Shown here in pieces: positions 1-39,270 of a DNA stretch of 39,270 bases (the stretch's first letter is position 1; the number at the start of each line of letters is the position of its first letter). The stretch comes from an uncultured Alphaproteobacteria bacterium (lineage in GTDB: Bacteria > Pseudomonadota > Alphaproteobacteria > Rs-D84): assembly GCA_944390225.1 (NCBI GenBank), contig CALXPB010000001.1, positions 149,196 to 188,465 of the forward strand. The letters are read 5' to 3'. The notes below the pieces were generated by a model. That model saw only the letters and a list, made by a program, of their open reading frames with translations. It had not been told where the DNA came from and made no database searches. The position numbers and the translations under genes were made by a program.

Positions 1-1077
1 GGGCAATATAATCCAGATATTGTTGTTGATGCGCGCGAGCAGCGCAAATTAGAAAAATTTATACTGTACGGTATGGTTGCTGCCGACGAAGCAATCCGTG
101 ACGCCGGCTTGATAGATTATTCTGGGGATAGAAATCGTTTTGGGGTTTCTGTTGGTGCGGGCATAGGTGGCTTGAATACAATATATGATAATTGTGTCGA
201 GTTATACACAGGTGGACCGCGTCGAATAAGCCCGTTTTTTATTCCAAAAGTCATAATAAATATGGCAGCAGGAAATATATCAATTAAATATGATTTAAAA
301 GGACCTAATATATCTGTTGTTACTGCTTGTGCATCTGCAGGGCACTCTATAGGTGAGGCGGTACGTTTGATTCAGCATGGGGATGCAGATATTATGATTG
401 CAGGTGGTGCAGAGGGAGCGGTCGGTAAAATCGGTGTTGCGGGTTTCTGTGCTATGAAGGCTTTAAGTACCAGAAATGATGATCCAGCGGGTGCTTCTCG
501 TCCTTGGGATAAAAATCGTGACGGTTTTGTCATGGCAGAGGGTTCCGGTATACTTGTTCTGGAAGAATATGAACATGCTGTTGCACGTGGTGCAAAAATA
601 TATGCGGAAGTTGCGGGATACGGTTTGTCAGGAGATGCGTATCATATTACGGCACCTGCACCGGGGGGTGAAGGTGGTATGCGTGCTATGCAGGCCGCAT
701 TAAACGATGCAGGTCTACAACCAAGTGATGTTGATTATATAAACGCACATGGTACATCAACAGGTCTGGGTGATGTGGGTGAATTATCGGCAGTTAAAAC
801 TTTATTTGCCGGTACAAATGTTTGTATGTCTTCAACAAAATCCATGACGGGGCATTTGTTAGGGGCTGCGGGCGCAGTTGAAGCAATATTCTGCGTTCTT
901 GCAATTCGTGACGGTATCGTACCACCAACGATTAATTTACAGGACCCAGAAGATGAAGTCGGTGATTTTAATCTTGTTCCGAATAAAGCACAAAAACGTG
1001 AAGTTAATGTTGCGTTGAGTAATTCTTTCGGCTTTGGTGGTACAAATGCGAGTTTGGTTTTAAAAAAGATTAAATAA
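1..1077 (+). CDS. fabF: 3-oxoacyl-ACP synthase II (FabF/KAS II), 5' end outside window
   Basis: Condensing enzyme of type II fatty acid synthesis, which extends acyl-ACP with malonyl-ACP in the cytoplasm. The frame is open from base 1, so the gene begins upstream; the ATG at 73 is internal. The thiolase-fold catalytic triad is complete: nucleophile Cys in VVTACASAGH (codon 328-330), His in NAHGTSTGLGD (748-750) and His in GHLLGAAGA (853-855). The C-terminus SFGFGGTNASLVLKKIK is typical of the family, so the TAA at 1075-1077 is a genuine stop. In alphaproteobacteria fabF often lies next to mltG; here mltG is about 2.3 kb downstream, separated by an inserted gene and a tRNA. Confidence 0.96.
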   Translation, partial: GQYNPDIVVDAREQRKLEKFILYGMVAADEAIRDAGLIDYSGDRNRFGVSVGAGIGGLNTIYDNCVELYTGGPRRISPFFIPKVIINMAAGNISIKYDLKGPNISVVTACASAGHSIGEAVRLIQHGDADIMIAGGAEGAVGKIGVAGFCAMKALSTRNDDPAGASRPWDKNRDGFVMAEGSGILVLEEYEHAVARGAKIYAEVAGYGLSGDAYHITAPAPGGEGGMRAMQAALNDAGLQPSDVDYINAHGTSTGLGDVGELSAVKTLFAGTNVCMSSTKSMTGHLLGAAGAVEAIFCVLAIRDGIVPPTINLQDPEDEVGDFNLVPNKAQKREVNVALSNSFGFGGTNASLVLKKIK

Positions 1078-1095
1078 AGGAGGTTTTTAGAAGAA

Positions 1096-1398
1096 ATAAA
1101 AAAGCTGATAAATTCATCTGGTACAAAAGTAGTATGGAATAACGCCCCAGTCAAAGATCCTCATGGACCGGTATTAAAGTATTCTTTATATGATGCAAAC
1201 GGTAATTTATTGTTATCTGCAGTGGGGCGTCACGGAAATGTTTTTATACCGAAAACAGAACAAGGTGTTTGGAGTCTTTATGACGGTGACGGTAAAAAAT
1301 TAGATATAGATTGGGCAGATTTTTCTGATATTTTCGGTATGTTAGGTATTAAATGTGAAGTTCAAAAAAATGCGTTAGAAAAAAATATGGAACGTTAA
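1096..1398 (+). CDS. Short hypothetical protein with no canonical start codon
   Basis: The frame is open from the fabF stop (1078) to TAA at 1396-1398, in the same frame as fabF. A perfect Shine-Dalgarno AAGGAGG lies at 1077-1083, but no ATG, GTG or TTG follows at a usable distance. The nearest permitted codon is ATA at 1096, 12 nt after the SD. The first TTG is at 1210, 126 nt away, and would discard residues that look protein-like (WNNAPVKDPHGP, LKYSLYDANGN). The C-terminal part reads as a small beta-rich domain (VFIPKTEQGVWSLYDGDG). I do not recognise the family. It may use a rare AUA start, be a decayed gene, or contain a sequencing error near 1087. A terminator follows directly. Confidence 0.42.
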   Translation: MKKLINSSGTKVVWNNAPVKDPHGPVLKYSLYDANGNLLLSAVGRHGNVFIPKTEQGVWSLYDGDGKKLDIDWADFSDIFGMLGIKCEVQKNALEKNMER

Positions 1399-1424
1399 AA
1401 ATGCGGGTTGAATCCCGCATTTTT
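1397..1424. terminator. Intrinsic terminator, probably bidirectional
   Basis: Perfect 11-bp stem AAAAATGCGGG / CCCGCATTTTT with loop TTGAAT. The A-run on one side and T-run on the other let it end the fabF-side transcript and also the convergent acyl-CoA synthetase transcript, whose stop is at 1439. Confidence 0.85.
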
Positions 1425-1438
1425 ATATGACCTTTCCT

Positions 1439-3121
1439 TTATTTTTCTTCATCTTTACCAAGACCTATTGTGCTTTTTATCGGCTCAATGATAGTGTTCT
1501 TTGCACTGTCCAATGTTCTTATTAAAGCACGTCTGATTTTCCCACTGATTGTCATGGGCAGACTATCTACGAATTCTATTACTCGTGGATATTTATATGA
1601 AGCAGTGCGACTTCTGACGTGGTCTTGTAATTGACGAATTAATATATCTGTTGGTTGAAAGTATTTATTTAATACAATTGTTGCTTTAACCGCCATACCT
1701 CTTGATGAGTCTGGTATACCGGTAACCGCAACTTCGCGAACTGCCGGATGTTCCTGTAAGACGCTTTCTACTTCGAATGGGCTGACCCTGTAACCAGACG
1801 TTTTTATTAAGTCGTCATTTCTTCCTACGAACCAATAATAACCGTCTGAATCACGATAGGCTACATCTCCGGTATGGTAATATCCGTCACGAAATGCTTG
1901 GGTAGTTAATTTTTCGTTTTTATGATATTCTTGGAATAAACCTGTTGGACGACCGTCTTTTAATGATACGCAGATTTCTCCTACGGTACCGTCTGGAACC
2001 GGGCGTCCGCCTTCATCAAGTAATTGTATATCCCAACCGGCTGCTGGCATACCCATACTGCCGGGTTTGGGTTCTATCCATTCGTTGCAAAACAGCATTA
2101 TACATGTTTCTGTTTGACCGAAACCTTCGTGAAGTTTTATACCGGTTGCTTTATAGAAGCGTTCAAATACTTCTGGGTTTAAAGCCTCGCCAGCGATGTC
2201 CGCTTTTTTCAATGACGATAAATCGTACTTATTGAAATCGGCATGTATTAACATTTTGTATACCGTAGGAGGTGCACAAAAAGATGTTATATGATTTTCA
2301 GAAATTGCTGTTAGTAAATCATGTGCTGTCGCTATTCCTGAAAAGTCAAATACAAAGACAATTGCACCAGCCAACCATTGCCCGTACATTTTTCCCCATG
2401 AACATTTCGCCCAACCAGATTCGGATAATGTAAAATGTATATCTTCATCATTAAGACGCTGCCAGAATAATGCAGTATTTATATGCCCCAGTGGGTAAGC
2501 ATAATTATGTGATACCATTTTCGGCATGTCCGTCGTTCCGCTGGTAAAGTATATTACCATAGTATCAGTATTCTCATTTGGAACGCGTTCCATTGTTTCA
2601 GGCATTTTTGATATAGATTCCGCAACCTCGTCATTCGTTATGAATTGAATATTCTTATCTCCGATTGCTTCTTTTATTTCATTTACAACGTGTCCATCAT
2701 CAAAAGCAACAATTGCCTTTACGTCTGCTTGTTGAATACGATACTTGATATCCTCGGTTTTTAACTGATTCGTTGAAGGAATTGGTATCACACCAAGTTT
2801 ATGCATTGCCAACATCAGAATCCAATATTCCCATCTGCGTCTTAGAAATAATAGTACGGTATCACCTTTGACCAGACCGCGACTTGACAGGAAATTAGCA
2901 ACTGCATTTGACTGCTTTGACAAATCTTTAAACGTAAAAGATTTTTTTTCACCGCTGTCGTTCGTCCATAAAAGAGCGACTTTATCAGGTTCTTCGTTTG
3001 CAATTGCATCAATTACATCATAAGAAAAGTTAAAATTACTAGGAATCTTAGGTATAGCATTTTTGATATAGTCATTGTAGTCATCAAAGTTATTTTTCTT
3101 TAAGAATTTAAGCGCAAACAT
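1439..3121 (-). CDS. AMP-dependent acyl-CoA synthetase (medium-chain/ACSM-like)
   Basis: Adenylate-forming enzyme that activates a carboxylic acid to acyl-AMP and then acyl-CoA. Family motifs are in order: P-loop YFTSGTTDMPKMVSHNY (about 191-207), the aromatic substrate/adenine region SESGWAKCSWGKMYGQW (about 233-249), GFGQTET (333-339), YHTGDVAYRDSDGYYW (about 415-430), hinge GRNDDLIKTSGYRVSP (433-448) and the C-terminal catalytic Lys of SGKIRR (about K528). The length of 560 aa is normal. The overall pattern fits medium-chain acyl-CoA synthetases more than acetyl-CoA synthetase; the acid used cannot be read from sequence. SD AAAGGA lies 8 nt before the ATG. The gene sits alone on the minus strand between fabF and mltG. 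Confidence 0.93.
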   Translation of the reverse strand: MFALKFLKKNNFDDYNDYIKNAIPKIPSNFNFSYDVIDAIANEEPDKVALLWTNDSGEKKSFTFKDLSKQSNAVANFLSSRGLVKGDTVLLFLRRRWEYWILMLAMHKLGVIPIPSTNQLKTEDIKYRIQQADVKAIVAFDDGHVVNEIKEAIGDKNIQFITNDEVAESISKMPETMERVPNENTDTMVIYFTSGTTDMPKMVSHNYAYPLGHINTALFWQRLNDEDIHFTLSESGWAKCSWGKMYGQWLAGAIVFVFDFSGIATAHDLLTAISENHITSFCAPPTVYKMLIHADFNKYDLSSLKKADIAGEALNPEVFERFYKATGIKLHEGFGQTETCIMLFCNEWIEPKPGSMGMPAAGWDIQLLDEGGRPVPDGTVGEICVSLKDGRPTGLFQEYHKNEKLTTQAFRDGYYHTGDVAYRDSDGYYWFVGRNDDLIKTSGYRVSPFEVESVLQEHPAVREVAVTGIPDSSRGMAVKATIVLNKYFQPTDILIRQLQDHVRSRTASYKYPRVIEFVDSLPMTISGKIRRALIRTLDSAKNTIIEPIKSTIGLGKDEEK

Positions 3122-3210
3122 ATTTAAAATCCTTTATAAATATTTCTCTTGTTAAGATAGAGTATGGCAGATATTTTCCATAAGTAAAAGAAAAATAACA
3201 CATAAAAAGG

Positions 3211-3239
3211 TTGATTTTTTTTAGTTGGGGTAGCATAAT
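3211..3239 (+). promoter_or_regulatory. Sigma70-type promoter of tRNA-Pro
   Basis: TTGATT (3211-3216), a 17-nt spacer and CATAAT (3234-3239), 16 nt before the tRNA 5' end. It may also supply transcription into mltG. Confidence 0.6.
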
Positions 3240-3255
3240 CGGGCTACATAGTTTA

Positions 3256-3332
<77 letters not shown>

Positions 3333-3335
3333 CGA

Positions 3336-3361
3336 AAAAGATTTATCTTTTATATTTTTTT
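3336..3361 (+). terminator. Weak intrinsic terminator after tRNA-Pro
   Basis: AAAAGA / TCTTTT stem (3336-3341 / 3346-3351) with a 4-nt loop, then a T-run from 3355. The stem is all A/T except one pair, so read-through into mltG is likely. Confidence 0.4.
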
Positions 3362-3384
3362 GTAATTTGTAATAATAAAGTGCT

Positions 3385-4398
3385 ATGAGGATTAAAAAGG
3401 TTTATAAACGTAAGTTTTTCAAATTTTCCTGTGCAATAATTGCTTTTGTGCTCGCACTGTTCGTTTTCTTCTTGGGTATACAATCTCCCGTCAAAAAAAA
3501 TACTTTTTTTGATGTTACACGAGGAGTAAACGTTTCTATGGTCGCAGAGCAATTGAAAGATTATGATTTAATCGATTCGATTCCTTTGTTCAAATTATCT
3601 GTGCGGGCAAACGGCGGACAAATTCAAACTGGTAAATATAATATACCAAAAGGTGCAAGCGTTTGGCGAATCGCTGGTATGCTAGCAAAAGGCGATGTCG
3701 CAACTGTTACAATCGTCGTACCAGAAGGATTGACCGTTAAACAAATAAAAAAACTGTTGCTAGAAACCGATACCCTGACCGGAAATGTTGAGTGCGGTAA
3801 AGGTACAGATTTACCTGTGTGTAAATTAAACGATGGTGATTTGTTCCCAGATACTTATACAGTTGCTATGGGAACTTCGCGTCTGGCCTTTCTGGATTTA
3901 ATGCGAAAAAAAATGGAGAATACAAAATCTGCATGGGAAAAAGCAGGCCGAATAATACCTAAACCTCTTAGAAATTGGAACGATATCATTACGTTGGCTT
4001 CCATAGTTCAAAAAGAAACACCTAAAACCTCGGAAATGCCCCTAGTTGCAAGTGTGTATTTAAACAGGCTCCAAAAAGGTATGCGTTTACAGGCAGACCC
4101 TACTGTCGTTTATGCTTTGACTGATGGACTGGGTGATATGCGCGGTGCACCATTACTCCGTGGACATTTAAAGGTAAGCAGTCCTTATAATACTTACTTG
4201 CATTTTGGCTTGCCGCCTGCGCCTATCGCAAATGTCGGAATCGATGCAATAAAAGCGGTTTTACAACCCGCTGATACAAACTATTTGTTCTTTGTCGCTG
4301 ACGGAAAAGGCGGTCATAAATTTGCAAAGTCATATAAAGAACATATGAAAAATCATGCTAGTTGGCGTGAGGTTAAAAAAATCAAAAACACTCAATGA
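3385..4398 (+). CDS. mltG: Endolytic murein transglycosylase MltG (YceG-like)
   Basis: Inner-membrane lytic transglycosylase that cuts nascent glycan strands and sets glycan chain length. It has a short basic N-tail, one TM helix (about 13-32), a periplasmic LysM-like region and the YceG catalytic domain. The catalytic Glu, equivalent to E. coli E218, is present in ASIVQKET (about E211 here); the residue two before it is Gln where many homologues have Glu. It is followed by ASVYLNRLQKGMRLQADPT and FVADGKGGHKFAKSYKEH, both diagnostic. The length of 337 aa matches E. coli (340). The SD before the ATG is poor. It is separated from fabF, its usual neighbour. Confidence 0.94.
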   Translation: MRIKKVYKRKFFKFSCAIIAFVLALFVFFLGIQSPVKKNTFFDVTRGVNVSMVAEQLKDYDLIDSIPLFKLSVRANGGQIQTGKYNIPKGASVWRIAGMLAKGDVATVTIVVPEGLTVKQIKKLLLETDTLTGNVECGKGTDLPVCKLNDGDLFPDTYTVAMGTSRLAFLDLMRKKMENTKSAWEKAGRIIPKPLRNWNDIITLASIVQKETPKTSEMPLVASVYLNRLQKGMRLQADPTVVYALTDGLGDMRGAPLLRGHLKVSSPYNTYLHFGLPPAPIANVGIDAIKAVLQPADTNYLFFVADGKGGHKFAKSYKEHMKNHASWREVKKIKNTQ

Positions 4399-4454
4399 CG
4401 TTTTTTATTATAATTTTTAATAATTTTATTTTTAAAATTTTTCTTTTGTAAATT

Positions 4455-4482
4455 AAAAAAAGCCCCCGAAAAACAGGGGGCT
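4455..4482 (-). terminator. Intrinsic terminator on the minus strand
   Basis: Stem AGCCCCC / GGGGGCT (4461-4467 / 4476-4482) with loop GAAAAACA. The T-run (T7, from A 4455-4461 on the plus strand) lies on the minus-strand 3' side only. On the plus strand the hairpin is followed by CATAATG, so it does not look like the mltG terminator. Confidence 0.75.
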
Positions 4483-4519
4483 CATAATGTCAATAAGAAA
4501 AAAATCCGATTCGAAAATC
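4455..4519 (-). ncRNA. Predicted small RNA divergent from the outer-membrane protein gene
   Basis: A minus-strand unit has its own promoter (-10 TATAAT at 4531-4526, -35 TTGCAA at 4554-4549, spacing 17) and a strong intrinsic terminator about 45-65 nt downstream, with no gene between. The implied transcript is about 65 nt. Its U-rich middle is complementary to GAAAAAAAT at the start of the adjacent barrel gene (4653-4661); this pairing is low-complexity and may be chance. Function unknown. Confidence 0.45.
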
Positions 4520-4525
4520 TGCCAC

Positions 4526-4554
4526 ATTATACCATATTTCTGGACATTTTGCAA
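4526..4554 (-). promoter_or_regulatory. Minus-strand promoter of the predicted small RNA
   Basis: TTGCAA, 17 nt, TATAAT read on the minus strand. The -10 is a perfect consensus. It lies back to back with the plus-strand promoter of the barrel gene (4567-4596). Confidence 0.55.
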
Positions 4555-4566
4555 AAATCTTTTAAC

Positions 4567-4596
4567 TTGAAAATGACTTGGTTTAGGGGTTAAAAT
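4567..4596 (+). promoter_or_regulatory. Promoter of the outer-membrane protein gene
   Basis: TTGAAA (4567-4572), 18 nt, TAAAAT (4591-4596). Predicted start about 4603, at the first base of a hairpin. Confidence 0.6.
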
Positions 4597-4602
4597 ATTA
4601 AT

Positions 4603-4623
4603 AACTAGATAAAAATTCTAGTT
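4603..4623 (+). promoter_or_regulatory. 5'-UTR hairpin of the outer-membrane protein mRNA
   Basis: Perfect AACTAGA / TCTAGTT stem with loop TAAAAAT at the predicted 5' end of the transcript. A terminal hairpin can protect an mRNA from 5'-end-dependent decay. Confidence 0.4.
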
Positions 4624-4650
4624 TTGAATAACTCAACGAAAGGATAGAGT

Positions 4651-5223
4651 ATGAAAAAAATAGTTTTAACTTCTTTATTGGCAGTTTTTGCAGTGTCGGG
4701 TGCGCAAGCGGCAAATTATTTTGCCGGTGGTGCCGCGATGATTTCTATGGATGAAACACATACAAATGTTTTGGGAATTGCACCAGAAGTTGGTTGGAAA
4801 TATAATGAAAATTGGGATTTCGGTATGGGTCTTAATTTTACTTATAACAGAGATGTTGAAGATACTTTCGATTACGGTGCAAACATTTTTGCTCGTTATA
4901 AAATCGCACAGTTCGGAAACTTTAAGTTGCTGTTAAGAGGTGATTTTGGTGCTGCTTTCGAGACAATTTCTTCTGACGTAGAAGCAAGAGACGGTGAGAC
5001 AACAGTTGGTTTGGCTGCTACAATCGCACCAATGGTAACGTATGATGTTTCCGAAACATTTACATTGTATGCTAACTTGAACTTCTTGGGGGTTAACGCA
5101 GGATACAATTTTGAAAACAAAGATTTGGGGATAGACGATAGTTGGAATTTCAATGTTTTTGGAGATTCTTCAAATGTCGCCGATACTGGTGCTTTCCAGA
5201 TTGGGTTCTTGTATAACTTCTAA
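4651..5223 (+). CDS. Small outer-membrane beta-barrel protein
   Basis: 190 aa with a clear signal peptide (MKKIVLTSLLAVFAVSGAQA, then NYF). The mature part alternates polar and hydrophobic residues in barrel-like strands and ends in Phe (FQIGFLYNF), the C-terminal signature recognised by the BAM complex. The size suggests an 8-stranded barrel of the OmpW/Omp25 type; I cannot assign a specific family. SD AAAGGA lies 6 nt before the ATG. It has its own promoter and terminator, so it is monocistronic, with a predicted divergent small RNA. Confidence 0.85.
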   Translation: MKKIVLTSLLAVFAVSGAQAANYFAGGAAMISMDETHTNVLGIAPEVGWKYNENWDFGMGLNFTYNRDVEDTFDYGANIFARYKIAQFGNFKLLLRGDFGAAFETISSDVEARDGETTVGLAATIAPMVTYDVSETFTLYANLNFLGVNAGYNFENKDLGIDDSWNFNVFGDSSNVADTGAFQIGFLYNF

Positions 5224-5245
5224 GTTATGCTTTAATAAACAGATG

Positions 5246-5275
5246 ATAATCCGGTCATTTGGCCGGATTATTTTT
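5246..5275 (+). terminator. Intrinsic terminator of the 4651 gene
   Basis: ATAATCCGG / CCGGATTAT stem (5246-5254 / 5263-5271), 8-nt loop, then a T-run to 5275. Confidence 0.85.
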
Positions 5276-5276
5276 A

Positions 5277-5304
5277 TAGACAAAATTTACTTACTTGATA
5301 TTAT
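5277..5304 (+). promoter_or_regulatory. Candidate promoter of the structured leader
   Basis: TAGACA (5277-5282), 16 nt, TATTAT (5299-5304). The predicted start, about 5311, coincides with the first base of hairpin GTGCATTT / AAATGCAC. Confidence 0.45.
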
Positions 5305-5310
5305 ATAAAA

Positions 5311-5520
5311 GTGCATTTAGATGTGGGTCCAAATGCACCTTGTAAAGACAATGGTTAGTAAGGAAGGGCTTGAACACCCGAATATACTAAACGAACTGAC
5401 TTATGTCCCGATTCTGGTCGGGATGTTGTTGCTATACAATAGGTACTTATTCCGAAAGCAACAAGGTCATCGTATATTTGACTGTTCAACTCCCGACCAC
5501 CAATTATTTTGGTGGTTTTT
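5311..5520 (+). ncRNA. Structured 5' leader / putative attenuator upstream of the PAP2 gene
   Basis: About 210 nt without a credible ORF. Hairpins in order: GTGCATTT / AAATGCAC (5311-5338), TTGT / ACAA (5340-5351), TTAGTA / TACTAA (5355-5390), TCCCGA / TCGGGA (5406-5423), TTGTTGCT / AGCAACAA (5426-5464), then a terminator. TGGTCGGGA (5415-5423) plus GTTG (5425-5428) can instead pair with CAAC-TCCCGACCA (5487-5499), 13 bp with one bulge, invading the base of the terminator stem. Such mutually exclusive pairings are typical of transcription attenuators. I match it to no aptamer class I know. It could also be a free-standing small RNA. Confidence 0.5.
5496..5520 (+). terminator. Intrinsic terminator within the PAP2 leader
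   Basis: ACCACCAA / TTGGTGGT stem (5496-5503 / 5509-5516), 5-nt loop, then T-run. It lies only 37 nt before the PAP2 ATG with no room for a further promoter, so PAP2 expression needs read-through. Confidence 0.75.
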
Positions 5521-5557
5521 CTTGCTGCGTTTTTTTGGCAGAAAAAGGGAAAACAGA

Positions 5558-6094
5558 ATGAATAAAAAATTATTTGTGTTATCGGTTATTCCGATATCCT
5601 TGTGTCCGACAATTTCTTTTGCAGGACCATTTACAGATATTAACAGGTTAGGGGATTTGTTTATGGTTATGACACCAGCTTATGCGCTGGGGATGACTGT
5701 TCAGGCAAAAGATTTCAAAGGAACTTTGCAACTGGCAGAAAATATTGCCGCTATTCAATTGGCAACAGAAGGGCTTAAAAGAATTGTGCGCGAAGAAAGA
5801 CCTAATGGAGCAGATGACTTATCTTTTCCAAGTGGGCATTCGGCGGGTGCTTTTTCAGGTGCAATGTTCGTGCATAAGAGATATGGGCTAAAACCTGCGC
5901 TATTACCATATGCCATGGCTGCAATAACGGGTTGGACAAGAGTCTATGTAAAAGCACATTATTGGCACGATGTTATTGCTGGTGCTGCATTAAGTGCTTT
6001 GTTTACTTGGGTAATAGTTGAACCTTATGATACAAAAATAAGTGTGTCCGCAGATACAAGTGGTTTTAATTTTTCTTTTAAAACGGTGTTTTAA
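5558..6094 (+). CDS. PAP2-family phosphatase with signal sequence
   Basis: 178 aa from ATG 5558, chosen because it starts a signal-like segment (MNKKLFVLSVIPISLCP, then FAG). The longer open frame from 5321 would translate the hairpins and terminator of the leader. All three PAP2 motifs are present: KRIVREERP (K-x6-RP, 74-82), PSGH (91-94) and TRVYVKAHYWHD (R-x5-H-x3-D, R128/H134/D138). The family removes phosphate from lipids such as phosphatidic acid, undecaprenyl pyrophosphate or lipid A, and has membrane-embedded members. Its place between two outer-membrane protein genes fits a role in envelope lipid metabolism; the substrate is unknown. Likely regulated by the upstream leader. Confidence 0.88.
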   Translation: MNKKLFVLSVIPISLCPTISFAGPFTDINRLGDLFMVMTPAYALGMTVQAKDFKGTLQLAENIAAIQLATEGLKRIVREERPNGADDLSFPSGHSAGAFSGAMFVHKRYGLKPALLPYAMAAITGWTRVYVKAHYWHDVIAGAALSALFTWVIVEPYDTKISVSADTSGFNFSFKTVF

Positions 6095-6125
6095 TAAGAT
6101 TTGCTTCTTATAGAAACTGTTGCGG

Positions 6126-6191
6126 CTATTATGGCAATATGTTTATAAGTTGGATAAAGATTTATGTTAAAGAAACAAATTGCCATAATAG
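6126..6191 (+). repeat. 13-bp perfect inverted repeat around a start codon
   Basis: CTATTATGGCAAT (6126-6138) and ATTGCCATAATAG (6179-6191) are exact reverse complements. The 40-nt loop contains the ribosome-binding region and ATG (6164) of the next gene; the right arm is inside codons 6-10. Confidence 0.6.
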
Positions 6192-6922
6192 GATTTCTTG
6201 TTTTTGTGCCCAGCATAGTTAACGCGGGGATATTTGATGTTAGTAGATTAACAGAAGACGGTGAATTTTCTGCAAGTTTTGGAGCAGAATTTAAGACAGG
6301 GGCGAATAAGTCTGGTACGGGTCATGATGATATTTCTTCTGGAACAATAGATGAGCTAGGGGTTGGTATATCTTATACTTTTTTAAATGATTGGACTGTA
6401 TCTTTTAGCACAGGAAATGATTATGCGAATTCACAAGTTGGACTTAGTTACAAAGTTTTAACTTATGATGGTTTTAAATTAGACCTGTCCGCAGATTATG
6501 GAATTGCTTGGACGAAAAATGCTAAAACAGATGAACGAATAGGTGATAATAATTTTGATGCGAGTATTCGTATTCATGGTATAGCAGGTGACGCTTTTCA
6601 ATGGGCGGCAAAAGTAACGGGGCAATTCGTTTTTGCAGAACCTAAAAATTTTTGGAACCTTGGTTTGACTCTTGAAGGAATGTATTATTTCTCGGATGCG
6701 CTGGCAGCCAAAACCGAATTTAATTTTAAGTTTAAGGAAATCGAAGCCCCTGTAACTTTGTATGATAGATCAATAAAAATTGGTATGGTATATAACTTAT
6801 CACAAAGTGCTTCTGTGCATCCGTATATTAAATATCACTTTAAAACGAAAAATAGCGAACACAGTGCAGTTTTGCCTGATGATGATTGGAAACTTGGGGC
6901 AGAGTTTTCTGTTGTCTTTTAA
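6164..6922 (+). CDS. Outer-membrane beta-barrel protein
   Basis: 252 aa with a signal peptide (MLKKQIAIIGFLVFVPSIVNA, then GIF). Repeated amphipathic strands (LGVGISYTFLNDWTVSFSTG, WNLGLTLEGMYYFSD, KIGMVYNLSQSASVHPYIKY) and a terminal Phe (LGAEFSVVF) indicate a porin-like barrel of about 10-12 strands. No family assigned. It lies 69 nt after PAP2 with no terminator between, so co-transcription is possible. A 13-bp inverted repeat brackets its start and could limit translation. The SD is weak. Confidence 0.82.
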   Translation: MLKKQIAIIGFLVFVPSIVNAGIFDVSRLTEDGEFSASFGAEFKTGANKSGTGHDDISSGTIDELGVGISYTFLNDWTVSFSTGNDYANSQVGLSYKVLTYDGFKLDLSADYGIAWTKNAKTDERIGDNNFDASIRIHGIAGDAFQWAAKVTGQFVFAEPKNFWNLGLTLEGMYYFSDALAAKTEFNFKFKEIEAPVTLYDRSIKIGMVYNLSQSASVHPYIKYHFKTKNSEHSAVLPDDDWKLGAEFSVVF

Positions 6923-7235
6923 TCGAAATGTTCGTCTTTTTATGTGCTTAATCTGTAAGTTTTTGTGTGCTTTTGCACAAATGAAAAGATTGTCATATTT
7001 TTATAAGTTGTATACCTTAGTTTTTTGGGTTTTTTTGAACGAAAAACCGAGATTTTTCTTGACAATGACAAGACCTGTGGTTATAGTATATTCGCTTTCC
7101 GTGTAAATAAGGAAAGAAAAAAACACAGAAGTCTGCATATTTTGACAGATTTATAATCGCGGTTTTTCCGTTGAAATAAGTCTGATAGGCAGGTTTTGTG
7201 TAAATAAAAAAGTAGCAAAAACAAAGAGATTTTGA
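6923..7235 (+). other. 313-nt intergenic region and rpsL leader
   Basis: Holds the rpsL promoter (7059-7087), giving a 5'-UTR of about 140 nt. A second perfect -10 (TATAAT, 7152-7157) has no clear -35. A small TTTGTG / CACAAA hairpin follows the 6164 gene but lacks a T-tract. Open frames on both strands here overlap the promoter and rpsL and show no protein features. Confidence 0.5.
7059..7087 (+). promoter_or_regulatory. Strong promoter of the str/S10 ribosomal cluster
   Basis: Consensus TTGACA (7059-7064), 17 nt, TATAGT (7082-7087). It is the only strong plus-strand promoter seen before rpsL. Confidence 0.78.
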
Positions 7236-7607
7236 ATGCCAACAGTAAATCAACTGATTCGGAAACCCCGTAAAAAGGTAGTCGTGAAAAGCACGGCACC
7301 TGATATGGTGTCTTGTCCGCAAAAACGTGGTGTTTGCACACGTGTGTATACAACTACACCTAAGAAACCTAACTCTGCTCAGCGTAAAGTTGCGCGTGTT
7401 AAATTGGCTAACGGTCGTGAGGTAACGGCTTACATTCCAGGCGAAGGTCATAACTTGCAGGAACACAGTGTCGTTATGATTCGTGGTGGTCGTGTAAAGG
7501 ACTTGCCGGGTGTTAAGTATCATATCATTCGTGGTGTTTTGGATACCAAGGGCGTTGAAAGCAGAAAACAGGGACGCTCTTTGTATGGTGCAAAGGCCGG
7601 AAAATAA
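7236..7607 (+). CDS. rpsL: 30S ribosomal protein S12
   Basis: 123 aa, full length, aligning with E. coli S12 without gaps in the first 50 residues. The decoding-centre loops are intact: [13 protein letters not shown] (Lys43/44 as in streptomycin-sensitive strains) and [12 protein letters not shown], which holds the Asp that RimO modifies in many bacteria. S12 contacts the A-site codon-anticodon helix and controls accuracy. First gene of the cluster, 73 nt before rpsG, with two hairpins between. The SD is only moderate (AGAGA). Confidence 0.98.
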
Positions 7608-7618
7608 TTTTAATATGA

Positions 7619-7659
7619 CACGCAGATGCTCTGCGTGAGTAATCTGAAAGTAATCAGAT
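7619..7659 (+). other. Two tandem hairpins, rpsL-rpsG spacer
   Basis: CACGCAGA-TGC-TCTGCGTG (7619-7637) followed by ATCTGA / TCAGAT (7642-7659). Neither has a T-tract, so they are not terminators. Confidence 0.6.
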
Positions 7660-7680
7660 GAAGAAATAAAAGGGAAAAAA

Positions 7681-8154
7681 ATGTCAAGACGTAAAAGTGC
7701 AACAAAACGTGAAATTTTACCGGATTCTAAATATAATAATCTGGTTGTTGCAAAATGTATTAATGTTGTTATGTGGGACGGTAAAAAGGAAGTCGCTGAA
7801 AATATCGTCTATGGTGCACTAGAAAAATTAAAGAAGATAGCAAAAGACGGAAATGAATTAACCGCTTTCTTAGAGGCGGTCGATGCTTTGAAACCTTCTG
7901 TAGAAGTAAAGGGGCGTCGTGTCGGTGGTGCTACATATCAGGTGCCGGTCGAAGTAAGACCGGAACGTCAGCAGACATTGGCTTTGCGTTGGTTGGTTAT
8001 GTTCGCACGTAAACGCGGTGAACGTTCTATGGAAGAAAGACTGTTCGGCGAATTGCGCGATGCTTTGAACGGGCAGGGTGGCGCATTCAAGAAAAAGATT
8101 GATACTCATAAAATGGCGGAAGCGAATAAAGCATTTGCTCACTTCCGTTGGTAG
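7681..8154 (+). CDS. rpsG: 30S ribosomal protein S7
   Basis: 157 aa, normal size. The N-terminus [18 protein letters not shown], central [20 protein letters not shown] and [14 protein letters not shown] at the end are S7 signatures. It nucleates folding of the 3' major domain of 16S rRNA and lies at the E site. In E. coli S7 is the translational repressor of the str operon; whether that holds here is unknown. An AAAAGGG SD precedes the ATG; fusA follows after 54 nt. Confidence 0.98.
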
Positions 8155-8208
8155 TTTTTGAAAGGGTTTAAAATAAATAGGTAAACAATAAAATAAGGAA
8201 AGAGTAAT

Positions 8209-10290
8209 ATGTCAGTAGGAAAAACCGCACCTTTAAATATGTATCGCAATATCGGCATTATGGCTCATATTGACGCAGGTAAAACAACTACATCGGAACG
8301 TATTCTTTTCTATACCGGAAAAACGTATAAAATCGGTGAAGTTCATGACGGTGGCGCCACTATGGACTGGATGGAGCAAGAACAAGAGCGCGGTATCACA
8401 ATTACATCTGCGGCAACTACTTGTTTCTGGCGTGATCATCGTATTAACTTGATTGATACACCGGGGCACGTCGACTTTACTATGGAAGTAGAACGTTCAT
8501 TACGTGTTTTGGACGGTGCCGTTGCTGTTTTTGAATCTGTGTCTGGTGTACAACCTCAGACTGAAACAGTATGGAGACAGGCAGATCGTTATAATGTTCC
8601 TCGTATTTGTTTTATTAATAAAATGGATCGTATCGGTGGTAATTTCTTCCGTTGTGTTGATATGATTCGTGAACGTTTGGGGGCAAATCCGTTGGTTGTT
8701 AATTTCCCAATCGGTGCGGAGTCTGATTTCCGTGGTGTTGTTGATGTTGTCGAAATGCGCGGTATTGTTTGGGAAGATGATTTGGGTAAGGATCCTCATA
8801 TTATTGAAATTCCAGACGACTTGAAAGAAAAAGCCGAAGAACTGCATAATAAATTGATTGAAGAAGTCGTTACCTTGGATGACGAGGTTATGGAAGCCTA
8901 TATGGAAGGTAAAAAACCGGACGTAGAAACAATCAAAAAGTTAATTCGTAAGGGTACTATTAATCAAAACTTTAACCCCGTTTTGTGTGGTACAGCATTT
9001 AAGAACAAAGGTGTTCAGCCGTTGTTAGATGCGATTGTTGATTACTTGCCGTCACCGTTGGATATTCCGGCAATTAAGGGTACCAAAATGGACGGGGAAA
9101 CAGTCGCAGAACGTCACGCGGATCCGAAAGAACCTTTTAGTGCGTTGGCATTTAAGGTTGCAAATGATCCGTTTGTCGGGAACTTGATGTTTATTCGTAT
9201 TTATTCGGGAAAATTAGTGTCAGGTTCTTATATTTATAACTCTAACCGTGATAAACGCGAGCGTGTTGGTCGTATGTTATTAATGCATTCTAATCAGCGT
9301 GAAGAAATAAAAGAAGCATCTGCCGGTGATATCATAACATTAGTTGGTATGAAAGAAACGATTACCGGTGATACTTTGTGCGATGAAGCGAATCCGATTA
9401 TTTTGGAGAACATTCACGTTCCAGAACCTGTTATAAGTATCGCGGTTGAACCGAAAACAAAAGCGGATATCGAGAAGATGTCTTTGGGTTTACAGGCCTT
9501 GGCAAAAGAAGACCCTTCTTTCCGAGTATCTGTTGATGAAGAATCAGGTCAGACGATTTTGGCAGGTGTCGGTGAATTACATTTGGAAATTCTGGTTGAC
9601 CGTTTGTTGCGTGAATTTAAGGTGGATGTTAACGTTGGTGAACCGCGTATTGCGTATCGTGAAACGTTCCGTAAACCTGTTACAGAAGAATATACGCATA
9701 AGAAACAATCTGGTGGTTCTGGTCAGTACGCTCAGGTAAAGATCGAGTTTGAACCGTTGGAACCAGGTAAGGGCTATGAATTTGAAAACAAGATTGTTGG
9801 TGGTGCTATTCCGAAAGAATATATCCCCGGCGTAGAAAAAGGTTTGAAGATAGCGCAACAGACAGGTGTTCTAATTGGCTATCCGACGGTAGATTTCAAA
9901 GCAACATTGGTAGATGGTAAATATCATGAAGTTGACTCTAATGTATTGTGCTTTGAAATTGCGGCGCGTGCTTGCTTCCGCGAGGCAATGAAGAAAGCAT
10001 CGCCAAAATTACTGGAACCGATTATGAAACTTTCGGTTACGACGCCGGAAGAATACGTCGGTGACATCATCGGTGACTTGAACAGTCGTCGCGGGCAAAT
10101 TAATGGAATAGAAACTCAGTTCGGAAATCAAGTAATTTCTGCCTTCGTTCCATTGGCGAACTTGTTCGGTTATGTTAAAACGTTGCGTTCTTTGTCACAG
10201 GGGCGTGCAAATCCTTATATGGAACTGTCGCACTATGACGAAGTACCACAGAACGTTGCAGATGAGGTTATAAAGAAATTAACAAAATAA
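8209..10290 (+). CDS. fusA: Elongation factor G
   Basis: 693 aa translocation GTPase that moves tRNAs and mRNA and, with RRF, recycles ribosomes. G1 is AHIDAGKTT (about 19-27), then [10 protein letters not shown] (switch I), DTPGHVDF (G3) and NKMD (G4). Domains II-V follow, with the domain IV segment [14 protein letters not shown] and a C-terminal [18 protein letters not shown]. No insertion or missing motif. Standard third gene of the str operon; AAGGAAAG precedes the ATG. 113 nt separates it from tuf, where a second promoter is likely. Confidence 0.98.
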
Positions 10291-10302
10291 AATAAAAAAA
10301 GA

Positions 10303-10330
10303 TTGTGATTTTTGTTTTCTGGTTTATGAT
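10303..10330 (+). promoter_or_regulatory. Candidate internal promoter upstream of tuf
   Basis: TTGTGA (10303-10308), 16 nt, TATGAT (10325-10330). A separate tuf promoter would help meet the high demand for EF-Tu. Confidence 0.4.
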
Positions 10331-10403
10331 TGAATGCGGAAAGTATGAATCGGAAATCAGATATCAGAAATCAAATTAACAAGCCAAGCCTAAGGAGAAA
10401 ACT

Positions 10404-11591
10404 ATGGCAAAAGAAAAATATGTAAGATCTAAGCCACACGTCAATATTGGTACAATTGGTCACGTTGATCATGGTAAGACCACATTGACTGCTGCTATTG
10501 TTCATTACTATGGGGTTGGTGCAGACCAAGCCAAAGGTGTTGATCAGATTGATAATGCACCAGAAGAACGTGCTCGTGGTATAACAATTAATACTGCTCA
10601 CGTAGAATATGAAACAGAAAATCGTCACTATGCACACGTTGACTGCCCAGGACACGCGGACTATGTTAAAAACATGATTACCGGTGCTGCGCAGATGGAC
10701 GGTGCTATTTTGGTTGTTGCTGCAACCGACGGTCCTATGCCACAGACACGTGAACATATCTTGTTGGCTCGTCAGGTAGGTATTCCAAAAATCGTTGTTT
10801 ACTTGAACAAATGCGATTTGGCAAACGATCCAGAATTGTTAGATTTGGTAGAAATGGAAATTCGTGAATTGTTGTCTGCTAATGAATTTGATGGCGACAA
10901 AGCACCTATTATTCGTGGTTCTGCCGTTTCTGCTTTGGAAGGCAAAAACGATGGTTTGGGTAAAGAATCAATTGATGCTTTATTGAAAGCATGTGACGAA
11001 TATATCCCATTACCAGAACGTCCAGTTGATAAACCATTCTTGATGCCAATTGAAGACGTGTTCTCTATCACAGGTCGTGGTACAGTAGTAACAGGTCGTA
11101 TCGAATCCGGTACAGTCAAAGTTGGTGATGAATGTGAAATCGTCGGTTTGCGCCCAACTCAGAAAACAACAGTTACAGGCGTTGAAATGTTCCGTAAATT
11201 GTTGGATCAGGGTGAAGCCGGTGATAACGTAGGTTTGTTGCTGCGTGGTACAAAGAAAGAAGATGTAGAACGTGGGCAGATTATCTGCAAACCAGGTTCC
11301 ATCACACCACACACAGAATTTGAAGCTGAAGTTTATATCTTGACGAAAGAAGAAGGTGGCCGTCATACAGCATTCTTCTCTAACTATCGTCCACAGTTCT
11401 ATTTCAGCACAACAGACGTAACAGGTACAATTACTTTGCCAGCAGACAAAGAAATGGTCTTGCCAGGCGATAACGTTCGTATCACAGTGCAGTTGATTGC
11501 ACCTATTGCTATGGACGAAGGTCGTCGCTTTGCTATCCGTGAAGGCGGACGCACAGTTGGCGCAGGGGTTGTATCCAAAATAATTAAATAA
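10404..11591 (+). CDS. tuf: Elongation factor Tu
   Basis: 395 aa GTPase that delivers aminoacyl-tRNA to the ribosome. G1 is GHVDHGKT (19-26), then [27 protein letters not shown] (G3), NKCD (G4) and GSAVSALEG (G5). Domain III ends [14 protein letters not shown]. The stretch after G1 ([19 protein letters not shown]) departs from the usual alphaproteobacterial sequence but keeps the length. A strong SD (TAAGGAG) precedes the ATG. Codons look optimised (many CGT, GGT, GTT), consistent with high expression. It leads into the S10 genes. Confidence 0.98.
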
Positions 11592-11599
11592 TAAAATAA

Positions 11600-11642
11600 C
11601 GGGTCGGTGTAACTGGATAAAACGCCAGTGATTACCGACCCG
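11600..11642 (+). other. Long hairpin, tuf-rpsJ spacer
   Basis: CGGGTCGGT / ACCGACCCG, 9 perfect bp (11600-11608 / 11634-11642), with a second stem ACTGG / CCAGT inside. It starts 8 nt after the tuf stop. No T-tract follows, so it is more likely a processing or stability element than a terminator. Confidence 0.65.
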
Positions 11643-11666
11643 AAATAACATAAGGAAAACGAACAA

Positions 11667-11978
11667 ATGGTACCAGCATCTAAAATTCGCATCAAATTGA
11701 CAGCGTTTGACCATAGAGTCTTGATGGAATCAGTGGAAGAGATTGTTAAAACTGCAAAGCGCACTGGCGCAGATGTAGTTGGTCCCGTTCGCTTGCCGAC
11801 ATTGATTAAGAAATTTACTGTAAACCGTTCACCACACGTTGATAAAAAATCACGCGAACAATTCGAAATTCGCAATCATAAAGCGGTCGTAGATATTGTT
11901 AACCCAACCCCTCAGACAGTAGATGCCTTGATGAAGTTGGATTTGGCGTCCGGTGTTGATGTAAAAATAAAATTATAA
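11667..11978 (+). CDS. rpsJ: 30S ribosomal protein S10
   Basis: 103 aa. [20 protein letters not shown] and [20 protein letters not shown] are S10 signatures; the latter is the extended loop that enters the 30S head. In other bacteria S10 also acts as NusE in antitermination complexes. First gene of the S10 group. AAGGAAA SD. Confidence 0.97.
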
Positions 11979-11986
11979 TTGTTTGT

Positions 11987-12021
11987 GTTAGTACTCCAAA
12001 AAAGTGTGTACAGGTACTAAC
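11987..12021 (+). other. Hairpin, rpsJ-rplC spacer
   Basis: GTTAGTAC / GTACTAAC, 8 perfect bp with a 19-nt loop. No T-tract. Confidence 0.5.
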
Positions 12022-12050
12022 CTACTAACAAAAGAAAAAGGCATAAAAAA

Positions 12051-12788
12051 ATGAAACGTAGCGGATTAATTACAACAAAAATAGGAATGACGCGTCTGTA
12101 TGATGATGGCGGTGTTGCTCATCCAGTAACAGTTTTGTCTGTTGGTGATTGCACTGTCATTGGAAATCGCACGCAGGAAAAAAATGGTTATGTCGCGAAT
12201 ATATTGGGTATGCGCGAAGCAAAGGCAAAACACGTGGCAAAACCGCAGGCGGTTGCTGCTGAAAAAGCAGGAGTTAAACCGTATCGCAAGGTTGTTGAAT
12301 TCCGCGTATCTGATGATTGCGTTATCCCAGCAGGGACTCAGTTATCGGCGTCTCATTTTGTTGCCGGTCAATTCGTCGATGTTCAAGCGACAAGTAAAGG
12401 TAAAGGCTTCCAAGGGGCTATGAAACGTCATAACTTTGGCGGTAAGGAGGCCTCTCACGGTGTTTTAAAAGCGCATCGTTCTATCGGTGGTACAGGTATG
12501 CGTGAATGGCCAGGTCGTGTTCTGAAAGGTAAAAAGATGGCTGGTCAGATGGGTAATGAAACAGTTACTGTTCAGAACTTGAAAGTATTTGGTACTGATG
12601 AAGCAGAAAATTTGATTTTCGTAGAAGGCGCAGTACCTGGTGCAAACGGTACTTTTGTATTGGTCGTTGACGCAGTTAAAAAAGAACAGAAAGATTTACC
12701 AGTTCCAACAAAAGCAGCGACTGCAGCAGTTGAATCTGGTACGGAACAAGTAACAGAAGCAACCGAAACAGAAACTGTTGCGGAATAA
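12051..12788 (+). CDS. rplC: 50S ribosomal protein L3
   Basis: 245 aa. The core is typical (MKRSGLITTKIGMTRLYDDG; GKGFQGAMKRHNFGG; GKKMAGQMGNETVTVQNL); its long loop reaches toward the peptidyl transferase centre and it is an early 50S assembly protein. About 35 residues beyond the E. coli end form an acidic, Ala/Thr/Glu-rich tail (TEQVTEATETETVAE). Lowered complexity tails recur in L17, L22 and S5 in this cluster. rplD follows after 33 nt. Confidence 0.97.
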   Translation: MKRSGLITTKIGMTRLYDDGGVAHPVTVLSVGDCTVIGNRTQEKNGYVANILGMREAKAKHVAKPQAVAAEKAGVKPYRKVVEFRVSDDCVIPAGTQLSASHFVAGQFVDVQATSKGKGFQGAMKRHNFGGKEASHGVLKAHRSIGGTGMREWPGRVLKGKKMAGQMGNETVTVQNLKVFGTDEAENLIFVEGAVPGANGTFVLVVDAVKKEQKDLPVPTKAATAAVESGTEQVTEATETETVAE

Positions 12789-12821
12789 TAAGTAGGGCGA
12801 CAGAAGAGTAAGGTGAAAAAA

Positions 12822-13442
12822 ATGCAAGTAGATATTATTAATTTTGATGGTAAAGCGGTCGGTAAAGTAGAATTGTCTGACCAGATTTTCGGCTTGGACC
12901 CTCGTGCAGATATTTTGCATCGCGTTGTTACTTGGCAACGTGCAAAATCTCGTGCTGGGACACATGCAGTTAAAACTGTTTCTGATGTAGAAGGTAGCGG
13001 TAAAAAAGCCTTTAAGCAAAAGAAAACAGGTAATGCCCGTCAAGGTGAAAGGTATAACGTTCATATGCGTGGTGGTGGTGTAGTTCATGGACCAGTTGTT
13101 CGTGACCACTCTATTGATTTACCAAAGAAAGTTCGCGCATTAGGTTTGAAAATGGCGCTGTCTTCAAAAGTTAAAGACGGTAGTTTAGTTGTTGTTGATT
13201 CTGAAAAGTTATCAGCAGCAAAAACAGGGGCATTTGCAAAACAGTTGAAAAAGTTAGGTATTTCTTCTGCTTTGTTTGTTGCTGCAACTGATATAGATGA
13301 AAACTTTAAGAAATCGGCTGCAAATATCGCAAACGTTGATGTCTTACCAGCAATTGGTTTGAACGTTTTAGATATTTTGAAACATGAAAAATTAGTTTTG
13401 ACCGCAGACGCAGTCAAAGCGGTGGAAGCGCGCTTGGCATAA
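12822..13442 (+). CDS. rplD: 50S ribosomal protein L4
   Basis: 206 aa from ATG 12822; an in-frame GTG at 12813 overlaps the SD (AAGGTG) and is rejected. RAKSRAGTHAVKTVSDVEGS and the RQGERYNVHMRGGGVVHGP loop, which lines the nascent peptide exit tunnel, identify L4. In E. coli L4 represses its own S10 operon; no matching leader is evident before rpsJ here. Confidence 0.97.
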   Translation: MQVDIINFDGKAVGKVELSDQIFGLDPRADILHRVVTWQRAKSRAGTHAVKTVSDVEGSGKKAFKQKKTGNARQGERYNVHMRGGGVVHGPVVRDHSIDLPKKVRALGLKMALSSKVKDGSLVVVDSEKLSAAKTGAFAKQLKKLGISSALFVAATDIDENFKKSAANIANVDVLPAIGLNVLDILKHEKLVLTADAVKAVEARLA

Positions 13443-13475
13443 ATAAAGTTAAGTGCATGACGAAAAGGTTAAGAA

Positions 13476-13808
13476 ATGGCAGAAAAAAAAGTTAGTTCAG
13501 AGAAAAAAATCGTTGCGACCGCTGGTATTTATGATATACTGCGTCGACCGATAATCTCGGAAAAGGCAGCAAAGTTGTCCGAAAGCAATGGTGTTGCTTT
13601 TGAAATTGCGGCAAATGCTACCAAAGAAGACGTTGTTCGTGCTGTTCAGGCTATCTATAATGTAAAGCCAGTTAAGGTAAACATTGTAGTTGTAAAAGGT
13701 AAGGTAAAATCTTTCCGTGGACGTGGTACAGGTACGCAACGTTCGGTTAAAAAAGCATACGTATCTTTGCCGGAAGATGCAAAATTAGACTTGTCGGCAA
13801 ATATATAA
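13476..13808 (+). CDS. rplW: 50S ribosomal protein L23
   Basis: 110 aa. YDILRRPIISEKAAKLSES is the L23 start motif, preceded by about 17 extra charged residues (MAEKKVSSEKKIVATAG). Located at the exit of the nascent chain tunnel, docking site for trigger factor and SRP. The internal loop KSFRGRGTGTQRSVKKAYV binds 23S rRNA. Confidence 0.96.
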   Translation: MAEKKVSSEKKIVATAGIYDILRRPIISEKAAKLSESNGVAFEIAANATKEDVVRAVQAIYNVKPVKVNIVVVKGKVKSFRGRGTGTQRSVKKAYVSLPEDAKLDLSANI

Positions 13809-13811
13809 AAC

Positions 13812-13856
13812 GTTTTGGCAGAGAAATCTAAGTTTTAAGGACGCTAGTGTCAAAAC
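13812..13856 (+). other. Hairpin, rplW-rplB spacer
   Basis: GTTTTGGCA / TGTCAAAAC (13812-13820 / 13848-13856), 9 bp with one G-U. 27-nt loop, no T-tract. Confidence 0.5.
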
Positions 13857-13877
13857 ATAAAAAAAGGTAAGAAAAAA

Positions 13878-14711
13878 ATGGCATTAAAACATTATAAGCC
13901 GATAACAGCGGGAACACGCGGATTGACTCAGGTTGATCGTAGTGAATTACATCGTGGTGCACCTGAAAAGTCTTTGACTGTCGGCTTGAAGTCTAAGGGT
14001 GGACGTAATAATTTTGGTCATGTCACTGTTCCTCATCAAGGTGGCGGACATAAACGTAAATATCGTTTGATTGATTTTGCTCGTAAGAAAAAGGGTCTTC
14101 CGGCAACGGTTGTTCGTTTGGAATATGATCCGAATCGTACGGCTTTCATCGCATTGGTTGAATATAAAGATGGTGCGCGTTCTTATATCTTGGCACCAAG
14201 AGATTTGAAAGTTGGTGATGTCGTTATATCCGGAGAACGTGAAGATATTAAACCTGGTAATGCAATGCCGTTAAAAAATATGCCAATCGGTACAATCGTA
14301 CATAACGTTGAATTAAAACCGGGTGCTGGTGGTCAGTTGGCTCGTAGTGCAGGTTGTTATGCTCAGTTGATGGGTAAAGACGGCGTTTATGCACAGATTA
14401 AAATGAACAGCGGTGAGTTGCGTAAAGTTCATTCCGATTGTATGGCAACAGTTGGCAGTGTTTCTAACCCTGACCAACGTAATGTAAACTTGGGTAAGGC
14501 CGGTCGTGCGCGCTGGTTAGGTATTCGTCCGTCAGTTCGAGGTATGGCACAGAACCCAGTTGATCACCCAATGGGTGGTGGTAATGGTCACTCTAAGGGC
14601 CACGAACCAGTATCACGTACAGGTATTCCAGCCAAGGGATATCGTACCCGTAGCAATAAACGTACTGCTAAGATGATTATCCGCAGCAGACATTTGGCAA
14701 AGAAGAAATAA
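13878..14711 (+). CDS. rplB: 50S ribosomal protein L2
   Basis: 277 aa, among the oldest ribosomal proteins, needed for subunit joining and near the peptidyl transferase centre. [17 protein letters not shown] and [18 protein letters not shown] are family landmarks. The common DHPHGGGEG loop reads DHPMGGGNG here, and the next segment ([20 protein letters not shown]) is shorter than in E. coli. AAAAAGG SD. rpsS follows after 53 nt. Confidence 0.97.
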
Positions 14712-14718
14712 TAAAAAG

Positions 14719-14741
14719 TCTGGTATCTATATGGTACCAGA
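14719..14741 (+). other. Hairpin, rplB-rpsS spacer
   Basis: TCTGGTA / TACCAGA, 7 bp with a 9-nt loop, ending 13 nt before the rpsS SD (GGAG, 14755-14758). Confidence 0.5.
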
Positions 14742-14764
14742 GAAAAATAAAAACGGAGTAATTG

Positions 14765-15049
14765 ATGTCTCGTTCAGTATGGAAAGGTCCTTATGTTCAC
14801 CCGTCTATCTTGAAAAAGGTAGCAGTGGCGAACGAAAAAAATGACCATAAACCAATTAAAACTTGGTCTCGTGGAAGCACGATTGTACCGTCAATGGTTG
14901 GTCTGACTTTTGAAGTTCATAACGGTAATAAATTCATCCCTGTTTCTATCGTGGAAGATATGATAGGGCATAAATTAGGTGAATTTGCACCGACACGTAC
15001 ATTTAAAGGTCATGCAGCAAATAAAAAGGCTGCGGCAGCCAAAAAATAA
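14765..15049 (+). CDS. rpsS: 30S ribosomal protein S19
   Basis: 94 aa from ATG 14765. A TTG three bases earlier in frame is too close to the SD (GGAG at 14755). [17 protein letters not shown] and [19 protein letters not shown] are S19 hallmarks. It forms a complex with S13 in the 30S head. C-terminal Lys/Ala tail ([10 protein letters not shown]). Tight 16-nt spacing to rplV. Confidence 0.97.
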
Positions 15050-15065
15050 AATAGGGTGATTAGTT

Positions 15066-15488
15066 ATGACAACAACAAGATATGGAATAAAAGATAATCA
15101 AGCGCGCGCATTTAATAAGTTAATCCGCGTCAGCCATCAGAAACTGAACTTGGTTTGCGATACTGTTCGTGGATTACCGGTAGAACGTGCAATTGATGTC
15201 TTGAAATTTTCAAAAAAACGTGTGGCTGGTGAAGTGCTTAAAACTTTATTGTCAGCGGTTGCAAACGCAGAAAATAATAAAAATCTGCCGGCAGATAGCC
15301 TGTTCGTCAAAGAAATTTGGTGCGGTAAGGCTCTGACAATGAAACGCATAATGCCTGCTTCGCAGGGAAGAGCGCGCCCGATTCTGAAACCTTTTTCTAA
15401 TTTGACAATAGTTTTAGAATCTGGAACTGCACCGAAAAAGAAAACTGTAAAAAAAGAAACAACAGCCAAAAAGGAAAAGGCTAAATAA
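15066..15488 (+). CDS. rplV: 50S ribosomal protein L22
   Basis: 140 aa, longer than E. coli (110) because of a Lys-rich tail (KKKTVKKETTAKKEKAK). The core has the RVSHQKLNLVCDTVRGLPVE start and the tunnel-lining hairpin MKRIMPASQGRARPILKP. The tail resembles that of L17 in this window. Confidence 0.96.
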   Translation: MTTTRYGIKDNQARAFNKLIRVSHQKLNLVCDTVRGLPVERAIDVLKFSKKRVAGEVLKTLLSAVANAENNKNLPADSLFVKEIWCGKALTMKRIMPASQGRARPILKPFSNLTIVLESGTAPKKKTVKKETTAKKEKAK

Positions 15489-15492
15489 TAAG

Positions 15493-15557
15493 AAGGCATG
15501 GCAAGTGGTATGGAAGTATCCTGAATAAAACCGAAAGGTTTCAAGAACATTTGCCTT
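15493..15557 (+). other. Nested hairpins, rplV-rpsC spacer
   Basis: Outer AAGGCA / TGCCTT (15493-15498 / 15552-15557) encloses AAACC-GAAA-GGTTT (15528-15541), a GNRA-type tetraloop. No T-tract. Confidence 0.5.
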
Positions 15558-15576
15558 AAAATTAAGGAAGCAAGAA

Positions 15577-16278
15577 ATGGGACAGAAAGTATCGCCAATT
15601 TCATTACGTGAATTTATTAATAAAGTTACAGATTCACGTTGGATTGCAAATAAAAAAGACTATGCGAATTTGTTGGCGGAGGATATAAAAATCCGCAAGT
15701 TCATTGAAAAAAAATTGAAAAAAGCAGGTCTGGCAAAGGTCGTTATAGAACGCTTTGCAAAGAAAGTGGTTGTGACTGTTCATACGTCACGTCCTGGTAT
15801 GATAATCGGGAAAAACGGTGCAGATATAGAAACTCTGCGTAACGAAATTAAAAAATTAGTTAAAAACGACCAAGTCGTTGTAAATATTTACGAAGTTCGT
15901 CGTCCCGATTTAAACGCGCAACTTGTTGCGCAGAGTATTGCTCAGCAAATAGAAGGTCGTGTTTCTTTTAAACGAGCCATGAAAAAAGCAGTTCAGAATG
16001 CTATTAAGGCCGGTGCTCAAGGAATTAAAGTTATGTGTTCTGGTCGTCTTAACGGTGCCGAAATTGCTCGTAGCGAACAAATCCGTGAAGGGCGTATACC
16101 ATTACATACTTTACGTGCAGACATTGACTATGCGTCAATTCAAGCAAAAACCACTTACGGCGTTATCGGAGTAAAAGTTTGGATTTACACAGGTGACGTT
16201 GTGAATAAAGAAAAGCTGGCGTCTGAAATGGCGCGTCCCGCCGAATATGCCGGCAGCAGCGAAAAGAAGAGTAAATAA
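15577..16278 (+). CDS. rpsC: 30S ribosomal protein S3
   Basis: 233 aa. The KH domain has the GxxG loop in [14 protein letters not shown] (about 74-87); the C-terminal domain carries [20 protein letters not shown]. With S4 and S5 it forms the mRNA entry helicase site. The usual MGQKVxPxGxRLG start is changed to [13 protein letters not shown], otherwise intact. It starts after an 88-nt spacer with hairpins. Confidence 0.97.
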
Positions 16279-16347
16279 TTTTTGGTGGTCATCTATAAGG
16301 TGATGAAAAAGACAGAAATTAAAGCAAGAAATTAAAAGGTAGTTAAT

Positions 16348-16761
16348 ATGTTAATGCCAAATAAAACAAAATTTCGCAAACAGCAAAAGGGCCGTATCCA
16401 CGGTGTGGCAAAAGGCGGTAGCGAATTAGCGTTCGGTTCTTTCGGTCTGAAAGCAATGACGCCTGAACGTATAACCGCGCGTCAGATTGAAGCGGCGCGT
16501 CGTGCAATAACTCGCCATATGAAACGTATGGGGAAATTATGGATTCGCGTATTTCCAGATGTTCCTGTGACTAAGAAACCTGCCGAAGTTCGTATGGGTA
16601 AGGGTAAAGGTGCAGTTGAATACTGGATTTGTCGCGTAAAACCTGGTCGTATTTTATTTGAATTAGACGGCGTTAAACCAGAAGTCGCATATGAAGCATT
16701 TGCTTTGGCCGCGGCGAAATTACCGGTAAAAACGAAAGTCGTTGAACGTAAAGTTAATTAA
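16348..16761 (+). CDS. rplP: 50S ribosomal protein L16
   Basis: 137 aa starting [19 protein letters not shown], the family N-terminus, so ATG 16348 is right rather than the second ATG at 16354. [20 protein letters not shown] and [20 protein letters not shown] are diagnostic; the latter contacts A-site tRNA. SD AAAAGG. Confidence 0.97.
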
Positions 16762-16763
16762 TA

Positions 16764-16785
16764 CGTACTCGGGTACATCTGTACG
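16764..16785 (+). other. Short hairpin, rplP-rpmC spacer
   Basis: CGTAC / GTACG with a 12-nt loop, in a 41-nt spacer. Small and possibly chance. Confidence 0.3.
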
Positions 16786-16802
16786 GAAAAAAGGGTTTAA
16801 AA

Positions 16803-16997
16803 ATGGCACAGAAGAAAGTAGAAAAAGAATCTTTGACGTTGGAAGCATTGCAAAGTAAATTGGATAATTTGAAGAAAGATCAAATGAACCAGCGCTTTCA
16901 GCATGCTGCGGGTCAGATGCCAAAAACGCACGTTATGCGTCAAACTCGCCGCGAAATCGCACGCGTAAAAACTCAGTTGAACGCAGCGAAAAAATAA
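16803..16997 (+). CDS. rpmC: 50S ribosomal protein L29
   Basis: 64 aa, usual size. LTLEALQSKLDNLKKDQMNQ and MRQTRREIARVKTQLNA give the two-helix hairpin with the conserved RREIARVKT. Sits at the tunnel exit beside L23. Followed by 137 nt, the longest spacer within the S10/spc part. Confidence 0.95.
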   Translation: MAQKKVEKESLTLEALQSKLDNLKKDQMNQRFQHAAGQMPKTHVMRQTRREIARVKTQLNAAKK

Positions 16998-17003
16998 AAA
17001 TTA

Positions 17004-17092
17004 CCGATTTTTGTTGTGATTTCTAAAAAATTAGTTATCATATGCCAAATCGGAAAAATAGTTGTCGGTTGACGCGTTTCCAGTAAGAAACG
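17004..17092 (+). other. Hairpins and possible weak promoter, rpmC-rpsQ spacer
   Basis: CCGATTT / AAATCGG (17004-17010 / 17047-17053) and CGTTTC-CAGTAA-GAAACG (17075-17092). TTGTTG (17011) and TATCAT (17036) could form a weak internal promoter, but their 19-nt spacing is long. Confidence 0.4.
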
Positions 17093-17134
17093 TGGAAACT
17101 TAGAAAAAGAAAAACTTAATAAGGGACTATAGTT

Positions 17135-17404
17135 ATGCCAAGACGTATACTGCAAGGAACAGTTAAAAGTACAGCAAATGACAAAACGGTTGTCGTAGAG
17201 GTTGAACGTCGTTTTCGTCATCCTTTGTATGGCAAGTTCGTTAAGCAGAATAAAAAATATAAGGCTCACGATGAAAACAACGAGTACAAAGTTGGTGATA
17301 TCGTTGCCATTGAAGAACATCGTCCAATATCTAAGACAAAATCTTGGGTGGTTAAGGGGCGCGTCGGTGTCTCTAAGGACGAGGCAGTAGAAGTAGTAGA
17401 CTAA
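17135..17404 (+). CDS. rpsQ: 30S ribosomal protein S17
   Basis: 89 aa OB-fold protein, primary 16S binder. [40 protein letters not shown] and [18 protein letters not shown] are all standard S17. 107 nt to rplN. Confidence 0.96.
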
Positions 17405-17413
17405 AATCACAAC

Positions 17414-17462
17414 AGGTTCTTTGAGGTCTCGCAAATTTTTCAAAGCGCGACAGTCGGAACCT
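17414..17462 (+). other. Hairpin, rpsQ-rplN spacer
   Basis: Outer AGGTTC / GAACCT (17414-17419 / 17457-17462) encloses TTTGA / TCAAA (17420-17424 / 17440-17444). No T-tract. Confidence 0.45.
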
Positions 17463-17511
17463 ATAACAAAGCAGTGGGGGATTGCCCTGCGTGCAGGTAA
17501 AAGGTGAAAAA

Positions 17512-17886
17512 ATGATACAGAATGAAACAGTTATGACGGTTGCGGATAACTCTGGTGCGCGTAAGGCTATGTGCATCAAGGTTTTAGGCGGTTCTCATCG
17601 TCGTTACGCGACTGTCGGCGATAAAATCGTCGTCGCAATTAAAGAAGCAATACCACGCGGTAAGGTTCAAAAGGGTACTGTACAGCGCGCAATCATCGTT
17701 CGTACAAAATTTCCCGTGAAACGTCCGGATGGTTCCATAATTCGTTTTGATGACAATGCGGTTGTCTTGATAAACAAAAATAATTTTGAACCGATTGGTA
17801 CTCGTATTTTCGGGCCGATTGCGCGTGAGGTTCGTCGTAAATATGACGTTCAGAAAATCGTGTCTTTGGCACCAGAAGTAATATAA
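17512..17886 (+). CDS. rplN: 50S ribosomal protein L14
   Basis: 124 aa from ATG 17512 ([20 protein letters not shown]), the invariant family start; the in-frame TTG at 17482 lies in a structured spacer. [20 protein letters not shown] and [15 protein letters not shown] follow as expected. L14 forms an intersubunit bridge. SD AAAGGTG. Confidence 0.97.
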
Positions 17887-17939
17887 CAATGAGTAATTTT
17901 AAAAAGGTTTGGTCCAGAAGTTAGACAAAAGGTTACAAA

Positions 17940-18242
17940 ATGAAAATTAAAAAAGGCGACGAAGTCGTAGTTATTTCGGGAAAATATAAAGGCGTGAAAG
18001 GTAAAGTCTTGGAAGCGCGCCCGTCCGAATCACGCGTTGTAGTTGAAGGTGTCAATCGTCATAAATGGCACGTGAAACCGACGCAGGAACAAGCAGGTCA
18101 TATTGTTGATCGCGAAGCACCAATTCATGTATCTAATGTCGCATTGGTTGATCCGAAAACTAAAAAAGCAACGCGCGTTGGTTATGCCATGAAAGGTGAT
18201 AAAAAAATTCGCGTCGCAAAAAAATCTGGTGTAGAATTATAA
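17940..18242 (+). CDS. rplX: 50S ribosomal protein L24
   Basis: 100 aa. KOW motif [20 protein letters not shown] at the N-terminus, then [20 protein letters not shown]. One of the two assembly-initiating 50S proteins. Second in order after rplN as in the spc operon. Confidence 0.97.
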
Positions 18243-18247
18243 AAAGG

Positions 18248-18265
18248 TTTCCGCTGTTACGGAAA
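18248..18265 (+). other. Hairpin, rplX-rplE spacer
   Basis: TTTCCG-CTGTTA-CGGAAA, perfect 6-bp stem. The core CCGCTGTTACGG recurs in the rplF-rplR spacer. Confidence 0.6.
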
Positions 18266-18286
18266 TAAAACGTTAAGGAATAAAAA

Positions 18287-18832
18287 ATGCAGAGCAGATT
18301 GCGTGAAATTTATGAAAAAGAAATCGTACCTGAATTAATAAAAGAATTTGGGTATAAAAATGCTTTTGAAGTACCAAAACTATCGAAAATAGTTTTGAAT
18401 ATGGGCGTGGGTGAGGCCGTTGCGGATAAAAAGAAATTAGATTCTGCCGTTACAGATTTGACGGCTATTGCAGCGCAGAAACCTGTGGTTACACACGCAA
18501 AAAAATCTATTGCTACGTACCGTCTGCGTGAAGGTCAGGCCATCGGTGCAAAAGTTACTTTGCGCGGGAAAAGAATGTATGACTTTTTGGATAAGTTGAT
18601 TACAGTTGCTTTGCCACGTGTAAAAGACTTCCGTGGTTTGTCAAAATCTAAATTTGACGGTCGCGGTAATTACGCTTTTGGCATCAGGGAACATCTGATT
18701 TTTCCTGAAATTTCAGTCGATAAAATCGATGCAATTCGTGGAATGGATATAGTAATCGCTACAACTGCAAAAACTGATGATGAAGCACGTGCATTGCTGA
18801 CTAAAATCGGCTTGCCATTGGTTTTGAAATAA
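18287..18832 (+). CDS. rplE: 50S ribosomal protein L5
   Basis: 181 aa, normal length. [35 protein letters not shown] and [20 protein letters not shown] are L5 signatures. Binds 5S rRNA in the central protuberance. Only 15 nt to rpsN. Confidence 0.97.
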
Positions 18833-18847
18833 TTAAAAGGTATAAAA

Positions 18848-19150
18848 ATGGCTAAATTGGCTTTAATAAATAAACAGAAAAGACGTGAAAAGTTGGTTGC
18901 TAAGTATGAAAAAAAGCGCGAGGCAATCAAAGAAAAAATGTCTGTAAATGCAACGCCTGAAGAACGTAAAAATGCTATGATAAAATTAGCAAAATTACCA
19001 CGTAATGCAAACCCGACTCGTTTACGCAATCGTTGTTCGGTTACAGGGCGTTCTCGCGGTTTTTCACGCTGGTTCGGTATGTGTCGTCAGCAAGTTCGTA
19101 CGATGGCATCCGAAGGTAAATTACCGGGCGTTCGTAAGTCAAGTTGGTAA
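18848..19150 (+). CDS. rpsN: 30S ribosomal protein S14 (zinc-independent form)
   Basis: 100 aa long form. The C-terminal core RNRCSVTGRSRGFSRWFGMC has only two Cys and lacks the CxxC pair of the short zinc-binding form, so it should not need zinc. Standard spc position between rplE and rpsH. AAAAGG SD. Confidence 0.97.
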   Translation: MAKLALINKQKRREKLVAKYEKKREAIKEKMSVNATPEERKNAMIKLAKLPRNANPTRLRNRCSVTGRSRGFSRWFGMCRQQVRTMASEGKLPGVRKSSW

Positions 19151-19158
19151 AATTTAAC

Positions 19159-19204
19159 CTCAGTTGTGGACAATGCAACTGGGATTGGAACGAGAGAACT
19201 CGTT
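19159..19204 (+). other. Two hairpins, rpsN-rpsH spacer
   Basis: CTCAGTTG / CAACTGGG (19159-19166 / 19176-19183, one G-U) and AACGAG-AGAA-CTCGTT (19189-19204). They end 8 nt before the rpsH SD (AAGGAG). Confidence 0.55.
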
Positions 19205-19224
19205 ACTACTAAGGAGTAAAAAAG

Positions 19225-19623
19225 ATGTCATTATCACACCCAATCGGAGATATGCTGACTCGCATTCGCAATGGTCAGAATGCCGGTAAAGAATTTGTAA
19301 CCGTCCCAAACAGCAAACTGCGCGTCGCTGTTCTGACTGTTTTAAAGGATGAAGGTTTCATAACTGATTTTCGTAAAGAACAAATTGATGAACACCGTTC
19401 AAATTTAGTCATCGAATTAAAATATGTTGGCGGAAACGGTGCAATACAAGATATTTCTGTCGTTTCAAAACCCGGTCGTCGCGTTTATTCCGGTAGCGCA
19501 AAGATGCCGAAAGTATTAAACGGTCTGGGTATTGCAATTGTATCTACACCAAACGGCGTTATGACCGATCACAAAGCACGCTTGATGAACGTCGGCGGTG
19601 AAGTTTTGTGCAGAGTTATTTAA
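19225..19623 (+). CDS. rpsH: 30S ribosomal protein S8
   Basis: 132 aa. HPIGDMLTRIRNGQNAGKEF and SKPGRRVYSG are typical. S8 binds helix 21 of 16S rRNA and in E. coli represses the spc operon by binding mRNA near rplE; no equivalent site was identified. 20 nt to rplF. Confidence 0.97.
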   Translation: MSLSHPIGDMLTRIRNGQNAGKEFVTVPNSKLRVAVLTVLKDEGFITDFRKEQIDEHRSNLVIELKYVGGNGAIQDISVVSKPGRRVYSGSAKMPKVLNGLGIAIVSTPNGVMTDHKARLMNVGGEVLCRVI

Positions 19624-19643
19624 TTAGAAGTGAGGTTCATGTT

Positions 19644-20192
19644 ATGTCTCGTGCAGGAAAATATCCAGTTAATCTGAAAGAAGGCGTATCCGCAGCAATC
19701 GCTGGGAACGTGTTGACGGTAAAAGGACCAAAAGGTGAAATGAAAGTTGCTTTGGATACAAAGCACGCCGGTTTGGTTGATGTTACAATTGAGGCTGATA
19801 AAATAGTTGTCACACCGAAAGATGCAGAAGATAAACTTTCTCGTACTATGTGGGGGACGACAACACGCAATATTCGGGCCGCAATAGAAGGCGTTTCAGA
19901 AGGTTTCAAAAAAGAAATGTATATGAACGGCGTCGGTTATAAAGCGTCGGTAAACGGAAATAAATTAGTTCTTGTTGCAGGTTATTCTCATGATGTCATA
20001 ATGGAAATACCTGCCGGCTTATCCGTTCAAGTGACTGGGCCAACAGAATTCATAATAAGCGGTATTGATAAATGCTTGGTCGGTCAGTTCGCAGATAAGG
20101 TCCATAAAGTTCGTAAAGCAGATCCTTATAAAGGTAAAGGTATCTTCTATAAGGGTGAAAGAATCCGCCGTAAGGAAGGTAAGAAGAAATAA
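19644..20192 (+). CDS. rplF: 50S ribosomal protein L6
   Basis: 182 aa from ATG 19644 (MSRAGKYPVNL), supported by GAGG at 19632. An in-frame earlier ATG at 19608 would overlap rpsH. VTVKGPKGEMKV-like first domain (here LTVKGPKGEMKV) and YKGKGIFYKGERIRRKEGKK at the end are standard. Confidence 0.97.
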   Translation: MSRAGKYPVNLKEGVSAAIAGNVLTVKGPKGEMKVALDTKHAGLVDVTIEADKIVVTPKDAEDKLSRTMWGTTTRNIRAAIEGVSEGFKKEMYMNGVGYKASVNGNKLVLVAGYSHDVIMEIPAGLSVQVTGPTEFIISGIDKCLVGQFADKVHKVRKADPYKGKGIFYKGERIRRKEGKKK

Positions 20193-20200
20193 TAGGTTTG

Positions 20201-20220
20201 ATTCCCGCTGTTACGGGGAT
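20201..20220 (+). other. Hairpin, rplF-rplR spacer
   Basis: ATTCCCG-CTGTTA-CGGGGAT, 7 bp with one G-U. Shares the 12-nt core CCGCTGTTACGG with the rplX-rplE hairpin. Confidence 0.6.
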
Positions 20221-20239
20221 TAGGAAAAAAGGAAACAAA

Positions 20240-20596
20240 ATGTTAAAACATTTGTCTACAGAAGAAAGGCGCACGTTAAAGAATCGTGCAGCATTGAAAA
20301 GAAAGAATCCAGGTAAAATTCGTTTATCTGTGTTTCGGTCTGGTCGCCATATCGAAGTTCAGGCCATAGATGACGTAAAAGGGCATACGATTTGTTCTGC
20401 GTCTTCAAAGGAAAAAGGTTTTAAGGGTAATGGCTGGAACGTCGCTGGTGCAGAATTAGTGGGTAAAGCGTTCGCGGAACGCGCTGTTAAGGCGAAAATA
20501 GCCGATAATTGCTATTTTGATCGTGGTGGTTATCGTTATCATGGTCGTGTAAAGGCTCTGTGCGAAGCAATCCGCGCAGGTGGTGTTAGAATTTAA
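20240..20596 (+). CDS. rplR: 50S ribosomal protein L18
   Basis: 118 aa from ATG 20240 ([20 protein letters not shown]); the in-frame ATG at 20198 reads through the hairpin and is rejected. [18 protein letters not shown] and [20 protein letters not shown] identify L18. Binds 5S rRNA with L5. Confidence 0.97.
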
Positions 20597-20623
20597 GTGT
20601 GTTCTGAATATACGGAGTTAATA

Positions 20624-21193
20624 ATGGCACGTTTTGATGATAAAAAATTGCAGACGGATAATTTGGTAGACAAATTAGTTTCTATCAATCGCGTATCTAA
20701 AACCGTAAAAGGTGGTCGTAATATGTCTTTCTCGGCCTTGGTTGTGGTCGGCGATAAGGCAGGTAGAGTCGGTTTCGGTAAAGGTAAGGCTTTGGAAGTT
20801 CAGGCCGCCGTTCAAAAAGCAACAAAAGCAGCAAAAGCAAAAATGATACGCGTACCGTTGAAAGAAGGTCGTACTTTACACCATGATAGTGCGGCAAAAT
20901 ACGGTGCAAGTAAATTGGTGGTTCGTAGCGCAGTCCCTGGTACTGGTATAATTGCAGGTGGTGCTTTGCGCGCAGTTTTTGAATGCTTGGGCGTTCAAGA
21001 CGTCGTTGTAAAATCACAAGGTTCAAATAATCCTAATAATATGATTCGTGCTGCGTTCTTGGCTTTTGCAAAAATGAACTCTCCGAAAACCGTTGCGGCG
21101 CGTCGCGGTAAAAGTGTCGCGGAAATCGTCGCCGGACGTGACGGTAAAAAATTAGAACCTGTTGCTAATGAGAGCACAACAGAAGATAAATAA
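20624..21193 (+). CDS. rpsE: 30S ribosomal protein S5
   Basis: 189 aa from ATG 20624 (MARFDDKK), GGAG SD 6 nt upstream; a GTG at 20597 is rejected. [20 protein letters not shown] and [20 protein letters not shown] are diagnostic. Ends with about 15 less conserved residues ([13 protein letters not shown]). Confidence 0.97.
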
Positions 21194-21220
21194 ATACGTC
21201 TTAAAACGGAGTAAGAAATT

Positions 21221-21400
21221 ATGGCTAAGATAGTTGTTAAGCAAATTAAAAGCGTTATCGGTCGCCCAGAAGATCAACGTAAAGTAATCGCTGCTTTGGG
21301 TTTGGGTAGAGTCGGTAAAACAAAAGAATTAGGCGATACACCAGCAGTACGCGGTATGATCGCAAAAGTTTCTCATCTGGTGCAAATAGTTGAGAAATAA
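21221..21400 (+). CDS. rpmD: 50S ribosomal protein L30
   Basis: 59 aa ([20 protein letters not shown], then [16 protein letters not shown] and [17 protein letters not shown]). The [13 protein letters not shown] helix start and the GLGRVGK turn are classic L30. Normal place between rpsE and rplO. SD ACGGAG. Confidence 0.96.
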
Positions 21401-21429
21401 CTTAATGAAACCGAGTACACTTGTTTGTG

Positions 21430-21464
21430 TGCGAAAAAGGACTACATACATAAAGTAGTTCGCA
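21430..21464 (+). other. Hairpin, rpmD-rplO spacer
   Basis: TGCGAA / TTCGCA (21430-21435 / 21459-21464) with inner CTAC / GTAG (21442-21445 / 21455-21458). No T-tract. Confidence 0.5.
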
Positions 21465-21482
21465 GGAAAAAGGAAAATAAAA

Positions 21483-21941
21483 ATGAAACTTAATGCTTTG
21501 ATGGATAATTTCGGTGCACGTGCGAACGTTAAACGCGTAGGTCGCGGTATCGGTTCTGGTATGGGTAAAACTTCTGGACGCGGTAATAAGGGACAAAAGG
21601 CCAGGAGTGGTTCTCGTAAACAGGCTACGTTCCAAGGCGGTCAGATGCCAATTTTACGTCGTTTCCCTAAATTCGGTTTTAATAACCCGTTCGCTAAGGA
21701 ATATGCTACAATTAATTTAGGTGATATTGAAAAGTTTATCGCATCTGGTAAAATTGATGCGAAATCTCCTATTACAGTTGATTCTTTGTTAAATGCAAAA
21801 ATTATCAATCGTAAAATGTCCGGCTTGAAGGTTTTGGCAAAAGGCGAAATTAAAACAGCGGTTAATATTATCGCAGATAAGTGGTCTAAAAACGCTGAAA
21901 ATGCGATAGTTAAAGCAGGTGGGTCAATAAAAAATAAATAA
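21483..21941 (+). CDS. rplO: 50S ribosomal protein L15
   Basis: 152 aa. RVGRGIGSGMGKTSGRGNKG and ARSGSRKQATFQGGQMPILR are the Gly/Arg-rich L15 N-terminal extension; the C-terminal domain is slightly divergent. Last ribosomal gene before secY, separated by a strong hairpin. Confidence 0.96.
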   Translation: MKLNALMDNFGARANVKRVGRGIGSGMGKTSGRGNKGQKARSGSRKQATFQGGQMPILRRFPKFGFNNPFAKEYATINLGDIEKFIASGKIDAKSPITVDSLLNAKIINRKMSGLKVLAKGEIKTAVNIIADKWSKNAENAIVKAGGSIKNK

Positions 21942-21948
21942 TTTTAAC

Positions 21949-21974
21949 TTTGCGTCTGGTTTACCAGACGCAAA
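21949..21974 (+). other. Strong hairpin, rplO-secY spacer
   Basis: TTTGCGTCTGG-TTTA-CCAGACGCAAA, a perfect 11-bp stem with a 4-nt loop. Not followed by T residues (CTAATAC), so probably not a terminator; it could set a mRNA 3' boundary between ribosomal genes and the less-needed secY. Confidence 0.7.
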
Positions 21975-21997
21975 CTAATACATAAAAGTTCGTTCAA

Positions 21998-23314
21998 ATG
22001 AAATTTTTAAAAAAATTTTTTGGTAATTTATCAGATTTGCAAAAGCGTATATTGTTTACTTTTGGTGCTTTGATAGTTTATCGTATAGGTTCTTTTATAC
22101 CTTTACCCGGTGTTAATGCTTCGGCTATTTTACATCTGTTTAGCGGTGAAGGTAGCGGTATGATGGGTATGTTTGATATGTTTGCCGGTGGCTCTTTATC
22201 ACGTATGTCTGTCTTGGCGTTAAACATTTTCCCGTATATTTCAGCATCTATCGTTTTACAACTATTAACGGCAACCAGTAAGTCTTTGAATGAACTCCGC
22301 AAAGAAGGTGAGTCGGGACGTATTAAAATTAATCAGTATACTCGTTATTTAGCAGTTTTCTTGGCAATTGTTCAAGGATGGGCAGTGGTTCGCGGTTTAG
22401 AATCTATGGCACCTGTTAACGGTGTGGCAGCGGTAGTTAATCCTGGTTTTGCTTTCGAATTGTCCGCAATAATAGCACTGGTCGGAGGTACTGTTTTCGT
22501 TATGTGGTTGGCAGAGCAAATTACAGCAAGAGGTATAGGGCAGGGGGCATCACTGTTAATATTTGCTGGTATCATAGCAGAAGTACCTAGCGGAATAGCA
22601 AAAATCTTTTCCTTGGGATCTGTCGGACAAATATCTCCGGCAATGATTGCTTTGATAATTACTTTCGTTGTAGGTATAATCGCGTTAATTGCTTTCTTTG
22701 AACAAGCACAGAGACGTATTCAAATTCTGTACCCTCGTCAAGTTATGGCAAACGGTGTAATGAATACGAACGCCTCTTATTTGCCGATTAAAGTAAATAT
22801 GTCAGGTGTTATGGGCCCCGTCTTTGCTGCAAGTATTATGATGCTACCTGCTTTTATACAACGGTTCGTACAAAGTGAAAACCTTGTTGTTCAGAATATT
22901 ATGGCATTTTTTACTTATGGTACATGGTCTTATATAATAACGTACACTGTTTTAATCGCCTTTTTTGCGTACTTTCAGACGGCGGTTATATTTAATTCAG
23001 AAGAAACAAGTAATAACTTGAAAAATGCTGGTGGGTATATACCAGGTGTTCGTCCCGGTGAACAAACCATGCGCTTTTTAGATCAAGTTGTTTCTCGGAC
23101 AACCGCAATAGGCGTTATGTATTTAGTCGTCGTTTGCGTTTTCCCGATAATTCTGAATACTCATATGGGCGTACCTTTGACAATAGGCGGAACAAGCGTA
23201 TTAATCGTAGCAGGAGTGGTCTTGGATACGATGAATCAGGTTCAGTCTTATTTAGTGGCGAAACAATATAAAGGCGTCATAAATAAAGCCCAGAAAAAAG
23301 GTCGTTTCCGCTAA
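21998..23314 (+). CDS. secY: Protein translocase subunit SecY
   Basis: 438 aa, 10 TM helices expected. Start FFGNLSDLQKRILFTFGALI, plug region after the first TM, TM2 ALNIFPYISASIVLQLL, the cytoplasmic loop around RRIQILYPRQ, and GGYIPGVRPGEQTMRFLD are SecY landmarks. It forms the SecYEG channel that exports the signal-peptide proteins found elsewhere in this window. In many proteobacteria adk follows secY; here it does not. No clear SD before the ATG. Confidence 0.97.
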   Translation: MKFLKKFFGNLSDLQKRILFTFGALIVYRIGSFIPLPGVNASAILHLFSGEGSGMMGMFDMFAGGSLSRMSVLALNIFPYISASIVLQLLTATSKSLNELRKEGESGRIKINQYTRYLAVFLAIVQGWAVVRGLESMAPVNGVAAVVNPGFAFELSAIIALVGGTVFVMWLAEQITARGIGQGASLLIFAGIIAEVPSGIAKIFSLGSVGQISPAMIALIITFVVGIIALIAFFEQAQRRIQILYPRQVMANGVMNTNASYLPIKVNMSGVMGPVFAASIMMLPAFIQRFVQSENLVVQNIMAFFTYGTWSYIITYTVLIAFFAYFQTAVIFNSEETSNNLKNAGGYIPGVRPGEQTMRFLDQVVSRTTAIGVMYLVVVCVFPIILNTHMGVPLTIGGTSVLIVAGVVLDTMNQVQSYLVAKQYKGVINKAQKKGRFR

Positions 23315-23355
23315 TGGTAAATCGTATTTTTACCTTTACGAGAAATAAAACAAAT

Positions 23356-23383
23356 TTGACTTTTGCGGCATTTTTTATAAAAT
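23356..23383 (+). promoter_or_regulatory. Promoter for rpsM-rpsK
   Basis: TTGACT (23356-23361), 16 nt, TAAAAT (23378-23383), in the 175-nt gap after secY. It lets the S13/S11 genes be transcribed apart from the spc part. Confidence 0.6.
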
Positions 23384-23402
23384 AATGTAGCAAAAATAAA
23401 TG

Positions 23403-23463
23403 CTCTTAAAAATCTGACGGCAGTTTTTTAAGAGAACGTATGGTTCGCAAAGATTTGCGTACC
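23403..23463 (+). other. Two hairpins in the rpsM leader
   Basis: CTCTTAAAAA / TTTTTAAGAG (23403-23412 / 23425-23434) and GGTTCGCAA-AGAT-TTGCGTACC (23442-23463, one mismatch). They lie in the predicted 5'-UTR and may regulate or stabilise this mRNA. Confidence 0.5.
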
Positions 23464-23489
23464 ACAATAAATAAAAAGGAAAATGAAAA

Positions 23490-23867
23490 ATGGCACGTAT
23501 AGCAGGTGTTAACATTCCTACGGAAAAGCGCATCGAAATCGCGTTGCAATACATTCATGGTATTGGACCGGCAAAGTCCGCACAGATTTGTAAGGCTTTG
23601 AAATTAAAAGACGGTCTGCGCGCTAAAGATCTGACTGACGAGGAAGTTGTTAAAATTTCTAAATATATTGAAGAAAACTTTAAAGTAGAAGGTGACGTTC
23701 GTCGCGAAGTTGCAATGAATATAAAAAGATTGCAAGATTTAAAAACTTATCGCGGTCTGCGCCATCGTAACCGTTTACCAGTTCGCGGTCAACGTACTCA
23801 GACGAATGCTCGTACTCGTAAGGGCAAGCGCGTCATTGTCGCAGGTTCCGCTGTAAAGGGTAAATAA
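23490..23867 (+). CDS. rpsM: 30S ribosomal protein S13
   Basis: 125 aa. [20 protein letters not shown] and the C-terminal [17 protein letters not shown], which reaches the P site, are diagnostic. First gene of the alpha part, driven by a promoter in the gap left by the missing adk. AAAAGGA SD. Confidence 0.97.
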
Positions 23868-23882
23868 TATTAACAGGTAGAG

Positions 23883-23900
23883 ATTAACATAATAGTTAAT
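23883..23900 (+). other. Hairpin, rpsM-rpsK spacer
   Basis: ATTAAC-ATAATA-GTTAAT, a perfect but all-weak 6-bp stem. Confidence 0.35.
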
Positions 23901-23926
23901 TGAAGACATCTAAAAAGGTTTGAAAA

Positions 23927-24310
23927 ATGGCAGTAACAAAAGCTAAAAAGAAAGTAGTAAAAAAAGTATCTCATGGGATTGCTCATGTAGTTGCAACTAA
24001 TAGCAATACTCGTATCACAATTACAGATCCGTCTGGTGCCGTGTTAACTTGGTCAACAGCCGGAGCAAATAATTTTAAAGGAGCAAAAAAATCTACTCCT
24101 TATGCCGCAACGGTTGTTGCAGATGCCATCGGTAAAAAAGTTGCAGAAATGGGAATGAAAACAGTTGATGTTTTAATGCGCGGTATCGGTCAAGGACGTG
24201 AATCCGCTGTTCGCGGTTTGGCAAACGCTGGTTTAATCGTTCAATCTATTACTGATACTACACGTGTTCCACATAACGGATGCCGTCCTAAGAAAGTCCG
24301 TCGTGTTTAA
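23927..24310 (+). CDS. rpsK: 30S ribosomal protein S11
   Basis: 127 aa. GIAHVVATNSNTRITITDPSG-type start, RGIGQGRESAVRGL and the basic end DTTRVPHNGCRPKKVRRV are S11 hallmarks. Usually followed by rpsD or rpoA; here the transcript ends at a strong terminator and an opposite-strand gene intervenes before rpoA. Confidence 0.97.
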   Translation: MAVTKAKKKVVKKVSHGIAHVVATNSNTRITITDPSGAVLTWSTAGANNFKGAKKSTPYAATVVADAIGKKVAEMGMKTVDVLMRGIGQGRESAVRGLANAGLIVQSITDTTRVPHNGCRPKKVRRV

Positions 24311-24320
24311 TTTTTGTACG

Positions 24321-24360
24321 AATAAATAAAAATCTGCCATTCGGCAGATTTTTATTTATT
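24321..24360. terminator. Strong bidirectional terminator between rpsK and the minus-strand gene
   Basis: Perfect 18-bp stem (24321-24338 / 24343-24360) with core AATCTGCC-ATTC-GGCAGATT flanked by A-rich and T-rich arms. It ends the rpsM-rpsK transcript and the convergent 24356-24703 gene, whose stop codon lies in the right arm. Confidence 0.9.
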
Positions 24361-24703
24361 TTATTATTCTTCTCACTTTATACGTTCCTGCTGGTTTATA
24401 GGTTATAACAGGTTTGTATAATTGATAATGATCAATTACTTCTGTATATGTTTTTACTTTTATAGGTTTTGCCGTCACCTGACACCCGCAAATATTGCGA
24501 GATACATCAATAGATGATGCGCTACGACAATCCTTACCTTTATACAGTTCTTTTTTAGGGGTAATGTACGAACCATTAGAATAAGAAACCGTATCGATTG
24601 TAAGTTTTTCTCGAACTGTATGAGTTTCTGTCTGTTGATAACCGAATGCTGTTGCTGAACATAACGAACCGGCAAAAATAAAACCTAAAAATAATTTTTT
24701 CAT
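24356..24703 (-). CDS. Small secreted protein of unknown function
   Basis: 115 aa from the ATG at 24703-24701, supported by SD AAGGA at 24715-24711 and a signal peptide (MKKLFLGFIFAGSLCSATAFG). A longer open frame to 24874 would translate its promoter. The mature part is about 95 residues, basic and Tyr/Lys-rich with three Cys (KGKDCRSAS, ICGCQ) and a repeated KPxxTYK pattern (YKPVITYKPAGTYKVRR). Not recognised. It is inserted in opposite orientation within the normally continuous alpha operon. Confidence 0.72.
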   Translation of the reverse strand: MKKLFLGFIFAGSLCSATAFGYQQTETHTVREKLTIDTVSYSNGSYITPKKELYKGKDCRSASSIDVSRNICGCQVTAKPIKVKTYTEVIDHYQLYKPVITYKPAGTYKVRRIIK

Positions 24704-24731
24704 AGTCATCCTTTTGATTAAGATTATATGC

Positions 24732-24760
24732 ATGATAGGACAATAATTTAGAGTTGTCAA
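24732..24760 (-). promoter_or_regulatory. Promoter of the small secreted protein gene
   Basis: On the minus strand TTGACA (24760-24755), 17 nt, TATCAT (24737-24732). Near-consensus, and divergent from the rpoA promoter. Confidence 0.72.
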
Positions 24761-24813
24761 TTTTTTGTGTCGCTTAATTCTGTTTTTTTTAACGAAGAAA
24801 CAATAATAAATAT

Positions 24814-24842
24814 TTGACTTTTTAGCATTAGTGATATAAAAT
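24814..24842 (+). promoter_or_regulatory. Promoter of rpoA-rplQ
   Basis: TTGACT (24814-24819), 17 nt, TAAAAT (24837-24842). Needed because the upstream terminator and reversed gene isolate rpoA from rpsK. Confidence 0.7.
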
Positions 24843-24915
24843 TCGCGGGCGCGCAAGGAAAAATGGGCGCTCAACCGAACGGTGAAAATGATAAACTAAG
24901 CCTAAAGGAAAATTC

Positions 24916-25944
24916 ATGATTGAAAAAAATTGGATGTCTTTGATTAAGCCTAAGAAACTTAATATAAAAGTAAACGAACATAATCCTAATATAGCAACAT
25001 TGATTGCGGAACCACTGGAAAAAGGATTCGGGTTAACATTAGGGACGGCTTTGCGTCGTGTATTGCTGTCTTCTTTGCAGGGGTGCGCACCAATTTACAT
25101 AAAAATAGACGGGGTTCAGCATGAATTCTCCAGCATAGCAGGCGTTCGGGAAGACGTCACAGATATCGTACTAAATCTAAAAGGCGTTTATTTTAAGGCT
25201 TTGACCGAAGGGCAGCATAAAGCATATTTAAAAGTGAAGGGACCAGCGGTTGTAACAGCAGGTATGATAGAAACATCTGGTGGTGTTGAGGTTATGAATA
25301 AGGATGTAGAAATTTGTAATCTGGATAAGGGTGCAAATTTAGATATGGAAATAACCTTGGGAACCGGTCGCGGATACGTACCTGCAAGCGCACACGCAGA
25401 GGGTTTGCCATTAGGGGTTATTCCTATGGATTCTATATTCTCGCCAATTTTAAATGTGGCAACGGAAGTTTCAGAAACTCGTGTCGGTCAATCAACAGAT
25501 TATGATAAGTTGGAAATGACCGTAAAGACAAACGGTTCTGTATCACCAGAAGATGCAATTGCCTTTGCTGCGCGTATCCTTACAGATCAGTTGGTGGTAT
25601 TCATTAACTTTGAAGATCCTGCGCAAATTAATGCTCCGACAGAAGAGGAAAAAGCAAAAGATGCTTTGCCGTTTGATCCTAAATTATTAAAGCATGTTGA
25701 TGAATTGGAATTATCTGTACGTGCAAATAACTGCTTGAAAAATGATAAGATTAATTGGTTGGGTGAATTAGTACAGAAAACAGAAGCTGATATGTTAAAA
25801 ACACCTAACTTTGGTCGTAAGTCTTTGAACGAAATAAAGGTTCAATTAGAAGCAATGGGGTTAAGTTTAGGAATGGACGTTCCAGGTTGGCCACCAGAAA
25901 ATATTGCTGAACTGGCAAAAAAGTACGAAGACCCATATAAATAA
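24916..25944 (+). CDS. rpoA: DNA-directed RNA polymerase subunit alpha
   Basis: 342 aa. The start [18 protein letters not shown] matches the alphaproteobacterial RpoA N-terminus. The N-terminal dimerisation domain includes [20 protein letters not shown]; the C-terminal domain has [12 protein letters not shown] (with the Arg equivalent to E. coli R265, which contacts UP elements) and [20 protein letters not shown]. The linker is Lys/Glu-rich. SD AAAGGA. Confidence 0.98.
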
Positions 25945-25947
25945 TTT

Positions 25948-25982
25948 TTATAAGTTGATGCTATTTCTGCATCAACTTATAA
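25948..25982 (+). other. Strong hairpin, rpoA-rplQ spacer
   Basis: TTATAAGTTGATGC-TATTTCT-GCATCAACTTATAA, a perfect 14-bp stem directly after the rpoA stop, then AATCCG rather than T's. A small CCCC / GGGG stem (26029-26046) follows. Likely a processing or differential-stability element. Confidence 0.65.
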
Positions 25983-26069
25983 TCCGTAATTCTGAAATGA
26001 AAATTTTAGGTTGCGGTGTCTCAACAATCCCCGATAAAAATAGGGGCAGAAAAAATAAAGGAGTAATCA

Positions 26070-26627
26070 ATGAGACATATGAAAGCTGGTCGCACTTTTA
26101 ATCGCGATACAAATGCTCGCAAGGCTTTGTTTATTGGTCTGGCGAAAAACTTAATTGAAAAAGAACAAATTAAAACGACTTTACCAAAGGCCAAAGATTT
26201 GCGTGGCGTAGTTGAAAAATTGATTACTCGCGCAAAGGTTGATACTGTTGCAAATCGTCGTCTTATCGCAAGCGAGTTGGGTAACGGTTCCGATGAAACT
26301 GTAAAAAAATTATTTACAGTTTTAGGACCGCGGTATGCAAATCGCCCTGGTGGATATACTCGCGTTTTGAAAGCAGGTTTCCGTTACGGTGATGCTGCGC
26401 CTATGGCAATCATCGAATTAGTTGACCGCGATGTTAATGCAAAAAAGGTTGTTAAAAAAACTGATGAAGAAGAAACCGAAAAAACAACAAAAGTTGCAAA
26501 GAAATCAGAAACAACCGAGAAAAAAAACGTCGCCGAAAAAGTAAAAAAAGAAACAACTAAGGTTAAGGCAAAAACCGAAAATAAAACGCAAACGACAACA
26601 AGACGTCGTCGTACTGTTGCAAAGTAA
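26070..26627 (+). CDS. rplQ: 50S ribosomal protein L17 with long charged tail
   Basis: 185 aa against about 120-140 usually. The first about 120 residues are standard L17 ([40 protein letters not shown]). The remaining about 60 are almost only Lys, Glu, Thr, Ala and Val ([17 protein letters not shown]) ending RRRRTVAK; predicted disordered. SD AAAGGAG. Ends the cluster at the terminator 26643-26670. Confidence 0.95.
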
Positions 26628-26642
26628 TTAGTTTACTTTTAT

Positions 26643-26670
26643 AAAAAAATGCCCAATCGGGCATTTTTTT
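26643..26670. terminator. Bidirectional terminator after rplQ
   Basis: AAATGCCC-AATC-GGGCATTT stem with A-run and T-run arms. The stop codon of the convergent 26669 gene lies at its edge, so it serves both strands. Confidence 0.88.
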
Positions 26671-27535
26671 ATCGTGTTCTTTGTAAAAACGCGATGGTAT
26701 AAGAATTTAAATCTTTTGGATTTTTTCTTACCTTACCGAATTTTGCCCAGTTTTTTAGGTCCTTGTTTAATTCGTAAAACATATCATTCTTTTTATGTAC
26801 GCCTAAAAGACCGGTTTGTACGATAATGCAACCATTCGGTTTTAAGTGCTTCCTAAGGTTTATCAAGGTCTGATATATTTTATCTTTGTCTGTCATGTAT
26901 TCTATAATATTAGATAAATTTATGACGTTATATTTTTTCGTGAGATGCAAGTGTAAGTTATCTATATCTGTCCATATGAAGTTAAAAGGAGTTGAAGTTC
27001 TAGAACGCATCTGTTCAAATTCTTTTTTGGTAAGTATGAAGTTTTTATATTCACACGGATTTAAACCGTTAGCAAATATCAGATAATTTTTCATTTGTTG
27101 TATAAAAGTTAAACTATCATTAGGAATTTCTGACAATATGTTTTGTATATTAGGAATTTTAGAAATATCATCAGATTTATATAAATCTTGAATTAAATTT
27201 ACATATTCTTCATATCTTAATTTGTGTGCCGCAGAATTTTTTATATCTATCATCGCTTTTGAACAGAAGGATATATCAAAAGTGTCAATTTCTTTTGCTC
27301 CGTGCATACGATAAAACATTGGTTGATCGCCGCTTCCTGCAACCGTTAACACCCGTATGTCTTTGGCCTGAGTTAAACCAGAAATCCACCTGATGTCTTC
27401 GTTCGTTAAAACGTAGGCAGGCGAAAATTTAGAAAAAGGTTGTATAACATTCTTATAAACGAACGTGCCGTTGTCTAATTTTTTGTACCCTTTTTTAGCG
27501 TTATCAAAATCTAACTCTTTTTCATAATTTTTCAT
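26669..27535 (-). CDS. SAM-dependent methyltransferase-like protein (BtaA/DUF3419-like)
   Basis: 288 aa from ATG 27535 (SD AAAAGGA 5 nt upstream; an in-frame GTG at 27550 overlaps the SD). Rossmann-type motif I is IRVLTVAGSGDQPMF with acidic residue in IDTFDIS about 20 residues on; NVINLSNIIEYM resembles motif IV and LKPNGCIIVQTGLLG motif VI. The AGSGDQ variant and the long helical insert resemble the BtaA/DUF3419 aminocarboxypropyltransferase group, but that is tentative. Substrate unknown. No neighbouring partner gene. Confidence 0.65.
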   Translation of the reverse strand: MKNYEKELDFDNAKKGYKKLDNGTFVYKNVIQPFSKFSPAYVLTNEDIRWISGLTQAKDIRVLTVAGSGDQPMFYRMHGAKEIDTFDISFCSKAMIDIKNSAAHKLRYEEYVNLIQDLYKSDDISKIPNIQNILSEIPNDSLTFIQQMKNYLIFANGLNPCEYKNFILTKKEFEQMRSRTSTPFNFIWTDIDNLHLHLTKKYNVINLSNIIEYMTDKDKIYQTLINLRKHLKPNGCIIVQTGLLGVHKKNDMFYELNKDLKNWAKFGKVRKNPKDLNSYTIAFLQRTR

Positions 27536-27557
27536 TTTTTTCCTTTTCACGCTTTAT

Positions 27558-27586
27558 TATATAGGTACAAAACACAAAAGTGTCAA
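27558..27586 (-). promoter_or_regulatory. Promoter of the methyltransferase-like gene
   Basis: Minus strand TTGACA (27586-27581), 17 nt, TATATA (27563-27558). Divergent from the 27680 gene. Confidence 0.68.
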
Positions 27587-27645
27587 TCTTTTTCTGCAAA
27601 AATTTTATAAAAGTAAAAAAATGCTTTTAATAAATTTGTAATATG

Positions 27646-27654
27646 TGTTAAAAT
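27646..27654 (+). promoter_or_regulatory. Extended -10 promoter of the 944-aa gene
   Basis: TGT-TAAAAT (27646-27654) with no good -35. Predicted start about 27661, just before SD GAAGGGA (27667-27673). Confidence 0.4.
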
Positions 27655-27679
27655 TATATAAATGTTGAAGGGATTTTTT

Positions 27680-30514
27680 ATGAGAAAAGGTTTTTTATTT
27701 TCTGTTTTATTATGTTTTATGTGCTTTGAAGTAGGTGCCGTTGTTGCTCCGCAACGTATGAGTTCCGCTACCGTACAGATTCCGACGACAAGTTCTTCAA
27801 ATACAAGTTCACGTACAAACGCGGCTACGGCCAGAAGCGCGACCAATGTTCGCAGTGCCGCGGTGCCTCAGACAACCAGTACGGCTGTTTCTGGGCGTTC
27901 CGCAACAACAGGACGTACAATAGTTAATCGTACATCTAATACGGCGACATCTTCTACACCGGCTGTTACAGCACGTGTTTCAACAACTAAAAGTGTCATC
28001 GGTTCTGGAACAAAGGTTGCAACTGCTGCAGATAATGTGATTGTTAGTGAAGAATGCCGTCAAAAATATATGGGTTGCATGGATTCTTTTTGTATGTTAG
28101 ATAACGATTCTGGCGGTCGGTGTATATGTAGCGATAAAAACGCAGAATTAGATAGTATTTTGGCAGAAATAGAAAAATTAGATCAGCAAAGTTATCAGAT
28201 GGCAACCTATGGGGTAGAGAAAATCGAACTTGGGTCAAGTGCTGATAGCGTTTTAGCAAACGCGAACGCAGTTGCGGATGCAATCCTTAATGCAGTAGAA
28301 GAAAAAGAAGAAAAAACTTTAGATTTATCTTTATGGAATACACCGATTTCTTTTGAAGATGAAAATATTTTTACAGAAATTGGGACTTGGGATAGTGCAA
28401 TAGAAGGGAAAGAGGGAGATAATTTATATAAGGCGGCATCAGATATTTGTGTTGCGCAAATGCCTGAATGTTCTGGTGAAATGTCAATGTTGCAACTAAT
28501 GTATTCTCAGCAAATAAAATCAGATTGTACTGCATATGAGAATAGTTTAAAGCAACAGAGAAATTCCAGTGCTCAGAAATTATATGCCGCGGAAAAGGCG
28601 TTGCGTGATGCCGCGTTAGAGCAGTATCAAGTTGCAAATAAGTATGATCTTGGGCAGTGTGCTATAGAATTTAAAAATTGTATGATTACAACGGGTGGGT
28701 GCGGTGAAGATTTTTCAAATTGTGCCTCGGTCATAGCATTTGATAATACAAATGTAAATAAAAGTACGTCCAGTGGCATTAAGAATTATACCATTCAGGG
28801 TGCAATGACTAATATTGAAATATCTGCATCAACTTATGACACATTGGTTTCTAAAAAACCGTTGTGTGAATCTATTACAAAATCTTGTGTTGATGTGGCA
28901 GATCAAGTTTGGGATACTTTTTTGAAAGAGGTCGCACCACAACTTAAATCTGCGGAGTTAATTGCAGAAGATAATGCACGGCAAAGTTGTATAGGTTCTA
29001 TTTCTGATTGTTTTCAAAAAGCATGTAAGGATAACATTGATCCGAACGATCCTGACGGGTCTTATGATATCTGCTTGACGCGACCGGAAACGATGTTGAG
29101 TTTTTGTAAGATTCCGTTGAATTCTTGCGGTATAGATGCTTCTTCTGCAGAAAAAGCCGAAGAATCTTCTATATGGGATTTTATTCTTGCGCGTCTGGCT
29201 TCTATGAGGGTTGATGCTTGTACTCAATCTGTTAAGACTTTATTGCAAAGTGAAGATCGTTGTGGAGCAGATTACACACAGTGTATAGGTTTAGATATGG
29301 ATGCTATTTTAGAACTTGTACCAGAAGACTCTTTGATTTCTTGTCAAGAGAATGGCGAAAAAAGATCTATGGATGACATAAAAGGTATTGTTCAAGGAAT
29401 ATTATTAAATATAGATAATTCTATGTTAGAGCAATGTCAACGTATTGCTAATGAAAAAATGATAGAAATTTGTGGTGATATAACCACATGCTATGCTTTT
29501 GATAGTGATGCACAGATTGGTACAGAAAGTTTATTATCTTATAAAAACTCTGATGGTGATTATGTTATAGAAGGTTTAATTTCTTTTGGAAATATTGGTA
29601 TTGAGCGAGAAGAACAAGGTGGAGATAAAACAGGATTAAATGATTCCGGACAATATAATATAGATATAGAAGATTATATAAGTAAATTAAATACATCAGA
29701 TGAAGACGATGTTGTAATAAAAGAGAGAATTGAAAATTCATTAAAATTACTTGCTAACAAGATACAGCAAAGGGTTTATTCTTTGACTGAAGATCCTCAG
29801 ATACAGATGTGCGTTAGCGGTCGTGATATGTCACAAATTCGTTCAAGACAAACAAATGACGATGATTCTACTGATAGTGACAGAACAAGTGCGAGATTTC
29901 CTCATTTATTAGATTCTTCAATAATAGCAATTATTAACAATGCATTAAATAAGGCTCGTAATAACTATGAAAAGAAATATGATGATATGCTTAATGAAGC
30001 TTTAAAAAATCAAGAGGATATTACGGATCTTGCTTTATGTGCATCAATAACATCTAATTTAACTTCTGAGAATATCAATTGTTCTGATACTTCCTGTTCA
30101 GTTAATAATATTTTTGAAAGTTTATTAGGAGGTTTTGATAGTGGGTATAGTATTAAACAAATTATTACAGGGGCTTCAATTTCGGAATTAGCCGAATTAA
30201 CATCTAAAGCAAATTTTTCAGAAAAAATTATTATAGATGATGGCACTATGAAAATTTCTGCTAGTTCCAGTTTTTCTGAAGATACTGGTGTATGTACTTT
30301 AACCACAAAAACATATTTGTGTAAGACTTCCGAAACTCAAAAACTACGTAATGTGTTTAATTCATATAATAATACAGGATTTAATAATACAGGATTTAAT
30401 AATAATTTATATAATCGTAATACAGGATATAACAATAGCTTATATAATTATTCAAAAACGCCTTGCACTTCATGGGAAGAACCTATAATTGATATAAAAG
30501 AATTTCAGTTTTAG
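27680..30514 (+). CDS. Large exported Cys-rich protein, 944 aa
   Basis: Start ATG 27680, 6 nt after GAAGGGA; the ATG at 27662 lies before this SD. Signal peptide MRKGFLFSVLLCFMCFEVGA. Residues 25-120 are a Ser/Thr/Ala-rich linker. Then a Cys module CRQKYMGCMDSFCMLDNDSG (from about C126) with GGRCICSD, and repeated Cys clusters, including CAIEFKNCMITTGGCGEDF and SEDRCGADYTQC. These match the C-x6-C-x(4-7)-CGx[DN][FY]xxC pattern of the 529- and 290-aa proteins. The middle is helical and acidic; the C-terminus is Asn/Tyr-rich with repeats (NNTGFNNTGF). Exported and probably disulfide-bonded. Not recognised. Stop overlaps that of the convergent next gene by 4 bp. Confidence 0.78.
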   Translation: MRKGFLFSVLLCFMCFEVGAVVAPQRMSSATVQIPTTSSSNTSSRTNAATARSATNVRSAAVPQTTSTAVSGRSATTGRTIVNRTSNTATSSTPAVTARVSTTKSVIGSGTKVATAADNVIVSEECRQKYMGCMDSFCMLDNDSGGRCICSDKNAELDSILAEIEKLDQQSYQMATYGVEKIELGSSADSVLANANAVADAILNAVEEKEEKTLDLSLWNTPISFEDENIFTEIGTWDSAIEGKEGDNLYKAASDICVAQMPECSGEMSMLQLMYSQQIKSDCTAYENSLKQQRNSSAQKLYAAEKALRDAALEQYQVANKYDLGQCAIEFKNCMITTGGCGEDFSNCASVIAFDNTNVNKSTSSGIKNYTIQGAMTNIEISASTYDTLVSKKPLCESITKSCVDVADQVWDTFLKEVAPQLKSAELIAEDNARQSCIGSISDCFQKACKDNIDPNDPDGSYDICLTRPETMLSFCKIPLNSCGIDASSAEKAEESSIWDFILARLASMRVDACTQSVKTLLQSEDRCGADYTQCIGLDMDAILELVPEDSLISCQENGEKRSMDDIKGIVQGILLNIDNSMLEQCQRIANEKMIEICGDITTCYAFDSDAQIGTESLLSYKNSDGDYVIEGLISFGNIGIEREEQGGDKTGLNDSGQYNIDIEDYISKLNTSDEDDVVIKERIENSLKLLANKIQQRVYSLTEDPQIQMCVSGRDMSQIRSRQTNDDDSTDSDRTSARFPHLLDSSIIAIINNALNKARNNYEKKYDDMLNEALKNQEDITDLALCASITSNLTSENINCSDTSCSVNNIFESLLGGFDSGYSIKQIITGASISELAELTSKANFSEKIIIDDGTMKISASSSFSEDTGVCTLTTKTYLCKTSETQKLRNVFNSYNNTGFNNTGFNNNLYNRNTGYNNSLYNYSKTPCTSWEEPIIDIKEFQF
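30368..30397 (+). repeat. 15-bp tandem repeat in the 944-aa gene
   Basis: Two exact copies of AATAATACAGGATTT (NNTGF in protein) with degenerate copies after, forming the Asn-rich C-terminal tail. Confidence 0.7.
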
Positions 30515-31515
30515 TTTATCTCATCTAAACTGGTTATTACTTTTATACCTTCTTTTTCCCATTCGGTGCGTTTGCTGTCCAGATTCAAGATGTTCGTTTC
30601 TGCTAAATATAAAATCGGTTTTATTTTTTTACTTGATGCTTCCTCGCTCAGAACTTTTATGGGAGATATTTTCGTCTTTCCTGACGCAAACCAGTTCTCT
30701 TCGTCCGCAACCCAGAAATCCGAATCGGCGTGTACAGCAACAGCAAACTCTTTCGTCGTTATTACCCCGTCTTTTATATCGGGTTCATAACCGTGCTCGT
30801 TCAGCCATAAAACTGTATTGAAAAACTCTAAATCTGGCTCATCTAAATCCGGTTTCTCTAAATCCGACTCGTCAGGTTCGTCCTTGTCTTCGTCTTCAAA
30901 GTCCAGATCTTGAAAAACTGGCGTGAATTTCGGTACATAATTTTCGTCTTCGTTTTCTTTCTGCTCTAATTCAACATCAAAATTAAAATCTGTCGGTAAC
31001 GGTAATGTGCCAGAGGTTTCTAATTCTGGTACCGGCGTTTCTTCTTGCTGTTTCTGTGGGTTCGTGTCTTTCGCTAAATTCAAAGTGGGGTTCGCTAAGT
31101 TGTTTTTTATTCTGTCTCTTGCGCGCAGGAACGGTACCCGTAATTCTGCCGGAAAAGTATCCGGAAAATTTTCTGGTTCTGGTTCTTCAACCGATTCGGG
31201 TTCGGGCTCTATCGGTTTTTCTTCGGATACCGGTTGCATGAATTTCGGCAGAGGCACCTTAAATAAAGGCTCTTTTTTTTTCATAATCAGTGTAGTACTG
31301 GCAATATACAAGGGGAGGGCCGCCAGTACCATAATTCCGAAAACAAATCCCGGAAAACCGTGCAGTTTTGCGTGTGCCAGACGAACCCAGTGCGCTTTGG
31401 AAAACATGTCAAAGTTAAAAAGACCGCGCAAAATAAGCCACATCAGCCCGATATAACATACGGTCCATATAAATGCGTGTCGGTTGCTTTTTATAAAACT
31501 AATAATTTTTTTCAT
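30511..31515 (-). CDS. Two-TM membrane protein with acidic linker, unknown function
   Basis: 334 aa from ATG 31515. Two N-terminal TM helices (about 16-35 and 55-77), then a long Pro/Glu/Asp-rich cytoplasmic or periplasmic linker (EKPIEPEPESVEEPEPENFP; DEPDESDLEKPDLDEPDLE), then an about 100-residue folded domain (LNEHGYEPDIKDGVITTKEF; ILYLAETNILNLDSKRTEWE). The last domain has a mixed alpha/beta look, but I cannot name it. No SD precedes the ATG; a consensus promoter ends 7 nt upstream, implying a leaderless mRNA. The C-terminal stop overlaps the 944-aa gene tail to tail. Confidence 0.7.
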   Translation of the reverse strand: MKKIISFIKSNRHAFIWTVCYIGLMWLILRGLFNFDMFSKAHWVRLAHAKLHGFPGFVFGIMVLAALPLYIASTTLIMKKKEPLFKVPLPKFMQPVSEEKPIEPEPESVEEPEPENFPDTFPAELRVPFLRARDRIKNNLANPTLNLAKDTNPQKQQEETPVPELETSGTLPLPTDFNFDVELEQKENEDENYVPKFTPVFQDLDFEDEDKDEPDESDLEKPDLDEPDLEFFNTVLWLNEHGYEPDIKDGVITTKEFAVAVHADSDFWVADEENWFASGKTKISPIKVLSEEASSKKIKPILYLAETNILNLDSKRTEWEKEGIKVITSLDEIN

Positions 31516-31522
31516 CAAAAAT

Positions 31523-31550
31523 ATTATAGACAGTTATGTTTATTTGTCAA
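31523..31550 (-). promoter_or_regulatory. Promoter placing +1 at or beside the start codon
   Basis: Minus strand TTGACA (31550-31545), 16 nt, TATAAT (31528-31523); the ATG starts at 31515, only 7 nt after the -10. Confidence 0.7.
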
Positions 31551-31611
31551 TATTTTTTGTGGCGAAATAATGTAATAAATATAAAAAGTACTTTTTTTAA
31601 CGCGTTTTTAA

Positions 31612-31620
31612 TGGTATAAT
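31612..31620 (+). promoter_or_regulatory. Extended -10 promoter of the 739-aa gene
   Basis: TGG-TATAAT (31612-31620), perfect -10 with TGn extension; no clear -35. SD GAGGGA lies before the ATG at 31645. Confidence 0.5.
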
Positions 31621-31644
31621 GAAAAATAAAAAGAGGGAATATTT

Positions 31645-33864
31645 ATGCGAAATTTATGTAAGTTCTTTGGTGCGTCACTTGCTGTGCTTGGGGCGGTTGT
31701 TTTTATCGGTGCTGGTTATGCGGCAGATAGTTCAGGGCGTGCGGGTTATAATGTTAAAACATTAAATCGTACTGGAACGGCGCAGAATACTTCTTCGCCC
31801 CGTATGCCGACGATGCCGACTTTATCCATAAATACGGTTGGAAATCTTTCTACTAATGTGCCGACAGGTGATGTAATAATTAACGACGACGACGATGATG
31901 ATGATAACCAATATTATGAAATAGAATGTCCAGATGGGGGTGTTGCAAATTCAACTTATACGGTTGAAAACTGCATGACCGACATTTTATCTTGTATAAA
32001 CAATGGGGCGTTGCCTGGCGGGTTAAATGACTTATTTAATGAAGAAATGCGAAATGATATTTTAAATGGTATGGGATTATGCGTAGTTCAGGTGGAAAGA
32101 TGTATAAAGGAAGTTCGTCAGAATTGTAAAAATTTATATCTTTCTTCATCTGATGTATGGCTTGACTTTAATGCTCGCAGGGTTCAGCCAGAATATTATA
32201 ATTTTGTTTTAAGAAAGACTGGTCTGACGCCGAATCAAGCAGAAAACACGTGTTGGTTACTGGATAAAAACGTGTATGGTTCTTCTTTTACGGCAGTTGG
32301 TGCCCAAAACAATGTGACATCAGAATATAATAATGCAGTTTATGCATATAATGATCAGTCTTCTTCTGGTAAAAGTTCCCCGCAAGGTGCGCAAATAAAC
32401 ACAAATAGTAGTATTGATGTTAATCGTGGGCATTATGCCAGATGGGATGCCACAACTGCCGAGTGCTTGATTCGTGTCGCGGCGTATAACAAAGGTAATC
32501 AGATAAAAAATAGTTGGTTATTTGGTGCGGTTGGTAATGACGAACCCGCAGAAGTATGGCAAAAAACTGGTGATACATTTATCTGCAACAAAGATTTATT
32601 CGGTTTTTCTTTAATGAATAACACAAATACGGTTGCGGTTGTCGGTATTGGTGGCGGTACTTTGGTTGGTGCCGGAATAGGTGCAATTGCAGGACATGGT
32701 GCCAATGCGTTTGATTGTAGTAAGAAAAGACATCGTGAAACCCTGACGGATTTATTAAGAAATGATAGTAATATAGGTATTGTAAATGAATATTTAGATA
32801 AAGATGAGATGACCGTAACAGTAGATATTATTACAGAAAACCAATGTGAAAGTGTTGTAGATTTATATAATAGATATAGTCAGGTGAAATCTGCATTACA
32901 GTATTGTGATGGTAATTCTGAAGATAAAGGCAATATAGTAGCAAATTTTGCCTTCAAGGTTGAATGTAAAATAGAAGGCAATTATACATTAGAAAATTGT
33001 TTTGAAGAAAAATATCCCTGTTGTGCGGACCAAGGTATACAAAATGTAGAGGGATGTATGACAAGAATGGCTTCAGCTGTAAGAGATTGTTTGACCTATA
33101 ATTATGATAATATATCTAATTGTGCAAATAGTTTGGGCACAGAAATAACGAATAATTTACAGAATGCAGTACAGATTCAAAAAAGTGTTAATGAAAATGG
33201 TTGTTCTTTTAATCCGCTGAATTTGGATAAAGCCAATGGTGAAGGAATATATTGTAAAGATTCTAAAAATAAGTCATGTAGAAGTTCTGAACAGATAGAG
33301 TCTGATATAGAGCGTTTAGATGATGTTTTTACGTCTGACTTATCAGATTTATTACAGAAAGGTGAAGATTCAAATCTTTTAAAAAGTACACTTGTTGGTG
33401 CGGGTATCGGTGCAGGAACTGGTGGTTTAGCGACGGCAATAACAGCCTTTGTAGAACGTAATAATATTTCCTGCCATGTTGGAGACGCCTTGGCCGAAGT
33501 TGGATACGGAAAGTCATATTCAATCGGTTCATTAAAAGACTTTTATGTGAAGTGGAACCTTAATTTACCGGATACGGTTTCTCCGACTCCAACGGTTAAT
33601 GATTGCGATTCTTGGAAACGGGCATGCAATACTTTTACTGATTTAGAGCAGTGTCGTAGTGCCTCTGTTAATTATAAGCCCAAAAATGCACCTATTAGAT
33701 TAATAGAAAATGCCTGTGTTGTATCTGGAAGTAAATGTATAGAAAATTATAGTGTTGCTCAAAATGCGGGTGCTTGTGGTGTTAATGCTGGCGTTGTTGA
33801 TCCGGGTGTTAATGCTGGCGTTGTTGATCCGGGTAATATTAATAATAACCTTAACGCTATGTAG
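31645..33864 (+). CDS. Exported Cys-rich protein with two glycine zippers, 739 aa
   Basis: Signal peptide MRNLCKFFGASLAVLGAVVF-IGAGYA. Low-complexity Asp run (about 81-87). Two homologous halves are visible: each has a Cys module (TYTVENCMTDILSC about 104-117; NYTLENCFEEKYPC about 446-459) followed by a glycine zipper sharing TLVGAGIGA (about 339-347 and 582-590). Glycine zippers pack transmembrane or oligomerising helices. The segment DTFICNKDLFGFSL before zipper 1 resembles GTFNCTPDWFGIDI of the 529-aa protein, so the two look related. C-terminal minisatellite GVNAGVVDP x2. Family not recognised; probably envelope-associated. Confidence 0.78.
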   Translation: MRNLCKFFGASLAVLGAVVFIGAGYAADSSGRAGYNVKTLNRTGTAQNTSSPRMPTMPTLSINTVGNLSTNVPTGDVIINDDDDDDDNQYYEIECPDGGVANSTYTVENCMTDILSCINNGALPGGLNDLFNEEMRNDILNGMGLCVVQVERCIKEVRQNCKNLYLSSSDVWLDFNARRVQPEYYNFVLRKTGLTPNQAENTCWLLDKNVYGSSFTAVGAQNNVTSEYNNAVYAYNDQSSSGKSSPQGAQINTNSSIDVNRGHYARWDATTAECLIRVAAYNKGNQIKNSWLFGAVGNDEPAEVWQKTGDTFICNKDLFGFSLMNNTNTVAVVGIGGGTLVGAGIGAIAGHGANAFDCSKKRHRETLTDLLRNDSNIGIVNEYLDKDEMTVTVDIITENQCESVVDLYNRYSQVKSALQYCDGNSEDKGNIVANFAFKVECKIEGNYTLENCFEEKYPCCADQGIQNVEGCMTRMASAVRDCLTYNYDNISNCANSLGTEITNNLQNAVQIQKSVNENGCSFNPLNLDKANGEGIYCKDSKNKSCRSSEQIESDIERLDDVFTSDLSDLLQKGEDSNLLKSTLVGAGIGAGTGGLATAITAFVERNNISCHVGDALAEVGYGKSYSIGSLKDFYVKWNLNLPDTVSPTPTVNDCDSWKRACNTFTDLEQCRSASVNYKPKNAPIRLIENACVVSGSKCIENYSVAQNAGACGVNAGVVDPGVNAGVVDPGNINNNLNAM
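33778..33831 (+). repeat. 27-bp tandem repeat, two copies
   Basis: Two exact 27-bp units encoding GVNAGVVDP at the C-terminus of the 739-aa protein. In-frame copy change would only lengthen or shorten the tail. Confidence 0.8.
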
Positions 33865-33883
33865 AAAAGGGTGTCTTGCTTTT

Positions 33884-33910
33884 CCCCGCAGGTTCTGCGG
33901 GGCTTTTTTT
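33884..33910 (+). terminator. Intrinsic terminator of the 739-aa gene
   Basis: CCCCGCAG-GTT-CTGCGGGG stem (33884-33902) then CTTTTTTT. Textbook terminator. Confidence 0.93.
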
Positions 33911-34222
33911 ATTAGAGGTATGGCATTTTTTATTAAATAAATAAGTTTGTTTCGCAAAATAAAAACATATTTGTAATAATATATTTTGTCGTATGATAAA
34001 GCCTTTTTACGACAGCTTATTGTTTGTTGTACAAAACTTCTTGCAGATTATGTTTATATAGGAAATATAAAAAATAACGGCTTTAAAACTTATTAATGTA
34101 ATTAAAAAACTCTTTGTAAAATAAATAATCTTTTATAAAAGATATATAGCAACTAAAAATAATATCTGCTTTCTGATAACCTTTAAAAGTCATATATAGA
34201 AATGCTGTAAAATAAATAATAC
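33911..34222. other. Non-coding AT-rich gap between convergent genes
   Basis: No credible ORF. Contains TGTCGTA / TACGACA (33987-33993 / 34008-34014) and a 16-nt palindrome ATCTTTTATAAAAGAT (34128-34143). No obvious terminator for the minus-strand operon that ends at 34223. Confidence 0.5.
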
Positions 34223-36016
34223 CTAGTTCTCCTTTTTGTAAACTTCGGAACATTTGGGAGGCGTTTCGTTTTCAAGGTATAGGAAAATATCTATATAACG
34301 ATCGTTTGCTTTTTCTTCTGGCGATGTACCTTTTGCCATACTATCACCCATAGGACAAATACTAATATTGTCTTCTATAAATAGGTTTGCAGAATTCTGA
34401 ATAAGATATTCTTTCGTTACGGTTGCGCGTTTTTCGGATAAATTATCGTTATTACAGATTCCATTGCTTGTGCAAAGTGTTGAAGTCTGTCTAATCTGAT
34501 CTTTATCTGTATGTGATGCTAAGATAAATTTAAAGTTTTCTTCTTCGGCTAATTGTTCTTTTATTTTCGATATAATTTCGTCTAATACAGTTTCTCCGCC
34601 TTTGGTTATTTCTATTCCTCCGCTATCAAATAAACTTGCTGAATATATTGTAAGAATAGAATTATCTTGTTGTTGTTGTTGTTGTTGTTGTTCTTCTTCT
34701 TCTTCTTCTTCTTCTTGGGGGGCGGGCGTCTTGTCGTTTTCTGTTGTGGCTGCTGTTTGTGCGTCTTGTTCGGATCTGGTTTCTATAGAACTCAGATCTT
34801 CACGAATTTGTTGGCGCTTTGCATCGTATTTTGCAATAATTTCTTTTGAAAGTTCTTTCGGTTTATTATCGTTTATAAATTTATTTATCGCTGTACTGGC
34901 GACTGCGGTTGTTACCATTGTTATGATACCGTTCTTTATCTGCTGAGAAGTTTTTTCTTTTTGCTCTGCCCATTCTGCCGCATCTGCACTGGTAGAATCA
35001 GACAAGGCCTTGGCCAGTGATGTAAATGTTCCGTTTCTTCCCGTCCCGACATCGTCGTATAAATTTATAACCGATGTATCAATGATTACTTCTGATTCTA
35101 TTCCTTGTGCCAACCCCAGAGATTCTTTTCTTGTTTTCAAATCTTCTGCCAGATTCATGTACTCGTTGTATAATGTAGACAGTTGTCCTGCGCCTGGTAA
35201 TTCTACATTTGTCTGTCCGCCTTTGATAAATTTACCTTGTCCGAAATCGCATCTGAAAGTAGCCAGATAAGCAGTCATATCCTGTTCAGCCTGTTGGTCT
35301 GCGCGTTGTTCTGATAAAGCGGATAGAGTTTGCATACCAGCAATTCCCATAGCGCCCATAGAAGCCCCCGACAGTAATTTATTTTCTGTAGATTGTTCTT
35401 TTTCTTTCATAGCATCGGCATTAGACTTTAATTCTGCAATTTTTGCTTTTTGATCTTCTTCTGACAAAGTCAGCTGTGGTTCTGACTCTAAACCGCCCGT
35501 GTCTGTCGGTGGCGGTAAATCTTCTGTTGTCGGCGCTTCATTGTTTTCTGTTGGCGGTTCTTGTTCGGTTGTTGATTGATTGTCAGATGTCTCTGTGGAG
35601 GATTTTTTGGGAATTTTTTCTGCGGTTACTTCAACTGCGTCTAACATTGTGCTATCTTCTTGTAATGAAATTGTTTGGTTATCACTGTTTACAAAATCTG
35701 AGACAGGTATAGTTTTAGTTTCATATCCAACAAAAGAAATTTTTATAGATGCATCGCTAGGGACTTTTTCCAAAGTGAATTTACCATTAATGTCTGATGC
35801 GGTACCGGTCGAAGTGCCATTCCCATTGGCATCCAATACTTGGATATTCGCACCAGGGAGTGTTTCGTTTGTGTCGGCGTCTACGTCTACTATTGTGCCA
35901 GAAATAGTAACGGTCTCTGTATTGGTATTTTGACTGTTTTCGGTTGCTGAGGTTCCTTCTGCCAATGTTGGCAGGGCGATTAATATGGAAAAAATTACAA
36001 TTAATATCTTTTTCAT
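34223..36016 (-). CDS. Chimeric exported protein: CarboxypepD_reg-like domain plus OmpA-like C-terminus
   Basis: 597 aa. Signal peptide MKKILIVIFSILIALPTLA. Residues about 36-120 are a CarboxypepD_reg-like beta-sandwich of the SusC type (SGTIVDVDADTNETLPGANI; GKFTLEKVPSDASIKISFVG) followed by LDAVEVTAEK, like the start of SusC-type TonB receptors, but no plug or barrel follows. Then a Pro/Thr/Glu linker, a glycine zipper (SGASMGAMGIAG), a helical region, an E8Q8 run, and an OmpA-like domain with the peptidoglycan-binding pattern NDNLSEKRATVTKEYL and HTDKD. It probably anchors an envelope assembly to the wall. Its ATG overlaps the stop of the upstream gene (ATGA), so translation is probably coupled. 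Bacteroidota-style domain suggests transfer or shuffling. Confidence 0.82.
   Translation of the reverse strand: MKKILIVIFSILIALPTLAEGTSATENSQNTNTETVTISGTIVDVDADTNETLPGANIQVLDANGNGTSTGTASDINGKFTLEKVPSDASIKISFVGYETKTIPVSDFVNSDNQTISLQEDSTMLDAVEVTAEKIPKKSSTETSDNQSTTEQEPPTENNEAPTTEDLPPPTDTGGLESEPQLTLSEEDQKAKIAELKSNADAMKEKEQSTENKLLSGASMGAMGIAGMQTLSALSEQRADQQAEQDMTAYLATFRCDFGQGKFIKGGQTNVELPGAGQLSTLYNEYMNLAEDLKTRKESLGLAQGIESEVIIDTSVINLYDDVGTGRNGTFTSLAKALSDSTSADAAEWAEQKEKTSQQIKNGIITMVTTAVASTAINKFINDNKPKELSKEIIAKYDAKRQQIREDLSSIETRSEQDAQTAATTENDKTPAPQEEEEEEEEQQQQQQQQDNSILTIYSASLFDSGGIEITKGGETVLDEIISKIKEQLAEEENFKFILASHTDKDQIRQTSTLCTSNGICNNDNLSEKRATVTKEYLIQNSANLFIEDNISICPMGDSMAKGTSPEEKANDRYIDIFLYLENETPPKCSEVYKKEN
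34667..34714 (-). repeat. Trinucleotide tracts (GAA)8(CAA)8
   Basis: On the coding strand eight GAA then eight CAA codons, giving Glu8-Gln8 between the helical region and the OmpA-like domain. Slippage by whole triplets would change linker length in frame. Confidence 0.85.
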
Positions 36017-37602
36017 TCTGTTTGTTCAACCTTTTGTAATATACTGCTTTGTATCTCTGTTCTGGAATAGCCTGAATCCACACCGCTCCCCCCAGCGCGA
36101 AGGCTATTCGTCCCCCCCCCCGTATCTCCTGATGTTTTTGCGTTTGCTGTATTAGTTGTGTTTGTACTAATAGTGTTTAAAATATTGTCAGGAATATCAA
36201 ATTGTATTGAGTTTATTTCGCCTTCTTGTCTAAGTGAAGCACTAATTTGTTGCCCGTTGTTGTTTGATGGGTTTCCTGTACTAATTTGCTCTTCTGATGT
36301 TGAATTCTGTGTTTTATCGTTTTCCTGTTTTTCGGTGGTATCACTTGAAGTTGATTCACTCTCTTTCTCGGCGTCTTTCAGGGCATTGGATGCTTTTTTC
36401 GTATCTATCGCACGACCTATGGCACCAGATGTAACCGCACCAACAGCTGTCCCAAGACCCGCACCTAGTAACGCAGATGTAGCAGACGTTTGTTCGCGCG
36501 TAGCCCTGTACGCATTTTCCATGAATGTAGTTATGTCTATCCCAAACCAGTCCGGAGTGCAATTAAATGTTCCACCAGCATAACCCTTCTTGGATGCAAA
36601 TAATGTCAAATCGTCCCCCGCATAAAATTCTATTGTGTATACGCAACTGAACGTCCTTTCGTCAAACATTGCACCTAACATTTCGCATTGGTTTGACATT
36701 AAATCTCGTAATTCATATAAACGCGCTTCATCTTTGCTGACCTGAATCTCGGCATCTTGACGAAGTTCACTGAAAACTGTCATTACACGACCAGATAAAC
36801 CACTGTCTTGTTCTTTGCAGTTGTCCGCAATCGTTTTGCACGCCCGTATCGCATCGTCCCCAGCGGTTTTCCCAAGACATTTGCTGAAATTTGAACCGCA
36901 CTGCGCCAATATGCAGTCGTTGTACCTGGTACCGCAGTCAATAATTGAGTTATAAGATTTTAAACGAGCGTTCATGTCCCTGTCGGATTTTATCTCGGCC
37001 GCAAAAGCACTGAATTCTTCGCCTGTGCATTCTGTATCCCGTCGGCAAGAATCCATCTTGTTCCCCCATGATGTATCTGTGTCTCCACTGCAATCTGTAA
37101 AATCGTCACCACATTTGTTTTGCATACATTTACGCAAATCTAAATCACAAGTGTTATTCCCCTGCTGAAAGTAATTAGTTGTCAAATTTAAAGAATCTTG
37201 CGTGTCAAGCGCTGCACGTTGCTGACGTATAAGTGCTTCAAGTTCAGAACTGGATGTGTCCTCGCCCGTTGACGCACCATAAGAATTCAAAACTATGTCA
37301 AACTGCGAAGTTTTATTCTCTATAATTATTTGGTCTTCGGTTTCTTCTTCAATGGGTTCTGGATTTTCGGGCTCTGAAGTATCGTCGCCTTGATTGCTGT
37401 CGGCAGAAGAAACTATCACAGGCGCAGTTGATACAAAGTTCGTCCGTGCCGCCGTCGTCGGTCTGTTCGCAGCAGATACCGTACCGCCAGTCGTTGTTGT
37501 CGTTGTTGTGTATGTGTTTGTGCGCTGAACAACGGCACCATCTGATGATGCACAATACATAGTAAACATTACCATACATATTATACGACCGATTCTCCGC
37601 AT
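36013..37602 (-). CDS. Exported Cys-rich protein with glycine zipper and G10 tract, 529 aa
   Basis: Start at 37602 (MRRIGRIICMVMFTMYCASSDGA) because it gives a compact signal peptide. An earlier in-frame ATG at 37650 and an open frame to 37827 exist, and no start has a good SD, so this is uncertain. After a Thr-rich stretch come two Cys modules, CDLDLRKCMQNKCGDDFTDC and CGTRYNDCILAQCGSNFSKC, both fitting C-x6-C-x4-CGx[DN]FxxC. GTFNCTPDWFGIDI precedes the zipper SALLGAGLGTAVGAVTSG. A Ser/Thr/Asn-rich tail contains a G10 tract (36112-36121). The TGA overlaps the ATG of the OmpA-like gene. Family not recognised. Confidence 0.72.
   Translation of the reverse strand: MRRIGRIICMVMFTMYCASSDGAVVQRTNTYTTTTTTTGGTVSAANRPTTAARTNFVSTAPVIVSSADSNQGDDTSEPENPEPIEEETEDQIIIENKTSQFDIVLNSYGASTGEDTSSSELEALIRQQRAALDTQDSLNLTTNYFQQGNNTCDLDLRKCMQNKCGDDFTDCSGDTDTSWGNKMDSCRRDTECTGEEFSAFAAEIKSDRDMNARLKSYNSIIDCGTRYNDCILAQCGSNFSKCLGKTAGDDAIRACKTIADNCKEQDSGLSGRVMTVFSELRQDAEIQVSKDEARLYELRDLMSNQCEMLGAMFDERTFSCVYTIEFYAGDDLTLFASKKGYAGGTFNCTPDWFGIDITTFMENAYRATREQTSATSALLGAGLGTAVGAVTSGAIGRAIDTKKASNALKDAEKESESTSSDTTEKQENDKTQNSTSEEQISTGNPSNNNGQQISASLRQEGEINSIQFDIPDNILNTISTNTTNTANAKTSGDTGGGTNSLRAGGSGVDSGYSRTEIQSSILQKVEQTE
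36112..36121 (-). repeat. G10 homopolymer in coding sequence
   Basis: Ten G on the coding strand (ten C on the plus strand), coding for Thr-Gly-Gly-Gly. Striking in AT-rich DNA. Loss of one G opens a different frame running to 35787; gain of one G gives a TAG two codons beyond the tract. Confidence 0.9.
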
Positions 37603-37736
37603 GTTATGCGTTATAGATGTGCAATAAAGATTTTCTGTCGTGCTTTTCATCTTGTTCGCCGTTTTTTGTCTTGCTCCTGTTTCTTGTCTTACCCCTGTGA
37701 AAGTCGCGGGTTCTTCGTCGCGCTTTGTAAAGATTG

Positions 37737-38609
37737 TCAGTTCCCCCTTGTGTCTATCAACTCGCACGCAGTCTGATAAAATTTGCACAAGTTTTCGGCA
37801 GACTTTAATTCGGAATTTTGTGCACATTTGTTAGGCATGTTCATTTCACATATTGTTTGCTTGCATGCCTCAAACGCTATGTCGTCTGTACATGATATCT
37901 GCACACTGGATAATTTGTTGGCGCGCGCAGTTTGATACGCAGAAACAATGTTTTGTATCATCTTCTCGGTGTTCGCAATGACCATGTCCCTGTCGGACAT
38001 TAATGTTTGTTTTATGGCTGATAGATAATCGTTACAACCTGTGGCCTCGACACTGCATTCGGAAAAGAATTTGTTGAATTCCGAATCGGTTTTGCATCCG
38101 CTGAAATCAGAACCACACCTTTTTTCATCCACTATGCATGTCTGAATGTCTGTACTGCATGATGCAGAACTTACCGGTTTCGATGCCGCAGAACGCAGTT
38201 CAGTCATCTTTGCACTGATGCCGGCCGCTTTACAAGATTGCTCTATCAGGCTGTCATAAATGTCGGATACGTCTTCTGCCGTGCAACCATTGACCTTTTT
38301 TATACACTCGGTAGTCGCCCAGATATAACGTTTGCCAGGATCAGTAGGCGCGTCTTCCAATTCTTTCTCGCTTAATGTATATTGCACAGATTGACCAATC
38401 GAAAGACTGCGCATCTTGTTCGCAGTCGAAGGCGTACCAGCACTGGCCGTGCCACAGTACTGACAGCGAGCCGCAGGATTAGAAGATACGTTTATCGCAC
38501 AAACCGAATCAAGACACCGCCTCAAATTAGCCTGTGAACATGTCGCAGCAGTCGAAATACTTGGGATTATTTGTAACCCCAATATAAAAAATATGGCTTT
38601 TTTGTTCAT
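37737..38609 (-). CDS. Exported Cys-rich protein, 290 aa
   Basis: Signal peptide MNKKAIFFILGLQIIPSISTA. The mature protein starts with CSQANLRRCLDSVCAINVSS then ARCQYC, which matches the N-terminal module of the 944-aa protein (CMDSFC, GGRCIC). A second module CSTDIQTCIVDEKRCGSDFS-GC fits C-x6-C-x6-CGxDFxxC. About 20 Cys in all, so it is likely stabilised by disulfides after export. It is the first gene of the minus-strand operon with the 529- and 597-aa proteins. GAGAG SD and an extended -10 promoter. Function unknown. Confidence 0.78.
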   Translation of the reverse strand: MNKKAIFFILGLQIIPSISTAATCSQANLRRCLDSVCAINVSSNPAARCQYCGTASAGTPSTANKMRSLSIGQSVQYTLSEKELEDAPTDPGKRYIWATTECIKKVNGCTAEDVSDIYDSLIEQSCKAAGISAKMTELRSAASKPVSSASCSTDIQTCIVDEKRCGSDFSGCKTDSEFNKFFSECSVEATGCNDYLSAIKQTLMSDRDMVIANTEKMIQNIVSAYQTARANKLSSVQISCTDDIAFEACKQTICEMNMPNKCAQNSELKSAENLCKFYQTACELIDTRGN

Positions 38610-38626
38610 TTCTCTCTTTAAAAAAT

Positions 38627-38635
38627 ATTATATCA
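38627..38635 (-). promoter_or_regulatory. Extended -10 promoter of the Cys-rich/OmpA-like operon
   Basis: Minus strand TGA-TATAAT (38635-38627) without a clear -35, 17 nt before the ATG. Confidence 0.5.
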
Positions 38636-38683
38636 AAAATTTCAGACACATAAAAGTAGAAACTTTTTTATTTGGTTTTTTAT

Positions 38684-38712
38684 TTGACAAATGTATTATT
38701 TTGTATTATAAA
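38684..38712 (+). promoter_or_regulatory. Promoter of the coiled-coil gene
   Basis: TTGACA (38684-38689), 17 nt, TATAAA (38707-38712). Divergent from the operon promoter. Confidence 0.72.
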
Positions 38713-38740
38713 TGTTGTCGAAAAACAAAAAGGGTCAAAA

Positions 38741-39270
38741 ATGAATAGAAAAAATCCTGTGTTAAAGTGGGCTTTGATTGGTGGTTCCGCAATGGTTTTT
38801 ATTATTATATATTTGTTTAATAAGACATTAAAAGAAGATCAAGAAAAGCTTTATTATTACAATTACAATAGTGGAACGCTACCTAAAGAATTACCAACAA
38901 AAACAGGCAATGATGATAAAGTAATTGAACAAAAATCAGATTCTATTGCTATGTGGCGCGATAGATATTTGGCCGCAATAGCCGAAAAGAATCAGAAAGG
39001 GGCAGTTGCAGGTATCAGTCAAGATTCTGTTGACAAGTTAAATAAGCAAATAAAATATATGGAAAACTCTATCAAAACTTTAAATACAGAAAAAGGTACT
39101 CTTGAAAAATCAAATAAAAGTTTAACAGACTCTATCAGTGATTTGAATAAAATAGTAGCAAACTTAAACGGTCAAATCACACGTAATAGCGCTTTGTTGG
39201 ATTCTATCAAAACTTTAAATACAGAAAAAGGTACTCTTGAAAAATCAAATAAAAGTTTAACAGACTCTAT
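38741..39270 (+). CDS. Membrane-anchored coiled-coil repeat protein, 3' end outside window
   Basis: ATG 38741 after SD AAGGG-type AAAAAGGG. 176 codons are visible with no stop. The N-terminus MNRKNPVLKWALIGGSAMVF-IIIYLF is one uncleaved TM anchor. A Tyr/Asn-rich stretch follows, then a long heptad-rich coiled coil (KLNKQIKYMENSIKTLNTEK; KSNKSLTDSISDLNKIVANL). From 39068 a 45-residue unit repeats. Exposed on the outer side of the inner membrane or in the cytoplasm; orientation and function unknown. Confidence 0.8.
   Translation, partial: MNRKNPVLKWALIGGSAMVFIIIYLFNKTLKEDQEKLYYYNYNSGTLPKELPTKTGNDDKVIEQKSDSIAMWRDRYLAAIAEKNQKGAVAGISQDSVDKLNKQIKYMENSIKTLNTEKGTLEKSNKSLTDSISDLNKIVANLNGQITRNSALLDSIKTLNTEKGTLEKSNKSLTDS
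39068..39270 (+). repeat. 135-bp tandem repeat at the window edge
   Basis: The 68 bases 39068-39135 recur exactly at 39203-39270, a period of 135 bp (45 codons). The second copy is cut by the window end. Confidence 0.92.

Follow-up and report, generated by a model that had tools for sequence, protein, structure and literature searches.

A tract of ten G residues near the 3' end of a gene for a secreted-type protein in a Candidatus Enterousia genome is quite likely a contingency tract for C-terminal phase variation, in which slipped-strand events leave the tail of the protein either kept or truncated, and it probably serves as a genetic on/off switch for that tail, as judged from comparison of sequences across the genus. 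The tract lies in a window of 39,270 nt, the whole stretch of DNA that was analysed, and the first-pass annotation had put it forward as a candidate phase-variation switch. This proposal gained in weight from orthologous genes, in which similar tracts recur and are confined to the tail, coding-like tails are found out of frame, and relatives differ by one G. The source lineage, Candidatus Enterousia (Alphaproteobacteria), has genomes of about 0.9 Mb and has been characterised as a gut genus with reduced genomes in the order Rs-D84 (PMC12306168). The features of the region are collected in Table 1.

Table 1. Features around the G10 tract, with positions counted in the window
Feature	Position	Strand	Description
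Upstream gene, Cys-rich secreted-type protein	37737..38609	-	No Pfam family above cut-off
Host gene	36013..37602	-	Signal peptide, Cys-rich conserved domain, glycine zipper, variable tail
Conserved Cys-rich domain, approximate extent	36373..37326	-	No run of at least seven G in 145 of 145 orthologs
Hypervariable C-terminal tail, G10 frame	36016..36372	-	About 119 aa; 32 residues after the tract
G10 tract	36112..36121	-	Encodes Gly-Gly-Gly in the present frame, context TSGDT-GGG-TNSLRAGG
Stop codon for G11 or G8	36104..36106	-	Tail truncated two codons past the tract
Second shorter run, G6	36088..36093	-	18 nt past the G10 tract, same tail
ATGA overlap	36013..36016	-	Host TGA stop (G10 frame) and downstream ATG start
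Stop codon for G9 or G12	35787..35789	-	Within the downstream gene; preceding reading not coding-like
Downstream gene	34223..36016	-	Signal peptide, CarboxypepD_reg-like domain, C-terminal OmpA domain

The reading frame of the host gene is open from an ATG at 37827, but its 5' stretch overlaps the upstream gene, and the signal peptide and the orthologs make 37602 the probable start. Besides a likely signal peptide, the encoded protein contains a Cys-rich domain in which many positions are invariant, together with a glycine zipper and a hydrophilic tail. No Pfam family scored above its cut-off for this protein, the AlphaFold model of the conserved domain was weak (mean pLDDT 64), and no PDB match was found below an E value of 3. 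Signal peptides, the cysteines and the neighbouring OmpA-like gene suggest a surface location. The conserved domain is present in 147 of the 156 genomes of the genus and also occurs in other genera of the family. Across 145 orthologs from the genus, almost all from single MAGs with one per species, the tail is highly variable in length (22–747 aa, median 138). Several tails (those of L003, L007, L008, L011, L030 and others) are modular, some with repeats that are rich in Cys and recall EGF-like units, and domains 94–96% identical can bear unrelated tails in sister species.

On the minus strand the region reads GATAC-GGGGGGGGGG-ACGAATAG, with the G10 tract at 36121..36112, some 100 nt ahead of the host gene's stop. 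It is the only run of G or C longer than six in the window and the only G10 run in the 938,982-bp assembly, the genome-wide tract statistics being pattern searches. A change in its length alters the C-terminus alone and leaves the conserved domain upstream intact. In the G10 state the frame closes with a TGA at 36013-36015, inside the ATGA at 36013-36016; in the G9 and G12 states it runs on to 35787, which makes 108 codons after the tract with the stop counted; and in the G11 and G8 states a stop follows two codons past the tract and ends at 36104. The placement of the tract near the 3' end of the gene, all its coordinates and the three ends that the first-pass annotation had derived for the present length, one G less and one G more were reproduced. 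Its statement that each state changes the protein end is literally correct, but the G9 end does not look like coding sequence: the log-likelihood ratio is -32.9 over 107 codons, against +8.4 for the G10 frame, so that the states are better read as tail kept versus tail lost. The coding-like character of the G10 state is consistent with the ATGA overlap. A G9 read-through product acting as a selected fusion or alternative tail was rejected, since that reading is not coding-like.

Sense-strand runs of at least seven G occur 21 times in the tails of the 145 orthologs, in 19 genomes, and 20 of them have at least eight (one G7, eleven G8, six G9, two G10 and one G11). These 21 runs fall in 71 kb of tail sequence versus none in 153 kb of conserved domain (Fisher p ~4e-11). 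The genes that carry them represent about 16 lineages by domain identity, and close sisters of tract carriers are often tract-free; no species close enough for a comparison of the window's own tract was found among its relatives. The tails of nine orthologs from other genera of the family hold no long sense-strand G run, and one of them has a C8.

Behind most tracts the present frame carries a long, coding-like tail. Five tracts are out of frame, with a stop within three codons and a coding signal in another frame; the log-likelihood ratio of the shifted frame is +66 in genome G010 (G10), +36 in G091 (G8), +33 in G095 (G9), +11 in G099 (G8) and +13 at the second tract of G074 (G9). The sister genome G062, whose domain is 85% identical to that of G010, has the tail in frame and without a tract. 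Read in the shifted frame, the G010 tail shares 78 of 111 residues with it, at dN 0.17 and dS 0.60 and with an excess at third positions, and measured against this in-frame sister the comparison shows a signature of purifying selection on the shifted-frame tail. In another case a homologous tract is G8 and in frame in G119 and G9 and out of frame in G074, a different species, with flanks identical for at least 36 nt before and more than 70 nt after it. The results for both pairs are what slipped-strand mispairing predicts and are hard to obtain from neutral drift. Both in-frame and out-of-frame states exist in nature, between species, as seen in the five orthologs and in the G8/G9 pair. A comparison of isolates or MAGs had been suggested at the outset as a check on the switch, and across species it lent the idea support, with tract lengths of 7–11 and the one-G difference between G119 and G074. 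The out-of-frame copies could be consensus errors or recently broken genes in single MAGs.

With the coding frame of each tract as reference, 17 of the 21 tracts run into a stop within two codons when one G is added, compared with 28% at control Gly codons (p 7e-7); part of this bias may reflect frequent Gly-Ser and Gly-Glu codons behind the run (GGT AGY, GGT GAA). The loss of one G gives variable readings that are mostly not coding-like, the -1 frames of in-frame loci scoring mostly negative. The stop bias and the poor -1 frames together indicate a switch between tail kept and tail lost, not a choice between two functional tails.

In the proposed mechanism, the G10 tract would be hypermutable and would make the tail at the C-terminus of this conserved, Cys-rich and secreted protein switchable, with slipped-strand mispairing during replication adding or removing one G. 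At G10 (or G7 or G13) the whole tail would be made and translation would end on the start of the OmpA-like gene. At G11 or G8 translation would halt two codons past the tract, the last ~30 residues would be lost and the ribosomes would leave 87 nt before the downstream start, while at G9 or G12 a non-selected frame would be read deep into the next gene. Switching is presumed to be reversible within one population; its selective benefit might lie, for instance, in antigen or phage-receptor variation, with the protein presumably exposed at the surface and the downstream gene possibly affected.

The downstream gene had been called OmpA-like, a designation upheld by a Pfam OmpA match just above the cut-off (27.7 bits against 27.2) and joined by a CarboxypepD_reg-like domain (CarbopepD_reg_2, 58.0 against 32.2). 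A secreted-type gene lies closely downstream in about half of the orthologs, and genes resembling that of the window follow 68 of the 99 orthologs having a nearby downstream ORF. The next start overlaps the stop or lies at most 30 nt away in 71 of 137 orthologs, and the downstream ATG of the window is preceded by a weak AAGG, farther off than ribosome-binding sites usually lie. That the downstream gene is coupled to the tract is plausible, but the exact ATGA overlap is uncommon among orthologs (10 of 137). Coupling would plausibly be lost in the G11 state, whose stop lies well upstream of that start. One tract could possibly vary two envelope proteins.

A different role for the tracts would be that of a recombination seam, in which Gly-linker DNA rich in G, close to the border of the conserved part, is where new tail modules are installed, slippage being a side effect. 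In comparisons of sister species, homology is frequently lost at the tract or a little ahead of it and regained downstream; the end of homology and the tract lie at 399 and 430 in G028/G139, 404 and 435 in G098/G079, 456 and 496 in G095/G105, and 442 and 487 in G074/G094, and in G128/G094 homology ends with the tract. The context TTCGTCAACC-G8 also recurs before different tails (G128, G114, G119 and G074). The G010/G062 and G119/G074 pairs, however, are homologous on both sides of the tract, which argues against a seam as the whole explanation, and most tail exchange has taken place in genes without tracts, which make up 126 of the 145 orthologs. Recombination at a seam needs neither frame-breaking lengths nor the +1 stop bias, and the tracts may just travel within incoming tails, which together leave this explanation unlikely. 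Comparably doubtful is a two-speed diversification of this near-universal secreted protein, in which poly-G tracts would be repeatedly born near the edge of an exchangeable tail, so that slippage would switch the tail, a seam would install new tail modules, and the adjacent OmpA-like gene would come under knock-on control.

It is improbable that the tracts have no function and stem from chance or mutation-driven expansion of G in a weakly constrained, Gly-containing tail, or from assembly artefacts. Such an origin would fit the variability of the tails, the lack of a tract in most orthologs, the runs of at least eight G that also occur in housekeeping-like genes and between genes of the genus, and the poly-G artefacts present in the data set, where contig G059:C1 begins with G19. 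The frequency of the runs speaks against it: with the tail proteins kept and synonymous codons drawn from the tails' own usage (300 shuffles of the 145 tails), 0.37 runs of at least eight G are expected and the maximum was 3, compared with 20 observed. Of the Gly codons, GGG is used least in the tails, no C runs occur in the 145 tails, and the length spectrum is gapped, with one G7 and eleven G8, which a decay by chance would not give. Genome-wide, G8 was found at 701 positions on either strand in 59 genomes, a density per base and strand about seventy-fold below that of the tails (taking ~0.88 Mb per genome), and 131 kb of loci around another large Cys-rich family contain no run of at least seven G. 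The shifted G010 tail still appears to be under selection, and the tract of the window lies 3.1 kb from the contig end.

Slippage of RNA polymerase or the ribosome on the G run, G runs being known slippage sites in general, would let a single DNA sequence give full-length and truncated tails in a constant ratio with no mutation and is very improbable. An out-of-frame gene such as that of G010 could then still yield some of the complete protein, and this would account for the selection on its tail, but the DNA lengths differ between the homologous tracts of G119 and G074, and tract lengths span 7 to 11, which DNA slippage would lead one to expect.

The best-known cases of simple-repeat phase variation come from cultured pathogens among the epsilon-, beta- and gammaproteobacteria. 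Classic homopolymeric tracts sit close to the 5' end or in the promoter, and it is the whole protein that is lost. In contrast to these tracts of Neisseria and Campylobacter, those of Enterousia would leave the conserved domain always made and the tail alone conditional. The likeness to surface-protein phase variation in the two genera consists in a repeat within the coding region whose length switches the frame between in-frame and out-of-frame states (PMC5084427, PMC3068675). Among described mechanisms the nearest is the phase variation of C-termini that poly-G tracts bring about in Helicobacter canadensis (Snyder et al. 2010, PMC2823697), and the case in the window would work alike, to judge from the comparison of species. 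Both involve an AT-rich genome of a gut-associated bacterium and a poly-G tract late in the coding region, where a length change alters the C-terminus alone; a further parallel is one possible fusion of a gene to the next gene in H. canadensis (PMC2823697). H. canadensis differs in that the affected genes, eight in a single strain, for the most part encode enzymes or flagellar components, their ends mostly change by a few residues, and length variation was seen in reads, whereas in Enterousia the evidence is the comparison of species and concerns one secreted Cys-rich family across the genus, with 17 to 290 tail residues at stake. No report of phase variation in Enterousia was found in the literature searched, most subscription journals being outside its coverage. 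The mechanism is of a known kind; the protein family, the lineage and the genus-wide recurrence appear to be new. A recurrent comparative signal of this sort in an uncultured gut alphaproteobacterial genus would point to strong diversifying pressure on one secreted protein, be it from host immunity, phage or competitors, and would provide a well-replicated natural case of phase variation that is C-terminal, not whole-gene.

Tracts of at least nine G as a general mark of phase-variable genes in these genomes were rejected, many of them lying outside genes or in housekeeping-like genes. That the property is common to another Cys-rich multicopy family was likewise rejected as a rule, 30 of its loci being without runs of at least seven G. 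A second large Cys-rich family (~800 aa) was found in 115 of the 115 Enterousia genomes searched, mostly with 7 to 11 matches per genome, which is a large share for genomes of 0.9 Mb; its loci in the genome of the window include G000:C3:51670-53169 and G000:C11:22884-23654, and two members listed (L298, G097:C1; L045, G021:C1) have G8 and G11 runs. In a third family, represented by a 47% identical pair (L294, G004:C7:56849; L297, G095:C13:39561), one genome has an in-frame G12 and the other a G10 that runs straight into a stop; this may be another switchable gene. The contig that starts with G19 (L057, G059:C1:1-100) has further G runs there, and the poly-G at this contig end probably arose as an artefact of sequencing. 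Two G8 runs elsewhere in the genome of the window (L081, G000:C8:32997-33004; L068, G000:C2:12493-12500) are in frame, one of the genes being RecR-like and the other having a prepilin-like N-terminus.
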